DNA of 64,000 nt from Sphaerospermopsis aphanizomenoides BCCUSP55 (GTDB lineage Bacteria; Cyanobacteriota; Cyanobacteriia; Cyanobacteriales; Nostocaceae): the NCBI RefSeq assembly GCF_001586785.1, contig NZ_LUFH02000009.1:1-64000 (forward strand), read 5' to 3'. Below the pieces are notes generated by a model. The model was not told the origin of the DNA and ran no database searches. It saw only the letters and a program-made list of their open reading frames with translations. Both the position numbers and the translations under genes were made by a program. Within the stretch, counting starts at the first letter, position 1. Every line of letters starts with the position of its first letter. This document shows, piece by piece, positions 1 through 64,000 of this stretch.

Positions 1-1
1 T

Positions 2-613
2 CTAATTACATATAAAATAAATAAAATAATGAAAGGTGAATACTGTATTGATAACAGAGGAGAAAAAATTGTATTTAACCAGGAAACAGAGGAATATGTT
101 TATCTGTCTAATGCTTCATCAGGACAGCAAGAGTGTATAAGGATTTTACAAGATATTTTCCTTAACATACTTGACGATGTAAAAGTATTAAGAATCATAG
201 AAGAACCAGAAGCACATTTATTTCCTGTTGCCCAAAAACAACTGATTGAATTATTAGCTTTAATGGTGAATCACGATGAAGATAATCAACTGATTATTAC
301 TACCCATAGTCCTTACATACTCACAGTTTTTAATAATCTACTCTTTGCAAATAGAGTAGTGGAAAAAAATCCCGCAGCAGAAGCTGAAGTAGCACAAATA
401 ATTCCTAAAGACTCCTGGTTAAAAGCAAATGATTTTTCTGCTTACTCATTAGGTAATCAATCTATTTCTGAAAAAACAAATTATGGTGAATAAATTTTTA
501 ATACTGAAAAAGGTACTATTCAACAAAATTATTTGGATACTGTTTCCGAAATTTTTGGTGGTGATTTTCAGGCTTTGGACAGTATCCACGCTAGAACTTT
601 TAAAAGAAGATGA
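2..613 (+). pseudogene. 3' part of an AAA-type ATPase (OLD/AbiEii-like), interrupted by an in-frame TAA
   Basis: The frame is open to the left window edge, so the gene starts outside the window. What is visible is the C-terminal half of an ABC/SMC-like AAA ATPase: a Walker B stretch (LRIIEEPEAHLFP) and the downstream switch segment IITTHSPYIL. An in-frame TAA at 491-493 ends the first ORF. The same frame then continues with a family-like tail (IFNTEKGTIQ, then YLDTVSEIFGG and a basic end) to a TGA at 611-613. That TGA overlaps the ATG of the next gene (ATGA at 610-613), which is typical coupling and argues that the original gene ended at 613. It is probably a nonsense-mutated defence or stress ATPase. 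The family is well supported; the exact role is not known. Confidence 0.7.
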
Positions 614-1209
614 GCAAATTTGACGATATTAAGGAACTTCTATCAAACGTTTTTCCAAATTTTGCTGATTTTCTACAAATAGAGTTGAGAGAAGAATTTT
701 CAGTCACAGACTATAAAGGACAATCTTTTATCATTGCCAGTATTGACTTCGATGATAATACATTTATTATTAAATTTAAAGGTACTGAAACTATTGTAGA
801 AGGATTTGATGGCAATAAATTATTTACTGTCAGCAATGCTACGAGGGTTGGTTTTATTCCTATAGATGGTAAACAGGGACTTCTAGGATGTGGTGATTCT
901 CATGGCGAATTTGTACTTGGTGATGACAGTTATTCATGTTACGGAGAGTTCTAAGTAAGGGCAACCAGCGCAGAAGCAAGGGCTAGACATAGGTACAGAT
1001 AAGAGGCTATTACGCAATAAACAAATACTATTAGTTTATTTAACTTTAAATTAAATAGAAACTACGCCGGGTTAATTCTAGAAGCTTATGTTTGCACTCC
1101 TAAATTTTACCCTAGATTTGATGCAAGTTGGCAAGCATTGGCGATAGAGTTTGCAGAAGAATATTATGGGATTGAACTTTTTGAAAGAAATTATAAAAAC
1201 TGTAAATAA
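610..1209 (+). pseudogene. Partner gene of the ATPase, broken by three in-frame TAA codons
   Basis: The first intact segment encodes 114 residues (610-954) of an unrecognised soluble protein. Beyond the TAA at 952-954 the same frame goes on without a shift. It has further TAA codons at 1000-1002 and 1018-1020, then a clearly protein-like stretch (LILEAYVCTPKFYPRFDASW, then an acidic/aromatic tail) up to a TAA at 1207-1209. The intact original would be about 199 residues. The start overlaps the ATPase stop, so the pair was an operon. ATPase-plus-small-partner pairs are often defence modules, but no catalytic motif is visible here. The 3' half has either decayed or is not translated. Confidence 0.6.
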
Positions 1210-1408
1210 CACATCGTGTAAAAAAATAGAATTGCCCAAATCTGTATTAACCTAATTTCTTAACTGCTAGTTAAATTTGGATAAATAAAATATAATGAAG
1301 AAATATAGCACTTTGAATATCCATGAGGTAAGACAACCAACCATCCTTGTAAAATAAGAGTTTTCAAAATTAACCTGGTATAAACTAATCAACGGTAAAA
1401 ATTACATT

Positions 1409-1714
1409 ATGAATACCCAATTAGTTGAATCTATCGCTCAAATTATCCTCTCTTTATCTCCAGCAGAAAGACAGCTTTTAGAAAGTAAAGTTAATCAGGT
1501 AAAATCATCTTCACTATCGGTCAATTCAACCCAGCAAGATATTTCAGACTTAGAACAAAGTTTAAAGAATTTTGAGACAAAATATCAAATGTCTTCTAGC
1601 GACTTCTATCAAAAATTTCAAGAAGGACAATTAGGAGATGAAATAGATATGATAGAATGGAGTGTATTTTATGAAAAGTGGACAAATGCTAAACAACAAA
1701 TTCACAATAAATAA
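1409..1714 (+). CDS. Antitoxin-like protein paired with a TumE-family toxin
   Basis: The product is 101 residues, acidic and predicted mostly helical, with a leucine-rich N-terminus (ESIAQIILSLSPAERQLLES) and a C-terminal FEEGQ/D-IEWS-like segment ending in an aromatic patch (EWSVFYEKW). This architecture resembles small cyanobacterial proteins that precede TumE/DUF6516 toxins. It lies 29 bases upstream of the toxin-like gene on the same strand, consistent with an antitoxin-first operon. I do not recognise a DNA-binding domain with certainty. Assignment as antitoxin rests mainly on position and size. Confidence 0.6.
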   Translation: MNTQLVESIAQIILSLSPAERQLLESKVNQVKSSSLSVNSTQQDISDLEQSLKNFETKYQMSSSDFYQKFQEGQLGDEIDMIEWSVFYEKWTNAKQQIHNK

Positions 1715-1743
1715 TAGACTTAATATAATAGCATAGTGAACCG

Positions 1744-2127
1744 ATGGAATTACAAGATTATATTAATACGGTAAAAATTAAGCTGGCAACAAGTCGCATC
1801 ATTATCAAAATCTCTATCGTGGAAGAAAAAACTTTATTTGATCGGGGATATTTCCGAGCTAGATTAACTTTAGTAAATAATGATTTTTTAGAAATAGCAG
1901 AATCCTTTACTATTATTAACGGACATTTTTTCACCCTGGATTATCATTATCAGTGGATGGATGAAGAAAAGCAAAATTTAAGAAAACGCTGGGATAATAT
2001 GCAACATTTTCCAGATTTACCTAATTTTCCCCATCATGTTCATATAATAGAAGAATCTAATGTAGAAGCTAGTGAATCTCGTAATATTCTGGAATTAATT
2101 GAACTTATTGAAAAAGAATTAATTTAA
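1744..2127 (+). CDS. TumE-family (DUF6516) toxin-like protein
   Basis: The product is 127 residues. The pattern DRGYFRARLTL, then a hydrophobic strand, then YHYQW, a basic LRKRWDN and PHHVHI, matches what I know of the TumE/DUF6516 family. These are toxins of type II-like toxin-antitoxin pairs, and the conserved Arg-Trp-Asp-Asn and His-x-His residues are present. The gene directly follows a small antitoxin-like gene. TumE toxins are thought to act on RNA or translation, but the target here is unknown. The gene appears intact, unlike its upstream neighbours. Confidence 0.7.
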   Translation: MELQDYINTVKIKLATSRIIIKISIVEEKTLFDRGYFRARLTLVNNDFLEIAESFTIINGHFFTLDYHYQWMDEEKQNLRKRWDNMQHFPDLPNFPHHVHIIEESNVEASESRNILELIELIEKELI

Positions 2128-2240
2128 TTAAGTTTAAAAAATAAACCCTGTTAATAAATCATAAATGATGCAATTAAATGTTATAAATTGTATATTAGGT
2201 GTGCAAAATACTAGATATCTAACTTCAAGCACTTAAACTA

Positions 2241-2777
2241 ATGTCTACTTTATTTAAACCTAAATCATCCCACAAAAAACTCAAACGCCAACTGCTGATT
2301 GTCATGCTGGTGATTTTCGCTTGGAGTATCGCCATAGGATTTATACTGGGTTTAGCCACCAGCACCCAGGCCGCTAACCCCCCAGCAATTGGCACCGTTG
2401 ACGTAGTACCCGCAAATTACCAATTAGGGCAACAATTATACATAGAAAACTGTTCAACCTGTCATATTGCCTTACCACCACAAGTATTTCCCACCCAAAC
2501 TTGGAAAAATATTCTCGAAGACTCCCAGCATTACGGCGCACAAATTCAGCCTTTAGCAGATCCGCAGCGCATATTTGTGTGGAAATATGTTTCTACATTC
2601 TCTCGTGTGCAACTCCAAGACGAAGATACACCCTATCGCCTCGGGAAATCTCGTTATTTCAAGGCTTTGCATCCTGGTGTAAAATTACCAAACCCTGTGA
2701 CAATGGACGGTTGTATCAGTTGTCATCCTGGTGCTAAGGATTATAATTTCCGCAGCTTGACACCAGAAAACAATTAA
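2241..2777 (+). CDS. Membrane-anchored diheme c-type cytochrome
   Basis: The product is 178 residues with two heme c attachment motifs, CSTCH at 71-75 and CISCH at 158-162. A basic N-terminus is followed by a hydrophobic segment (about 17-40) ending in AxA-like residues, so it is either a cleaved signal or an anchor placing the hemes on the lumenal/periplasmic side. The spacing of the two hemes and the total length fit cyanobacterial diheme cytochromes c of unknown partner. Electron transfer is the safe role. It stands alone upstream of secA, with a terminator-like hairpin in between. Confidence 0.85.
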   Translation: MSTLFKPKSSHKKLKRQLLIVMLVIFAWSIAIGFILGLATSTQAANPPAIGTVDVVPANYQLGQQLYIENCSTCHIALPPQVFPTQTWKNILEDSQHYGAQIQPLADPQRIFVWKYVSTFSRVQLQDEDTPYRLGKSRYFKALHPGVKLPNPVTMDGCISCHPGAKDYNFRSLTPENN

Positions 2778-3181
2778 AAGAATGCAGAATTTAGAATTTA
2801 GAATTTAGAATTACGTTTTGCAACGGGGATTTTACGCCGACGCAAAACCCGCTGCTTGTAGAAGCAGGGGATTTTCACCCCCAAAGGTAAGTTAAAAATT
2901 AAAAATTCATTTTTGCTTGTGAACATCAGTCACCTGTTACCTGTCCCCTGCGCCTTCTGCTGACAAAATGATACTATAAAGGGACTTTAAATATAAAATA
3001 TAGATTGAAACCAATCATCATATCCAGGTGATTGGGGTTTTTTCATTTGGTTTTTGAGTAAATTCTCATTTCTCAGCCATCCATAAGCATAATAGCTGGG
3101 TTGGGTAAAGTGTCTATAATCATATAGCTATTAGCTAAAACTTTAATTTCCATTCCCCTTGATTTATTTCCATAAACTGCC
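2778..3181. other. Intergenic spacer with short repeats and a hairpin
   Basis: It begins with three copies of a TTTAGAA heptamer, followed by a CACCTGT-like repeat scrap near 2930-2950. The only strong structure is the hairpin at 3011-3043. No coding potential is visible. The secA promoter presumably lies in 3050-3180. Confidence 0.5.
3011..3043 (+). terminator. Rho-independent terminator-like hairpin
   Basis: CCAATCA (3011-3017) pairs with TGATTGG (3029-3035) and is followed by GG and a run of six T. It lies 230 bases after the cytochrome gene and about 140 before secA, so it isolates secA from upstream transcription or ends a short untranslated transcript. Confidence 0.55.
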
Positions 3182-5971
3182 ATGCTAAAACTCTTGTTGG
3201 GCGATCCCAACGCTCGTAAACTTAAAAAATACCAGCCTTACATTACAGAAATTAACCTGTTAGAGGAAGAAATTAAAGCACTTTCTGATGATGAGTTAAA
3301 AGGTAAAACCGCTGAATTTAGACAAAGACTAGCTAAAGGTGAAACTCTGGATGATATTTTACCGGAAGCTTTTGCTGTTGTCCGAGAGTCAGGACGGCGT
3401 GTGTTAGGGTTACGCCACTTTGATGTGCAATTATTAGGTGGGGTGATTCTGCATTCTGGGCAAATTGCCGAAATGAAAACAGGTGAAGGTAAAACCTTGG
3501 TGGCTACCTTACCGAGTTATTTAAATGCCCTCACTGGTAAAGGTGTTCACGTTATTACTGTTAACGATTACTTGGCACGTCGGGACGCAGAATGGATGGG
3601 TCAGGTACACCGGTTCTTGGGTTTAAGCGTGGGGCTGATTCAAGCTACCATGAGTCCAACGGAACGGAGGAAAAACTATGACTGTGATATTACTTATGTA
3701 ACTAACAGTGAAATCGGTTTTGACTACCTGCGGGATAACATGGCTACCTCTATGGCTGAGGTGGTGCAACGTCCGTTTAATTATTGCGTTATTGACGAAG
3801 TAGACTCGATTTTAGTTGATGAAGCCCGGACACCGTTAATTATTTCTGGTCAGGTGGAAAGACCGACAGAAAAATATTTGCAAGCAGCGGAAATTGCCTT
3901 TACTCTCCAAAAAGATGAACATTACGAAGTTAATGAAAAGGATCGTAACGTTCTTTTAACTGATGAGGGTTTTGCAGAAGCGGAAAATCTGTTGGGTGTG
4001 ACAGATTTGTTTGACCCGGAAAATCCTTGGGCGCATTTTGTCTTTAATGCAATTAAGGCTAAGGAATTGTTCCTCAAGGATGTGAATTATATAGTCCGCA
4101 ATGATGAAGTTGTAATTGTGGATGAATTTACAGGTCGGGTACTACCAGGACGACGTTGGAGTGATGGTTTACACCAAGCCATTGAAGCGAAGGAACGGGT
4201 GGAAATTCAACCAGAAACCCAGACTTTGGCAACTATTACCTATCAAAACCTGTTTTTGCTGTATCCCAAGTTGGGGGGAATGACGGGAACAGCAAAGACG
4301 GAAGAGGTGGAATTTGAAAAAATTTATAAGTTAGAAGTAACTGTTATTCCTACCAACCGGGTGAGAAGACGGGAAGACCTGTCTGATATGGTGTTTAAGA
4401 CCGAAGCTGGAAAATGGAGAGCGATCGCTAAAGAATGTGCAGAAATGCACGAAAATGGTAGACCTGTGTTAGTGGGTACAACTAGCGTCGAAAAATCCGA
4501 ACTTCTTAGCCGACTCCTGAAGGAAATCAATATTCCCCACGAGTTACTCAACGCTAGACCGGAAAACGTGGAACGGGAAGCGGAAATTGTCGCCCAAGCA
4601 GGACGCAGGGGTGCTGTAACTATCGCCACCAACATGGCGGGACGGGGTACAGATATTATCCTGGGTGGTAACTCTGAATATATGGCGCGGTTGAAACTGC
4701 GGGAATATTTTATGCCCCGTATCGTCAGCCCAGAAGATGAAGATGTTTTTAGTATGCAAAGGGCTTCTGGACTACCTACAGGTCATGGTGGCGGTCAAGG
4801 TTTTGTTCCTGGTAAAAAGGTGAAAACTTGGCGGGCTTCCCCAGAAATTTTCCCCACCCAGCTATCGAAGGAGACAGAACAGCTATTAAAAGAAGCTGTA
4901 GAAGTGGCTGTGAAGGAGTACGGTGAACGCAGTTTACCAGAGTTGGAAGCAGAGGAAAAGGTAGCTGTAGCAGCGGAAAAAGCGCCTACAGATGACCCTG
5001 TAATTCAGAAATTGCGGGAAGCTTACCAGCGCATTAAGCATGAGTATGAAGAGTTTACCAGCACTGAACATGATGATGTGGTCAACAGAGGCGGTTTGCA
5101 CGTAATTGGTACAGAACGCCATGAGTCACGCCGTATTGATAACCAGTTGCGCGGACGGGCGGGAAGACAAGGCGACCCTGGAACGACAAGGTTTTTCCTC
5201 AGTTTAGAGGATAACTTATTACGGATCTTTGGGGGCGATCGCGTTGCTGGGTTGATGAATGCGTTCCAGGTAGAGGAAGATATGCCTATTGAGTCGGGTA
5301 TGTTGACTCGCAGTTTGGAAGGCGCACAGAAAAAGGTCGAGACTTATTACTACGATATCCGTAAACAGGTGTTTGAGTATGACGAGGTAATGAATAACCA
5401 ACGTCGTGCTATCTATGCGGAACGTCGCCGGGTGTTGGAAGGTCAAGATTTAAAGGAACAGGTCATTAAATACGCTGAAAAAACGATGGATGACATCGTT
5501 GATTATTACATCAACCCTGAGTTACCTTCGGAAGAATGGGAATTAGACAAGTTGGTGGATAAGGTGAAGGAGTTTGTTTACCTGTTGGCTGATATGCAGG
5601 CCAGTCAGTTGGAGGACATGGGTGTACCGGAAATTAAGGCTTTCCTCCATGAACAAGCGCGTATTGCTTATGATATGAAGGAAGCGCAAATTGACCAAAT
5701 TCAACCGGGTTTGATGCGTCAAGCTGAACGGTTCTTTATTCTCCAACGCATAGATACTTTGTGGCGGGAACATCTGCAACAAATGGATGCTTTGCGCGAG
5801 TCGGTTGGTTTGCGTGGTTATGGTCAAAAAGACCCGCTGATTGAGTATAAGAGTGAGGGTTATGAGTTGTTCTTGGATATGATGGTGAATATCCGCCGTG
5901 ATGTGGTTTATTCGCTGTTTATGTTCCAGCCTCAAGCACAGCCTACGGTGCAGACTTCTGAGATGGTTTAG
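3182..5971 (+). CDS. secA: Preprotein translocase ATPase SecA
   Basis: SecA drives Sec-dependent export of unfolded preproteins through SecYEG, in cyanobacteria into both the plasma and thylakoid membranes. The product has 929 residues. Walker A is MKTGEGKT at 98-105 and the DEVD Walker B at 205-208; helicase-type motifs such as [10 protein letters not shown] and a C-terminal [16 protein letters not shown]-like segment (motif VI) follow. The C-terminus ends in a Gln/Pro-rich tail without the zinc-binding cysteines of E. coli SecA, which is usual in cyanobacteria. The ATG at 3182 gives the conserved [10 protein letters not shown] start. The gene is monocistronic, and repeats follow its stop. 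Confidence 0.98.
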
Positions 5972-6130
5972 GTTTTTTCACGCAGAGACGCAGAGGCGCA
6001 AGAGAGGCGTTTTCTGCGTCTTTTGTTTTATGAGGAATGAACCACGAAGGCGCGAAGGACACGAAGGAAGAAGAGGAAGAAGAGGGAAGGTTATTTATTC
6101 TGCGAACATTTCCACTAAGATATACATATT
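5972..6130. repeat. Cyanobacterial interspersed repeats
   Basis: It holds two common motifs: ACGCAGAGACGCAGAGGCGC-like sequence just after secA, and an ACCACGAAGGCGCGAAGGAC-like sequence from about 6040. A related short motif recurs near 9990-10020 (ATCTGCGTCC type) and 12470-12500. No ORF here is credible. Confidence 0.7.
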
Positions 6131-6187
6131 CTTTGTTAGTTTTATGTAATACAATTATGGATATCAAGTTGAGTGAAAATATTTATT

Positions 6188-6973
6188 ATGCCTAGTATAA
6201 AGGTATCCTTTTATAATGAAGAACACAGAAAATTATTAGAAAACACTCCGAAATATGAACTTATAACAAAGCTAGTTGAGGACGGGTTTGATTGTAGCAA
6301 TGAAGATTTATGGACTTATGGACTTTTTAGAGAGCAAAAACCTATCTTTGGATTCAATAGTTATGAAGAATTAAAGTCTAAATTACCTAAAAGATGGGGA
6401 TATATTGAAGATTATTTTGATCTAAATGCTGATACTATCAGAGCAAAATATCATGGTTCAGATAACCAAGATAAATCACTTACTGAAACATTAGGAATTG
6501 GAGTAGCACTAGCTTTAATTAGTCATATTCATGGACTGACTCAAGCAGATTGGAATATTATTCCTCCTCATAATTCACAAAAGCTAAAAGATTTGGATTT
6601 TTGTATAGCTTCCGATGGGGAACAATTTATTGAAGTTGAGGCTAAAGGTTCATATGCGGAGACTAATAAAAATTCTAATTCAATTTACACTATGAAAAGT
6701 GATATTGAAGCTAAGAAACAAGTACAACGCACAAAAGCAAATAATAACAATATACTCTACGGTGTCATAACATCTTATTCCTCTAATCCTGAAGTTATGG
6801 CACATTGTCGGATTTTAGATCCTCCAGTAGTTTATGAATTTAATAACCCTAGAAAGATGCGATTACTATCTAGACTTAGCTTTTATCTTCAGCAACTAAA
6901 TCTACTTTCTAGAGCCAATTATTTGATAGCATTAGCAAATCGTAAAAGAGATAATCAGGTAATGGATAAATAA
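6188..6973 (+). CDS. Putative PD-(D/E)XK nuclease-like protein
   Basis: It is not a named family to me. With an upstream GTG at 6173 the product would be 266 residues; the ATG at 6188 gives 261. Counting from the GTG, residues 139-160 contain KDLDF, then FIEVEAKGS, the spacing of the D...ExK core (D142, E156, K158) of the restriction-endonuclease fold. A glutamate in an upstream helix (E105, TETLGIG) is also present. The ORF ends at a TAA at 6971-6973, but the same frame continues without interruption into 6974-7381, so the original gene may have been longer. A nuclease role is an inference from motif spacing. Confidence 0.5.
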   Translation: MPSIKVSFYNEEHRKLLENTPKYELITKLVEDGFDCSNEDLWTYGLFREQKPIFGFNSYEELKSKLPKRWGYIEDYFDLNADTIRAKYHGSDNQDKSLTETLGIGVALALISHIHGLTQADWNIIPPHNSQKLKDLDFCIASDGEQFIEVEAKGSYAETNKNSNSIYTMKSDIEAKKQVQRTKANNNNILYGVITSYSSNPEVMAHCRILDPPVVYEFNNPRKMRLLSRLSFYLQQLNLLSRANYLIALANRKRDNQVMDK

Positions 6974-7381
6974 GAAGAATTAAATTTACAACGCGTGATA
7001 AATAGATTTAGTGATAGATTTGAAATACCTGATTCATATACATTATCACGAACATTAGTTTTAAATAGAAGTGGAGTAGTTGAAGTGTTCCCAATAAGCT
7101 CAGATGAATACTTCTTTTTTGGTTTAGATTTAGCAATAATTAAAAAAATAATTAATCAAAATTTTTCAGATATTATTGATTATAGATGTGATTTTCCTAA
7201 ATCATTTGAAGTTACCGTGAATGCTAAACTAAAAAGCCGCGATTTAGAAGAATATAATATTAATGTTAATCAGTTACCTCAAGCAACAGATAGAAGTAGA
7301 GTAATTATGACTTTATCAGGAACATTACATAGTAACTCTGCTGGGGTAATTTTTGGAAAACTATCTCAAGCAGCAAATTAA
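6974..7381 (+). pseudogene. In-frame continuation of the nuclease-like gene (or a small separate ORF)
   Basis: It is in the same frame as the preceding ORF, separated only by a TAA. A GTG at 6995 would give 128 residues; the ATG in the preceding segment reads through as EELNLQRV. The sequence is protein-like (FGLDLAIIKKIINQNF, ending TLSGTLHSNSAGVIFGKL) and has no recognisable motif. Two explanations fit: a nonsense mutation in one 402-residue gene, or two genes with a GTG start 21 bases after the stop. No ribosome-binding site is obvious before the GTG, which favours the first explanation slightly. Confidence 0.45.
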
Positions 7382-7428
7382 ATTGACTGCTGTTAATATT
7401 TAGCAAAAATTTCACAATTAGAAATCTC

Positions 7429-7896
7429 ATGACAGAAAAGAAAAGAACTGACTTTAATTATCGCCAACTTGAAAATAACTTGATATATATTTCAGATTCA
7501 ATTATTCAGGCTTACAAATCTAATAAATTGGAATTAATAGTTGATCATCAATATAATGAAAATTTTCCTTCATCAAGATATTACGAAATAGAAGCTAATT
7601 TAGAAAAATCTTTCATTGAGTTGGGAGTTTACTTTAGCTGGCCAAATAATATATATATAATTCGTATCTGGGATAAAAGCATGACTCCAACAGACAAAGA
7701 CAAGAAAATTTGGAAGTCAAAAGCACCATGTCCGGGTCATTTAGCTTGGCAACATGAAAATGAAGATTTATCAGAGGAAGGATTTTCAGATTTTGATTCA
7801 GGTTTGCACAAACTGATTTACGAGTACGTCCAGAAAATTCAAGATTTTTATTTATCTGCTGGTGGTATAAGTCCTGAAATTAAAAATCTGCTGTAG
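7429..7896 (+). CDS. Hypothetical protein, 155 aa
   Basis: It is not recognised. The product is soluble, rather aromatic and charged, with no transmembrane segment. It contains IRIWDKSMTP and a PCPGHLAWQHENED segment. It sits 47 bases after the nuclease-like frame on the same strand, so it may belong to the same accessory operon, possibly as a partner or immunity protein; that is conjecture. A hairpin with a T-rich tail follows at 7941. Confidence 0.5.
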   Translation: MTEKKRTDFNYRQLENNLIYISDSIIQAYKSNKLELIVDHQYNENFPSSRYYEIEANLEKSFIELGVYFSWPNNIYIIRIWDKSMTPTDKDKKIWKSKAPCPGHLAWQHENEDLSEEGFSDFDSGLHKLIYEYVQKIQDFYLSAGGISPEIKNLL

Positions 7897-7940
7897 TAGA
7901 ATTGTTAGATTAGAAACTAGATATATTATAATTAAATTAT

Positions 7941-8003
7941 CAGTCAAGAGGTCTGACTTTTCAGATCGTGGTAGCAAGGTCTACCCTTGACTGACTTTTA
8001 TTT
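7941..8003 (+). terminator. Terminator-like inverted repeat between convergent genes
   Basis: CAGTCAAG (7941-7948) is perfectly complementary to CTTGACTG (7986-7993) and is followed by ACTTTTATTTTT. The 37-base interior contains GAGGTCT and AAGGTCTACC, which can form an inner stem. It lies between the + gene ending at 7896 and the - gene ending at 8066. Confidence 0.5.
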
Positions 8004-8065
8004 TTAAATAATTTGGTTAAATTTTGACTATAAAATGTATAAAAAAACTTTACTTACACCAGCTT

Positions 8066-8290
8066 CTAGACATCATCTAATAAAACATCATCGCCGTTTT
8101 CTGCCATTTCTATAAATGCTTTTTCCCAACCCTTTCTTACTTGTTTAACTGGGCGAATAATTAGATGATTTCCTTGAACTTCTATTTCTACTTCTGAAGT
8201 AATTCCGCTTTGTTCTAATAATGTTTTAGGAATAAAAACACCTTGCGAATCTCCAATTTTGACAATTTGGGTTTTAACAGCTTTGCCCAT
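8066..8290 (-). CDS. AbrB/MazE-type antitoxin, no adjacent toxin
   Basis: The product is 74 residues with an N-terminal SpoVT-AbrB swapped-hairpin domain (VKIGDSQGVFIPKTLLEQ, then EVEIEVQGNHLIIRPV) and a charged C-terminal tail (GWEKAFIEMAENGDDVLLDD) that normally wraps a MazF-type toxin. No toxin gene follows: downstream of its stop lie only the hairpin and a convergent gene. It is therefore an orphan antitoxin or free regulator. DNA binding to its own promoter is expected from the family. Confidence 0.85.
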   Translation of the reverse strand: MGKAVKTQIVKIGDSQGVFIPKTLLEQSGITSEVEIEVQGNHLIIRPVKQVRKGWEKAFIEMAENGDDVLLDDV

Positions 8291-8382
8291 TGTATGTGAT
8301 TGAGTAAATAAATATATTCACAATTGTATCACAGAAATATTATAATCATGTTATGCTATAAAAGTGTATGGAGAAAAGATCC

Positions 8383-8580
8383 ATGACTACTTTAGTGAAA
8401 GAATTATTAAACATATTTGATAGTTTACCAGAATCAGCAAGACTAGAAATAGCTGTAGAGATTTTGAAACGGTTTACAAATTTAGACTTTCCACCTTTAT
8501 CAGATGACGATTTAGTGTGGAATGCTGAAGAACTTTTTTTAGAATTAGATCAACAAGAAACAGACTATGAGTACCCCTAG
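8383..8580 (+). CDS. Small antitoxin-like protein (toxin apparently lost)
   Basis: The product is 65 residues from the ATG at 8383, preceded by GGAGAAAAGATCC as a ribosome-binding site; an ATG at 8368 would add five residues. It reads as a helical N-terminus (ELLNIFDSLPESARLEIAVE) and a C-terminal acidic arm (PPLSDDDLVWNAEELFLELD). This matches antitoxins that in cyanobacteria usually precede MazF/PemK toxins. The gene is followed only by a six-codon overlapping ORF at 8567-8587, so the toxin seems to be missing. It diverges from the AbrB gene, and the 92-base gap between them must hold both promoters. Confidence 0.6.
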   Translation: MTTLVKELLNIFDSLPESARLEIAVEILKRFTNLDFPPLSDDDLVWNAEELFLELDQQETDYEYP

Positions 8581-8587
8581 ACGTTGA
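8567..8587 (+). pseudogene. Possible stub of a MazF-type toxin (six codons)
   Basis: An ATG overlaps the 3' end of the antitoxin gene by 14 bases and reads MSTPRR then TGA. Toxins of the MazF/PemK type often begin with MS-P-RG and overlap their antitoxin in this way. Only the first codons remain, which would fit deletion of the toxin. The similarity is too short to be certain. Confidence 0.25.
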
Positions 8588-8601
8588 TTTCCCAAAAACA
8601 C

Positions 8602-8617
8602 AGTATTTCAAAATACT
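8602..8617. promoter_or_regulatory. Inverted repeat, candidate operator
   Basis: AGTATTT-CA-AAATACT is a perfect 7-bp inverted repeat with a 2-base centre. It sits 14 bases upstream of the next antitoxin-like ATG (8631), just before its AGGAAG ribosome-binding site, where an autoregulatory operator would be expected. Confidence 0.4.
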
Positions 8618-8630
8618 AGGAAGAAACATT

Positions 8631-8834
8631 ATGAATGTATCTATTTCTGACCAAATTATTGAACAATTAAAAATCATGCCTCAAGACTTGCAATATCAAG
8701 TCCTAGAATTTGCCCGCAATTTGACAAATTCAAAAATCAAAGGTGTTCCTGGTAAAGAATTACTACATTTTGCAGGTTCAATACCCAAAGAAGATTTACA
8801 GCTAATGAGTGAAGCAATAAAACAAGACTGCTAA
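8631..8834 (+). CDS. DUF2281-like small antitoxin
   Basis: The product is 67 residues. An N-terminal helix typical of DUF2281/VapB-like cyanobacterial antitoxins (IIEQLKIMPQDLQYQVLEFA) is followed by the conserved tail motif GVPGKELLHFAGSIPKEDLQ. Such genes usually precede a PIN-domain toxin, but here the next gene is another antitoxin-like ORF (UPF0175). An AGGAAG site lies 10 bases before the ATG. Its toxin is absent or located elsewhere. Confidence 0.7.
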   Translation: MNVSISDQIIEQLKIMPQDLQYQVLEFARNLTNSKIKGVPGKELLHFAGSIPKEDLQLMSEAIKQDC

Positions 8835-8865
8835 TATATTGACATAAAGTATTTTTTCACATCTT

Positions 8866-9108
8866 ATGACTTCTATTAATTTCCAATTATCATCTGATTT
8901 AATTAACGAAGGTGAGCAAGCTATTTGTCAAGAATTAACTTTACAATTGTATGAGCAAAATATATTTACCTTTGGACAAGCGCGACGTTTAGCTAATTTA
9001 TCTGTTTGGGAATTTCAGCAGCTTTTAGGAAACAGGAAAATTCAACGACATTATACTGAAGTTAATTTACTGGAAGATGTAAAGATTATTCAAGAAGGTT
9101 TTGAATAA
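8866..9108 (+). CDS. UPF0175 family antitoxin-like protein
   Basis: The product is 80 residues. The core FTFGQARRLANLSVWEFQQL is the UPF0175 helix-turn-helix-like segment. Members are commonly partnered with DUF3368/PIN-type toxins, which would follow downstream; here none does. An inverted repeat (AATTGTGA at 9107-9114, TCACAATT at 9142-9149) begins in the last codons and could act as a terminator or as an operator for the next gene. Confidence 0.75.
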   Translation: MTSINFQLSSDLINEGEQAICQELTLQLYEQNIFTFGQARRLANLSVWEFQQLLGNRKIQRHYTEVNLLEDVKIIQEGFE

Positions 9109-9186
9109 TTGTGAAATGTATTTGCATTATTAAAATAAATGTCACAATTTAAATATAGAAAATAACACACTTGGAAAAAATCAACC

Positions 9187-9537
9187 ATGCCCAAAATTAC
9201 TCTAGAAGTATCAGAAGAATTATCCCAACAACTAGCACAAATAGGCAATGACCGCCTACCAGAACTACTTGCTTTGAGTCTTCAACAACCAGCAATACCA
9301 GCACAAGTTTATCAATATATCCTTAATTTTCTTGCCAGTAACCCCACTCCTCAACAAATTGCTGAATTTAAACCCACACCGGAAATGCAAGATAGGTTGC
9401 GTACTTTACTAACACGCAGCAAAGCAGGAGAACTTACACCCATTGAGTTACAAGAACTGAATGAGTATGAACGTATTGAACATTTAATTGTGATGATTAA
9501 AGCTGGTAATTTATCTTATTTGACTAATCAACCGTGA
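9187..9537 (+). CDS. Antitoxin-like protein coupled to an HNH nuclease
   Basis: The product is 116 residues: a ribbon-like start (MPKITLEVSEELSQQLAQ) and a long helical region rich in Gln/Glu/Leu. The stop codon overlaps the GTG start of the HNH gene (GTGA, 9534-9537), so translation of the two is coupled. The arrangement of a small protein first and a nuclease second resembles a toxin-antitoxin operon. I do not recognise a named family. An antitoxin function is inferred from layout alone. Confidence 0.55.
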   Translation: MPKITLEVSEELSQQLAQIGNDRLPELLALSLQQPAIPAQVYQYILNFLASNPTPQQIAEFKPTPEMQDRLRTLLTRSKAGELTPIELQELNEYERIEHLIVMIKAGNLSYLTNQP

Positions 9538-9935
9538 GTACATCCTACATTCCGTCTGCACTTCGCCGCTTAGTAGAAGAACGTGCAAATTATCAATGTG
9601 AATATTGCTTACTACCCGCAGGAGTTGCTTTTTTTTCTCATGAAATTGATCATGTTATTGCTGAAAAGCACGGTGGAAAAACAACTGCTGAAAATCTAGC
9701 ACTCACTTGTTGGCGTTGCAACCGTTATAAAGGTAGTGATTTAGGATCATTTGACCCAGAAACAGGCAGTTTTAGCTTTTTATTCAACCCTCGCACTCAG
9801 AAATGGAATTCTCATTTCAGCTTTTCAGAAGTGGTTTTAGTCGGTTTAACTCCTGAAGGACGCACAACAGTCAAGTTATTACAAATGAATAGTGAAGAAA
9901 GACTAGTTGAAAGAGAAAAATTAAGGTCTAAATAG
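9534..9935 (+). CDS. HNH endonuclease, likely second gene of a TA-like pair
   Basis: The product is 133 residues and starts with GTG at 9534. The HNH zinc-bound fold is complete: CEYC at 22-25, HEIDH at 36-40 (catalytic His followed by VIAEKHGG), and CWRCNRYKGSD from 59. HNH enzymes cut DNA, and this size and composition recur as stand-alone nucleases in cyanobacteria. The four-base overlap with the upstream gene suggests stoichiometric control. The target and the need for an inhibitor are not shown by the sequence. Confidence 0.85.
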   Translation: MSTSYIPSALRRLVEERANYQCEYCLLPAGVAFFSHEIDHVIAEKHGGKTTAENLALTCWRCNRYKGSDLGSFDPETGSFSFLFNPRTQKWNSHFSFSEVVLVGLTPEGRTTVKLLQMNSEERLVEREKLRSK

Positions 9936-10047
9936 CAAGAATCAACTAATGTTATGCTATAAAATTCCCTAGTTGATGAAATACAAAATCATCTGCGTTT
10001 ATCTGCGTCCATCTGCGTTTAATTATTAAACCTTGTACCTCATGTGA

Positions 10048-10383
10048 ATGAAAAAACTATTATTCCTCTGTAGCCAAAATAGACTCCGCAGTCCCACTGC
10101 TGAAGCTGTATTCTGTGAATATCCAGGACTAGAAGTAGACTCCGCAGGTTTAGACAGAACCGCCGAAATTCCAGTTTCTACAGAAGCTATAGAATGGGCT
10201 GATATAATATTTGTAATGGAACAATCCCATAAAAGTAAACTATCTAAAAACTTTCAACCCTTTCTCAAAGATAAAAAAATTATCTGTTTAGATATTCCGG
10301 ATGAATATGAATATATGCAAGCAGAGTTAGTTGAATTATTAAAACGCAAAGTTTTACCATTATTGGGAACTATCACTTCTTAA
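10048..10383 (+). CDS. Predicted low-molecular-weight protein tyrosine phosphatase (COG4551 type)
   Basis: The product is 111 residues. It opens with a P-loop CSQNRLRS (C8, R14: CX5R) directly after a beta strand, as in LMW-PTPs. The later CLDIPDEYEYM carries the acidic residues that replace the DP general-acid motif of classical members. It is shorter than classical LMW-PTPs (about 150), which fits the compact COG4551 subgroup. It is convergent with the SGNH hydrolase gene, with 20 bases between stops. Confidence 0.8.
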   Translation: MKKLLFLCSQNRLRSPTAEAVFCEYPGLEVDSAGLDRTAEIPVSTEAIEWADIIFVMEQSHKSKLSKNFQPFLKDKKIICLDIPDEYEYMQAELVELLKRKVLPLLGTITS

Positions 10384-10403
10384 ATCAAATATCTGCTAAT
10401 CTA

Positions 10404-11351
10404 TTATTTAATTTTCCCTAAAAGCGATCGCTCAATTTCATTTCTCACTAACTGATTACCTTTTAAATTGAGATGAATGTGGTCATGATACAAGCTTTTT
10501 GGATTAGAAACTCCTTGTAAGATAGGTAAAAAATCTATGTAGGTAATATTCCTTTCTGTCACAAAATCCTGCAAACGTTGACGCGCTTTTATTTCATAAT
10601 CCCGTGTTCCATTGGCTTCCAATTCCCGTAGTAAGGGAGTCATAGCTACAATCAATTGACTATTATTTGCTTGAGTCAAGGTTTGAATATTACCAATTGC
10701 TGCCAAAATTATCCCTACGCGATCGCCTCCTTCTCGATACAAAGCTTCTAGTTCGGGAATTGGCTTTTGTTTAAAAGTATAACGCTGTAATACTTCCACA
10801 ATTGCCAGAGGTGGTTTACGATCAGGATAATTCTTATCTCTTCCCACTGGTAAGGAAGTTGGTGCAGTTCCAAATAAATCGTCTGTATTAATTAATAATA
10901 CTATTACTTGAGATTGAAAAGTACCAAATTTTTGTAAATATGCTAATTCATTGCGGGGACTCCAGGAGTTAGCAGAAGCATTTAAAACTTCAACTTGTTG
11001 ATAATTACTGCTTTCAGATAAAGATTTCATCAGCAGATGAGAAATAGTATTTTCTTGGTCAGTCCACCAACCACCATTAGAAATAGAATCACCTAATAGC
11101 AAAACTCTTAGTGTTCCAGGTGCAGGTATTTTGGAAATTGGGTCACTCCGCATGGAAAATTCATTAATTTCAATTCGACTTCCAAAGCGGTAGGTTTTCT
11201 GATTTGGTGCTAATAAATAACCAATTTGTTCATCACCAATGTAAATCAAAGGATTACCAAAACCAAATAGCGATCGCAATCCTAACTCTATCACTACAAA
11301 CAACCCTACAAGTACCGCCAAAATTACCATCAGCACCACTTTCACCTGCAA
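10404..11351 (-). CDS. Membrane-anchored SGNH/GDSL-family hydrolase
   Basis: The product is 315 residues. One N-terminal transmembrane helix (about 5-25) is followed by the SGNH fold: GDSIS at 87-91 (Ser nucleophile), NGG shortly after as the block II Gly, ASANSWSP as block III-like Asn, and DHIHLN near 290 as the catalytic Asp/His. Such proteins are esterases or acyl hydrolases acting on the outer side of the membrane, often on polysaccharide or lipid acyl groups; the substrate is unknown. A GGTGGGCA-type palindrome lies upstream, between this gene and ridA. Confidence 0.85.
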   Translation of the reverse strand: MQVKVVLMVILAVLVGLFVVIELGLRSLFGFGNPLIYIGDEQIGYLLAPNQKTYRFGSRIEINEFSMRSDPISKIPAPGTLRVLLLGDSISNGGWWTDQENTISHLLMKSLSESSNYQQVEVLNASANSWSPRNELAYLQKFGTFQSQVIVLLINTDDLFGTAPTSLPVGRDKNYPDRKPPLAIVEVLQRYTFKQKPIPELEALYREGGDRVGIILAAIGNIQTLTQANNSQLIVAMTPLLRELEANGTRDYEIKARQRLQDFVTERNITYIDFLPILQGVSNPKSLYHDHIHLNLKGNQLVRNEIERSLLGKIK

Positions 11352-11416
11352 TCACCCTTAAGTTAATTGTATTTGATAATACTATCAAAATTTATTTAAT
11401 TGTGGAAAAAACCCAG

Positions 11417-11433
11417 GGTGGGCATTGCCCACC
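11417..11433. repeat. 17-bp palindrome, copy 1 of 3
   Basis: GGTGGGCATTGCCCACC is an 8-bp perfect inverted repeat around one base. The same palindrome occurs at 33096-33112 and, on the other strand sense, at 41547-41563. All three are intergenic. Confidence 0.75.
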
Positions 11434-11439
11434 GTATAA

Positions 11440-11835
11440 TTAACTGTTAATAACAGCAATACACTCAATTTCTACCAACACATCTTTAGGTAAACGCGAT
11501 ACCTCCACACAAGCACGCGCAGGGGCTGTATCTTCAGAAAAATATTTGGCATAAACCGCATTCATGGCGGCGAAATCTTTCATATCAGCTAAAAATACAC
11601 CTGTTTTCACAACATCTTTAAATGTAGCTCCTGCTGCGGTCAGGATAGCTTCAATATTTCTCATTACCTGTTCCGTTTGCTTGGTGACATCATCGGTATA
11701 AACAACATCACCCAACCGAGGATCAATGGCTATCTGTCCAGCAACAAACAGCATTTGTCCAGAAGCGAGAATAGCTTGATTATAGGGGCCAACTGGTGCG
11801 GGTGCATTATCGGTACGGATAACTTGACGAGTCAT
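11440..11835 (-). CDS. ridA: RidA/YjgF family reactive-imine deaminase
   Basis: RidA hydrolyses reactive enamine/imine intermediates such as 2-aminoacrylate formed by PLP enzymes. From the ATG at 11835 the product has 131 residues, the usual length, and starts [20 protein letters not shown]. The signature region near the end ([19 protein letters not shown]) carries the conserved Arg that binds the substrate carboxylate. The frame is open upstream into a pentapeptide-repeat sequence, so the gene may be read as a fusion. I chose the internal ATG because it gives the canonical N-terminus, although no good ribosome-binding site precedes it. Confidence 0.9.
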
Positions 11836-12357
11836 AGGAATATCTTTTTTTAAGGGTGCATCTGGTTTAAGGAAGTCTAAATCAACATCTGTTGTGTAAA
11901 CTTCTCCATCTGGCATTATCGCACCTATGAGGTCAGCATTTTTAAAGGTTGCACCATAGATATTTGCACCAGTTAAGTCTGCTCGTCTCAAGTTTGCACC
12001 ATCGAGATTTGCATTCATTAAATCCGCTTTTTGCAAATCTGCTCTTTCTCAATTTGTACCTTTCAAATAAGCTTTTCGGAAGTTTACGCCATTGAGATTT
12101 GCTGCACCTAAATCAGCCTCAGCCAGATTTATAGCTGATAAATCTTTATTTAATAGATTAACGCCCCGAATCTTTGCTCGTTGATAATTCGTATCTTTGA
12201 ATATGACATTAGTTAGATTGTTTGCTTGACTCAAATCACAATCAGTTAAATTAGCATTAGTAAAATTTGCTGAATTAAGGTTAGTTCTGGCCAGGTTTGC
12301 ATCTAAAGATTCTTTCTGAAAGCAATAGTTCCAATGCAAGAATTTGTTCGTAAACAT
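11836..12357 (-). pseudogene. Pentapeptide-repeat protein interrupted by TGA, in frame with ridA
   Basis: From the ATG at 12357 the frame encodes A(D/N)LXX repeats (for example LDANLARTNLNSANFTNANL). It hits TGA at 12051-12049 and then continues in the same frame with more repeats ([20 protein letters not shown]), a family-like end (GAIMPDG), and a linker straight into RidA without a stop. A TTG at 12036 could restart translation. The TGA replaces what is most likely a leucine codon of a repeat. Pentapeptide proteins fold as right-handed beta-helices; the function is unknown. Either the gene has decayed or RidA was fused to it. Confidence 0.65.
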
Positions 12358-12435
12358 CCTGCTCCATTTATCGCCAAAATCTATCGTGATGGCAAGATTA
12401 ACCTCTGGAAAGAAAGTAAAGAATTATTAACATAA
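12334..12435 (+). pseudogene. Possible 3' relic of an unidentified gene
   Basis: A 33-codon ORF encodes a protein-like peptide containing HPAPFIAKIYRDGKINLWKE. It overlaps the 5' end of the pentapeptide gene on the other strand by 24 bases. It looks like the C-terminal tail of a truncated gene, but I do not recognise the family. Confidence 0.25.
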
Positions 12436-12590
12436 TTAAATAGTTTTGATGAATCTATGTAATCTTAATCCTCCTCTCTTCCTTCGTGTCTTTGTGGTTC
12501 ATTGATATTAAAGAGAAGCAAAAAATAAATCATTCAAATTTATGTCAATAAAACGACTTTTTCTCCCCCTGCTCCCCTGCTTTCTTCACT

Positions 12591-12618
12591 GTCACCTGTC
12601 ACCTGTCACCTGTCACCT
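12591..12618. repeat. GTCACCT tandem heptamers, 4 copies
   Basis: Four head-to-tail GTCACCT units lie immediately beyond the stop codon of the Nudix gene (reverse strand). The same heptamer family (CAGGTGA on the other strand) is found at the ends of trmD and of the YdcF-like gene and in several spacers. Confidence 0.85.
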
Positions 12619-13049
12619 TACCCCAACCTCGGACGAATCCCATAATTTCTATACCGCCAATAATCCCGCAAAATCCGGTCATGGTCAAAACATAAATTAC
12701 CGGGAACACACCAAGGCTCAAAAATCCCCACACCCTTAGCATCATCACCAGCCACAGGTTCACCCGTTGCAGTTGCCAAAAATACAATACTAATCGTATG
12801 CTGACGGGGGTCACGACTGGGATCAGAATAAACCAAAAACTGCTCAATTAACTCTATTTTTAAACCTATTTCTTCCTCAGCTTCTCTCCGTGCTGCCTCT
12901 TCCACAGGTTCACCATAATCTACAAACCCACCTGGTATAGCCCATCCTAAAGGCTCATTATGTCTCTCAATTAATATAATCGGTCGATGGGGTCTATCAA
13001 TTAATTCGATAACAATATCAACGGTAGGTGCAGGATTTCTGTAAGTCAT
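12618..13049 (-). CDS. Nudix hydrolase (ADP-ribose pyrophosphatase-like)
   Basis: The product is 143 residues. The complete Nudix box GX5EX7REUXEEXGU spans residues 41-63 (G41, E47, R55-E56, E59-E60, G62). The N-terminal strand pair ([20 protein letters not shown]) and the downstream [11 protein letters not shown] segment resemble ADP-ribose/NADH-type Nudix enzymes, which hydrolyse nucleoside diphosphates linked to X. The exact substrate cannot be read from sequence. The gene is flanked on both sides by heptamer repeats and is monocistronic. Confidence 0.88.
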
Positions 13050-13052
13050 ACA

Positions 13053-13115
13053 ATTTTAGATTTTAGATTTTAGATTTTAGATTTTAGATTTTAGATTTTA
13101 GATTTTAGATTTTAG
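13053..13115. repeat. ATTTTAG tandem heptamers, 9 copies
   Basis: Nine perfect head-to-tail units. The same unit, with GATTTTGG variants, recurs at 18826-18880, 25095-25165 and 33690-33725. Short tandemly repeated heptamers of this kind are typical of filamentous cyanobacteria. Confidence 0.9.
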
Positions 13116-13411
13116 ATTTTAGATTGAGTATTAATTACAGCAGATTGCAGATCAATGAGGTACAGCATCTAAATTGAAATATAGACAGAAAGAGAGTTTT
13201 ACTCCTGTACAGACGTTCCAGCGGAACGTCTCTACTGACTCCTGATGTATCTTGATTAATCTTCTCATTTCTTTACCATCTTTCCTATTTCTTCATGAAC
13301 AACAAATGTCAACCCTGAGTATGGCATGATCAATTCGATGCGTGTCTTTTAGGCGATCGCCTTTGGCACTGCGATCCGCGCAATTGCTTTCTTTTATATT
13401 TTAGGTTAATT
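13116..13411. other. Upstream spacer of malQ
   Basis: Apart from a perfect hairpin at 13211-13231 (AGACGTTCC, AGC, GGAACGTCT), a common cyanobacterial palindromic repeat, and one HIP1-like GGCGATCGCC near 13353, nothing is recognised. It should hold the malQ promoter. Confidence 0.5.
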
Positions 13412-14920
13412 ATGCCTTTTCCTAGATCAAGCGGTATTTTACTCCATCCTAGTTCTTTTCCCAGTCGCTTCGGAATTGGGGATTTAGGTTTAGAAGCTTA
13501 TCGTTTTATTGATTTTCTCAAAAATAGCTACCAGCAATATTGGCAAGTTTTACCACTCGGACCCACTGGTTATGGTAATTCTCCCTATATGTGCTACTCA
13601 GCAATGGCAGGAAATTACTTTTTAATTAGTCCAGAAAAGCTAGTAAATGAGGGTTTGTTGGTTGCCGAAGATTTTGCTAATTTACCAGCATTTTCCGCTG
13701 ATAAAGTGAATTTTGAGCAAGTTATACCTGTTAAGGTAAATTTACTCAAAAAAGCTAGTGAGAATTTTAAACATCACGCCACTGAGATCCAAAGAAAAGC
13801 ATTTCACACTTTCTGTAATACTAGAGGCTATTGGCTCAATAATTATGCTTTGTTTATGGCGCTCAAAGATGCCCGAAATGGTGCAAGTTGGAACAATTGG
13901 GAACCAGAACTAGCAAAACGTGAACCCGCAGTATTAGCCCGAATAGAGCAAGAGTTAGCACAGGAGATATTTTATTACAAGTTCATTCAATATGAGTTTT
14001 TCCGTCAGTGGTCAGAACTAAAAAATTACGCTAATCAAAACGGCATAGAAATTATTGGTGATATCCCCATTTATGTAGCCCATGATAGTGCTGATGTGTG
14101 GGCTAATCCTGATATTTTCGCTTTAGATGAAGAAACTGGTGCAGCGGCTTTAATGGCGGGTGTACCACCAGATTATTTTAGCGCCACAGGTCAATTGTGG
14201 GGCAACCCAGTTTACAAATGGGAAGAGTTGCAAAAGCAAGACTTTAAATGGTGGGTACAACGTTTTGAAGCCATGCTGGATTATGTAGATATAATTCGGA
14301 TTGACCACTTCCGAGGATTTGAGGCTTTTTGGGCTGTACCCCAAGGTGAAGAAACTGCTATCAATGGTGAATGGATTGAAGCCCCAGGTGTAGCGTTTTT
14401 TGAGGTAATTAAACAAAAGTTGGGTAAATTACCAATTTTGGCGGAAGACTTAGGAATTATTACACCGGAAGTAGAAGCACTACGAGATCAATTTGAGTTT
14501 CCCGGTATGAAGGTATTACATTTTGCCTTTGGTTCAGATCCCGGTAATCCGTTTTTACCGTTCAATTATCCCAGAAATGCTGTAGTTTATACTGGTACTC
14601 ATGACAATGACACAACTGTAGGCTGGTTTAATACTGCGAATGATTACGAAAAGCAAAATTTGTTGTTATATTTGGGATCTATCAGTCCTGATGGTATAAA
14701 CTGGGATTTAATTCGATTAGCTTTGAGTTCCATCGCCAATCAAGCGATTATTCCTTTACAAGACGTTTTAGGATTGGGAACCGAAGCCAGAATGAACTAT
14801 CCCAGTACAGCTGAGGGTAATTGGGAGTGGCGCTATCAGTCCGGGGTTTTAACTCAGGAATTGAGCGATCGCTTAAAAATTATTACCAAACTTTATGGAC
14901 GCGCTCCCAGAAATTCCTGA
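13412..14920 (+). CDS. malQ: 4-alpha-glucanotransferase (amylomaltase)
   Basis: MalQ (GH77) transfers maltosyl/glucan units between alpha-1,4-glucans during glycogen and maltodextrin metabolism in the cytosol. The product has 502 residues, normal for the short bacterial form. The start SSGILLHPSSFPSRFGIGDL is canonical. Catalytic motifs are IRIDHFRGF (nucleophile Asp near 297), LAEDLG (general acid Glu near 345) and TGTHDNDTT (transition-state Asp). A HIP1 site (GAGCGATCGC) lies near the 3' end. It appears monocistronic. Confidence 0.97.
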   Translation: MPFPRSSGILLHPSSFPSRFGIGDLGLEAYRFIDFLKNSYQQYWQVLPLGPTGYGNSPYMCYSAMAGNYFLISPEKLVNEGLLVAEDFANLPAFSADKVNFEQVIPVKVNLLKKASENFKHHATEIQRKAFHTFCNTRGYWLNNYALFMALKDARNGASWNNWEPELAKREPAVLARIEQELAQEIFYYKFIQYEFFRQWSELKNYANQNGIEIIGDIPIYVAHDSADVWANPDIFALDEETGAAALMAGVPPDYFSATGQLWGNPVYKWEELQKQDFKWWVQRFEAMLDYVDIIRIDHFRGFEAFWAVPQGEETAINGEWIEAPGVAFFEVIKQKLGKLPILAEDLGIITPEVEALRDQFEFPGMKVLHFAFGSDPGNPFLPFNYPRNAVVYTGTHDNDTTVGWFNTANDYEKQNLLLYLGSISPDGINWDLIRLALSSIANQAIIPLQDVLGLGTEARMNYPSTAEGNWEWRYQSGVLTQELSDRLKIITKLYGRAPRNS

Positions 14921-15351
14921 TCAGGAGGTTAGGAGTGAGTAATATAAAGTAAACTATGCTTGCTTTCAATACTCCTACCTCAGTGTTTATTCAGGGCTAG
15001 GTTTGATTGGGTTGGGATACGATCGCAACACAGTTATTTTATCAATTGATAATTGACAATTGTTTCATTCCCGGTTTAAAACCTCTTTTTTCAAGGAGAA
15101 AAAATCAAACCATTCCAATTCCCCAAACCTTTCACTTCCAGGGAAAGGTAGTTGTATAATAAAAACACATTAGAATTTACGTAAATGTGTCTGAGATTCA
15201 TCTGTATCCCAGTGATGAATTTTCTATTTCATGAAGCATAGCAAAGACAACTACCCTAAGAAAAAAGTTCATCCAGCTTGATTTCTAACTTGGCTATGAG
15301 TTTCTTTCCTCCTTGCAATAGTTAACCTCAACCCTACTGAAACAGATGTGA
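14921..15351. other. Long spacer with a dispersed repeat and a structured element
   Basis: 15041-15107 (ATCAATTGATAATTGACAAT and onwards) has an inverted, diverged copy at 32702-32778. The segment 15147-15255 is a separate folded element, listed on its own. No coding sequence is visible. Confidence 0.5.
15147..15255. ncRNA. Candidate structured RNA or MITE
   Basis: GGTAGTTGT (15147-15155) and ACAACTACC (15247-15255) are perfectly complementary and enclose two further stems: ACACATT/AATGTGT around 15165-15190, and ATTCATC/GATGAAT around 15197-15221. Together they would form a three-way junction of 109 nt. Alternatively, the outer arms are terminal inverted repeats of a miniature transposable element. 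No match to a named RNA family is recognised. Confidence 0.4.
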
Positions 15352-16155
15352 TTAAGACCTGACTTTACCAGATGCAATCCTGATTTCTTCCATTTTCCCC
15401 GGTTTTCCCATCTGTTTCGGTTGTTGTTGATTCACACTCATTAACACACCACCAGCATTATCGGTTTTCACTGTCAGTTCCTCAGTAGCTTTCCAATTGC
15501 GGTGAGTTCCTTCTGGTAAAACACCCTCAAATTCGGTTTTACCATCAGCAACCACACGAATCCAGGATGATGACTTCAATGTGACACCAATCTCTACAAC
15601 TTGAGATTCAGTTGTGTTACTGGCAACTTGAATTTCTTGTGTCTCCTGGGTTGGGAATTTATCTACTGTTAAATCCGAGTTCTTTTGTAGCTTTTGTTGA
15701 TTTTGTCCATTGTTTGCTTCCAAAGCGGCCTGATTCAATAACTGAGACAAGCCGTTGACAGAGCAGATAATCACGAAAATGTACAGTAAGTACAGATGAA
15801 CAGGACGTAGTTGAGGAATAGGTTTGAGTGGACTATTGCTTTGGAAACTCACCTGTTGATAACCGACAGGAAAATTGCTGGCAAATTCTGCTCCCTTGAG
15901 TCCAAGCGCATCAGCAAACTGTCTAATTAAACCCTGAATATAAATTGGTTCTGGTAAATCGTTTAAATCACCTACTTCAATTGCGTGTAGTAGTCGTCTG
16001 GGAATTCTAGTTTGTACCACAACTTCATCTAGAGTTAAACCCTGTTGTTCACGCAAAGCTGCCAATTTATTGCCCAACTGTGTTAATTTTTCTGCTTGTT
16101 GCTGCTCTATTGAAGGTTTACTCAATTTTTCATTTTTTCTTTTTAGCCATTTCAT
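15352..16155 (-). CDS. RodZ-like protein: HTH domain, TM helix, periplasmic DUF4115 domain
   Basis: The product has 267 residues. An Xre-type HTH_25 domain (about 25-90, with LAALREQQGLTLDEV and IYIQGLIRQFADALG) is followed by a transmembrane helix at 121-140 and a periplasmic domain with a DUF4115-like strand pattern (SSSWIRVVADGKTEFEGVLP). This is the layout of RodZ, which links MreB to the cell-wall elongation machinery. Cyanobacterial homologues are diverse and may act in other roles. The gene lies 27 bases downstream of the pseudouridine synthase gene and is probably co-transcribed with it. Confidence 0.85.
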   Translation of the reverse strand: MKWLKRKNEKLSKPSIEQQQAEKLTQLGNKLAALREQQGLTLDEVVVQTRIPRRLLHAIEVGDLNDLPEPIYIQGLIRQFADALGLKGAEFASNFPVGYQQVSFQSNSPLKPIPQLRPVHLYLLYIFVIICSVNGLSQLLNQAALEANNGQNQQKLQKNSDLTVDKFPTQETQEIQVASNTTESQVVEIGVTLKSSSWIRVVADGKTEFEGVLPEGTHRNWKATEELTVKTDNAGGVLMSVNQQQPKQMGKPGKMEEIRIASGKVRS

Positions 16156-16182
16156 AATTTTGATTACACTCCGTAACTCAGC

Positions 16183-16947
16183 TTAATCGTTAATAGGTAT
16201 CCGCTTTATCTGCTTGTTTAAAAAAATCATTTCCTCTGAAGTCAGATGACGATAGTCACCTACACTGAGAAATCCAGTCTTGGGGTTTTGTAATTGAATT
16301 GAACCTATGGCCGTGCGATGGAGTTGAATAACTGGATATCCTAGCTGTTCAGCTACACGACGAATCTGGCGATTTCTCCCCTCTTGCAAAATAATTTCTA
16401 ATCTGCTTTGATGAGACCAAGATTCGATTAATCGCACCTTAGCTGGGCGTGTTTTGCGTCCTTCCAGAATTACGCCTTCACGCCACATCCTTAGAACTGC
16501 TTCTGGGGGATGTCCTTTAACAACAATATGATATGTCTTAGCAATATTATGACTAGGATGAGTTAGGGCAAATGTCAAGTCCCCATCATTTGTTAATATT
16601 AATGCTCCTGTAGAGTCTGCATCCAAACGTCCAACTGGGTGAATACCTGAACCATGTTGTAATTTTGGTAGCAGTAAATCCAAAACGGTCGTTCTTCCTT
16701 GGGGATCGTCACAGGTGGAAACAACACCAGGTGGCTTGTGTAGTAACAAATAGATTAAAGAGGGACGCTGACTTTGAGAAACAGGTTTGCCATCAATGCT
16801 GATGGTGTCTATTTGGGGATCGACTTTTTGACCTAAATGTGCCAAAATCCCATTGATCTTCACTCGTGATTCCTTAATCATCTCTTCGGCTTCACGACGT
16901 GAGGCTATACCCCATTGAGAAATTATTTTTTGTACCCGTGCCTCCAT
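16183..16947 (-). CDS. rluB: RsuA/RluB-type rRNA pseudouridine synthase
   Basis: It converts specific uridines of 16S or 23S rRNA to pseudouridine. The product has 254 residues. An N-terminal S4 RNA-binding domain (about 3-50, SRREAEEMIKESRVKINGIL) precedes the catalytic domain with HPVGRLDADSTGALILTNDG; D109 is the catalytic aspartate. EGRNRQIRRV follows as the conserved motif III region. It cannot be separated from RsuA or RluE by eye; RluB is the usual cyanobacterial annotation. It heads an operon with the RodZ-like gene. Confidence 0.9.
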   Translation of the reverse strand: MEARVQKIISQWGIASRREAEEMIKESRVKINGILAHLGQKVDPQIDTISIDGKPVSQSQRPSLIYLLLHKPPGVVSTCDDPQGRTTVLDLLLPKLQHGSGIHPVGRLDADSTGALILTNDGDLTFALTHPSHNIAKTYHIVVKGHPPEAVLRMWREGVILEGRKTRPAKVRLIESWSHQSRLEIILQEGRNRQIRRVAEQLGYPVIQLHRTAIGSIQLQNPKTGFLSVGDYRHLTSEEMIFLNKQIKRIPIND

Positions 16948-17127
16948 GTAAAAATTGCTTATTCCTTTGCTTGTGATCAGTTGTCAATTTATCTGCTGTG
17001 CGCTGTTTCTTAATTGAATATTCAAAATCTCATCTTCCCATTTTGTAGTTAATAGCCATAAGTTTTATATTTAAGAACTGGTTAAGATTCCCAGATTTTC
17101 ACCAAAAATACCAGCTAAACTTGTTAA

Positions 17128-17841
17128 ATGACAGATAAACGTTTCCCAGTGACGACAGGTAAGAAAATACGATTAATTACGAAGGCTCTCACCACCGCAA
17201 TCAAGCTTTGGTTAAGAACACAACTAACTCAAGTATCCCAGATTGAGGTTGAGATTGGAGCAAGCGATCACCAACTCCTTTCTGGTTGTATTCCCTCAGT
17301 ATTTATTTTGGCTACTGATGCAGTTTATCGGGGTGTCCATGTGACAAGCATTCAAATGAAAGCAGAGAATATACGGGTAAATATTGGCGGTGTACTGAAG
17401 GGTAAATCCTTACAGTTATTAGAAATTGTGCCTGTGGTGGCTGAACTAATGGTGGAGGAACAGCATCTAAATAACTCCCTGACATCAGAATTATTATCAA
17501 CAGCTATAAATGATATCCTGGTTAAATTATTACCAGAACAGGGGGAAAAATCCAAGCCAGTTTCTTGGCAGGAAATTACACTTGACAATGGGCGCTTAAT
17601 AGTATCTGGTGTTTCATCACCCCAAAGCCAATCTACATTGATTGAGATGGCTGTGAGTTTAGAACTACTCAACGGGCAGGAATTACAACTATCGCAGATT
17701 CAGATTAAATACAACCAAGAACCAGTGTTAGAAAATGATGCAGGATATAGTATGAACCTGGGATCAGATGTTGATCTCCAGGAAATAAATTTGAAATCTC
17801 ATCAATTAATATGCCGTGGACGGATTAATGTCAACCCCTAA
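17128..17841 (+). CDS. DUF2993 (LmeA-like) protein
   Basis: The product is 237 residues with no clear signal peptide. The pattern IEVEIGASDHQLLSGCIPSV, then VYRGVHVTSIQMKAENI and NIGGVLKGK, matches DUF2993 proteins, which are widespread in cyanobacteria and actinobacteria and related to LmeA, a lipid-binding protein of mannan metabolism. A lipid-binding role is possible here, but not shown. It is divergent from the pseudouridine synthase gene and convergent with cdsA. Confidence 0.8.
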   Translation: MTDKRFPVTTGKKIRLITKALTTAIKLWLRTQLTQVSQIEVEIGASDHQLLSGCIPSVFILATDAVYRGVHVTSIQMKAENIRVNIGGVLKGKSLQLLEIVPVVAELMVEEQHLNNSLTSELLSTAINDILVKLLPEQGEKSKPVSWQEITLDNGRLIVSGVSSPQSQSTLIEMAVSLELLNGQELQLSQIQIKYNQEPVLENDAGYSMNLGSDVDLQEINLKSHQLICRGRINVNP

Positions 17842-17926
17842 ATTTAATTATCAGTTATTAGTGATCAGTTATCAGGGCATTAGCCATAGCAAATGGCAGT
17901 AAATGGAAGTAATTGATCATTACAAA

Positions 17927-18811
17927 TTACTTTAATAAAGGCAAAATCAGGGTGACAAAATAGTAAACTAAAGGAGCAGTAAAAATATAACTATCAGTCC
18001 GATCCAATATACCACCGTGACCGGGGATCAATTGTCCTGAATCTTTCACACCTGCATCCCTCTTCAACATAGATTCAGTTAAATCACCTAAAAGACTGGC
18101 AATACCAATCAACAAACCCAAAGTTAAACCAGTAATCAGGTAGTAAGGAAAATCGAGAAAATAACTCCCGGCTAAACCTACTATAACGCTGGCTGTGATC
18201 CCAAAAACTGCTCCTTCGACAGTTTTTTTCGGGCTAATATCTGATAAACGGGTTTTACCGAAGAACTTACCAAAAATGTAAGCGCCAATATCAGCAGCCC
18301 AAATACATAAAAAAGTTAAGATTGTAATTGTTAAACCTTGTAGTAGGTTGGTAAAGTTTCCCTGGGTAAAAATGTCGTTCCAGTTATTAGGCCAATAACC
18401 ACCAAAAGGGAGATTGCTAATAGCTGCACTATCAAGATTTCTTAATCTGACCCAATAACTAGGCAAATAACCAACATAAAATAGCCCCATAATGGAAGCG
18501 GAAATATCAGCAATTGTCGCAAATTTGGGTTGAAACAACAGGTAAAAACAAATCAGAGTCCCTGCTATGGGCATGATGGCATCAGCTAAACTACCATTAA
18601 GAGTGCAAATTGCTAATAAAACTTGACTAACAAACATAGTAGTTTTCGCAGCAGGAGCTATGCCTCTGGCTCGTACCAAATTAAAATATTCCTGTTGACC
18701 TAAAAAGACAACGATCGCAATTGCTATGGTAAAGTACCACCCCCCTAACAGGGTTGAAGATAAAGCCAGGGCGATCGCAATAATTCCACTAATAATTCTA
18801 GACCAGGGCAT
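17927..18811 (-). CDS. cdsA: Phosphatidate cytidylyltransferase
   Basis: CdsA makes CDP-diacylglycerol from phosphatidic acid and CTP, the branch point to phosphatidylglycerol, which is essential in thylakoids. The product is 294 residues and very hydrophobic, with about seven transmembrane helices. The family signature S-x-L-K-R-x4-K-D-x-G-x2-I-P-G-H-G-G-I-x-D-R is complete near 245-272 (SMLKRDAGVKDSGQL, then PGHGGILDR). Two HIP1-like sites are in the 5' end. A heptamer array separates it from cbiT. Confidence 0.97.
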   Translation of the reverse strand: MPWSRIISGIIAIALALSSTLLGGWYFTIAIAIVVFLGQQEYFNLVRARGIAPAAKTTMFVSQVLLAICTLNGSLADAIMPIAGTLICFYLLFQPKFATIADISASIMGLFYVGYLPSYWVRLRNLDSAAISNLPFGGYWPNNWNDIFTQGNFTNLLQGLTITILTFLCIWAADIGAYIFGKFFGKTRLSDISPKKTVEGAVFGITASVIVGLAGSYFLDFPYYLITGLTLGLLIGIASLLGDLTESMLKRDAGVKDSGQLIPGHGGILDRTDSYIFTAPLVYYFVTLILPLLK

Positions 18812-18825
18812 AATATATAGTATTT

Positions 18826-18880
18826 TAGATTTTAGATTTTAGATTTTAGATTTTAGATTTTGGATTTTGGATTTTGGATT
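18826..18880. repeat. ATTTTAG / ATTTTGG heptamer array
   Basis: Five to six ATTTTAG units pass into three ATTTTGG units between cbiT and cdsA. This is the same family as the array at 13053-13115. Confidence 0.85.
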
Positions 18881-18907
18881 GAATCCAAAACCGAAAACCG
18901 AACAGGT

Positions 18908-19528
18908 TTAATCTAGTTTCTCACCACTGAGAATAAAAATGGGATCAGCCGCGACAAAGGTTTGAGAAAAACCCCTTGTTTCTAAGCGGTTCACAGCCGA
19001 CTGCACAACTTCGATATTTCTAGCTCTTAACTGGGAAAAGCTCTGGGAAATAGCATACAGACTTTCTAGATTACCAGCTGTAGCTACAACTCGACCGGAT
19101 GGGGGCAAATAAGGCCACACAGCTTGTAAAATTTCTGGGATAGGTCTTCCGCCTTCAAGACAAACACGGTGAGGGGCGACTTTAATATCATGCAAACACT
19201 CTGGGGCGCTGCCTTCAACGACTTCTACATTTTTTACCTCAAAGCGATCGCAGTTACGTTTAATTAAATTAGCCACTTCTTCATCTCTTTCTACAGCAAT
19301 AACCCTTCCCTTTGGACACAGCAATCCCACCTCCACGGGAATTGTACCCGTCCCTGCCCCAATATCCCATAATACTGAATCGGGTTGGAGTCGCAGTTGG
19401 GAAATTAGCAACAATCTTAATTCTCGCTGACTCAAGGGAATACCTGGTAAATTCTCAAATAACTCATCAGGAATACCAGGGGTAACATAAGGCCAAAGTT
19501 GGGAAGGCATAAGCGATTCAAAATTCAA
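18908..19528 (-). CDS. cbiT: Cobalt-precorrin-6B C15-methyltransferase (decarboxylating), CbiT
   Basis: CbiT methylates C15 and decarboxylates the C12 acetate in B12 synthesis. The product has 206 residues, a stand-alone CbiT rather than the CobL fusion with CbiE. A class I methyltransferase fold is seen: the SAM loop WDIGAGTGT at 54-62, IAVERDEE as the acidic ribose-binding end of strand 2, and VEGSAPECL. The N-terminal extension PGIPDELFENLPG and LSQRELRLLL is typical. Repeats of AAAATTC lie upstream of the start. Confidence 0.93.
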   Translation of the reverse strand: MNFESLMPSQLWPYVTPGIPDELFENLPGIPLSQRELRLLLISQLRLQPDSVLWDIGAGTGTIPVEVGLLCPKGRVIAVERDEEVANLIKRNCDRFEVKNVEVVEGSAPECLHDIKVAPHRVCLEGGRPIPEILQAVWPYLPPSGRVVATAGNLESLYAISQSFSQLRARNIEVVQSAVNRLETRGFSQTFVAADPIFILSGEKLD

Positions 19529-19550
19529 AATTCAAAATTCAAAATTCAAA
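19508..19550. repeat. AAAATTC tandem heptamers
   Basis: Five to six units overlap the first codons and the immediate upstream region of cbiT. Position so close to a start codon means that the array may affect expression. Confidence 0.75.
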
Positions 19551-19689
19551 ATGGGAAAGCTAGGTTTGACAAGCATCCTAGTTAAATGGGGAATTTTAGA
19601 TGTGGAATATTTAACACAGGATACTGGCTGAACTAATTTAACGAGTAATAAAATAGAGAAAGTTTAGTAACATCGCCCTATAAGTAATC

Positions 19690-21081
19690 ATGATGAGTAG
19701 GGAAGTATTAGGAGAACGCTACGAAGTTCAACAGCAGTTAGGCAAAAAGTCAGGACGACGAACTTTATTAGCGCGTGATTTGGTAACTGGTGACTTGGTA
19801 ATAGTTAAGTTACTGGCATTTGGTAGTGACTTTGAATGGGATGATCTCAAATTATTTGAGCGAGAAGCCCAAACCTTAAAATCTTTATCCCATCCTTCTA
19901 TACCCCGTTATCTCGACTATTTTGAGGTAAATTCACCCAATTATCAAGGATTTGCCCTGATCCAGACTCATATCCCAGCTACAACCCTAGAGCAATACTT
20001 ACAAACTGGACGGACTTTTACAGAAGTTGAAGTGAAAGAAATTGCTGCATCAGTTTTAGAGATACTCATTTATCTACATGGGTTAAATCCACCTGTGATC
20101 CACCGTGATATTAAGCCTAGCAATATTTTGTTGGGAGAGCGATCTGGCAATAGTGTAGGAAAAGTTTATTTAGTAGATTTTGGTTCAGTCCAAACCATTT
20201 TAGCCGCAGAAACAGGCACAAGAACAGTAGTAGGCACCTATGGTTATATGCCACAAGAGCAATTTGGTGGCCGCACAGTTCCCGCTTCTGACCTTTATAG
20301 TTTAGGTGCAACTTTGATTTATTTAGTCACGGGTACTCACCCCGCAGACTTACCCCACAAGAATTTTCGTATTCAATTTGAGCAACTTGCTTCTTTGAGT
20401 CCCAGCTTGACTAATTGGTTGAAGCGAATGATAGAACCAGATTTAGAAAAGCGGTTTGCATCTGCAACTGAAGCACTGCAAGCTTTAGAACAACCACAAG
20501 ATACTGATATTGCTTTAACCGTTGATAAACCAGCAGGTAGTAAAATTAAACTCACCAAAAATGATGAGTTTTTGGAAATTGCCGTTCCCGCAGTGGGTTT
20601 TGATGGTTCAATGGTATTCGCCACTTTGTTTTCTGTCGCTTGGAATCTATTTATTTATTTGTGGTCAACTAGCGGTATCTCTATAACTTTTCCCGGTAAT
20701 TTTCCATTTATTTTATTTGCACTACCTTTTTGGGGAATTGGTTTGTGGATGATATATGGAGTTGTATATTGTATTTTTGGCCAGCTTAAAATACGTATAG
20801 ACCAAAAACAAATTGCTATTAGTCATCAATTTTGGAAATTGCAAATTCCTCGCCGTTCATCTCCTAGAATCAATATTAATAAAATAATTTACAATCCCAA
20901 ATATTTTACCATAGATGGTGATGGCGATAAAATTCAAAGACCACCCAAATTAGTAATTTGGTCAGGAGTCAAAAAGTTTGAGTTTAATGTTGATAATATC
21001 AGTATTAAATCTCAACCAGAATTAGAATGGATAGCGAATGAATTAAGTGATTGGTTAGGTATACCACTAGAAACAGAATAG
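19690..21081 (+). CDS. Membrane-bound Ser/Thr protein kinase, copy 1 of tandem pair
   Basis: The product is 463 residues. The kinase domain (about 10-275) has VIVKLL (Lys40), FEREA in helix C, HRDIKPSN from 138, DFGS from 163 and GTYGYMPQEQ as the P+1/APE-type region. The ATP loop reads QLGKKSGRRTLLA and lacks the usual GxGxxG glycines, as in a known cyanobacterial kinase subgroup. A C-terminal part has two membrane segments (about 305-365) and a charged tail. It is 60-70 percent similar by eye to the next kinase gene and was presumably duplicated in tandem. The substrate is unknown. Confidence 0.92.
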   Translation: MMSREVLGERYEVQQQLGKKSGRRTLLARDLVTGDLVIVKLLAFGSDFEWDDLKLFEREAQTLKSLSHPSIPRYLDYFEVNSPNYQGFALIQTHIPATTLEQYLQTGRTFTEVEVKEIAASVLEILIYLHGLNPPVIHRDIKPSNILLGERSGNSVGKVYLVDFGSVQTILAAETGTRTVVGTYGYMPQEQFGGRTVPASDLYSLGATLIYLVTGTHPADLPHKNFRIQFEQLASLSPSLTNWLKRMIEPDLEKRFASATEALQALEQPQDTDIALTVDKPAGSKIKLTKNDEFLEIAVPAVGFDGSMVFATLFSVAWNLFIYLWSTSGISITFPGNFPFILFALPFWGIGLWMIYGVVYCIFGQLKIRIDQKQIAISHQFWKLQIPRRSSPRININKIIYNPKYFTIDGDGDKIQRPPKLVIWSGVKKFEFNVDNISIKSQPELEWIANELSDWLGIPLETE

Positions 21082-21306
21082 GTAAATTATAATTCGTAAT
21101 TCGTAATTCGTAATTCGTAATTCGTAATTCGTAATTCGTAATTCGTAATAGTGCCTCCGGCTCCCGTAAGGGATACGTAATTCGTAATTACTAACCTGTC
21201 CCTGTCGAGTGCAAAAAGCGGAAATTATCTAAACCTCTTGGCGATCGCATCCCACCTAAGCCATGATTGATTTAGTAAAACAACTAGGGTGTAAACTCGT
21301 AAAGCT
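21082..21306. repeat. AATTCGT heptamers between the twin kinases
   Basis: Eight perfect AATTCGT units at 21091-21146, a short break (GTGCCTCCGGCTCCCGTAAG), then further units to about 21190. A HIP1 site (GGCGATCGC) is at about 21240. The same heptamer recurs at 61089-61113. Confidence 0.85.
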
Positions 21307-22704
21307 ATGGGCAATATCTTAGCAAATCGCTATGAAGTGCAAAAGCAGTTAGGTAAAAAAGCCGGACGACGCACGCTGTTAGCAAAAGATTTACAAACTG
21401 AGGAATTGGTAATAGTTAAATTACTTTCTTTTGGTGGTGATTTTCAATGGGATGATCTGAAATTATTTGAGCGAGAAGCCGAAACTTTAAAATCTTTGTC
21501 TCATCCTTGTATACCGCGTTATTTAGATTATTTTGAAATCAACTCTGATGAATTTAAAGGTTTTGCTCTCATCCAAACTTATATTCCAGCCAAAACACTA
21601 GAACAATACTTACAAAGTGGACGCAAGTTTACAGAATCAGAAGTTAAACAAATTGCTAAATCTGTACTCAAGATTCTTGTTTATTTACACAGTCTGAAAC
21701 CTCCTGTAATTCATCGTGATCTTAAGCCTAGTAATATATTATTGGGAGACAGAACAGGTAATAGCGTCGGTGAAGTTTATCTCATAGATTTCGGTTCAGT
21801 ACAAACAGTTTTAGCCACGGAAGGAACAGGAACAAGAACAATTGTCGGTACTTATGGTTATATGCCACAGGAACAATTTGGAGGTAGAACTGTTCCCGCT
21901 TCGGATCTTTATAGTTTAGGTGCAACATTAATTTATTTAGTCACAGGTTCTCATCCTGCTGACTTACCAGAAAAGGATTTTCGGATTCAATTTGCAGAAG
22001 TTGCTAATTTAAGTGAAAATTTTACTACCTGGTTAAAATTGATGACTGAACCCAGTTTAGGAAAACGTTTAAATTCTGCGGATGAAGCATTGAAAGCATT
22101 AGAAAAGCCTCTGTTACCAAAGTCAAACAATACTAATTTAACTGCTAAAAAACCAACTGATAGTAAAATTAAGCTAACAAAGGATCAAGATTACATCGAA
22201 ATCATCATTCCCCCTGTGGGCTTAAAACTATCTACAGTCGGCTTATTTCTTGGCAGTGTAGTTTTAAGTTATGTAACTTGGTTGTATGCGATCATATATA
22301 TACAAAGTTCAGCATTTGATACCTTGGTATTAACATTTTTGTCTGGTTTTTTAATTGCGTCAGTAACATTAATATATAAATTTATTTTTCGCTTGTTTGG
22401 TAAAATCAGATTATTGATCAATCAACGTCAAATTACATTAACCCATGAATTGTTGGGTACAAAAATAAAATTTACCAGACCAGGGAAAAAAGAAGATATT
22501 TGTTTACTGCAAATAATCAGAAAAGCAGAGTATAAAGACCTGAAGGTTAATACAGTAGAAATTAAAGCCAAAATTATAATTTGGGCTGGTAAACATAAAC
22601 AATACATTCTTGGTAATGATAATGAGTTAATATCTGAATCAGAACTTGATTGGCTGGTACATGAATTAAGTGATTGGTTAAATTTACAAATTAGGACGGA
22701 ATAA
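21307..22704 (+). CDS. Membrane-bound Ser/Thr protein kinase, copy 2 of tandem pair
   Basis: The product is 465 residues with the same layout as the upstream kinase: GKKAGRRTLLA ATP loop without GxGxxG, VIVKLL, HRDLKPSNILLGD, DFGSVQT, GTYGYMPQEQFGGR, then two membrane segments (about 310-365) and a cytoplasmic tail. The kinase halves are strongly conserved between copies, while the membrane-tail halves diverge, suggesting that they sense or bind different things. tatA begins only 39 bases after its stop, so the two may share a transcript. Confidence 0.92.
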   Translation: MGNILANRYEVQKQLGKKAGRRTLLAKDLQTEELVIVKLLSFGGDFQWDDLKLFEREAETLKSLSHPCIPRYLDYFEINSDEFKGFALIQTYIPAKTLEQYLQSGRKFTESEVKQIAKSVLKILVYLHSLKPPVIHRDLKPSNILLGDRTGNSVGEVYLIDFGSVQTVLATEGTGTRTIVGTYGYMPQEQFGGRTVPASDLYSLGATLIYLVTGSHPADLPEKDFRIQFAEVANLSENFTTWLKLMTEPSLGKRLNSADEALKALEKPLLPKSNNTNLTAKKPTDSKIKLTKDQDYIEIIIPPVGLKLSTVGLFLGSVVLSYVTWLYAIIYIQSSAFDTLVLTFLSGFLIASVTLIYKFIFRLFGKIRLLINQRQITLTHELLGTKIKFTRPGKKEDICLLQIIRKAEYKDLKVNTVEIKAKIIIWAGKHKQYILGNDNELISESELDWLVHELSDWLNLQIRTE

Positions 22705-22743
22705 ATTCTATAATCAATGACAGTGATGCAAGAGGAAATTTAT

Positions 22744-22911
22744 ATGTTTGGATTAGGATGGCGAGAAGTAGCGATAATTGCCATAGTTGCGATTTTGATT
22801 TTTGGACCGAAGAAAATTCCTGATTTAGGAGGAGTGTTAGGAAAAAGTCTGAGGAATTTCCAAGAGGGAATGAAAAAAACTGATGAAGATGATAATTCAG
22901 AACAATCATAA
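22744..22911 (+). CDS. tatA: Sec-independent translocase subunit TatA/TatE
   Basis: TatA forms the protein-conducting assembly of the twin-arginine pathway. From the ATG at 22744 the product has 55 residues and the standard layout: short N-terminus MFGLGWRE, membrane helix VAIIAIVAILIFGPKKIP with the conserved FGP hinge, amphipathic helix LGGVLGKSLRNFQEGMK and an acidic tail. The start is set by AGAGGA seven bases upstream; an earlier ATG at 22717 would add an unlikely polar extension before the helix. Confidence 0.95.
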   Translation: MFGLGWREVAIIAIVAILIFGPKKIPDLGGVLGKSLRNFQEGMKKTDEDDNSEQS

Positions 22912-23289
22912 TTGTCAGAATCAGGCGCTTATCGAGCGAAGTCGAGATAATGTCCAGGATTTAAGGATTTACAGGATGAGGATTTTTTTATTAACCTCAT
23001 CTATTTTTTAATTGTCAGAATCAGGCGCTTATTGAGCGAAGTCGAGATAATGTCCAGGATTTGAGGATTTACAGGATGTAATTGTTAAATGTTCCCTCAG
23101 TACATTAAACTTTGTCTTTGAGACAGAGAATTTATTCCCTAAATTATTAAAATAATTTAATTTTTATGTATTTATTTTAAAAAAAATTATCAAAAAAATA
23201 ATCAATTAAGTAATTACAATTAGACTTAAACATAATTATGATATTTAGTATTGTAAGCGTCTTGCTTGTGTCCGTGTTTTCAATATTAG
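22912..23289. other. Spacer with two copies of a 40-bp dispersed repeat
   Basis: TCAGGCGCTTATCGAGCGAA and onwards to CAGGATT occurs at 22921-22962 and 23021-23062, and inverted at 25273-25313. The inner TAT-CGA...TCG-A-ATA part can fold. The rest is very AT-rich; from 23238 a 23-codon hydrophobic peptide ORF may be the displaced N-terminus of the following relic. Confidence 0.7.
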
Positions 23290-24369
23290 TTGTTTTTACT
23301 TGGTTTTAGCCAAGGTATTGATTTCTTTGCAGAGGAAACTAAAGCGGAAATTCAATATCAAATTGATCAAATTGCTGAATCTCAATCTACAAAATCATCT
23401 ACCACCCAAAAAGTGAAAGCTCATCGCTCACCAGTTATGAAGACAAGTCAAAGTATTGATTGGTGGGGTAATTTTGGTGATATTGTCGCTGATGTGGGAG
23501 GTGGTATTTTGGAACTTTTTAGTAAAGGGTTGGGAAGTGTATTTAGAGCAGGTGTAAAAGGAGGTACATCTTTACTGCAATCTCTTTCTAAAGAAATTCC
23601 TCAAGTTTTTGATTCTGCAAATGAAGATATGGGTGAAATACCAAAAATCTCTGATCCATATATCATCAGAGTTCGCAGTAAAACTGAAGCTGATAAGATT
23701 AGTAGAATTATCAATAAATCTTGTGCTTCTCTGATTCAAAAGTTTTGGGTAGATACTCAAGATACATTGGTAAGAGATGGTACTAATATTCGGGAAAAGT
23801 TGGCTTTGAAAATAGAAAATGATATCCAAGAGATATCAAATGAACTATCTGATTATTTGGGGAAAGAATTACAAGTCAAATTAAATATTAATAAAATTCA
23901 ATTTCCTAAATTTGAATTTCCAGGTATTGACGCAAGAATTAAACAACAGCAAGAGATATTTAAAAGGACAAAGCAAGAAGAAAGAACGGAGAAAAATTGC
24001 TGTTCTAGTAAAACTTACTATGTTCCTGTTGATTATGAAGAAAGGCAAGACTTCTATGAAGTAGATTTACGTCAAACAACAGAATTAATTTACCAAAAAA
24101 TTGATGAACCAGTTTAAAATAACCGAGAATTACTACAGAAGGTGATTGAATAACAGATTGCAGATGATTTCAAAAAAGCCGAACAACAAATTAATGATTA
24201 CATCAAGAAATTTCAAGATGATTTTGATAGTCTTCTCAAAGAAAGAGAGACAAAAGAAGCAGAATCAGATAAAATCATTAATAGCTTGAATCTGCAAAAA
24301 GAGAAATTGAATGAATATCTACAGGAATTAATATTAATTCGTCAATCTCTCAACACTTGGAAACCTTAA
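23290..24369 (+). pseudogene. Decayed C-terminal part of a dynamin-like GTPase
   Basis: The open segment 23290-24117 (275 codons from a TTG) starts right after a TAG and has no GTPase domain. It contains a hydrophobic Gly-rich part (IVADVGGGILELFSKG), then long helices. Its TAA at 24115-24117 is followed in the same frame by NNRELLQKVIE, TAA (24151-24153), and an unbroken coiled-coil tail (QIADDFKKAEQQINDYIKKF ... RQSLNTWKP) to a TAA at 24367-24369. Cyanobacterial dynamin-family proteins end this way. The N-terminal G domain has been lost and the rest has two nonsense codons. Assignment to the dynamin family is by memory of the tail and is moderately sure. Confidence 0.6.
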
Positions 24370-24484
24370 TCACTAAACTTTTATATCCTCGACTTCTGAG
24401 ATTAATTGCTCATATAATTTTCAGAATGAAAAAAGAAGCCGGGGATTTTATTTGTAAATACAAGAAAAATATATGATAAAGTGA

Positions 24485-25066
24485 TTACCAAATCTCTCTT
24501 AAATCTAAAACAAATCCTGGTAAAATATCCTCACCATTTAACATAGCTGGATTATCTAATTCTTCCACAACTTGCCCAGGACGATAAATAAATACTTTAC
24601 GCTGTTTTCTATCAATTAACCAACCTAATTTCACACCATTTTCTAAATCCTCTTCCATCTTTTCTTGTAATGGCTTTAAGTTGTCACTAATAGAACGTAA
24701 TTCAATTACAAAATCAGGAACAATAGGAGCAAATTTACTTTTTTGTTCTGGTGTTAAACTATCCCAACGTTCTTTTTTAATCCAAGCAACATCAGGAGAA
24801 ACATCTTTGCCATTAGGTAATTTAAAACCTGTAGAAGAATCAAAACCTTTACCTAATTTCGTTTGTTTATTCCAAATTCCTACTTCTACAGCAATATCAA
24901 AATTACAATTTCCAGTTTCGCTGCCAGTAGGAGGCATAATTATTAATTCTCCTGATCTTGTGCGTTCAAATCTTAAATCACGATTATTTTGACAGAGTTG
25001 AAAAAATTGCTCATCTGTTAAGTTAATGTTTAATTTGAGATTAGGAGGTAAAGTAGTAGGGTTCAT
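24485..25066 (-). CDS. Uma2 family endonuclease (DUF820)
   Basis: The product is 193 residues. Uma2/DUF820 has a PD-(D/E)XK fold and is greatly expanded in cyanobacteria. Seen here: LTDEQFFQLCQNNRDLRFE, the GELIIMPPTGSETG motif, SPDVAWI (catalytic Asp) and PDFVIELRS (catalytic Glu), and the C-terminal ENGVKLGWLIDRK, IYRPGQ and LPGFVLDL strands. The family is often linked to mobile DNA, but its activity is poorly defined. Heptamer repeats lie upstream, and a 40-bp repeat of the same type as downstream of tatA lies at 25273. Confidence 0.93.
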   Translation of the reverse strand: MNPTTLPPNLKLNINLTDEQFFQLCQNNRDLRFERTRSGELIIMPPTGSETGNCNFDIAVEVGIWNKQTKLGKGFDSSTGFKLPNGKDVSPDVAWIKKERWDSLTPEQKSKFAPIVPDFVIELRSISDNLKPLQEKMEEDLENGVKLGWLIDRKQRKVFIYRPGQVVEELDNPAMLNGEDILPGFVLDLREIW

Positions 25067-25447
25067 TATGTTTACCTCAAGGTGTTAGAATTTTGGATTT
25101 TTGATTTTGGATTTTGGATTTTAGATTTTAGATTTTAGATTTTAGATTTTAAATTTTGAATTTTGGATTGGTAATCACTTATTGTATCAGAATTTTACAT
25201 AACTTAACTTTCTAGTTATCTAATCTTATGTAATTAGTAATTAAATTTACGTTTTCATCCTGAAAATCCTGAAATCCTGGACATTATCTCGACTTCGCTC
25301 GATAAGCGCCTGATTCAGACAAAAAATCCTGAAAATCCTGAAATCCTGAAATCCTGATTCAGACAAAAAAAACCGACAACCAGACGAACCAATAACACAA
25401 AGAAAAATCATCAGTAGGGACAATTAATGAATTATCCCTAGCTGAAA
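25067..25447. repeat. Repeat-filled spacer between Uma2 gene and cphA
   Basis: ATTTTGG/ATTTTAG heptamers cover about 25092-25165. The inverted copy of the 40-bp repeat is at 25273-25313, followed by AAATCCTG repeats to about 25352. No gene is visible. Confidence 0.8.
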
Positions 25448-28150
25448 TTAGAGTAGGGTATTAACCACGGAAGAAGGTGCTACCCCATTTTGGGAATCAT
25501 TAATAGTTGTAGTTGCACTTGGTGGTTGTATTTCTTCCTGAACACCCCGCACCTTAATTAACCGAATTGCCCGACTGACGCTTTCTGGCAAAATTACCAC
25601 CAGACTACCATCAGGAGCCATATCTAAGCCTTTGTTAATAGCTTGGGTTTCATCCAGAATTGATTCATAACGGCAATTAGGTTTAGCCTGATTAATGCCT
25701 TGAACAATCAAATCTGAAGCAGAACCCCTTGGCCTGCCTCTTGTGTCGTCATCTTCTTTGACAATGATGTAATCAAAGATATCAGCCGCCAATTTACCCA
25801 GAGTCACAAAATCTTCATCACGGCGATCGCCAGGGCCACCAACCACACCTATGCGCTGTCCACTTGTCCAGTTACGAACAAATGATCCCACAGCTTCATA
25901 ACTAGCGGGATTATGGGCATAATCGACCAAAGCGTGGTGTTTACCCAAATTAAATAAATTCATGCGTCCCGGCGTTTGACTAACCGAAGCGCGGAAAGTC
26001 TTTAAACCAGCGCGAATTTGCTCAATAGTTACATTCTGCACAAAAGCTGCCAAACTTGCGGCTAAAGCATTGGCAATCATAAACGGGGCTTTTCCGCCCA
26101 TTGTCAAGGGTATATTTTCTGCTCTTTCTATGCGGTGTGTCCAATCGCCTTTGACAATTGACAGATAGCTATTTTCATATACTGCTGCCACTCCTCCCTT
26201 TTGGATATGCTTCCGCACCAGTTCCGAGTCTGGGTTCATGGTGAAGTAGGCAATATTCGCTTTTGTTTTTTCAGCCATCGCCGCTACACGATGATCATCA
26301 GCATTAAGAACTGCATAACCATCAGGATATACAGCTTCTGCAACCACACTTTTCAGGTTAGCTAATTGTTCAATGGTATCAATATCGCCGATGCCTAAAT
26401 GATCTGCTGCCACATTCAACACCACACCCACATTAGCAGAATCAAAACCTAACCCAGAACGGAGAATACCGCCACGAGCAGATTCCAATACCGCTACCTC
26501 TACTGTTGGGTCTTGCAGAATAACATGGGCGCTTTGGGGACCAGTGTTATCTCCAGCTTCCACCAGATAATCACCAATGTATGTACCATCAGTAGTGGTA
26601 TAACCTACAACTTTTCCTGTTTGCTTATAAATATGTGCTAACAGACGAGTCGTAGTCGTTTTGCCATTAGTGCCTGTAATGCTGAGGATGGGAATGCGGC
26701 TAGGTTTTTCGCTGGAGAACAGCATATCCATTACTGCACCAGCAACGTTACGTGGCACACCTTGACTGGGAGCAACGTGCATCCGAAAACCAGGGGCAGC
26801 GTTAACTTCCACAATTACCCCATCCAAATCCCGGAGGGGTCGGCTAATATCCGTAGTGACAACATCCAAGCCGGCAATATCCAAACCGATAATTTTCACA
26901 ACCCGTTGTGCTAACCAAACATTTTCCGGGTGGATTTCGTCGGTGCGGTCTACCGCAATACCACCTGTACTCAGGTTAGCCGTGGCTCGCAGATAACAAA
27001 TTGTTCCTTTCGGTGGTACGCTATTTACCGTGTAACCTTGTCTTTCTAATAGCTGATAGCTGGTACGGTCTAGTTCAATTTTCGTGAGAACGTTATCATG
27101 TCCTTCACCGCGATTAGGGTCTTTGTTGGTTTCCTCAATCAGTTCAGCAATAGAGGATTTGCCATTACCAACTACGTGTGCTGGAACTCGTTCCGCTACG
27201 GCGACAACTTTACCATCTACCACTAATACCCGATGGTCGCGCCCAACATAATACCGTTCCACAATAATCGAACGGGAAACTTGTCTGGCTGCTTCATAAG
27301 CTGCTTCAGCTTCATCCCAAGTTCTGATATCTATGGTGATCCCCCGTCCATGATTACCATCCAAGGGTTTAATCACAATCGGATAACCACCCACATATTC
27401 AATAGCTTCTTCTAAGTCATCCAAAAAGTTAATTACTGTACCTCTAGGTACTGGTACACCATTAGCAGCAAGGATGCGTTTAGTGGCTTCTTTATCACAG
27501 GCTAGTTCTACTCCCAGAATGCTCGTGTTATCGGTCATCGTTGCCTGCATTCGCTTCTGGTTGACACCGTACCCTAGTTGAATCAGAAACCTTGCCGCTA
27601 GGGGCATCCAGGGAATACCTCTTTTTTCTGCTTCTTTGACAATGGCTTCTGTAGAAGGGCCCAAGGAAGCTTCACGGCAAAAGTCTTTCAAGTCTTGGAT
27701 ATCTTGCTCTAGTTCTGCCTTGGGATAACGGCCCCGATCAACAATACTTTGACATAGCCGCACTGCTGCACGTCCGGCATAGCGTCCCGCTTCCTCATTA
27801 ATGTACTCAATCACAACCTGGTAAACTCCAGGTGTGGCAGTCTCACGGGTGCGGCCAAAACCTACGTGCATTCCAGCTAATTCCTGGAGTTCTAGGGCTA
27901 CGTGTTCTACGATGTGACCCATCATCGTGCCTTCTCGTACCCGCATCAAAAAACCACCACGACAGCCCGGTGAGCAATAATGACCCTCCAGACTGGGTAG
28001 TGCCTCAACTAATCCTTCATAAAAGCCAGGGATTTCATTTGAGGGCGTTTCCGCTAGGTTTTCTAGATCGAGGCGCATGACGATCAGTTTATGGCGTCGA
28101 ATGCTCCAGTAGTTTGGGCCGCGTAGGGTTTGGATCTTGAGGATTCTCAT
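25448..28150 (-). CDS. cphA: Cyanophycin synthetase
   Basis: CphA polymerises aspartate and arginine into cyanophycin, the nitrogen reserve of cyanobacteria, using ATP. From the ATG at 28150 the product has 900 residues, starting MRILKIQTLRGPNYWSI, the canonical N-terminus; an ATG ten codons upstream lacks support. The N-terminal domain is followed by an ATP-grasp domain (PIVIKPLDGNHGRGI) and a Mur-ligase-like domain with P-loop SITGTNGKTTTT near 485-495 and DYAHNP further on. It lies 172 bases downstream of cphB, the classical cphBA arrangement. Confidence 0.98.
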   Translation of the reverse strand: MRILKIQTLRGPNYWSIRRHKLIVMRLDLENLAETPSNEIPGFYEGLVEALPSLEGHYCSPGCRGGFLMRVREGTMMGHIVEHVALELQELAGMHVGFGRTRETATPGVYQVVIEYINEEAGRYAGRAAVRLCQSIVDRGRYPKAELEQDIQDLKDFCREASLGPSTEAIVKEAEKRGIPWMPLAARFLIQLGYGVNQKRMQATMTDNTSILGVELACDKEATKRILAANGVPVPRGTVINFLDDLEEAIEYVGGYPIVIKPLDGNHGRGITIDIRTWDEAEAAYEAARQVSRSIIVERYYVGRDHRVLVVDGKVVAVAERVPAHVVGNGKSSIAELIEETNKDPNRGEGHDNVLTKIELDRTSYQLLERQGYTVNSVPPKGTICYLRATANLSTGGIAVDRTDEIHPENVWLAQRVVKIIGLDIAGLDVVTTDISRPLRDLDGVIVEVNAAPGFRMHVAPSQGVPRNVAGAVMDMLFSSEKPSRIPILSITGTNGKTTTTRLLAHIYKQTGKVVGYTTTDGTYIGDYLVEAGDNTGPQSAHVILQDPTVEVAVLESARGGILRSGLGFDSANVGVVLNVAADHLGIGDIDTIEQLANLKSVVAEAVYPDGYAVLNADDHRVAAMAEKTKANIAYFTMNPDSELVRKHIQKGGVAAVYENSYLSIVKGDWTHRIERAENIPLTMGGKAPFMIANALAASLAAFVQNVTIEQIRAGLKTFRASVSQTPGRMNLFNLGKHHALVDYAHNPASYEAVGSFVRNWTSGQRIGVVGGPGDRRDEDFVTLGKLAADIFDYIIVKEDDDTRGRPRGSASDLIVQGINQAKPNCRYESILDETQAINKGLDMAPDGSLVVILPESVSRAIRLIKVRGVQEEIQPPSATTTINDSQNGVAPSSVVNTLL

Positions 28151-28322
28151 GGGAATAGGTAGATGGAGATTCGGAACCAAAATTCTAGTTTCTTACTGGA
28201 ATTGACCGCTAAACTGTTTATTATGAACAGTTTTTTCTTTTCAGATAGTATTCAGTCCAATTTTTTGACAGTAAGAAATCAAGGTGCGGTCAAATCAGTG
28301 TAACCTCAGATACTCTATCCCG

Positions 28323-29186
28323 TCAGCTGGAGATCCGATGCACAGCGGGTAAAACAGTACGTTGGTATAGATGGAAACGATCTCCGTAACTGAGGATATG
28401 TAGGCGTAAATTATGCACTGTTAATGGTTCATTGGCACTAACATGAGGTTCGTTGGTATGGGTAAGTTCTGTGGGATCAACAATGGTGACACTGCCTTTG
28501 CCCATGACTTGCAACCAACCATCACGTTCAAATACAGCACAAGTATCTTCATCAATGCCAATGCCTAAACGATCAGGATGGGCGGCGATCGCACTTACCA
28601 GCCGCCCCATGCGATTGCGATTGTGAAAGTGTTGATCCACAATCACTTCCGGAATGAATCCCAAACCGGTTGCCATATCAACTAGGGAACGATTCGGTGT
28701 TTCACCACTCCCACCACCTGCAATCATGTGATGTCCCATCACCGCAGCACCTGCACTTGTTCCGGCCAGGGTTAATTGTCCTGCCCGGACTCGCTGCCGG
28801 ATAATATCCATTGCTGCTGTGTCTGAAAGAACGCCACAAAGTCGTAATTGGTCTCCTCCTGTTAAAAAGACCCCAGTACAGGCTTCTAGAGATGCTTTAA
28901 TTTGGGAACTGTCGCATTGTTCACGTTCCCGAATGTCTAAAATCTCAACCTTTTGGGCACCCATTTCTTCAAAAATGCGAATATACCTACCACCAATGAT
29001 GGCAGGTTCGCGGGAGGCGGATGGAATAATTGTAATATACGCCTTACTAGCACCAGCACGAGCAACAAAAGTCCGCAGGATTTCGCGTCCGTGAACTTTG
29101 TCTTCTGCGCCTCCGATAACTAGAACGGCGGTTTTGGTTGCTTGGGGTGTCCTCATTTCCAGCGATTTAGCTTTTAATTGCTGCAT
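28323..29186 (-). CDS. cphB: Cyanophycinase
   Basis: CphB is a serine exopeptidase that cleaves cyanophycin into beta-Asp-Arg dipeptides. The product has 287 residues, a little longer than the usual 270 because of an N-terminal extension before MRTPQATKTAVLVIGGAED. The catalytic serine is in GTSAGA near 141, and GGGSGE and VVDQHFH-like segments fit the S51 peptidase family. It is upstream of cphA on the same strand and probably co-transcribed with it from a promoter in 29187-29869. Confidence 0.97.
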   Translation of the reverse strand: MQQLKAKSLEMRTPQATKTAVLVIGGAEDKVHGREILRTFVARAGASKAYITIIPSASREPAIIGGRYIRIFEEMGAQKVEILDIREREQCDSSQIKASLEACTGVFLTGGDQLRLCGVLSDTAAMDIIRQRVRAGQLTLAGTSAGAAVMGHHMIAGGGSGETPNRSLVDMATGLGFIPEVIVDQHFHNRNRMGRLVSAIAAHPDRLGIGIDEDTCAVFERDGWLQVMGKGSVTIVDPTELTHTNEPHVSANEPLTVHNLRLHILSYGDRFHLYQRTVLPAVHRISS

Positions 29187-29869
29187 TGTGTTTCTGCTGC
29201 TCCATAAAACTTATACAATGCTGATAGCGCAGGTTGGCGCAAGCCATACATTGCTGTTTATTTCCCGCTTCCACCAGAGCCACGAAGGGGGATTCTTGTC
29301 AACGGGCTTAAGTTCCGCCAGAGCTAGGCGTACAGATTTAAGGTTTGCATTCAACAGGTTATTAGCTCCTGTCAACAACTTCAGGTAAATTTAACAAGGT
29401 TTAATAGCCTGTTGATTTTTGCCTTTTGCTTTTTGAGAGGACACTTTTCGGAAGATTGGCTCGGTGCAAGCCGTTCCAAGTTTTTCGCTAACCCACACGA
29501 TGCCTCCTGGAAGTTGTTAACTTGGGTCGGATTATTAATTTAAATTTAGTTGTGACAATATTTAAACATAAATTAAGTAATTAGAAAAATTAGAAAAATT
29601 TTGGATGGCACGAAAAACTCAAGAGTTTAGGTAATTTTAGATACTATTGATCAAGGGTAAGAAGAGGGTGTAGGGTGTAGGGTATAGGGTGGAAGGGAGA
29701 AATTAATTAAAAATTAAAAATTAAAAGTTAATCAACTTCTGCCTTCTGCCTCTTCTCGTGCCTCTTGCCAGCTGCAACCTTTCTCCTGAATTCCTTAAAC
29801 ACTGACGTTAATTAGCAATTTACGTTAAATGTTCCAATCTTAGATTAGTGTCATTGAATACGAATTACT
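29187..29869. other. Long divergent spacer between cphB and trmD
   Basis: It contains a candidate folded RNA (29374-29518), then AT-rich sequence, GTAGGGT-type heptamers at about 29668-29692, and an AAAATTAA repeat near 29705-29728. Promoters of cphB and trmD must lie here, but no binding site was identified with confidence. Confidence 0.5.
29374..29518. ncRNA. Candidate structured RNA with long closing stem
   Basis: AACAACTTCAGG (29374-29385) pairs with CCT-G-GAAGTTGTT (29506-29518): 12 bp with a one-base bulge. Inside, TTGG-CT-CGG (29456-29464) pairs with CCG-TT-CCAA (29471-29479) around a TGCAAG loop, extended by CGGAAGA with TTTTTCG. A closing stem, a loose middle and a terminal hairpin is the general outline of 6S RNA, but I cannot confirm that family, nor see a promoter or terminator. 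Confidence 0.35.
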
Positions 29870-30580
29870 GTGCGTTTTGATATAGTTACGCTTTTTCCTG
29901 ACTGTTTTAGCTCGGTTCTCAGTTCTGGTCTTTTGAGCAAAGCCCTAGCCAAGCAGATTGCCCAAGTACATCTGGTTAATCCTAGGGACTTTACCACTGA
30001 TAAACATCGTAAGGTCGATGATGAACCTTATGGAGGTGGGGTGGGAATGCTCATGAAGCCTGAACCAATTTTCGCGGCTGTGGAATCGCTGCCAACTCTA
30101 CCTCGCCGAGATGTCATCTTAATGAGTCCCCAAGGTCAAACTATTAATCAACCCCTGTTGCGGGATTTGGCAGCCAATTATGACCAGTTGGTGGTGATTT
30201 GTGGTCACTATGAAGGGGTCGATGAAAGAGTGCTAAATTTGGTAACACGTGAGGTATCTTTGGGGGATTTTATTCTCACTGGTGGAGAAATTCCGGCTAT
30301 GGCTTTGCTGAATGGAGTAGTGCGCTTATTACCAGGGACGGTGGGTAAGGAGGAATCTCTCAAAGCAGAAAGTTTTGAAGAGGGGTTGTTAGACTTTCCT
30401 CAGTACACTCGTCCTGCCAATTTTCGAGGCTGGAAAGTGCCGGATGTACTACTGAGCGGAAATCATGCAGAAATTGCTAAGTGGCGTTGCCAACAACAAA
30501 TTGAACGTACTGCTTCCCGTCGTCCCGATTTGCTGGAAAAATGGCAACAAGAAAGGGAACAGGGGACAGGGGACAGGTGA
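29870..30580 (+). CDS. trmD: tRNA (guanine-37-N1)-methyltransferase
   Basis: TrmD methylates G37 next to the anticodon of tRNAs reading CNN codons, which prevents frameshifting. The product has 236 residues and begins with GTG (MRFDIVTLFPD). The SPOUT trefoil knot is seen as CGHYEGVDERV and GDFILTGGEIPAM with LLPG. The last residues (EQGTGDR) are encoded by CAGGGGA/CAGGTGA heptamers that run over the stop codon, so the C-terminus has been altered by the repeat. A HIP1-free, monocistronic gene. Confidence 0.97.
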   Translation: MRFDIVTLFPDCFSSVLSSGLLSKALAKQIAQVHLVNPRDFTTDKHRKVDDEPYGGGVGMLMKPEPIFAAVESLPTLPRRDVILMSPQGQTINQPLLRDLAANYDQLVVICGHYEGVDERVLNLVTREVSLGDFILTGGEIPAMALLNGVVRLLPGTVGKEESLKAESFEEGLLDFPQYTRPANFRGWKVPDVLLSGNHAEIAKWRCQQQIERTASRRPDLLEKWQQEREQGTGDR

Positions 30581-30836
30581 CAGGTGACAGGTGACGATGC
30601 TCAAAGCCTTGCAGTGTTTAGGTTTTAGTTTTGGTTTATGTCCTAACCGTCTCGTCTACGGTCTTATAGCAGGAGGCAGGAGGGAAAGCCTTGTTATCTC
30701 TACGTTTCAAGGATTAATAATGTCCTAACCGTCTCGTCTACGGTCTTAATTCAAATCCCCGGCTTCTTAGAGAAGTCAGGGATCTATTTTCTAGGTCTTT
30801 TATAGCAGGTGGGAGAGAACTGAATCCGTAGTGAAA
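30560..30836. repeat. Repeat-rich spacer after trmD with terminator hairpin
   Basis: It has CAGGTGA heptamers at 30566-30594, two copies of TGTCCTAACCGTCTCGTCTA continuing ACGGTCTTA at about 30639 and 30721, and a strong hairpin at 30755-30783 (ATCCC...CTTCT-tag-AGAAG...GGGAT) followed by CTATTTTCT that can end trmD transcription. Related sequence recurs near 37555 and 41500. Confidence 0.75.
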
Positions 30837-32306
30837 TTATTCACCTTCAAAAGCGCCAACGCGAGGATTTTTAGAACGATGTTGTTGTTCTTCGACAGAC
30901 TCTTCAACTGCATAGAAATCAGGCCACACAGTCGCGCCATGTTCGTAAGCATCAATACCAATCTTATCAGCTTCAGAATCAACACGCAGTCTGCCAATAG
31001 CCTTGAGTCCACCAAACATTAAAAAGGCAAAAGCTACAGTAAAAGCGGTGATAGCAACTAAACCCAAAATCTGCACACCCAGCAAATCAAAGCCACCACC
31101 TAAAAATAGTCCAGCTTTTTTGTTTAGGGTTAGTTCTGCTTGACCAAATAAGCCCACGGCTAAAGTACCCATCATACCGTTGATACCGTGAACCGCAAAG
31201 GCACTTACTGGGTCATCAATATGCATTGCTTCAATTAAATCAATGCCGACAACTACCAAAATTCCCCCAGTTAAACCAATTAAAACCGCAGCCCAAGGTG
31301 CCACAAAGGCGCAACCTGCTGTGATCCCTACCAGTCCAGCTAAAGAACCATTCAGACAATAAACTAAATCCCATTTACCAGAACGGAAATATTGGAAAAG
31401 CATTCCCGCAAGAGCGCCAGCCCCAGCACCTAGGGTAGTATTGAGTGTGACTAAACCTATTAAACCAGGATTAGCAGTACCCAAGGTTGAACCAGGGTTA
31501 AACCCATACCAACCAAACCATAAAATCATGGTTCCCAAGGTTGCTAAACCTAAGTTATGTGCGGGTGGTAATGTTCCCCAAGGAGTACGACCAGGACGGG
31601 GTCCAAGTAAATAAGCACCTACTATCGCTGTCCAACCACCAACGGTGTGAACTACAGCACTACCGGCAAAATCATGGAAACTCATTTTCGCTAACCAGCC
31701 GTTAGCATTCCAAACCCAGTGGACAATCAAAGGATAGCTGAATGCACCCATGACGGCACTGTAAATTAAGTCACCAACGAAGTCTGTTCTTCCCGCCATT
31801 GCACCTGTAGTAATTGTACTAGCTGTGGCTGCAAAGGCAAATTGGAAGAAGAATAAGGTGTAAGCATTGAGGTTTGAAGCTATACCTGGTACACCACCAC
31901 TAGGGAAAGCTCCATCAACTGGTAACTGACTCAGGAAAAAGGTATCAGTGCCAATGAAACCACCCGCACTTGTACCGAAAGCAATACCAAAGCCGACACC
32001 CCACCAAACTAAGATGGTGACAGCAGCATCAACAAAGTTCTCTAATAAGGCGTTTACTACTCCTCTTTGTCGCAACAAACCTGCTTCTAACATAGAAAAA
32101 CCGGTTTGCATGAAGAACACTAAAAACCCTGTTAGTAGTACCCAGGTGGTATCAATAGAAATTTGTAATTGCTTTGTTGTGCTGTCTAAAGATTCAAGAG
32201 TTGGCGGATCTGCTGCTTGTACAATTGTAGGAGCAAAAATCGCAAACACCATTGAGCCTATAGCTAGTGCTAGTAGGCGGTATAAGGGTCTAATCCGCTT
32301 ATTCAT
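30837..32306 (-). CDS. amt: Ammonium transporter
   Basis: Amt proteins conduct ammonia/ammonium across the plasma membrane. The product has 489 residues: an N-terminal signal-like segment (MNKRIRPLYRLLALAIGSMV to QAA), then about 11 transmembrane helices. Family features present are WVLLTGFLVFFMQTGFSMLEAG, the DFAGSAVVHTVGG motif with pore His and PGRTPWG, then WFGWYGFNPGS. The tail is cytosolic and acidic. No NtcA-type GTAN8TAC was found by eye in the immediate upstream 200 bases. Location near cphBA groups nitrogen-related genes, though not in one operon. Confidence 0.97.
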   Translation of the reverse strand: MNKRIRPLYRLLALAIGSMVFAIFAPTIVQAADPPTLESLDSTTKQLQISIDTTWVLLTGFLVFFMQTGFSMLEAGLLRQRGVVNALLENFVDAAVTILVWWGVGFGIAFGTSAGGFIGTDTFFLSQLPVDGAFPSGGVPGIASNLNAYTLFFFQFAFAATASTITTGAMAGRTDFVGDLIYSAVMGAFSYPLIVHWVWNANGWLAKMSFHDFAGSAVVHTVGGWTAIVGAYLLGPRPGRTPWGTLPPAHNLGLATLGTMILWFGWYGFNPGSTLGTANPGLIGLVTLNTTLGAGAGALAGMLFQYFRSGKWDLVYCLNGSLAGLVGITAGCAFVAPWAAVLIGLTGGILVVVGIDLIEAMHIDDPVSAFAVHGINGMMGTLAVGLFGQAELTLNKKAGLFLGGGFDLLGVQILGLVAITAFTVAFAFLMFGGLKAIGRLRVDSEADKIGIDAYEHGATVWPDFYAVEESVEEQQHRSKNPRVGAFEGE

Positions 32307-33171
32307 TGTTTATTTCCTGTGAGAAAAGCTAAAATTGTTTTCCTTTGGCTTATTCAAATAAATTAAATGAATTGGGGTAATTACACAAGATATTTTGCTA
32401 ATAAATGTGAAAAATCTTGTTTTTGATTTTTGAGTTTTTAGAGATTTGATATCTCTGCTAAAACACATTTATTGTGAATAGCATAAAATCTGCGGATACT
32501 ATGCCACAAAAGATGAGAATTGTGTTTTGATTAACAATTTCTTATCTCTCATGAGGGCTGATCCTGAGTCAAGGTGCAATTTAGAATCTGGCACAAACTA
32601 GGTAGCTGAGTAATGAATGAATCAGAATCTTAAAAAATGGATAATGTACAATGGACAATTGAAAATTACCTCTGCCTGAAAGCGAGAGGATTGAGAAATC
32701 GGAATTTTTGTCTTTTTTGCCCTTTGAAAGGGGAGGTTTTAAACATTGAATGAAACAATTGTCAATTATCAATTGATAATAGACAGGAATTAGTTATGTT
32801 AACTCCTGTTTGTTGTTGGTTAAATTTATAATCAAATAAATTTGCTTGATTCTGTATTTAAAAAAGCTCAAAATTCTGTATCGTAAAATACATTTTTGGG
32901 CAGATGGTGTAAATGATGCTGCCAAAAATCAACAGTGAATGGCACTTAATCCCTTACAATATGAGCATTTCCAATAGTTAGACTGTGCAACAAAGAGTTA
33001 AAATAATAACTATATAAAAAATTAATATTTGCCAAAAAAGTTATAGAAAATCATTATTTATTTTTATTTTCTCATAGTGTTTACATGAAGGGTTTGGTGG
33101 GCATTGCCCACCCTAAATATTGTTTCTGTCACCTGTCACCTGTCACCTGTCACCTGTCACCTATTCCCTTC
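32307..33171. other. Long spacer between purE and amt
   Basis: 32702-32778 is a diverged inverted copy of the repeat at 15041-15107. The palindrome GGTGGGCATTGCCCACC is at 33096-33112, followed by five GTCACCT heptamers (33127-33162). The rest is AT-rich; no gene or known RNA is seen. The amt promoter should lie in 32307-32560. Confidence 0.55.
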
Positions 33172-33684
33172 TTACTGCTGTAAATATTGCTTGTAACCTA
33201 ATTCTTCTAATTTGCTTTGTTTATCCATGACCATATCACATAAGCTTTGACGGTATGCCTGGACTTTTTGTAGTAGTTCTGGTTGATGAGTAGCCAGAAT
33301 CTGCACTGCTAAGAGTCCGGCATTTTTGGCGTTACCAATAGCTACTGTAGCTACGGGTATTCCCGCAGGCATTTGCACTATAGAATACAGAGAATCTACG
33401 CCTTGTAAATTACGGGTGGCTACGGGGACACCAATTACAGGTAGTGGAGTTAAAGATGCGACCATACCAGGAAGATGTGCCGCACCACCAGCACCAGCTA
33501 TAATGACTTTGATACCTCGTTGGTGTGCGGTTTGGGCATATTCCACCATCCGTTCTGGGGTACGATGGGCAGAGACGATCGCTACTTCGCATTCAATCCC
33601 AAATTCTTCACAAACTGCGATCGCATCTTTCATTGTGGGCAAATCGGAATCACTGCCCATGATAATACCAACTTGAAGAGTCAT
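33172..33684 (-). CDS. purE: N5-carboxyaminoimidazole ribonucleotide mutase
   Basis: PurE class I converts N5-CAIR to CAIR in purine synthesis. The product has 170 residues. The phosphate-binding start [11 protein letters not shown], the SAHRTP loop (residues 40-46) with catalytic His, and [13 protein letters not shown] (about 72) are all intact. The ATG at 33684 gives the canonical start. ATTTTAG heptamers lie just upstream. Confidence 0.97.
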
Positions 33685-33771
33685 AGAATTTTAGATTTTG
33701 GATTTTTAGATTTTGAATTTTAGATTAAAGCTTACAATCGTTTTTAGATTGAGAAATTTTTGGCTAGGTTA

Positions 33772-34944
33772 ATGACCACAGCAACACTAAATTCCATCTT
33801 GTCAAACGTAGATATTATCAATGCAAGAGTACCCGGTTATCAAGATTTACAGATGATTTGGGTGAATAAAGATGGCATGATTGAGCAGATTTTGCCGATG
33901 GGTAGAGTCTGCAAACGAGTGGCACCACAAGATTTACAAATTTTGGATGTCGCTGGTGACTGGATTTCTCTGGGTGGGGTTGATTTGCAAATCAACGGAG
34001 GACTCGGTTTAGCATTCCCTGACTTGACAGTAAAAGACACCCAGATGCTAGATGAAATCTGTCAATTTTTGTGGAATGTGGGTGTGGATGGCTATTTACC
34101 CACCATTGTCACAACTTCTGTAGAAAATATACAGCGATCGCTTGCCCTAATCTCCAAGTACAACCAAAAATCAGGGGCGCAAATTCTCGGAGTCCATCTG
34201 GAAGGGCCTTTTTTAAACTACGGTAAACGTGGCGCACATCCCGCAGAATATTTATTACCCTTGACCATGAACGAAGTCAAGCGGGTTTTAGGTGATTATG
34301 CCTCAGTTGTCAAAATCATCACCTTAGCACCAGAATTAGATCCCACAGGTGAAGTCATCCCTTATTTACGTTCCTTGGGCATTACCGTTAGTTTAGGACA
34401 TTCCCAAGCCACCGCCGCACAAGCACAATGCGCCTTTGAGCAAGGTGCAACAATGGTAACTCACGCCTTCAACGCCATGCCACCATTACATCACCGTGAA
34501 CCGGGATTATTAGGTGCAGCCATGAACCACCCTGATGTGATGTGCAGTTTTATTGCGGACGGACAGCACATTGTCTCCCCAATGTTAGAAATTCTCCTCC
34601 GTGCTAGTAAAGGGTTATTTCTTGTTAGTGATGCCCTGGCACCACTAGGATTACCAGATGGATTGTATCCTTGGGATAGTCGGCACATTGAAGTTATTAA
34701 TGGTACAGCTAGATTAGCAGATGGGACTTTATCAGGTACGACTTTACCTTTGTTGACGGGAGTACAGAATTTAGTGAAATGGGGAATTTGTGATATAGAA
34801 ACAGCTATTTTCCTAGCTACAGATGCACCCAGAAAAGCAATCAATTTACCACAACTTAGCGCCAATCAACCGGCTAATCTATTACGCTGGCATTGGCATG
34901 AAAATACACAGAAATTGTCTTGGAAAAGGATAATTGAGAATTGA
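33772..34944 (+). CDS. nagA: N-acetylglucosamine-6-phosphate deacetylase
   Basis: NagA releases acetate from GlcNAc-6-P in amino sugar recycling. From the ATG at 33772 the product has 390 residues; a TTG four codons earlier is possible. Metal and catalytic motifs of the amidohydrolase family are present: HLEGPFLNYGKRGAH, GHSQATA, THAFNAMPPLHHREPG and SDALAPLGLPDG (catalytic Asp). It is divergent from purE with about 87 bases between starts. Confidence 0.95.
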   Translation: MTTATLNSILSNVDIINARVPGYQDLQMIWVNKDGMIEQILPMGRVCKRVAPQDLQILDVAGDWISLGGVDLQINGGLGLAFPDLTVKDTQMLDEICQFLWNVGVDGYLPTIVTTSVENIQRSLALISKYNQKSGAQILGVHLEGPFLNYGKRGAHPAEYLLPLTMNEVKRVLGDYASVVKIITLAPELDPTGEVIPYLRSLGITVSLGHSQATAAQAQCAFEQGATMVTHAFNAMPPLHHREPGLLGAAMNHPDVMCSFIADGQHIVSPMLEILLRASKGLFLVSDALAPLGLPDGLYPWDSRHIEVINGTARLADGTLSGTTLPLLTGVQNLVKWGICDIETAIFLATDAPRKAINLPQLSANQPANLLRWHWHENTQKLSWKRIIEN

Positions 34945-34999
34945 ATTCTGTTTCGGAATTACGAGGTTGAACGCACAAAATACACAACTTTAATGTTGA

Positions 35000-36103
<1,104 letters not shown>

Positions 36104-36136
36104 AACTACTGCTATAATTATTTGTGCTTCACATTT

Positions 36137-36210
36137 GGGGTTGTAGCTCAGTTGGATAGAGCGGACGCCTCCTAAGCGTCAGGTCGTGCGTTCAAGTCGC
36201 ACCAGTCCCG
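36137..36210 (+). tRNA. tRNA-Arg (anticodon CCU)
   Basis: A complete 74-nt cloverleaf is seen. The acceptor stem is GGGGTTG with CAGTCCC (one G-T and one T-G pair), the D-arm GCTC/GAGC, the anticodon stem GACGC/GCGTC with loop CTCCTAA (anticodon CCT, reads AGG), variable loop AGGTC, T-arm GTGCG/CGCAC with loop TTCAAGT, and discriminator G. CCA is not encoded. Confidence 0.95.
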
Positions 36211-36930
36211 TAGAAATGAAAAATTCATGTCTTCCATACAACTCTACGGACAAGGTAATTCTTTGTGCTGGTTGAACAAATCTTCCAGTCTATCCTGATA
36301 ACATAAATTAGGAAATGAATATCTCAGTGACTGCATAGGTGAAAAACTGTCGTATATAAGTAGCAATTTATATAGGAATCATATTTGATTCTTGAAAAAC
36401 ACTCCGCACACTTCCCCTGTTCCCTGTTCCCTATTCCCTCTCCTAACTATAAAATTTATTTTGCACGACTACTTATATAACAGTGAGCTTTTTAATATTT
36501 AGTCTGACTAAGATCCCAAAATTTAAGGCAGTCCTAATTATCCTGACGGCTGCCATATTCAATGATTCGCAATTATGGCATTAAGTTACAAAATGTACAA
36601 GATGATCACTCTTCCCTACTAGTGTCTCAAAACAATTTCATCAATAAAATGGGTTGCACCCATATCATGGGTTGTCAAATCTAGGTTAGGATAATCCATC
36701 GAAGAAGCAATCAGGATGAGACTCATGGCAAAATGTACTTTTGCAAGAGGTCTAATGGTTAACAGATCCAGGAAAATTCTTGCCCTTATCACCTAACTTT
36801 CTCCTTACTGCTGCCAGCAGTCTATTTTCCTGGAATCAAATGCTTCTCAAAATCAAAATACCCCAAATCTTTTTTACTCCATATCATTTCTAAATAAAAT
36901 CCTGGTCTTTGCAGACACACATATAGAGCC
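36211..36930. other. Long spacer with a MITE-like element
   Basis: 36353-36479 is flanked by 11-bp perfect inverted repeats (listed separately). A GGCAG...CTGCC hairpin is near 36523-36552, and ACTGCT-GCC-AGCAGT at about 36808. No gene is recognised; the reverse-strand ORF in 36822-37094 is antisense to the YdcF-like gene. Confidence 0.5.
36353..36479. mobile_element. Candidate MITE, 127 bp
   Basis: TATATAAGTAG (36353-36363) and CTACTTATATA (36469-36479) are perfect 11-bp terminal inverted repeats, with further partial matches outside (ACTGT...ACAGT) and inside (CAATTT/AAATTT-like). The interior includes the TTCCCTGTTCCCTATTCCC repeat and has no ORF. This fits a non-autonomous transposon remnant. 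Confidence 0.5.
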
Positions 36931-37503
36931 TTGAATAAGCTACTGTTTACAGGTAAATATTTGCGACTTATGTCTTTTATCGTACCCTTGTTGGTGTGGT
37001 GGGGATATAAGGAAGTACAAAACCAAATTGTACATCCACAAGCTATGTTAGTTTTGGGCGGTTCTACTAGACGTTTAGAAAGGGAGAAGTTCACAGCAGA
37101 TTTTGCTAGAAAGCATCCGCATATACCAATATGGATTACTGGGGGTAGTCCGCCTAGATATACAAGAGAAGTATTTACTAAAGCTGGAGTTGATCCCCGC
37201 CGATTAAATTTAGATTATGAAGCTGTGGATACAGTTACTAATTTTACTACGCTCGTAGATGACTTGCAAGCACGGGGGATTAAAAGCGTTTATTTAATCA
37301 CTTCTGATTTTCATATGCGCCGCGCTTGTGTGATTGGCGAGATTGTTTTAGGGAGTCGAGGTATTGAGTTCAAAGCAGTGTCAGTTCCCTCAGAACAAGC
37401 ATCAGAACCTATTGAAAAATCTATCCGTGATGGAGCCAGAGCTATTTTGTGGGTAGCAACTGGTTACACAGGTGCAAAAGAAAAGGTGGCAGGTGACAGA
37501 TGA
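36931..37503 (+). CDS. YdcF/DUF218 family protein
   Basis: The product is 190 residues from a TTG at 36931; an ATG at 36970 (MSFIVPLLVWWG) is also possible and starts directly with the membrane segment. DUF218 core motifs are MLVLGGSTRRLERE, IWITGGSPP and YLITSDFHMRRAC, typical of YdcF/SanA-like envelope proteins. The C-terminus (KEKVAGDR) is encoded by CAGGTGACAG repeat sequence that supplies the stop codon. The function is unknown; envelope or polysaccharide-related roles are suspected for the family. Confidence 0.88.
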   Translation: MNKLLFTGKYLRLMSFIVPLLVWWGYKEVQNQIVHPQAMLVLGGSTRRLEREKFTADFARKHPHIPIWITGGSPPRYTREVFTKAGVDPRRLNLDYEAVDTVTNFTTLVDDLQARGIKSVYLITSDFHMRRACVIGEIVLGSRGIEFKAVSVPSEQASEPIEKSIRDGARAILWVATGYTGAKEKVAGDR

Positions 37504-37800
37504 GCGAAAATAGGGTGTATGTGTCAGGAGGAGCGGCTAGTATAACTGTAGCCAGGATAATTAGGACATTATTAATCCTTGAAACGTAGATATAACAAGG
37601 CTTTTACTCCTGCCTCCTGCAAGACAGCCCTCTGCCTCCTGCCTCCTGCTATAACTGTAGACAGGAGTTGTTGAAGTTGAAATTTTGTTGGCGTAGCCTG
37701 CTGGAAGCACTATTTTGAATTTTGAATTGATTTCTACCCAATACCCAATATCGCCACAATTTGATACCCTAGCTTAAACAGATTTGAGAAAAGTGAAAGC
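37504..37800. repeat. Dispersed repeat spacer upstream of guaB3
   Basis: TATAACTGTAG occurs at about 37540 and 37650. AATTAGGACATTATTAATCC followed by TTGAAACGTAGATATAACAA is an inverted, diverged copy of the sequence near 30690-30730. CTCCTGCC-type repeats fill 37605-37645. Confidence 0.65.
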
Positions 37801-38964
37801 GTGGAAATTCAACTTGGGCGGGGAAAAAAGGCTCGCCGAGCCTATGGCATTGATGAAATTGCTTTAGTACCTGGTAACAGAACACTCGATCCGAGTTTAG
37901 CGGATACTAAATGGCAAATTGGCAATATTGAGCGAGAAATTCCCATTATTGCCAGTGCAATGGATGGTGTTGTTGATGTAGGGATGGCTGTGCGTTTGTC
38001 CCAATTGGGAGCATTAGGAGTTCTAAATTTAGAGGGTATCCAAACTCGCTATGCTGACCCAGACCCGATTTTAGATCGGATTGCATCTGTGGGCAAAGAT
38101 GAATTTGTTTCCTTGATGCAAGAACTTTACGCCGAACCCATCAAGCCAGAATTAATTGAAAAACGTATTCAGGAAATTAAACAACAGGGCGGTATTGCAG
38201 CTGTGAGTGCTACTCCAGTAGGTGCTAGTAAATTCGGTCAAGTTGTAGCTAAAGCTGGGGCTGATTTATTTTTTATCCAAGCGACGGTAGTTTCTACAGA
38301 CCACCTGTCACCAGAGTCTATTACACCTCTGGATTTGGCAGAATTTTGCCGTTCTATGCCCATTCCAGTGGTATTGGGTAACTGTGTGACTTATGAAGTC
38401 ACTTTGGATTTAATGAAAGCCGGTGCGGCAGCAGTTTTGGTGGGCATTGGCCCTGGTGCTGCTTGTACTTCTCGTGGGGTTTTGGGTGTAGGTGTACCGC
38501 AAGCAACAGCGATCGCAGACTGTGCCGCAGCCAGAGATGATTACTATCAAGAAACTGGTAACTATATCCCTGTTATTGCTGATGGTGGTTTAATTACTGG
38601 TGGCGACATTTGTAAATGTATTGCTTGTGGTGCTGATGGAGTGATGATTGGTTCTCCCTTTGCTAGAGCCGCCCAAGCCCCTGGACGAGGTTATCATTGG
38701 GGTATGGCAACTCCTAGCCCAGTTTTACCCCGTGGTACTCGTATTCGTGTTGGTACGACAGGTACTCTAGAGCAAATACTGACAGGCCCAGCCGGATTAG
38801 ATGATGGTACTCATAATCTCCTGGGCGCTTTAAAAACCAGCATGGGTACATTAGGAGCAAAAAATATCAAAGAAATGCAGCAAGTTGAAGTTGTTATTGC
38901 TCCTTCCCTGTTAACGGAAGGTAAAGTTTACCAAAAAGCCCAACAATTGGGTATGGGTAAATAA
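37801..38964 (+). CDS. guaB3: GuaB3 family IMP dehydrogenase-related protein
   Basis: The product has 387 residues, starting with GTG ([20 protein letters not shown]). It has the IMPDH/GMPR TIM-barrel without CBS domains: [30 protein letters not shown] (flexible catalytic Cys loop, G-x-A-C-T), [10 protein letters not shown] and IGSPFARA. GuaB3 proteins occur in actinobacteria and cyanobacteria and are distinct from canonical GuaB. Purine interconversion is the likely role. It precedes yfr1 and trxA, a conserved cyanobacterial order. Confidence 0.92.
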
Positions 38965-39170
38965 TAGGGTGTAGGGTGTAGGGGGTAGGGTGTAGGGTGT
39001 AGGGTGTAGGGGAGCAGGGGAGCGAAGGAGAATAATACTTTTTGCCTCTTGCATGAGTGCCTCTTGCCTCTTGCCTCTTACCTGTTCCCTATTCCCTGTT
39101 CCCACTAACAACTGACAAATAAAAATTTTTTCAGTACCTTAAACAATCTCTGGAAAAATTCCAGATGTCG
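38965..39170. repeat. TAGGGTG heptamers and CTCTTGC repeats
   Basis: TAGGGTG/GTAGGGT units follow the guaB3 stop to about 39010, then TGCCTCTTGCCTCTT-type repeats around 39041-39080. The remainder leads into the yfr1 promoter. Confidence 0.7.
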
Positions 39171-39172
39171 CC

Positions 39173-39178
39173 TACAAT
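39173..39178 (+). promoter_or_regulatory. -10 box of yfr1
   Basis: TACAAT at 39173-39178 lies eight bases before the expected 5' end of Yfr1 (around 39187). No convincing -35 hexamer was identified. Confidence 0.6.
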
Positions 39179-39186
39179 AGAGATAG

Positions 39187-39250
39187 CGGAGACGCATGTT
39201 TCCGTTCACTCCTCACACCACACTCCGCCCGGACTACTGTTCGGGCGGTT
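39187..39250 (+). ncRNA. yfr1: Yfr1 small regulatory RNA
   Basis: The ultraconserved single-stranded core ACTCCTCACAC is at 39208-39218. It is flanked by hairpin 1 (GGAGAC 39188-39193, GCAT loop, GTTTCC 39198-39203) and by the terminator hairpin CCGCCCG (39225-39231) / CGGGCGG (39242-39248). Yfr1 is a cyanobacterial trans-acting sRNA that pairs through this core with mRNAs of outer-membrane proteins, and it usually lies between guaB and trxA, exactly as here. Confidence 0.93.
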
Positions 39251-39376
39251 CCTTATGTTCAGACATAAATTCTATAGGTTCTTTGCAAATGTACATCCTT
39301 AACTCCTAAGCTGATGTTTTTGCTATGGTAGAATTTTCACGAAACTGATAAATATAATAGTCAAAGGTTTTTAGGA

Positions 39377-39700
39377 ATGTCAGCAGCTGCAAGTGTTACA
39401 GATTCTAGTTTTAAGCAGGAAGTTCTCGATAGCGATGTTCCTGTTTTAGTTGATTTTTGGGCTCCTTGGTGCGGTCCTTGCCGTATGGTAGCTCCTGTCG
39501 TTGAGGAAATCGCCGCTCAGTATGTAGGACAAATCAAAGTTGTGAAAGTCAACACTGATGAAAATCCTCAAGTTGCCAGTCAGTATGGTATCCGTAGCAT
39601 TCCCACATTAATGATTTTTAAAGAGGGAGTAAAAGTGGATATGGTTGTCGGTGCTGTACCTAAATCTACATTAGCTACAACTTTGGAAAAGTATCTTTAA
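39377..39700 (+). CDS. trxA: Thioredoxin
   Basis: The product is 107 residues, a typical m-type thioredoxin with the active site WCGPC (C32, C35), buried Asp26 and cis-Pro in SIPTLMIF. It reduces target disulfides with electrons from ferredoxin- or NADPH-thioredoxin reductase. Position downstream of guaB3-yfr1 is conserved in cyanobacteria. A small CxxC protein gene follows 30 bases after the stop. Confidence 0.97.
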
Positions 39701-39730
39701 ACCTCAATTGGCTACAAACTTCTATCTTGA

Positions 39731-39907
39731 ATGTTCCAAGAAGACTTTTGCTACATCTGTAAAGATGTAACTGTAAGACCTGTAGGTACTTGTACTAAAA
39801 AGCAGGTTTCTGTGAAACACAAATCGTCTGTCAGAGGACAAACTACAGATGTATCTGGTGTAACTGCGCTAAGGCGGAAGATTGTCAATGAGTCGTCCAT
39901 TGCCTAG
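39731..39907 (+). CDS. Small CxxC protein, 58 aa, downstream of trxA
   Basis: An ATG-to-TAG ORF of 58 codons starts MFQEDFCYICKDVTVRP and contains a CxxC (C7, C10) and a third Cys (TC at about residue 20). The middle (KHKSSVRGQTTDVSG) is basic and the end (ALRRKIVNESSIA) is helical. The codon use looks like that of neighbours, and the ORF is followed directly by a good terminator, so it is probably real. No family is recognised; the cysteines suggest a metal site or a redox partner of thioredoxin. No clear ribosome-binding site precedes it, so it may depend on trxA translation. Confidence 0.55.
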   Translation: MFQEDFCYICKDVTVRPVGTCTKKQVSVKHKSSVRGQTTDVSGVTALRRKIVNESSIA

Positions 39908-39934
39908 AGCTTTAGGTTAATAATTGTAAATTAG

Positions 39935-39973
39935 TTTCTGAGGCGTAACATTTGCGTCTCCAGAAAACTTTTT
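39935..39973 (+). terminator. Rho-independent terminator of trxA operon
   Basis: TTTCTGAGGCG (39935-39945) pairs with CGTCT-C-CAGAAA (39955-39966) with one bulge and a nine-base loop, followed by ACTTTTTCT. Confidence 0.75.
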
Positions 39974-40215
39974 CTACATAAATTAAGATATTTTACAGGT
40001 AAGGATGTATCTTTTATTACGGGTATGTCCTTGTTTTGTCAATTGGGAACAAATATATAGCAGGTGACAGTAGTGGAGTACGCAGTACCGAGTGGTTGCT
40101 TAGGATTTCCACTCATTGCTCATTACTCGCCTACACCCAAGCTCAACAAAAAAGGAAAGTGATTGACTGAAGTTTGTGATTGACTGAAATTTAGATAAAA
40201 TATAATGCCATTGTT
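39974..40215. other. Spacer upstream of the LOG gene
   Basis: It contains a single TATAGCAGGTGACAG motif at about 40058 and otherwise nothing recognised. The LOG gene promoter should be here. Confidence 0.4.
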
Positions 40216-41298
40216 GTGGCAGTTCTCATGACTTCTGAAACTTCATTTGAAATACTAGAATCTCTCCAAGCTGATATTGCTGAATTAATAGATCGTTTAC
40301 CGACCTTAAAACATCGGCAATTTATTCAGCAGGCACTTGCTACTATAGTGCGTTTGGCTGATAGTGAAGTTGACCGTTTGGACTGGAAAATCTTATCTGC
40401 GGCTTTAGCAGATATGGAAAGGGGTTTCCAACTCTTTTATGGCTATCGGCACATCCGCAAAGTGACTATATTTGGTTCTGCTCGTTTAGCGCCAGAAACC
40501 CCTGAGTACGAAATGGCAGTGCAGTTTGCACGTGCTGTTTGTCAGTTGGGATTTATGGTGATTACAGGCGGTGGTGGTGGAATTATGCACGCGGGTCAAG
40601 AAGGTGCAGGGCGAGATAATTCTTTTGGTTTAAATATTCAGTTACCTTTTGAACAAGAGGCAAATCCAATTATTAATGGAGACCCTAAACTAATTCATTT
40701 TAAATATTTCTTTACCCGCAAGCTATTCCTCCTCAAAGAAAGTGATGCTGTGGCTTTATTTCCTGGTGGCTTTGGAACTCAGGATGAAGCTTTTGAATGT
40801 ATGACATTAAGCCAAACAGGTAAATTTGGTCCAGTTCCTTTAGTTTTAATTGATCCTCCTGGTGGCGATTATTGGCATTCTTGGAGTCAATATATTGATC
40901 AACAATTGGTGGCAAAAGGTCTTGTTAGTCCAGATGATCCTAGTCTGTACACGGTGACAGATAATTTGGAAGTTGCTTGCAATGCCATTACCCGTTTTTA
41001 TCAAGTTTATCACTCTAGTCGCTATGTAGGTGATCAATTGATCATCCGCCTCAAACAAGAGTTATTAGATGCAGATGTAGAAGCACTAAATGATAATTTC
41101 AGTGACATTCTGGTGGCAGGCAGAATTAAGAAAAGTCAGGCATTACCCCAAGAAGGTCAAGATGAAACATCGGATTTACCCCGGTTAGTTTTGTATTTCA
41201 ATCAGCGTGATTTGGGGCGTTTGTATCAGATGATTGCCGCAATTAACCAATTAGCTATTCCTTCTCCAGAGGAAACAACCCATCCAGAAAGGAAGTAG
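40216..41298 (+). CDS. LOG family protein (nucleotide phosphoribohydrolase-like)
   Basis: The product has 360 residues from a GTG; an ATG four codons in is possible. The LOG/TIGR00730 domain occupies the middle: ITGGGGGIMHAGQEGA and PGGFGTQDEAFE, the PGGxGTxxE motif that binds and cleaves the nucleoside 5'-monophosphate. It has an N-terminal helical extension (about 85 residues) and a C-terminal extension, as in long cyanobacterial members. LOG enzymes release cytokinin-like bases or other nucleobases; the substrate here is not known. Confidence 0.9.
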   Translation: MAVLMTSETSFEILESLQADIAELIDRLPTLKHRQFIQQALATIVRLADSEVDRLDWKILSAALADMERGFQLFYGYRHIRKVTIFGSARLAPETPEYEMAVQFARAVCQLGFMVITGGGGGIMHAGQEGAGRDNSFGLNIQLPFEQEANPIINGDPKLIHFKYFFTRKLFLLKESDAVALFPGGFGTQDEAFECMTLSQTGKFGPVPLVLIDPPGGDYWHSWSQYIDQQLVAKGLVSPDDPSLYTVTDNLEVACNAITRFYQVYHSSRYVGDQLIIRLKQELLDADVEALNDNFSDILVAGRIKKSQALPQEGQDETSDLPRLVLYFNQRDLGRLYQMIAAINQLAIPSPEETTHPERK

Positions 41299-41646
41299 GT
41301 TTTAGTCAACTTATACTATTGTGAATTAGGCAAGAGGATTGTAAAGGATTAAAGTGTACCCAGCTTCAAAACAATCAAATATTATTCCTATAGCTATAGC
41401 CATCAATATTAGGACATCAACTATAGCAGGTGACAGGTGACAGGTGACAGGTGACAGTGAGAAATCCGGGTTTAAGAGTCTAAGTTTTAGTGTTGGCAAA
41501 TGTCCTAACTACACTTGTCTACAGCTATATATCAACAACAAAAATAGGTGGGCAATGCCCACCTGACTGGAATAATTATGACTCCTGACTCCTGAATTCT
41601 TACTGGGTTTTATCATTTGTTGATGTCCTAACCACCTTAGCTGTTG
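41299..41646. repeat. Repeat-filled spacer between LOG and ABC genes
   Basis: AACTATAGCAGGTGACAGG and further CAGGTGA units are at 41416-41456. TGTCCTAAC motifs occur at about 41501 and 41626. The GGTGGGCAATGCCCACC palindrome is at 41547-41563. A GCTATA end near 41643 makes the whole stretch resemble a degraded terminal-inverted-repeat element. Confidence 0.65.
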
Positions 41647-42930
41647 CTATATTGCTAACTCGGTTTCTGGATCAAAAAAGTGAATCTTTTCAGGAATAAG
41701 TGATAACCAAAGTTGCTCACCTAAACTAATAAATCTATCGGGAGGAACTCGCACTTGCAAAGATTGACCTTCTGTACTTGGTGAATCTGGATCATCAATT
41801 CTCACAGATAAAAAACTATCATTCCCTAAATTTTCTACCAAATCTACTTTCACAGGTAAATTTTTGGTGGCGGGTACACTCAAAGTTAAATGTTCTGGAC
41901 GAATACCTAAAATTAAAGTTTGTCCATCATATTTTTGTAATGGTCTTCCCCATACTTCTGGCAGGGTGAAACGAAAGTTAGCATGGGTAATTAATAAAGG
42001 TGCATGAAATTCTACAGGAATAAAATTCATTGGTGGTGAACCAATAAATTCTGCTACAAAGCGGTTAGCAGGATGGTTGTAGAGTTCTAATGGTGGTGCG
42101 ACTTGCTGAATTTTTCCGCCAGACATAATGGCAATGCGATCGCCCATTGTCATGGCTTCAGTTTGATCATGAGTGACGTAAATGGTTGTTGTTCCCAACT
42201 GACGCTGCAATTTCACAATTTGGGCGCGAGTTTCCGCCCGTAATTTCGCATCTAAGTTAGATAATGGTTCATCCATTAAAAATACTTGGGGATTTCTGGC
42301 GATCGCTCTTCCTAATGCTACCCTTTGTCTTTGTCCTCCAGATAACTGTTTGGGTAAACGATTTAATAAAGTTTCAATTTGTAATAATTGGGCAACATTC
42401 CGCACTCTTTGATCTACTATTCGTTCTTGTTCAGAAAGATAACGCAGTCCTTTGGGCAACTTTCTCGTCACTCCTACCAGGACATTTTCTCCCCACTTGC
42501 GTAGTAAAGGTGAAGAAACAGTTTCCCTATTTCCCAAGCGCCGACGTAAGCCAAAGGCGATGTTTTCATACACCGTCATGTGCGGATAAAGGGCGTAATT
42601 TTGAAACACCATTGCAATGTCTCGTTCTTTGGGAGGTAAATCATTAATCAAGCGAAGCCCTGCGGGCGCACTGGCGCTATCGCCCACCCAGATATTACCC
42701 CCAGTCATCACCTCTAACCCAGCTATTAACCGCAGCAAGGTACTTTTACCGCAACCAGAGGGACCCACCAGCACCATAAATTCACCATCGGCAATGGTTA
42801 AATTAATGCGCCGCAGGACATTTATACTATCTGCACCTTCTTTTTCTGGTGATGACATCTGTGTCGTCACACCTTCCCCCTTGCGAGGAGGAAAACTTTT
42901 ATAAACGTTCTCTAATACAACTTGTGCCAT
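41647..42930 (-). CDS. MalK/UgpC-type ABC transporter ATPase
   Basis: The product has 427 residues. Walker A GPSGCGKS is at 56-63, QLSGGQRQRVALGRA near 198, VFLMDEPLSNLD near 220, switch HDQTEA, then a C-terminal TOBE/MalK regulatory domain. It carries two insertions: about 20 residues after the first strand (PPRKGEGVTTQMSSPEKEG) and about 40 between the Q-loop and signature (RRLGNRETVSSPLL...). It would power import of a sugar or glycerol phosphate, but no permease or binding protein is nearby, so it may serve several transporters. Confidence 0.93.
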   Translation of the reverse strand: MAQVVLENVYKSFPPRKGEGVTTQMSSPEKEGADSINVLRRINLTIADGEFMVLVGPSGCGKSTLLRLIAGLEVMTGGNIWVGDSASAPAGLRLINDLPPKERDIAMVFQNYALYPHMTVYENIAFGLRRRLGNRETVSSPLLRKWGENVLVGVTRKLPKGLRYLSEQERIVDQRVRNVAQLLQIETLLNRLPKQLSGGQRQRVALGRAIARNPQVFLMDEPLSNLDAKLRAETRAQIVKLQRQLGTTTIYVTHDQTEAMTMGDRIAIMSGGKIQQVAPPLELYNHPANRFVAEFIGSPPMNFIPVEFHAPLLITHANFRFTLPEVWGRPLQKYDGQTLILGIRPEHLTLSVPATKNLPVKVDLVENLGNDSFLSVRIDDPDSPSTEGQSLQVRVPPDRFISLGEQLWLSLIPEKIHFFDPETELAI

Positions 42931-43154
42931 AGGTAATTACTTTAATAGTGATTAATCTGTACAAGTGGGACTTTCTCACCTGTATAGTAGTCAGTATAGT
43001 ATCCCTAGATTAGCCTAGAAGTAAACTTATACAACAGGTTCTCTTGTTTTTGAATCAAAGTGGAAAAATCCTAGAGAATATGCGTACAGATTACAACTTT
43101 AAACTTAGTTAAAAGTCCAAAATTATCACTATTTTCATTCAGAACACAAAGATT

Positions 43155-43538
43155 TTATCCAGGTAAATTAGTGTTTTTAGGAGGAAATTTACACTTTACC
43201 TCTATTTCTAAATTACTTTCAGCACTACCTTCCGTAATAAAAGGAATGCCAGCTTTCCCACCAATTTTCATTCCAAACTTCAGGGTTACTTCCTCAATTT
43301 CTGCTGCGCCAAAATCCTTAAAAGCACTGACAGCATACATCGCATAACCCCGCATCATTTTTTTGGCTTGCTGCAATTTTACCAATGCGGGATTATCTCC
43401 CATGCCAATTTCACCCGTGTCATGATCATAAACTGGGCTAGGTAGAGATACATCTTCTTTACCTTTTGACTCTATATAAATTTCATAAGATTCACCATTT
43501 TCTTCAAAGCGGAGAATTTCTAATTGGGATTCTGACAT
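43155..43538 (-). CDS. Trypco1 (CU044_2847 family) protein
   Basis: The product is 127 residues. It reads as two N-terminal beta strands (EILRFEENGESYEIYIES), a linker, a helix (AMYAVSAFKDFGAAEIEE) and a strand pair ending in VTLKFGMKIGGKAGIPFITEGSAE, then a terminal strand EVKCKF. This matches the trypsin-co-occurring domain 1 family, whose members sit beside trypsin-, caspase- and STAND-containing conflict genes. It diverges from the caspase-STAND gene and probably acts as its accessory or regulatory subunit. The function of Trypco1 is not established. Confidence 0.8.
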   Translation of the reverse strand: MSESQLEILRFEENGESYEIYIESKGKEDVSLPSPVYDHDTGEIGMGDNPALVKLQQAKKMMRGYAMYAVSAFKDFGAAEIEEVTLKFGMKIGGKAGIPFITEGSAESNLEIEVKCKFPPKNTNLPG

Positions 43539-43567
43539 AAATTGAAATTTACTTTTTCTAAAGTTTT

Positions 43568-43591
43568 AACTATTTTTCGCTCAAAATAGTT
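43568..43591. promoter_or_regulatory. Inverted repeat in the divergent promoter, candidate operator
   Basis: AACTATTTT-TCGCTC-AAAATAGTT is a perfect 9-bp inverted repeat with a 6-base spacer, located 30 bases upstream of the Trypco1 start and 69 bases upstream of the caspase ATG. It can act as an operator for both genes. Confidence 0.5.
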
Positions 43592-43659
43592 TATCGTACT
43601 GGTATCTATAACATCCTAAATTGAGATAATTGTCAACAACAATTACCATTTGTTTACCT

Positions 43660-46600
43660 ATGACTCGATATGCACTTGTAATTGGTATTTCTCAGTATAG
43701 TTACTTTGGTCAATTGCCAACACCAACTGGTGATGCTGAAGCAATTGCCCAAATACTGGAAAAATACGGCAATTTTCAACAAGTCAGACGTTATCCCTAC
43801 CGCCGTAATATCGAGAACCATAACTATCCTGAAATGGTAAATCAACCAGTGACAGGAATGTCAGTAATGCAACAATTACAGGAGTTCTTATCAAAACAAG
43901 CAGAAGATAGCGAAGCACTGATTTATTTTACTGGACATGGAATAACAGTTTCACCTTATTTGGGAAATTCTGAAGGTTTTTTAGCAGCCTCAGATTGTCA
44001 ATTAGAGAGAGATGGTAGTCGCATCATTGGACAAAAAAATGGTATTCCCTTTAGTAAACTCAATGAAGAAATTCGCAATTCTCATTTAAGTAACTTAGTT
44101 GTAATTTTAGACTGTTGTCACAGTGGTTATTTTATTGAAAGGAATCTATTAGAAAGTAGTTTCAATGCTTTTAGCGCCCAAAAAGATTATTATCTAATTG
44201 CAGGTTGTCGCAGTTTTCAAGAAGGCAAAATTATTAAGGGTGAATCCCACAGTGTTTTTACTACTGCTTTAATTAAAGCATTTTCCGAAGAAAACGCTGA
44301 TCCAAAAAGAAGTATTACTGGCGACCGCTTATTTGACAGTATTAGCCGAGAGTTGTACGGTTCAGTGCAAGAAGCTATTCGTTTTGGTTGGGGAAAATCT
44401 ATTCAATTATTAACCTATCCTCCTCAAGAAAATGATTTAGAAAATATTGAAATTACTCTCAATATAGATAATCCATATTTAGGATTAAAGTCTTTTGATT
44501 TAGAGCAAGCTTATCTATTTCATGGACGACAAAATGCAGTGAGAGCATTGTTAGAACGCCTGACTAATTCTCGGTTCTTAGCTGTAATTGGTGCTTCTGG
44601 ATGTGGTAAATCCTCTTTAGTGAAAGCGGGTTTATTACATGAATTGAGTGATAATTATTTTGCGGGTAGTAGTAACTGGAAGAGGGAGATTTTAACTCCA
44701 GGTTCTCATCCTCTTTATAAATTACAAGAAGTTCTCGACCATCATCCAGATAATCAACCTTATATCTTATTTATTGACCAATTTGAAGAAATTTTTACTC
44801 TTACCCAAAGCGAAGAAGAAAGAATTAGATTTATTCAATTAATTGCCAATGAAGTCACCAACCAAGAAAAACAGACTCGTGTAATTATTGCTATGCGGGG
44901 AGATTTTTTAGATAAATGCGCTGAATATCCCGAAGCAGCAAATTTAATTAATCAAAATCAAATAACATCTTATCTCGTACAACCCCTATCTTTAGAAGAA
45001 TTGGAAGTTGCGATCGCACAACCTGCGAAATTACATGGTGTCACCTTTGAATCTGGTTTAGTATCAAAAATTATTGATGATGTAGCACAACAACCCGGCG
45101 CTTTACCCTTAATGCAATATGCTTTAAAGGAATTATGGGATGCTTGTATTCAAAATAAATCTAATGAAAATTCCCAGTTAACCTTTGCAGGTTATCAAAA
45201 AATTGGTGAAGTAAAAGGTGCATTAGAAAAAACAGCAAATCGTCTCTACAATAGTCTCACTGCTGAAAATGATAAAAAGTTTATCCGTCGTTTATTTGCG
45301 ATGGAGTTGGTAAATTTAGGGGATGGAAAAGAAGTTACTAGAAAACGAGCAAATTGGGAAAGATTAAAAGAGATAGTTAATTCAGAATCACAATTAAATA
45401 ATATTATCAGTCGTTTAGTAGATGCTCGTTTAATTGTCACCACTGAAAAAACAGTAGAAGTTGCTCACGAAGCTTTATTTAGTGAATGGTCTTTATTAAA
45501 GAATTGGATTACAGACAGTCGTGATGATATTCGTTTAAGTCAAAGTTTACAAACTTCTTGTCGAGAATGGCGAGAAATTTACCATAAATCTGATGATGCT
45601 TTACTCACAGGTGCGAGGTTAGCTGCTATTGAAGAATGGAAAGAGAGAACTTTAGAAAAACTCCCTGAACAAGAGGAAGATTATATTCGCAGGAGTATAG
45701 AAAAAAGGGATAAAGATCAGCAAGAAACAATTGTCAGAATTGAAAGGGAATTAGAGCAAGTAAGGAAACTTCAAAAATTTGCAGAAATTCAACTTCAAGT
45801 AGCAAGATTTCAAAAAATTGCAACTATTATTGTTAGTGGATTGTTATTATTTTCTGCCTCTTTAGGAATATTATCATACAGAATTAATTTGCAAAAAGAT
45901 AAGGAACAGTTACTGTCTGTTATCAACTTACGTGACGAAGCTAAAAAAGATTATTATGATAAACATGATCAAATTGGTGCATTGATGACAAGTGTTAAAG
46001 CATTAGATAAATTAAACAAAATTAATTTAGATAAAGACAAAACCAATGAAATTAGAGATGACATTAAAACTATAGTATATGGAGTTAAGGAGAGAAATAG
46101 ATTAGAAGGTCATGGCAAAAAAGTGTGGAGTATTAGTATTAGTCCTGATGGAGATAAAATTGTTTCTGCCAGTGCTGATAACACTATTAAGCTTTGGAGT
46201 ATAAAAGGCAAATTATTAGATACATTTTTAATTACAAATAATGCAGTTAATGTTGTTAGGTTTAGTAACAAAAATAATGATATTATTGTTTCTGGGAGTG
46301 AAGATGGTTACTTAATATTATGGAAAATAGTTGATGATAAATTAGTCAATATCTCAACTAAAAAAGTATCCAATACATATATATATGATGTGACTTTTGG
46401 ACAAGATGATAAAATAATTGCTTTCTCCTGCGCTGACGGTACTATTAATACTGCTAAATTAAGTGAATACAGTCAACTGGAGCAAGTTACAACTATCTTT
46501 AAAGAACCAATTAATAATAATACTATTTCTCAGAACTTTAGTTTAGATTTTCGTCTTGACGCAAACACAGCAACTTTAGCTTATAGTTATCAAGGTAGTA

Positions 46601-47184
46601 ATATTAATATATTGAATATTCCCAATAAAACAAAAATATGGGAATCGATTAATAGAGATAATACAGCAATTAATAAAATTCGTTTTAGTCCAGATGGAAA
46701 ACTATTAGCTTTTGCTAAAAATAATGGAGAAATTAAAATTTTAGATAGCACCAAAAATTATACTGTAATAGGAAAAATTCAATCCTATCTAGGTTTACTC
46801 AGTATAGCATTTAACCAAAATAACCAAATAGCGACATCTTATCGTGATATAGATAAAGGTATTTTATTTTGGGATATAGACAAAGTAAGGAAAAATTATA
46901 AACCATCAGTCTCAACAGATGAAAATACAACATCATATGAAATCCAATTACTTGGACATCAAGAAGATATTAAAGATATAAGTTTTAATCCTCAAGATCC
47001 CTGGACGCTTATTTCTGCTAGTGGAGACACTACAATTAAAATTTGGGATTTGAAAGAAAATTCAAATATCAGCAATTTATTAGAAGATAGTTGTTTACAT
47101 ATCAAAGATTATTTATTAATTAATAAAGACCAAAACAAACAAAATATTCAAGAAGTTTTTGATATTTGTCAACAATTTTTATGA
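43660..47184 (+). CDS. Caspase-like protease / STAND NTPase / TM / WD40 protein
   Basis: From the ATG at 43660 the product has 1174 residues (a TTG at 43630 would add ten). The order is: C14 caspase domain (1-255) with the dyad His93 in FTGHG and Cys153 in ILDCCHSG; nSTAND/AAA module starting NPYLGLKSF (271) with Walker A GASGCGKSS (311) and Walker B YILFIDQFEE (369-377); a helical sensor region; a transmembrane helix (about 718-740, IIVSGLLLFSASLGIL); and WD40 repeats from about 815 to 1140 (for example WSISISPDGDKIVSASADNT). The predicted role is a membrane-tethered, ligand-gated protease of a cell-death or defence system. Confidence 0.93.
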   Translation: MTRYALVIGISQYSYFGQLPTPTGDAEAIAQILEKYGNFQQVRRYPYRRNIENHNYPEMVNQPVTGMSVMQQLQEFLSKQAEDSEALIYFTGHGITVSPYLGNSEGFLAASDCQLERDGSRIIGQKNGIPFSKLNEEIRNSHLSNLVVILDCCHSGYFIERNLLESSFNAFSAQKDYYLIAGCRSFQEGKIIKGESHSVFTTALIKAFSEENADPKRSITGDRLFDSISRELYGSVQEAIRFGWGKSIQLLTYPPQENDLENIEITLNIDNPYLGLKSFDLEQAYLFHGRQNAVRALLERLTNSRFLAVIGASGCGKSSLVKAGLLHELSDNYFAGSSNWKREILTPGSHPLYKLQEVLDHHPDNQPYILFIDQFEEIFTLTQSEEERIRFIQLIANEVTNQEKQTRVIIAMRGDFLDKCAEYPEAANLINQNQITSYLVQPLSLEELEVAIAQPAKLHGVTFESGLVSKIIDDVAQQPGALPLMQYALKELWDACIQNKSNENSQLTFAGYQKIGEVKGALEKTANRLYNSLTAENDKKFIRRLFAMELVNLGDGKEVTRKRANWERLKEIVNSESQLNNIISRLVDARLIVTTEKTVEVAHEALFSEWSLLKNWITDSRDDIRLSQSLQTSCREWREIYHKSDDALLTGARLAAIEEWKERTLEKLPEQEEDYIRRSIEKRDKDQQETIVRIERELEQVRKLQKFAEIQLQVARFQKIATIIVSGLLLFSASLGILSYRINLQKDKEQLLSVINLRDEAKKDYYDKHDQIGALMTSVKALDKLNKINLDKDKTNEIRDDIKTIVYGVKERNRLEGHGKKVWSISISPDGDKIVSASADNTIKLWSIKGKLLDTFLITNNAVNVVRFSNKNNDIIVSGSEDGYLILWKIVDDKLVNISTKKVSNTYIYDVTFGQDDKIIAFSCADGTINTAKLSEYSQLEQVTTIFKEPINNNTISQNFSLDFRLDANTATLAYSYQGSNINILNIPNKTKIWESINRDNTAINKIRFSPDGKLLAFAKNNGEIKILDSTKNYTVIGKIQSYLGLLSIAFNQNNQIATSYRDIDKGILFWDIDKVRKNYKPSVSTDENTTSYEIQLLGHQEDIKDISFNPQDPWTLISASGDTTIKIWDLKENSNISNLLEDSCLHIKDYLLINKDQNKQNIQEVFDICQQFL

Positions 47185-48467
47185 CAACAACTTGCTGTTT
47201 CCCACGGTTTATTGCAACAACTACAATTTATGTTTTCAAATATAGAACTTCCACTTTGACTCACTTCTAACCCAACTCCACTAAAATCAATCCACTCAGC
47301 ATTTAATAAAGACCACCAATTAGTCGCTAAACCTTGTTCAACATAATAATAGGGAAGCCAACCATAACCTTTATCTCCCCATGTTTCTGTTCCCCAAGAA
47401 TTTCTAACCAAAAATGCACCTTTTAAAGGTTCTTCAGACTTATTAGGATTTTTAAATTCCATATTATCATCATAACCAACTGCCACCAGTGCATGGCCTT
47501 CTTGATTTTTGGAATTATTAATTTTAACTACATCAATTTGCCCTAACCTCTCGATATTCTCCGACTTTTCTTTTATCTGGTCATCGTTAGTAATATTGTT
47601 TTCCAGAATATTAGCATCACGAAACCCAAAAATTGCCGGAAACCCAGAAGCTAGAGCAATTCTAATTTGGACTAATAATATTTTTCTACTTTCCAATACC
47701 TCCTCTTTACTTTTTTGAGATTCATCCTGTTTATCTAATCTAAAATAATGAGTCGCTTGATAATTTTGGGCATAAGCATAGCAAAATGGTGAAGGTTCAT
47801 CATTTAAGGTTTTTACATCAGAATTCCAGCATTTTTCAGGGGCTACACCAAACAATGTCATTGCTTTAAATGTATCTCTAATTGTAGCTCCCTCATCTTC
47901 ATTTGATACTTTTGCTTTATTGGTTAAGCCCATCAATTCTTTGGTTACTTTATAAAGAAACATCCAAGAAAGATTCTCTTGTTTTGAATCAGAAACATCA
48001 TTTTCATTTTGAGGAGCAGAATTTTTATTCACACTCCCATTCATGCGATTTTGAAAATATTCCATTAAAGCTACCCCTGCACAGGCTGTACAAGCTGGTA
48101 TACTTTTTTGATTTTTAACTGGAGAAAACCACTCTCTTAAATCAACTGATTCTGGTAAAAATAAATCTTGATTTTGTAATGATGCCAGATATTTTTGATA
48201 TTTCTTACTTTTAACTAAAGGTAAAAATAAATAGGTAGGCTGATTATATCTGTGTCTTTTCGCCTTCCATTCTTCTTCTGGTACTAACCGCAATGCTCTT
48301 CTTAATATAGGTGAATCATCATCATTAGCAAATAAAGCCCGTTCAAGTTTAATATTTTTTCCTTCTGTTTCTCGTTCCTGTGGCGGTAATTTGCTGATAA
48401 CAGTTTCTAAGAAATAATCTCTATCATCAGTTTCATCAACGATCCATCCGGTTTTAAACTCTACCAT
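47169..48467 (-). CDS. C1 (papain-like) family peptidase, convergent with the caspase gene
   Basis: The product has 432 residues. The papain core is intact: oxyanion Gln in VKNQ (120), catalytic Cys129 in CTACAGVA, catalytic His in EGHALVAVGYDD near 330, and Asn in VRNSWGTETWGDKGYGWLP near 365. There is no signal peptide, so it is probably cytosolic. The N-terminal 105 residues could be a propeptide or docking segment. The C-terminus is Cys-rich (NCSCCNKPWETASCCHKNC), suggesting metal binding. Its 3' end overlaps the 3' end of the caspase-STAND gene by 16 bases. Confidence 0.9.
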   Translation of the reverse strand: MVEFKTGWIVDETDDRDYFLETVISKLPPQERETEGKNIKLERALFANDDDSPILRRALRLVPEEEWKAKRHRYNQPTYLFLPLVKSKKYQKYLASLQNQDLFLPESVDLREWFSPVKNQKSIPACTACAGVALMEYFQNRMNGSVNKNSAPQNENDVSDSKQENLSWMFLYKVTKELMGLTNKAKVSNEDEGATIRDTFKAMTLFGVAPEKCWNSDVKTLNDEPSPFCYAYAQNYQATHYFRLDKQDESQKSKEEVLESRKILLVQIRIALASGFPAIFGFRDANILENNITNDDQIKEKSENIERLGQIDVVKINNSKNQEGHALVAVGYDDNMEFKNPNKSEEPLKGAFLVRNSWGTETWGDKGYGWLPYYYVEQGLATNWWSLLNAEWIDFSGVGLEVSQSGSSIFENINCSCCNKPWETASCCHKNC

Positions 48468-48786
48468 CTATTTCCCTGAGTAAAATCAATTTTTAAGCAC
48501 TTACGCAATTCAACTGACATAATACCAAAAATGGACTAAGTAAATCATTAAAAATCATTAAAAAATTGCAATACATATCTTCATAAATTAGATATGCGTT
48601 TTGCTGTCAAATTCTTAATAACAGCGAATTTCAGTAAGTGTGATTTTGATAAAAATTGATTAAATGTGAAAAATCAGGTTGCTACCAAACTCTTCCTTAA
48701 CAATAAGATCCCAGACTGATCTCAAAAGTCGGGGATCTCAATCCTTTCTGAGTGGAATGAATAAAGCTACAATTGCCAAAAGTCAA
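48468..48786. other. Spacer with hairpin 48707-48737
   Basis: GATCCC-A-GACT / AGTC-G-GGGATC forms a strong stem over 48707-48737, of the same GATCCCC/GGGGATC repeat type as at 30755. It likely ends transcription of the response regulator gene. Nothing else is recognised; the promoter for the peptidase gene should lie in 48470-48650. Confidence 0.5.
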
Positions 48787-50154
48787 CTATGCCAAATGCA
48801 TAAAAATCATTTTTAGCAACTCAGCACGAGTAAAAGGTTTTGTTAAATAACCAGAAGCGCCTACCATTCTCGCCTTTACTTTATCAACAATTCCCTTACT
48901 TCCTGTCACAAAAATAATCGGGATTTCCTTAAACATGGAATTGTTACGGATAATTCGGCATAACTCATAACCGTCAATTCCTGCCATACTCAGGTCTAAT
49001 AAAATCAAATCCGGTTTATGCCTAATAATAGACATCACCGCTTTAACTGGATCGTTAATCGTTACTACAGCCACATTTTCATCTTCTAAACAACGGCTGA
49101 TTTCTTTGAGAATAGTCGGACTATCATCTACAGAAATAATTTTGTAGATTTTCTTAGCGGTTATCGTAGCAGTGTTTACGGTTTCTTCACCAGATTCTAT
49201 GTTATTGGGTATGTTTGACTGCTCAAGGGTTGCTGTTGATAAAGTAGAAGTTTCAGGTATATAATCTTCTACTCCATCAGCTACATCTGCTAATACTTCG
49301 ACAGAGGAAGATTTTTCATTAATTACTGGTATCCTATATTGAGGAAATTCTGAAAAATCTGTAAATGTCTTAGGTAATTTATCAAATGGAGGATCTGGTT
49401 CATGTAAAATAATTGAACCCTGAAGTATATAAGGGTATAAAATTCGAGCCAGTTCCACTTCATCCACATTCATAATGACTCCCAAATGACGCAGGCTAAA
49501 ACCCTTCATCCAGGTAGTGATATTTTCTTGTAGTTTTGGTAGTTGTTTATCATAGAACTTACTGTTAATCAGCAGGTATGGACGTTGAAAAGGAGAGGAT
49601 ATTTGGGGCGTGAAATATTGCCAATTTTGCAACCGTTTTTGGCAACGGTCTATAATATTTTCTGTATCCAGCTTGCAAATTTTAGGAATACTATTGACTG
49701 GTTCTGTTAAAACATAAGTTCCTTCTCTAACCAGCAAAAATGATTCAATCACCTCTTTGACCAACTCTTGAATCAGTAATGCTGCTTGGTGAGAGGGTAA
49801 ATGTTGTTGCGTCACAAGCCAGTGAATAGCTTGATATTCTGGCAGTTGACTGTTGAAATTATGCTCAGGCTTACTTGACTGAGTTTGCCAATCAGGTTCA
49901 AAAGTCAAACGTAATTGCACTCTAATTTCATTAGTCAGTTGTGGGATTTGCTGACTAAGACGACGTATATGTCGTTCTAATCTATCAAAAGGTTCTACTG
50001 AATGGGTAGCATAGATAATTTTGCCCTGATCTAAGTATATTAACCACAACACTGAGTTATTCAAGACTTGTAAACAAGTAGTATCCGAGCAGTTAGTTAA
50101 CTGTCTTAATAAACCTTCAGGAGATAGTTTGTTAAATGTGCCAGTATTATTCAT
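48787..50154 (-). CDS. PatA/PixG-type response regulator (PATAN + REC)
   Basis: The product has 455 residues. The N-terminal DUF4388/PATAN-like domain (LSPEGLLRQLTNCSDTTCLQ, then LYLDQGKIIYATHS) is followed by a linker and a C-terminal receiver domain (IISVDDSPTILKEI, phospho-Asp in LILLDLSMAG, Thr in FVTGSKG, Lys in YLTKPF). Related proteins control phototaxis pili (PixG) or heterocyst pattern (PatA). No CheA or methyl-accepting gene is adjacent, so its partner is elsewhere. Confidence 0.9.
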   Translation of the reverse strand: MNNTGTFNKLSPEGLLRQLTNCSDTTCLQVLNNSVLWLIYLDQGKIIYATHSVEPFDRLERHIRRLSQQIPQLTNEIRVQLRLTFEPDWQTQSSKPEHNFNSQLPEYQAIHWLVTQQHLPSHQAALLIQELVKEVIESFLLVREGTYVLTEPVNSIPKICKLDTENIIDRCQKRLQNWQYFTPQISSPFQRPYLLINSKFYDKQLPKLQENITTWMKGFSLRHLGVIMNVDEVELARILYPYILQGSIILHEPDPPFDKLPKTFTDFSEFPQYRIPVINEKSSSVEVLADVADGVEDYIPETSTLSTATLEQSNIPNNIESGEETVNTATITAKKIYKIISVDDSPTILKEISRCLEDENVAVVTINDPVKAVMSIIRHKPDLILLDLSMAGIDGYELCRIIRNNSMFKEIPIIFVTGSKGIVDKVKARMVGASGYLTKPFTRAELLKMIFMHLA

Positions 50155-50795
50155 ATTTTTACAGTTTTTTCTAAAAATTTGACTTAATCTTGAAAAAGAA
50201 AAGTTTTCCGGTTAAGTATTGGATTCCATTTTATATTTTGCTATAGAAGAGAACAGGTTTGAAAGTCTTCTTGGATTTGTGGTTGATGAGAACTGCCTGT
50301 TTTCATCCAACTGACAACTGTGATCAATCATCAATTGGTAAATAATAAGTAGTGAGAGATAATTAAATGTAAAATACCAACCAGAAAAAAACACTCAGTA
50401 ACAACCTGTTACTTTCTACTTATTATATCATTTGCTTGCAACTGCAAGTTCAATTTTTTACAGTGTAACAATAAGCATATCAATTAATGATGATTATTTT
50501 CGGGTTTTTAATCAACATAAAATCTTTAAATTTTTTATTTAGGTAAATGTATATATTGATTATTATCTGGCGAATTTGTTGAATAAATTATGGTACATCC
50601 ACTACAACAAATAATGTTCACACCTCCTCATCAATGAGATTGAAATCAACTATATGGTGATTCAAGTTTCCTGAAATAGAGAATTTGTTGAGAATAAGTG
50701 AATTAATGAAATTTCAGCGATCTACCCCCAAATACCATTATTCTAGTCGTACTAGTCTGGGAAACTATATACTTTGAGAAAAGGAAATTAAAGCT
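50155..50795. other. Long AT-rich spacer
   Basis: No gene, RNA or repeat is recognised. It separates the divergent response regulator and vWA genes and must contain both promoters. Confidence 0.4.
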
Positions 50796-51497
50796 TTGGA
50801 CTATAACATAACACAAAAGGTTATGCTGGATACACTAAAACTAGATGAAGTCGTAGAATTTGCAGAAAACCCAGAACCACGTTGTCCCTGCGTGCTGTTG
50901 CTAGATACATCTGGCTCAATGCAGGGAGAACGAATCGAGGCTTTAAATCAAGGGCTGCTGACCTTTAAGGATGAGCTAGTAAAAAATTCCTTAGCTGCTA
51001 GAAGAGTAGAAGTGGCAATTGTGACATTTGATACTCATGTTAACGTTGTGCAAGATTTTGTCACCGCAGATCAATTCAACCCACCTATTCTAACAGCCCA
51101 AGGGCTAACGACAATGGGGGCAGGAATTCATAAATCTTTAGAAATAATTCAAGAACGTAAATCCCAATATCGCGCTAATGGCATTGCTTACTACCGTCCT
51201 TGGGTATTTATGATTACAGATGGTGAACCGCAAGGTGAGCTAGATAATGTCATTGAGCAAGCAGTACAGCGTCTACAAGGAGATGAAGCAAATAAGCGCG
51301 TTGCTTTTTTTACTGTAGGAGTAGAAGATGCGAACATGACCAGATTAAATCAAATAGCAGTGCGTACTCCACTCAAGCTAAAAGGATTAAACTTTATTGA
51401 AATGTTTGTGTGGCTTTCAGCTAGTATGTCCGCTGTCTCCCACTCCAAAGTAGATGAACAAGTAGCACTACCGCCAATAGGTTGGGGATCTGTTTAA
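50796..51497 (+). CDS. TerY-type vWA domain protein (triad gene 1)
   Basis: The product has 233 residues from a TTG preceded by AAAGGAAAT; an ATG at 50823 is an alternative. A complete MIDAS is visible: DTSGSM at 37-42, Thr in LTTMGAG and Asp in MITDGEP. TerY-like vWA proteins, with a PP2C phosphatase and a kinase, form the TerY-P triad described for stress/tellurite-resistance systems, where the vWA protein acts as a metal-dependent scaffold and is probably phosphorylated. The two following genes complete the triad. Confidence 0.88.
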   Translation: MDYNITQKVMLDTLKLDEVVEFAENPEPRCPCVLLLDTSGSMQGERIEALNQGLLTFKDELVKNSLAARRVEVAIVTFDTHVNVVQDFVTADQFNPPILTAQGLTTMGAGIHKSLEIIQERKSQYRANGIAYYRPWVFMITDGEPQGELDNVIEQAVQRLQGDEANKRVAFFTVGVEDANMTRLNQIAVRTPLKLKGLNFIEMFVWLSASMSAVSHSKVDEQVALPPIGWGSV

Positions 51498-51506
51498 CAG
51501 TTATTC

Positions 51507-51594
51507 AGTTATAGCAGGGAACAGAGGTGAAAATCTTTTCCTGTGTGAGTTTTTCCCACTCTATTTCCTCAGCTATCTGGCAACTGCTATAACT
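51507..51594. mobile_element. 88-bp terminal-inverted-repeat element between triad genes
   Basis: AGTTATAGCAG (51507-51517) and CTGCTATAACT (51584-51594) are perfect 11-bp inverted repeats. The interior has no ORF. TATAGCAG ends also occur at about 30649, 40058, 41417 and 56204, often next to CAGGTGA heptamers, so this is probably one of a family of small mobile or palindromic elements. It may also act as a transcription attenuator here. Confidence 0.5.
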
Positions 51595-51639
51595 CTTGAC
51601 TGTGTAAGGTTGGGTTAATCAAAATTACAGCACTTAGCT

Positions 51640-52434
51640 GTGAAAAAAGTTATGAACACACCAAAACAGATTTCTCAATGGCGGATAGTGTCCGCTTCTG
51701 TATGTGGGACTAGCCACATCAAAAACCAGCAGTTGTGTCAAGATGCTCACCATTGGCAAATATTGCCCAATAATGTGTTAGTGATAGCCGCAGCAGATGG
51801 GGCTGGTTCTGCAACTTTGGGTAAGGTGGGAGCGATGATTGCTGTGGAGACGGCAACAAAATCTATCTCACACAGTGAAATTAGCCATAACACTTTTGCT
51901 GATGATGCTTTGTTACAGGGTTTGCTAACTGATGCTATGTTAGCAGCCAAAAAAGCAGTAGAAGATGAGGCAGAGGTTGGCAAACATCAACCCCATGATT
52001 TAGCAACTACCTTAATTATTGCGATCGCCACACCAAAAGTTGTAGCTGTAGCCCAAATCGGTGATGGTTTAGCCGTAGCCAAAGATAGCACAGGCAACCT
52101 GATAGCCCTAACCATCCCTAAGAGCGGTGAATACATTAATGAAACCACATTTTTAACTTCACCTGATGCCTTAGAGACAGCACAAATCAAAATATGGCAT
52201 CAAGAAATAGTCAATATTAGTGTTCTTACCGATGGACTACAAATGCTGGCTTTGAATATGCTAGTGGGTGAGCCTCACAAACCATTCTTTTTACCTTTAT
52301 TCGAGTTTGTAGCGAATGCTGAGGATAAGACTATGGCCAAAGAACAGTTAGTAAAGTTTTTATGCTCTGAGCGAATTACCCAACGAACTGATGATGATTT
52401 GACCTTGGTGATAGCAGCATTAAGAAACTCATGA
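51640..52434 (+). CDS. PP2C-type protein phosphatase (triad gene 2)
   Basis: The product has 264 residues from GTG; the ATG at 51652 gives 260. PP2C metal-binding features are present: CQDAHHW, AAADGAGSA (motif 2, DG), DLATTLIIAI, QIGDGLAVA and DDLTLVIAA at the end. It is a compact PP2C as found in TerY-P triads, where it counters the kinase. It is separated from the vWA gene by the inverted-repeat element and followed 254 bases later by the kinase gene. Confidence 0.9.
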   Translation: MKKVMNTPKQISQWRIVSASVCGTSHIKNQQLCQDAHHWQILPNNVLVIAAADGAGSATLGKVGAMIAVETATKSISHSEISHNTFADDALLQGLLTDAMLAAKKAVEDEAEVGKHQPHDLATTLIIAIATPKVVAVAQIGDGLAVAKDSTGNLIALTIPKSGEYINETTFLTSPDALETAQIKIWHQEIVNISVLTDGLQMLALNMLVGEPHKPFFLPLFEFVANAEDKTMAKEQLVKFLCSERITQRTDDDLTLVIAALRNS

Positions 52435-52688
52435 GCGCCATAAACAGTCAAAGTAATTTTCTCACAGGATTTTGGATTTTGGATTGACCCACGGATAAAT
52501 GCGGGGGCTTGTACCATTAAGGGATCATTGGTCAAAATTATTTATAGTGGTTGTCAGTGGAATGAGAACAGACAGTTATCATAAAAACAGTAACAAAAAG
52601 ATGTTCAATCCTGTTCCCTGCCATTACCCCATCATTCGGCTTTAACAGTTGACTAATTTTAATCACTTCTTCTAAGCATTATTCCACC
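52435..52688. other. Spacer between PP2C and kinase genes
   Basis: A short ATTTTGG pair near 52470 and nothing else recognised. The distance suggests that the kinase gene may also have its own promoter. Confidence 0.35.
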
Positions 52689-54893
52689 ATGCAGGTACTT
52701 CGTTGTCTTCCCAAGCAAGAAACTCTCAATCTCACTGTTAGTTTGGGGCGTGGCGGTGAAGCTTGTGTTTATGCAGTGCCATCAGATGAAAATTTAGTGG
52801 CAAAAATCTATCACAAGCCAATTGATACCTATGCTCACAAACTTCAGGCCATGATTGCCAATCCCCCCGAAAACCCTACAGCTAATTTGGGGCATATTTC
52901 CATCGCTTGGCCACAGGAATTGTTGCAAGCAGCGGATGGCAGTGGTAGCATCATCGGCTTTTTAATGCCGCGCATTCAGGGAATGCGGCCGATTATGGAT
53001 TTTTACAATCCAGGAACTCGTCGCCAAAATTGCCCGTTATTTAGTTATCAATATTTACTGCGTACTGCGCGTAATCTAGCAACTGCCTTTGCAGCTTTGC
53101 ACGCGAGTCAATACTGTATTGGGGATGTAAATGAATCCAATATTTTGGTGAGTAATACGGCATTAGTCACCTTAGTAGATACAGATTCATTCCAAGTACG
53201 TGATCCAGAGCAAAATATTATTTATCGTTGTTCAGTAGGTAAACCAGAGTATACACCTCCAGAACTACAAAATAAAACTTTTGCTGACTATGATCGGGAA
53301 AGTTACCATGATTTATTTGGGTTGGCAGTGCTGATATTTCAATTATTAATGGAAGGCACTCATCCATTTTCAGGAATTTTTCAAGGTCTGTTTGACCCAC
53401 CCGCTTATGAAGCCAGAATAGTTGCTGGTCATTTCACTTATAGTCAAAAGCAAAAAGTTCCTTATTTGCCCACCCCCATAGCACCCCCTTGGGAGATGCT
53501 TCATCCCCGCTTACAGGAACTGTTTGTGCGTTGTTTTGAAGATGGTAACAGCAACCCTGAATTGCGTCCTACTGCTCAAGCTTGGTTGTCAGCAATAGCT
53601 GAGGCCGAAGAAAGCCTGGTCACTTGTGCTGTAAATCCTCAGCATTTCTATCATCACCACCTCGATAAATGTCCTTGGTGTGAACGTGCTTTACAATTAG
53701 GTGGACGTGATCCTTTTCCATCATTGGAGGGGATTGCTTCTGGAGAACATCTCAAACCACGCCGCAAATCCAGAAAGCGCCATATCCAAACTCCTCGGCT
53801 ACGCAAGCCAGGTATTCCCACATCGCCACTACATCATTGGCAACCAGTATTTAACCAAAATGTTTATGCTTATCAACCAGCCAAAAAGCCAAACAAATTG
53901 AAGTTTTATACTATTATTTTTTGTTTGTTAGGTGTTGGTTTATTGGGGTATTTGGACGTAATGATTAAATTTACTCGTCCTTTTGTTTCCCAAAATCCTT
54001 ACACTCAACAAAGCTTAATATCTAGCACAGAAAATAATATTCTTCAGACTGACAAGCGCACTTTTGAAGATTACTATAACCAAGGTAATGATGCTTATCA
54101 AAAGCGGAGCTATGAACAAGCAATTGAAAATTTTACCCAAGGTATCAAAAGAAATCCTAACTTTTCTAAATTGTATATCAATAGAGGGAATGCCCGTTAT
54201 AATTTGAGTGATTACGAAGGAGCATTAGCAGATTATAATCAGGCGCTAAAAATTAATCCCCATGAAGTTAAAGCCTTGGTAAATCGCGGCAATGTTTATT
54301 ATATGCTGGCTGATTATAGTAGCGACCCTGACAAAGAGTATAAAAAAGCTATCAACAATTTTAACACCGCTATTGACATCAATTATCGTGAGACTGAAGC
54401 TTATATTAGACGGGGTATTGTTCGTTCTCAAATAGCTAAATATAGCAGTAATTTCCAACAAGAATACCAAAATTCAATTGCGGATTTTAGCGAGGCAATT
54501 AAACTGAATGCTCATAAAGCTGAAGCTTACTTTCAGCGTGGTCTTGCCCGTTATCAATTTGCCCAATATAGCAGTAATTATGCTCAAGAATATAAACAGG
54601 CGATTGCTGATTTTAACCAAGCCCTAAATATCAATCCCCGCATGGCTAAAGTTTATCTCAAACGAGGTATGGTTCATTATGAATTAGCACAATATGGAGA
54701 AAGTAAAGAGCAAGAAAACCATGCTCGAGCTATTGAGGATTTAGAAAAATCTGCTCAAATTTATCTTGAGGATGAGGATATGGATAACTACCAGCAAGCT
54801 CTCAGTAATATTTGTGTTATTGTCTCCAAAAAATGTGATAGTTTATTCCAAAATTCAACTATTCTTAATCAAGTTAAGCCGCAAAATCCATAA
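52689..54893 (+). CDS. Kinase / zinc ribbon / TM / TPR protein (triad gene 3)
   Basis: The product has 734 residues. The kinase domain (about 15-300) has LGRGGEACVY at 19-28, Lys39 and a catalytic loop GDVNESN (145-151) replacing HRDxKxxN with D146 kept; DTD (164-166) stands in for DFG. A zinc ribbon-like C...CPWC is at about 313-330, a basic linker follows, then a transmembrane helix at about 409-428 and five or so TPR repeats (460-715, for example AIENFTQGIKRNPNFSKLYI). Kinase plus zinc ribbon is the hallmark of the TerY-P kinase. The TPRs lie on the far side of the membrane or bind a partner. Confidence 0.9.
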   Translation: MQVLRCLPKQETLNLTVSLGRGGEACVYAVPSDENLVAKIYHKPIDTYAHKLQAMIANPPENPTANLGHISIAWPQELLQAADGSGSIIGFLMPRIQGMRPIMDFYNPGTRRQNCPLFSYQYLLRTARNLATAFAALHASQYCIGDVNESNILVSNTALVTLVDTDSFQVRDPEQNIIYRCSVGKPEYTPPELQNKTFADYDRESYHDLFGLAVLIFQLLMEGTHPFSGIFQGLFDPPAYEARIVAGHFTYSQKQKVPYLPTPIAPPWEMLHPRLQELFVRCFEDGNSNPELRPTAQAWLSAIAEAEESLVTCAVNPQHFYHHHLDKCPWCERALQLGGRDPFPSLEGIASGEHLKPRRKSRKRHIQTPRLRKPGIPTSPLHHWQPVFNQNVYAYQPAKKPNKLKFYTIIFCLLGVGLLGYLDVMIKFTRPFVSQNPYTQQSLISSTENNILQTDKRTFEDYYNQGNDAYQKRSYEQAIENFTQGIKRNPNFSKLYINRGNARYNLSDYEGALADYNQALKINPHEVKALVNRGNVYYMLADYSSDPDKEYKKAINNFNTAIDINYRETEAYIRRGIVRSQIAKYSSNFQQEYQNSIADFSEAIKLNAHKAEAYFQRGLARYQFAQYSSNYAQEYKQAIADFNQALNINPRMAKVYLKRGMVHYELAQYGESKEQENHARAIEDLEKSAQIYLEDEDMDNYQQALSNICVIVSKKCDSLFQNSTILNQVKPQNP

Positions 54894-55427
54894 GTGTTCA
54901 TATCATGTCAGGTTGAATACTTATCATATTTGTGAGCTTTCTTTCTGAAACTCCTCCTGGAAAAACCTTGCACTTTGTTCACATCAAAAAGTCTGAAAGC
55001 CTTATCTGTTAGTGTTTTATCTGTTAGTGTTTTTGCGTTTATATGGCTTAAGCCACGCTCCGCTATCAGCAAGCCCTAACTAGCTGAATTTGATCTCATT
55101 TATCAGGATTGGATAGCTAAGTATCCCTCTAGAGGTAGGTACTCTTTGAGGGTATTTATATTATATTGATAGATTTTTGTTGGATGTATAAATCTGAAAT
55201 ATTATTACTGGTATTCATTGTTTTTTTACATATAAAATATTTTAATTTTACTGATTCTTTATAATTTTTACGCAGTTTGCAGTTAAATTATTTCTAGATT
55301 GGTTATAGAGAAAACTATATAGAAGTTAATTTTTTATCTAGATGGTTTCTCTATTTGTTGTGCATCCTCCTCATCCCAAACAAATCAAATAATAACCGAC
55401 AGACAAATAAATCTTTGAGGTAATTGC
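54894..55427. other. Spacer before the polysaccharide cluster
   Basis: A tandem TATCTGTTAGTGTTT pair is at about 55003-55034 and a CCTCTAGAGG palindrome at 55124-55133. No coding sequence or known RNA is visible. The rfbF promoter should lie in the AT-rich 55150-55400. Confidence 0.45.
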
Positions 55428-56201
55428 ATGAAAGCGGTAATTTTGGCTGGCGGTCTGGGTACACGCCTCAGTGAAGAAACCAGTATCCGACCAAAGCCGA
55501 TGGTTGAGATTGGAGGTAAGCCAATTCTCTGGCATATCATGAAGATATATTCGGCTCATGGTATTAATGAATTTATCATTTGTTGTGGGTACAAAGGTTA
55601 CATCATCAAGGAGTATTTTGCTAACTACTTCTTGCATATGTCAGATGTGACTTTTGATATGCGGTTTAACCAGATGAGTATACATTCTGGATATGCTGAA
55701 CCTTGGCGTGTAACCTTAGTAAATACAGGTGATAATACCATGACAGGTGGACGCTTAAAAAAAGTTAGAGAACATATCGGTAATGACACTTTTTGCTTTA
55801 CTTATGGTGATGGTGTTTGTGATGTAAATATTACCGAATTAATCAAATTTCATCAAGAACAAAAAACCTTAGCAACACTGAGTGCAGTCCAACCAGCAGG
55901 AAGATTTGGAGCAATTTCTTTAGGACAGGAACAAACTAAAATTGCTAGTTTTCGGGAAAAACCTGAAGGTGATGGTGCTTGGATTAATGGTGGTTATTTT
56001 GTCCTAGAACCTGAAGTAATTAACTTTATTACTGATGACAGCACTGTTTGGGAAAAAGAACCATTAGAAAAACTAGCTGATATGGAACAGCTATCAGCTT
56101 ATAAACACAATGGTTTTTGGCAGCCAATGGATACTTTAAGAGATAAACAATACTTAGAGGAGCTATGGAAAAATGATAAAGCTCCTTGGAAAGTTTGGTG
56201 A
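55428..56201 (+). CDS. rfbF: Glucose-1-phosphate cytidylyltransferase
   Basis: RfbF makes CDP-glucose from CTP and glucose-1-phosphate, the entry to CDP-3,6-dideoxysugars. The product has 257 residues. The nucleotidyltransferase start AVILAGGLGTRLSEET is followed by RPKPMVEIGGKPI, then FCFTYGDGVCDV (metal Asp) and FWQPMDTLRDK near the end. CDP-glucose 4,6-dehydratase (RfbG), the usual next enzyme, is not in this window. It is the first gene of a polysaccharide cluster running to the right edge. Confidence 0.95.
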   Translation: MKAVILAGGLGTRLSEETSIRPKPMVEIGGKPILWHIMKIYSAHGINEFIICCGYKGYIIKEYFANYFLHMSDVTFDMRFNQMSIHSGYAEPWRVTLVNTGDNTMTGGRLKKVREHIGNDTFCFTYGDGVCDVNITELIKFHQEQKTLATLSAVQPAGRFGAISLGQEQTKIASFREKPEGDGAWINGGYFVLEPEVINFITDDSTVWEKEPLEKLADMEQLSAYKHNGFWQPMDTLRDKQYLEELWKNDKAPWKVW

Positions 56202-56341
56202 CATAGCAGGTGACAGGTGACAGAGTTGAAAGTCTTGTACTGTCTAAGTTTTATGATAACTTTATGTTCTCATACCACCGACAACCGCTGGATCAATTTT
56301 GGCTTTTGGATTTGAGATTTTAGATTGGGGAAGAATTTCTC

Positions 56342-57559
56342 ATGTACGATTTTACGATTATTGGTGGGGGAATAGTTGGACTTTCTACAGCAATGGCTTT
56401 AGGAACACGCTATCCCCAGTCCAAGATTTTAGTATTAGAAAAAGAAAGTCAATGGGCATTTCATCAAACAGGTAATAATAGCGGCGTAATTCATTCAGGG
56501 ATTTACTATAAACCAGGCAGTTTTAAAGCTCAATTTTGCCGTGATGGTAGTCGCTCAATGGTAGAGTTCTGCCAAAAACATGATATTGCACATGAAGTTT
56601 GTGGTAAAGTAATTGTGGCTACAGATACCCAAGAAATACCACGACTAGAAAACCTCTACAAACGAGGTTTAGATAATGGCATAGCAGTGCAGAGAATTAG
56701 TTCTGAAGAAGTTAAAGAAATCGAACCTCATGTTAGTTGTGTAGGTGGAATTAGGGTCTTATCTACAGGCATTGTTAATTACAAACAAGTTTGTTTAAAA
56801 TACGTTGAACTAATTCAAAAGCAAGGTGGAGATTTACGCCTCAATACCAAAGTTCTGCAAATCTCTGCGAGTGGTAAAAATCAGGTAATTGAAACTAACA
56901 ATGGTAGTTTTCAAACCAGATTTTTGATCAATTGTGCCGGATTGCATAGCGATCGCATTGCACAATTAGGAAAAGCTAATCCTGAAGCTAAAATCGTCCC
57001 CTTCCGAGGTGAATACTACGAACTCACACCTGCAAAACGCTATCTAGTCAAAACCCTAATTTATCCCGTTCCTAACCCGGACTTTCCCTTTTTGGGTGTT
57101 CACTTCACCCGCATGATTGATAATAGCGTTCACGCAGGGCCAAATGCAGTTCTCAGTCTCAAACGCGAAGGTTACAAAAAAACCGATTTTGACTTGCGGG
57201 ATTTTGCCGAAGTGATGACTTATCCCGGATTTTGGAAACTAGCTGCCAAACACGCTGATGAAGGCATTCAAGAAATTATTCGTTCCTTTAGTAAAGCCGC
57301 CTTTGTCAGAAGTTTGCAAAAACTGATTCCCGAAGTCCAAGCAGAAGATTTAGTACCCACCCATGCAGGAGTTCGCGCACAAGCATTAATGAATAATGGC
57401 TCCTTGGTAGACGATTTTTTAATCATCCAAGGTGATAACTCTGTTCATGTTTGCAATGCACCCTCTCCCGCAGCTACATCTTCTCTAGAAATTGGCAAAG
57501 CGATTGTTAAACAAATCGCTCAAGAGTCTCCTCTCCTGGAAATGGCAGTTAAAAGTTAA
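56342..57559 (+). CDS. lhgO: L-2-hydroxyglutarate oxidase-like FAD enzyme
   Basis: The product has 405 residues. The FAD-binding N-terminus FTIIGGGIVGLSTA (Gly 8, 9, 10, 13) and NNSGVIHSGIYYKPGS are typical of LhgO/YgaF, which oxidises L-2-hydroxyglutarate to 2-oxoglutarate. The C-terminal PTHAGVRAQ and NAPSPAATSSLEIG complete the family. Its presence between sugar genes is unusual; it may act on a hydroxyacid or salvage 2-hydroxyglutarate. It is separated from rfbF by CAGGTGA repeats. Confidence 0.9.
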   Translation: MYDFTIIGGGIVGLSTAMALGTRYPQSKILVLEKESQWAFHQTGNNSGVIHSGIYYKPGSFKAQFCRDGSRSMVEFCQKHDIAHEVCGKVIVATDTQEIPRLENLYKRGLDNGIAVQRISSEEVKEIEPHVSCVGGIRVLSTGIVNYKQVCLKYVELIQKQGGDLRLNTKVLQISASGKNQVIETNNGSFQTRFLINCAGLHSDRIAQLGKANPEAKIVPFRGEYYELTPAKRYLVKTLIYPVPNPDFPFLGVHFTRMIDNSVHAGPNAVLSLKREGYKKTDFDLRDFAEVMTYPGFWKLAAKHADEGIQEIIRSFSKAAFVRSLQKLIPEVQAEDLVPTHAGVRAQALMNNGSLVDDFLIIQGDNSVHVCNAPSPAATSSLEIGKAIVKQIAQESPLLEMAVKS

Positions 57560-57640
57560 CTTTTGATTAATTACTTTGCATCTACCCTAAATTCGCTAGG
57601 GCTACTCTTAATCTGCTGCAAATTAAGTAAATAATAACTT

Positions 57641-58009
57641 TTGATACCACTCTCATGTGAAATTGTACAGAATCAAGATGGTCTAAATGCAATTTTGGCA
57701 GGTCAATGGCAAGAAATTCATCCAAGCTGGAATCAACTGCCAAGAATATATGATTATTCATCCTGGCAAGAGAGTCCTTACCCAGAAGATGTTTATGAGG
57801 AACTACTACATAAGCCTTACATTATTCACTTCATTAGTTCTCCTAAACCCTGGTGTGCAGGATTGCAAGCAGAATGTAAACACCCGAAAAAAGATTTATT
57901 TTTTCAATATCTTGACATGACATCTTGGTCAGGATGGCGGGATACTTTTTGGAGAAGGGTGGCTCGAAAATTTCTGAAATTAACATCATTAACTACCGCA
58001 AAAATTTAA
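57641..58009 (+). pseudogene. C-terminal relic of a glycosyltransferase family 8 gene
   Basis: The 122-codon frame (from TTG) encodes the end of a GT8 protein: QDGLNAILAGQW, WNQLPRIYDY, KPYIIHFISSPKPW and FFQYLDMTSWSGWRDT, the acceptor-side and His-containing motif of the family. The N-terminal two-thirds with the DxD donor site is absent and is not found upstream. It is most likely a deletion remnant and inactive. Confidence 0.7.
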
Positions 58010-58062
58010 AAATATTGTGGTATTGAACATCTGAAAACATCAATCACAAGGATTTAAAAACA

Positions 58063-59091
58063 ATGAAAATATTAGTCACAGGCACAGAAGGATATCTTGG
58101 GTCTTTACTACCTTCTTTATTAATCGCTAGAGGTCACGAAGTGATCGGATTAGATACAGGTTTTTATAAAGTTGGTTGGCTATATAACGGAACTGACATC
58201 ACAGCGAAAACCCTCAACAAAGATATTCGTAATATTATTCCTGAAGATTTAGAAGGTGTGGATGCAATAGTTCACATGGCGGAACTTTCTAACGATCCCG
58301 CTGGACAATTAGCACCTCATATTACCTATGAAATTAATCATTTAGGTTCTGTCCGGTTAGCTAATTTAGCGAAAACCATGGGGGTACGTCGCTTTATTTA
58401 TATGTCTTCTTGCAGTGTTTACGGCGTTGCGAGTGAAGGCGATGTCACAGAAGAATCTCCTGTTAATCCCCAAACAGCTTACGCTGAATGTAAAACATTA
58501 GTAGAAAGAGATATTAAACCATTAGCTGATGATGATTTCTCTCCTACCTTTATGCGGAATGCTACCGCTTTTGGTGCTTCTCCCAGAATGCGATTTGATA
58601 TTGTTTTAAATAATTTAGCTGGTTTAGCATGGACTACCAAAGAAATTAAAATGACCAGTGATGGTACACCTTGGCGACCATTAGTTCATGCTTTGGATAT
58701 TTGCAAAGCCATTGTTTGCGCCTTAGAAGCACCCAGAGATATTGTCCACAATCAAGTTTTTAATGTGGGAGATACACAGAATAACTATCGCGTTAAAGAA
58801 ATCGCCGAAATTATTGCTGATACTTTCCCTGGTTGTAAATTAACCTTTGGTAATAACGGTTCAGATAATCGTAGCTATCGAGTATCTTTCGAGAAAATTA
58901 ACTCTATCCTCCCCGGATTTAAGTGTGACTGGAATGCTCAACGTGGCGCTCAACAGTTATTTGATTTGTTCCGTCAAATTGATATGACTGAAGATACTTT
59001 CTTGTTTAGAGGATTTACCAGATTAAAGCAGTTGGAGTACCTGATTCGTACTCAGCAAATCGACAAAGATTTCTTTTGGAATCAAAAATAA
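58063..59091 (+). CDS. NAD-dependent sugar epimerase/dehydratase (extended SDR)
   Basis: The product has 342 residues. GTEGYLG at 7-13 is the Rossmann glycine motif; MSSCSVYG and YAECK (near 140) form the catalytic Ser/Tyr/Lys set; RNATAFG and RPLVHALDICKA follow. This is a nucleotide-sugar epimerase, reductase or dehydratase; specificity cannot be read, but the cluster suggests a CDP- or dTDP-sugar. AAGGATTT stands before the ATG as a possible ribosome site. Confidence 0.9.
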   Translation: MKILVTGTEGYLGSLLPSLLIARGHEVIGLDTGFYKVGWLYNGTDITAKTLNKDIRNIIPEDLEGVDAIVHMAELSNDPAGQLAPHITYEINHLGSVRLANLAKTMGVRRFIYMSSCSVYGVASEGDVTEESPVNPQTAYAECKTLVERDIKPLADDDFSPTFMRNATAFGASPRMRFDIVLNNLAGLAWTTKEIKMTSDGTPWRPLVHALDICKAIVCALEAPRDIVHNQVFNVGDTQNNYRVKEIAEIIADTFPGCKLTFGNNGSDNRSYRVSFEKINSILPGFKCDWNAQRGAQQLFDLFRQIDMTEDTFLFRGFTRLKQLEYLIRTQQIDKDFFWNQK

Positions 59092-59223
59092 TTAGAGTGG
59101 CGATAACGCAGTAATTCAAATTTCCGAATCACATAGATGTGATTCGGGAATTTACATAATTATTCAAATATTTTCGCTATTTATAGCAAAAAAATACTAG
59201 GCAAATAGGATGAATATACCACC

Positions 59224-60234
59224 ATGAATAAATTATTAACCATTGCTATTCCTACCTATAATCGAGCCAATTTACTGGATAGACAATTAGAGTGGTTGTC
59301 TAAAGCCATCAAAGGATATGAATCTGATTGTGAGATATTAGTTTCTGATAATTGTTCGACTGACAACACTCAAGAAATCATCAAGAAATGGCAAGAAAAT
59401 CTTAATAATGTTACTTTTAAATCTAATCGGAATATTGAAAATTTAGGCGTAATGAGAAATATCATCTATTGCCTAAGTTCAGCAACCACAAAATATGTAT
59501 GGACAATTGGTGATGATGATCCAATTCAAGAAAGAGCCATCAGTTATGTAATAGATAAAATCAAAAATATTGAGAATTTATCATTACTATTTCTCAATTT
59601 CTCTGGTAGAAATAAGATAACTGGTGAAGCAGTTCATCCACCCACAATAGTTGGTAATCGTTGGTTTGATGCTGATACGGAAGATGGTCAGGGAGATGGT
59701 AAGGCAATCTTTGAATATTGTTTTACTAAAAGTGTGGGAGCAGTCATTTTTCTCACTGCTACAATATATCGCGCTGACTTAGTGAAACGTGCTTTACAAA
59801 TTTGGCCAGGTGCAATTAATAATTGGATATCTTTAGCATATTTTGCCGGATATTGTGCTGCTCATGGCAAAGTAATTGTCACTAAAGATACCTATTTAGA
59901 ATGTATTGTTGGTGTTAGTTATTGGCAAAAAGAGCCAAAATCTGCGCTATTAATGCAATATAAACATATCCCCGAAGTAATTTTTAAGCTACAAGAAAAT
60001 GCAGGATATTCTCAGCGATTTTATGCACAAATGATGGTACATAACTTTCAACAAGTTAACTTGAAAGTTTTCTTAGGTGCTTTAAGAAGATGGCCAGTTT
60101 CTGCTATTCAAACCGTAGTTCCTTTTTTGGCTATAGTGGGTATTTCTGCTATTGAAGTCATGGCTGCTCCCGAAATTAAAATCGCCGAATCTCATCAACA
60201 ATTTAACCCAATTGTCCGTCGAAATAAAGGATAA
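59224..60234 (+). CDS. Glycosyltransferase family 2
   Basis: The product has 336 residues. The GT-A start LTIAIPTYNRANLLDRQL, SDNCSTDNTQE and the metal site IGDDDP define GT2. The C-terminal half ends in a hydrophobic patch (FLAIVGISAIEVMA) that may touch the membrane. It would add a sugar to a lipid-linked repeat unit or to a glycan. It follows the epimerase gene by 132 bases. Confidence 0.92.
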   Translation: MNKLLTIAIPTYNRANLLDRQLEWLSKAIKGYESDCEILVSDNCSTDNTQEIIKKWQENLNNVTFKSNRNIENLGVMRNIIYCLSSATTKYVWTIGDDDPIQERAISYVIDKIKNIENLSLLFLNFSGRNKITGEAVHPPTIVGNRWFDADTEDGQGDGKAIFEYCFTKSVGAVIFLTATIYRADLVKRALQIWPGAINNWISLAYFAGYCAAHGKVIVTKDTYLECIVGVSYWQKEPKSALLMQYKHIPEVIFKLQENAGYSQRFYAQMMVHNFQQVNLKVFLGALRRWPVSAIQTVVPFLAIVGISAIEVMAAPEIKIAESHQQFNPIVRRNKG

Positions 60235-60254
60235 ATAAGGAAGGTATAAGTCCT

Positions 60255-61091
60255 ATGATTGCAACTATTAACGACAAAATCAATACCATAACTTCTGAGT
60301 TAGATTATCAAGTATCACTAGTCCAACACAGAAAAAATTTGCCTGTTTTATCTAACGAAGACCAACTAATTGCCCAAACTCTGAACAAAGAAGGTGTTTA
60401 CATTACTTCCTTAGAGAGTTTAGGATTACCATCAACTGCACAAATGTTAGAAAGTGCTAAAAATTATGCAGCAATGATGAAAAATCCCAGAAATATTGAA
60501 TCAGGGTATAACTTACCCCAAATTTATACAGTTACAGATTTACCAGAGTTTGTTACCTGGGGAATTGAAGAAAGGCTGCAAAATATCATAGAACACTATA
60601 TCAGATTACCTATAGCTTTTCATGGTGTTCATGTGCGGAAAGACTTCCCGAACGAACAGCAACTACAAACATTACTATGGCATAAAGATTCTGAAGACCG
60701 ACGCATGATGAAAGTCATCATCTATTTACATGATGTGACAGAAAAACACGGTGCTTTTGAATATATACCCCTGCCTACTAATCCATTGGAGTTATTGAAT
60801 TATTATCGGGTTGATTATGCACTGTGGAAGTCTAATTTTTTAGGAATTAATGACCAAAAAATGATGAATATTATTCCTAAAAAAGCTTGGAAATACTGCC
60901 CAGGAAAGGCGGGGACTATAATTTTTGTAGATCCCAGAAATGTTTTACATCATGGTACTGTGAGAAGTGAAGAACGCTCAACCATCTTTTTTGTTTACAC
61001 AGCAAAATCACCAAAGCGTCCAGAACTTTGCACTCAATACAATGATGATACTTTCATCAAACCCAATAAACAATTAATGGCTAATGGGTAA
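60255..61091 (+). CDS. PhyH-like Fe(II)/2-oxoglutarate dioxygenase
   Basis: The product has 278 residues. The iron facial triad is visible as H143-x-D145 (LWHKDSED) and His232/233 (VLHHGTVRSEERS), with an Arg soon after for 2-oxoglutarate. This matches the phytanoyl-CoA dioxygenase superfamily, which hydroxylates small molecules or modifies sugars. It starts 21 bases after the GT2 stop and is surely co-transcribed. AATTCGT heptamers follow its stop. Its substrate may be a sugar intermediate of the cluster. Confidence 0.8.
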   Translation: MIATINDKINTITSELDYQVSLVQHRKNLPVLSNEDQLIAQTLNKEGVYITSLESLGLPSTAQMLESAKNYAAMMKNPRNIESGYNLPQIYTVTDLPEFVTWGIEERLQNIIEHYIRLPIAFHGVHVRKDFPNEQQLQTLLWHKDSEDRRMMKVIIYLHDVTEKHGAFEYIPLPTNPLELLNYYRVDYALWKSNFLGINDQKMMNIIPKKAWKYCPGKAGTIIFVDPRNVLHHGTVRSEERSTIFFVYTAKSPKRPELCTQYNDDTFIKPNKQLMANG

Positions 61092-61180
61092 TTCGTAATT
61101 CGTAATTCGTAATTTACTCCTCTGCTCCTCTGGTTTTTATCGCCTGTTCCCTATTCCCTATTCTCTATTCACAGAAAAAT

Positions 61181-61726
61181 ATGATTTTCACAGAAACTAA
61201 ACTCTCTGGTGCGTTCATTATTGACTTAGAAGAAAAACCAGATCATCGTGGTTTTTTTGCTCGGACTTTCTGCGCTCAGGAATTTGCATACCACGGATTA
61301 AAACCCACAGTTGCTCAATGTAATCTGTCCTTTAATCATAAAAAAGGCACATTGCGGGGAATGCATTATCAACTTCTCCCAGCAGCAGAAACAAAATTAG
61401 TTCGTTGTACTCAAGGAGCAATTTATGACGTAATTGTGGATATGCGTCCTGAATCTCCAACTTATCTGTCGCATATTGGTGTAGAACTAACTGCGGAAAA
61501 TCGCCGCGCTTTATATGTACCAGAAATGTTTGCCCACGGTTATCAAGCTTTAACAGATGGTGCTGAAGTTGTGTATCAAGTGGGTGAATTTTACACTCCT
61601 GGTTATGAGCGTGGTTTGCGTTATGATGATCCACTTTTAGCAATTTCTTGGCCTGTCGCTGTAACTGAAATATCTGAAAAAGATCGGAATTGGTCTTTAC
61701 TAGAATCTATTTTAATAGGAGTTTAA
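61181..61726 (+). CDS. rfbC: RfbC-like dTDP-4-dehydrorhamnose 3,5-epimerase
   Basis: RfbC epimerises C3 and C5 of a 4-keto-deoxysugar nucleotide. The product has 181 residues. The double-stranded beta-helix motifs are GTLRGMHYQ (His catalytic), KLVRCTQGAIYDVIVDMRP (Asp) and PEMFAHGYQAL with a conserved Tyr in EFYTPGYERGLRYDDP. In this cluster the substrate could be a CDP-sugar instead of dTDP. The stop overlaps the next gene (TAATG). Confidence 0.93.
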   Translation: MIFTETKLSGAFIIDLEEKPDHRGFFARTFCAQEFAYHGLKPTVAQCNLSFNHKKGTLRGMHYQLLPAAETKLVRCTQGAIYDVIVDMRPESPTYLSHIGVELTAENRRALYVPEMFAHGYQALTDGAEVVYQVGEFYTPGYERGLRYDDPLLAISWPVAVTEISEKDRNWSLLESILIGV

Positions 61727-63042
61727 TGATGCTGATTGTAGATAAAGCTTTACAAGCCCGTGCGGCATTAGGTAAACCTGTAAAAGTAGCCATGATTGGT
61801 GCTGGTTTTATGGGACGCGGCATTGCTAATCAAATTATCAATTCTGTTCCCGGAATGGAATTGGTTGCTATTTCTAATCGTCACATTGATGGAGCTAAAC
61901 GAGCGTATTTAGAAGCAGGAATTGAGGATTTTAAGATTGTTTCTAGTGTGGCAGATTTAGAAAATGCAGTGATGCAAAATGAATATGCAGTCACTGAAGA
62001 TGCCATGTTGCTGTGTGAAGCCGATGGCATAGATGCAATTATTGAAGTCACAGGCACAATTGAATATGCTGCTCATTTGGTGATGAGAGCGATCGCACAT
62101 CAAAAGCATATCATTTTAATGAATGCAGAACTTGATGGTACTATCGGCCCCATCCTCAAACTACACGCCGACCGCGCTGGAGTCATCCTGACAGCTTGTG
62201 ATGGCGACCAACCAGGGGTAGAAATGAACCTCTACCGCTTTGTGAAAAGCATCGGTTTAACTCCTTTACTGTGTGGAAATATCAAAGGTTTACAAGACCC
62301 CTACCGCAACCCCACCACCCAAGCGGGTTTTGCTCAACGTTGGGGACAAAATCCGGCAATGGTGACAAGCTTTGCAGATGGGACAAAAATTTCTTTTGAG
62401 CAAGCAATTGTCGCCAATGGCACAGGTATGAAGGTAGCAAAACGCGGAATGTTGGGTTACGAATACACAGGTCATGTTGATGAAATGACCAAAATGTATG
62501 ATGTTGACCAACTAAAAGAATTAGGTGGCATTGTTGATTATGTGGTTGGCACAAAACCGGGTCCAGGGGTGTTTGTTTTTGCTACTCATGAAGACCCCAA
62601 ACAACGCCATTATCTCAACCTTTATAAACTTGGTGAAGGACCTCTTTACAGTTTCTACACACCCTATCACCTTTGTCATTTTGAAGTTCCTCTTTCTGTA
62701 GCTCGTGCAGTATTATTTCATGATGCTGTACTGTCTCCCATCGCTGGCCCAGTTGTTGACGTTGTTGCAACTGCCAAAATTGATCTCAAAGCTGGAGAAA
62801 CTTTAGACGGCATTGGTTATTACATGACCTATGGACAATGTGAAAACTCAGAAATTGTTCAGCGAGAAAATTTACTACCTATGGGTATAGCTGAAGGATG
62901 TCGTTTAAAACGTGATATTTCTAAAGATCAAGTCCTCACCTACGACGATGTAGAATTGCCTGAAGGTAGACTTTGCGACAAACTACGCGCTGAACAACAA
63001 ACTTATTTTGCACCTGCAAAAACCTTGGTATTAACAAAATAG
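61726..63042 (+). CDS. SAF domain NAD(P)-dependent oxidoreductase
   Basis: The product has 438 residues from the ATG at 61726 (AGGAG four bases upstream; the ATG at 61729 is equally good). The N-terminal Rossmann domain VKVAMIGAGFMGRGIANQ is related to homoserine dehydrogenase-type enzymes, and the C-terminal SAF-like part (KDQVLTYDDVELPEG) resembles antifreeze/sialic acid synthase domains. Homologues occur in O-antigen and capsule clusters. It is overlapped by the rfbC stop and thus translationally coupled. The reaction is unknown. Confidence 0.85.
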   Translation: MMLIVDKALQARAALGKPVKVAMIGAGFMGRGIANQIINSVPGMELVAISNRHIDGAKRAYLEAGIEDFKIVSSVADLENAVMQNEYAVTEDAMLLCEADGIDAIIEVTGTIEYAAHLVMRAIAHQKHIILMNAELDGTIGPILKLHADRAGVILTACDGDQPGVEMNLYRFVKSIGLTPLLCGNIKGLQDPYRNPTTQAGFAQRWGQNPAMVTSFADGTKISFEQAIVANGTGMKVAKRGMLGYEYTGHVDEMTKMYDVDQLKELGGIVDYVVGTKPGPGVFVFATHEDPKQRHYLNLYKLGEGPLYSFYTPYHLCHFEVPLSVARAVLFHDAVLSPIAGPVVDVVATAKIDLKAGETLDGIGYYMTYGQCENSEIVQRENLLPMGIAEGCRLKRDISKDQVLTYDDVELPEGRLCDKLRAEQQTYFAPAKTLVLTK

Positions 63043-63485
63043 TCTGAAAAATTCCATCAAGGGTATAAGGGTGTAGGGGTGTAGGGGAAAAACCTACTTC
63101 TTGCCTCCTGCCTCTTACCCCTGCACTTGACCTAATTCATAATTTTGCTCAAGGTGAGCAAATACTTAAAAGTTTTCCTGATATTCTTATTCAACCTTCG
63201 ATTTTTAATTATAGGTAGTCAAAATTTTAGTTGATAATATTTACTTAGGTGTTGGCGATGTTAAGTAACTTATTGATAGTTGTAATTTACTTGACTATAT
63301 TCAATTCGGAAATAAGTAAATATTGAAAGTTTTTTAGATGTTGCCAGGGCATTATCCCAAATTTCTCATATTTACAACATCCTCAAGATGGGTTTAGTGC
63401 AAGCAGTAGACTGGTATAAACATATCTGTACATACTTGCTAGTCAAACCTGAATTTAATCAACATTGCAATATAAGGCATCATCC
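63043..63485. other. Spacer before the GT4 gene
   Basis: GTAGGGGTGTAGGGG and CTGCCTCTT-type short repeats occupy 63065-63125. The remainder is AT-rich with no recognised element. It probably holds a promoter for the next gene. Confidence 0.45.
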
Positions 63486-64000
63486 ATGAAAATTGCTCTC
63501 GTCCATGATTACTTAACCCAGCGCGGTGGGGCAGAGCGTGTGTTTGAATTGCTTTGTAAACGTTACCCCGAAGCTGATATTTTCACCTCTTTATATGATC
63601 CGCAAAAAAGTATTGATTTCCGTGAGCGTATAGTTAACACAACTTTCTTACAAAAGATTCCCGGTGCAGCAAAGTATTTCCGATTGATGGCTCCTCTCTA
63701 CTTTCCTGCCTTTCGGGCTTTGGATCTTCAAGACTATGATTTAATTATCAGTAGTAGCACTAGTTTTGCAAAAGCAGTCAGAAAAAAACCACAAGCACGC
63801 CATATTTGTTTCTGTCATAATGTTACCCGATTTTTATGGGATACAGAAACTTATTTACGGGAGTATGGAGACTATCGGTATTTTGCGCCCTTGATTGAAA
63901 AAATATTTCAAATGATGAGAAATGTAGATCTGAAATACTCCCAAGAACCAGATATCTACATTGCTAATTCAAGTGTTGTTGGCCAACGCATTCAAAAAAT
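63486..64000 (+). CDS. Glycosyltransferase family 4 (partial, cut by window end)
   Basis: The 171 codons in the window begin MKIALVHDYLTQRGGAERV, the typical GT4 N-terminal strand and glycine-rich loop, and continue with ICFCHNVTRFLWD. The catalytic C-terminal Rossmann domain lies beyond 64000. It is likely part of the same surface-polysaccharide locus. Confidence 0.9.
   Translation, partial: MKIALVHDYLTQRGGAERVFELLCKRYPEADIFTSLYDPQKSIDFRERIVNTTFLQKIPGAAKYFRLMAPLYFPAFRALDLQDYDLIISSSTSFAKAVRKKPQARHICFCHNVTRFLWDTETYLREYGDYRYFAPLIEKIFQMMRNVDLKYSQEPDIYIANSSVVGQRIQK

Follow-up and report, generated by a model that had tools for sequence, protein, structure and literature searches.

Two adjacent genes at the start of the 64,000-nucleotide stretch of Sphaerospermopsis aphanizomenoides BCCUSP55 DNA analysed here (the window) continue in frame across four TAA codons, and the question they raise is whether the pair is broken in the organism or has been written wrongly in the assembly. 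The features on which the argument depends are the following, with 13 intact homologues of the pair and the nearest relative, genome G221, as references.

2-613, plus strand: 3' part of an AAA_15/AriA-like ATPase gene, corresponding to homologue codons 267-470 (Pfam AAA_15, E 2.5e-16), its 5' side cut by the contig start
491-493, plus strand: in-frame TAA in the ATPase, where 13/13 intact homologues have Ser or Pro
610-613, plus strand: ATGA overlap of ATPase and partner, with ATG at 610 and TGA at 611-613
610-1209, plus strand: partner gene, putative PD-(D/E)XK-like nuclease, with three in-frame TAA and a terminal TAA at 1207-1209
851-1026, plus strand: patch of dense substitution, with 28 differences from G221, 27 of them within 890-1026, no indel, and all three partner stops
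952-954, plus strand: first partner TAA, replacing the invariant lysine of the E-x-K motif
1000-1002, plus strand: second partner TAA, at a residue that varies among homologues
1018-1020, plus strand: third partner TAA, where 13/13 intact homologues have Leu

A sequence-only reading of this locus had proposed a two-gene ATPase operon with one TAA in the ATPase (491) and three in its partner (952, 1000 and 1018), and much of it holds. Translation of the frames places the stops as claimed, frame 2-613 containing a single internal TAA, and intact pairs in relatives confirm both the operon and the homology of the downstream reading. The ATGA overlap recurs between the two genes of genome G027 (L008 2113-2116). 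The proposed absence of a frameshift over about 1.2 kb is supported by BLASTN, which aligns the window to G027 from 1 to 1205 at 81% identity, opening two gaps that leave no net frameshift, and by the codon alignment to the 13 intact homologues, which passes through and beyond every stop, 493 and 954 included, with sense codons at these sites in 13/13. A change of frame after 954 was rejected, the remaining two frames being riddled with stops. That all four stops are TAA is no surprise: TAA is the outcome of 51-53% of one-step nonsense changes in G221 genes, and the chance of four out of four, from the same genes, is 0.07-0.08. What cannot be kept is the claim that the genes are inactivated only by TAA codons, since ATPase codons 51-266 are missing from the assembly and nine further codons have a missense change at a residue shared by 13/13 homologues, two in the ATPase part and seven in the partner. 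Nor is pure nonsense decay the best description, given that the changes concentrate locally and a single patch takes in three of the four stops.

The intact form of the pair is found in a minority of related genomes. A first DNA search of 60 relatives found it in G027 (ATPase of 470 aa, partner of 198 aa), and with the intact partner as query, matches were obtained in 18 of 388 genomes of the order, the organism's own included, 13 of which have both genes intact; the reference set thus leaves out the own copy, the broken copy of G014, the partial G274 and the distant G072 and G094. Named genomes, scanned in turn, yielded 18 loci from Nostocales, Pseudanabaena and Microcystis, several of them genomes repeated. 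A MoxR gene precedes the ATPase in G221, G027, G185, G399 and G380, as it does on contig C26 of the own genome, and follows the nuclease in G263, G316 and G289. In Sphaerospermopsis kisseleviana NIES-73 the MoxR match comes in three pieces that omit residues 69-141 (L058 3695-4534 / L077 1611-2450), so that this gene may be broken. In an uncultured Trichormus MAG (L093 76-279) the partner match starts only at residue 132, near the last insertion point of G014, possibly reflecting the same insertion. Directly 3' of the gene pair in the window lies a TumA/TumE-like toxin-antitoxin pair (1409-1714 and 1744-2127), present elsewhere only in G221 among the loci compared; TumE matches its Pfam family above the cut-off (E 2.2e-18) and its NCBIfam family below it (E 7.1e-17), and TumA matches below the NCBIfam cut-off (E 2.6e-11). 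Beyond these genes lie a dihaem cytochrome gene and then secA, the latter named from its translation.

The ATPase is of the AAA_15/OLD-like kind. An intact homologue scores 101.5 bits against Pfam AAA_15 (cut-off 32.1), window 2-490 still passes the gathering score with 60.7 bits, and among PADLOC models the intact protein matches AriA best (E 1.2e-42), with further matches to PDC-M29A (E 4.4e-29), GajA and PtuA; the match to the OLD-family structure 6p74 is weak (E 3.7e-5). An intact copy of the partner matches no Pfam family at E up to 1, and its three PADLOC matches, AriB not among them, include a weak and partial one to PDC-M29B (E 4.1e-8, residues 95-189 only). The family nevertheless has the D...E-x-K arrangement of PD-(D/E)XK nucleases: D100, E113-x-K115 and Q136 (G221 numbering) are invariant in the 13 homologues, and the same four residues are equally invariant in 16 named homologues. 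In the predicted model of one named homologue (mean pLDDT 84.5), strands 99-104 and 108-114 carry the D and the E, with the K just after. Foldseek returned nothing at E <= 0.001 with this model and is uninformative, and VIA-align gave weak matches of Z 5.8 and below, in which Can2, EndoMS, EcoT38I, BsoBI and Card1 (Z 4.9-5.8), which we take to be PD-(D/E)XK enzymes, appear amid unrelated folds. A PD-(D/E)XK-like nuclease is thus suggested by the motif but not proven. In the window copy a stop stands at the E-x-K lysine and a glutamate in place of the aspartate.

Several known systems resemble the pair in part. The ATPase is of the type common to the OLD-family systems Gabija (GajA) and Septu (PtuA). 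These employ a TOPRIM or HNH nuclease, and the nuclease here would instead be a small PD-(D/E)XK-like protein encoded separately. PARIS (AriA and AriB) likewise joins an AAA_15 ATPase to a partner gene, and the ATPase here is AriA-like and carries the AAA_15/AAA_21 domain; AriB, however, is described in PMC9122126 as a DUF4435/TOPRIM protein, whereas the present partner has the D...E-x-K motif and no Pfam match. Lacking a DUF4435 partner, the pair is not PARIS. The nearest named pair, on a weak partner match, is PDC-M29, a candidate phage-defence pair of PADLOC whose A and B models are matched by both intact homologue proteins, although the partner is matched over only part of its length and the AriA model gives the ATPase a higher score; the name did not occur in the literature searched. 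The gene pair is probably a phage-defence module. When intact, its overlapping genes would encode an OLD/AriA-like ATPase and a PD-(D/E)XK-like nuclease, which might together form a switch: the nuclease, held by the ATPase, would be freed upon infection. As assembled, the copy here is a non-functional version of this conserved cyanobacterial module.

The distribution of the changes bears on how the copy came to be so. The window is syntenic with G221 from 16 to 2767 at 89%. In the partner, 47 differences from G221 were found, with 1 in 697-850, 28 in 851-1026 and 4 in 1027-1206; in 60-bp bins, 721-840 holds 1 and 0, 901-960 holds 13, 961-1020 holds 11, and each bin of 1021-1320 holds 1-2. The non-coding stretch 1321-1380 forms a smaller second patch, with 10 differences per 60 bp after near identity. 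Comparable divergence is seen elsewhere in the synteny with G221, for example at 2101-2220, the locus as a whole being a mosaic of near-identical and divergent stretches, and patch density by itself is therefore not the point. We counted as unique those changes at sites where all, or all but one, homologues agree (691 sites). This copy has 25; 16 of them fall in 890-1026, which contributes 78 sites, and the remaining 613 sites hold 9 (Fisher p 1.4e-10, with limits set post hoc). None of 20,000 random placements reached 16 unique changes in any 130 bp. Patch limits and tests were picked post hoc, and the homologue rows are related to each other. The other rows have between 1 and 31 unique changes, with a highest 100-bp bin of 7 (G289) as against 14 in this copy. 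Four unique changes form a separate group in the ATPase, at 485-578, and include the stop at 491. By hand count, changes in 890-1026 fall on the three codon positions as 8/11/8, compared with 23/12/51 in the ATPase part (p 0.008).

The spectrum of the changes is also unusual. The unique changes comprise 10 T>G, 5 T>C, 3 T>A, 2 A>G, 2 A>T, and one each of A>C, C>A and G>T. The contrast of 10 T>G with 1 A>C is strand-asymmetric (p 0.005, with the base make-up of the patch left out of account), and the A<->C and G<->T classes make up 13/25 unique changes against 99/410 in the background (p 0.004). A decayed copy of the same pair in G014 (L050 4137-9313, on a 5.35-Mb contig) served as a control. 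It is split by three inserted stretches, which presumably carry transposase-like ORFs, and has in-frame stops and indels, some of them not multiples of three in length. Across its five pieces the 75 unique changes show no significant unevenness (p 0.25). Relative to the G014 copy, the copy in the window has more T>G (10/25 versus 8/75, p 0.002), more A<->C and G<->T (13/25 versus 18/75, p 0.013) and fewer transitions (7/25 versus 40/75, p 0.04), and AT-to-GC changes account for 18/25 versus 37/75.

The first gene is incomplete, as window position 1 is base 1 of contig C254 (G000:C254:1) in a 6.1-Mb assembly of 254 contigs. Contig C26 has ATPase codons 1-50 at one of its ends, directly behind the MoxR-type gene; they include two unique changes, one of them a missense at an invariant residue. 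Codons 51-266, a stretch that is AT-rich in G221 (73%), were not found in the own genome by protein search (29/29 candidates scored), nor was the ATPase middle found with G221 DNA (best 40 of 71 candidates, in a search without positive control). Second copies were not found for the first 98 bases of C254 (best 40 of 65 candidates scored) or the last ~210 bases of C26 (best 40 of 438 candidates scored), the sole other match to the break ends among the candidates scored being one of 80% to an ATPase paralogue. A simple insertion sequence at the break was rejected: IS letters were seen at neither end, homology to the gene starts at base 1 of C26, and C254 matches G027 from its base 1-2 onwards. 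The first 15 bases of C254 fail to align to G221, and an IS with an adjacent deletion could still have produced the break. At least 15 of the 105 contig ends sampled sit at repeats, so many breaks in this assembly are other than coverage gaps. The starts of contigs C50 and C13 (L053 1-19, L054 1-19) share an exact 19-base overlap inside an ATPase paralogue; these contigs probably join, which hints that non-repeat breaks occur in this assembly. The other 7 terminal overlaps of at least 12 bases among the 105 sampled ends are simple tandem repeats (reversed control: 2).

A patch of this kind would be expected from any of three sources: recombination with a long-dead segment, a mutation burst, or wrong consensus letters. 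We favour the last, in which the patch, with its three stops, consists of miscalled bases in a poorly supported stretch of the assembly, although we give it only an even chance of being correct. It is preferred because the excess lies in the G<->T and A<->C classes, which PMC4719071 describes as the most common Illumina errors, and the pattern of changes leans towards assembly error; the break of the assembly inside the same gene, without a visible repeat, points the same way. Three of the four stops are part of the densely packed single-base changes within ~137 bp, as observed; that this patch is sequencing error and the break a coverage gap we infer, and the organism itself may then have intact or differently broken genes. 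Several observations hold our confidence at that level. The patch lies ~0.9 kb from the contig end, with DNA close to G221 on either side; A>G, outside the error classes, makes up 5/28 of its differences; some of its bases recur in other homologues, as judged by eye; the C26 side of the break has just two unique changes; and the share of error-class changes in the patch against G221, 11/28, is not significant (p 0.11). Assemblers, moreover, seldom retain 20% error.

Real damage of one kind or another is about as likely as sequencing error. Its more plausible form, which we rank second and consider possible rather than probable, is a module killed in a single step, the patch having come from recombination with a long-dead copy or from a local burst of mutation, with flanks left near-identical to the relative. 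The mosaic of the locus against G221 and the patch bases shared with other homologues fit this, as does loss of the module elsewhere: the insertions in G014, the fusion of a short ATPase remnant to the partner in Anabaena lutea, and G274/L091, where no ATPase match was found beside the partner. In the Anabaena lutea case (FACHB-196, L079 3914-4573), the N-terminal remnant ends at GEQASGKST and continues in frame into partner codon 8, a fusion that apparently arose by deletion. On the other hand, no donor was found in the own genome (best 40 of 65 candidates scored), the spectrum, rich in T>G, is unlike the decay of G014, and mutation bursts this dense are, to our knowledge, expected only from known mutator systems. 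In the search for an independent assembly, a 33-mer taken from the patch had no exact match in viral_contigs. The inverted repeats near the patch, considered for template switching, are short and imperfect. Gene conversion from a functional homologue is opposed by the changes at invariant residues. A diversity-generating retroelement was rejected on the grounds that adenine-only changes on one strand would be expected, and those against G221 in 851-1026 affect both A and T and a few G and C; a search for its template with 1-1300 returned only ATPase-paralogue matches in the own genome (best 40 of 65 candidates scored). Hypermutation by some other route, placing ~27 substitutions and no indel within ~137 bp over the nuclease active site and so disarming a harmful defence nuclease in one step, we consider very improbable.

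Slow decay of an unused pair, with point mutations yielding four TAA and zero indels by chance, is unlikely, more so than damage in one step. Four in-frame stops without a frameshift are what it offers, and nonsense inactivation is less unusual than the sequence-only reading supposed: in PMC3542288, the 227 pseudogenes of the bloom-forming relative Anabaena sp. 90 comprise 69.6% truncations, 10.6% frameshift and 10.1% nonsense cases, along with insertions. Unlike that set, the present pair has three of its four stops in one patch and an assembly broken inside the gene. Slow decay would be expected to act evenly and to add indels with time, whereas these changes are packed into one patch, free of indels, and odd and strand-asymmetric in spectrum; in addition, the ATPase part retains its third-position excess against G221 (51/86), and AT-to-GC changes dominate as they do not in G014. 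Least credible of all, to the point of being nearly negligible, is production of the proteins by readthrough or recoding of the stops. The frames are open between stops and the protein similarity continues, but TAA terminates 19/33 of the longest window ORFs (>=200 aa, overlaps removed), on which grounds recoding of TAA was rejected; the invariant E-x-K lysine is lost to the first nuclease stop, further invariant residues are altered, and 0/13 homologues have a stop at these sites.

Consensus error thus remains the favoured explanation, ahead of a real burst or imported dead segment and further ahead of slow nonsense decay. The locus carries the caution that in-frame stops near contig ends should be judged by the position of all changes, and not by the stops alone. 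The conserved module of an ATPase and a PD-(D/E)XK-like nuclease that has no Pfam match, found in Nostocales, often beside MoxR, and in Pseudanabaena and Microcystis, is a reasonable defence candidate.
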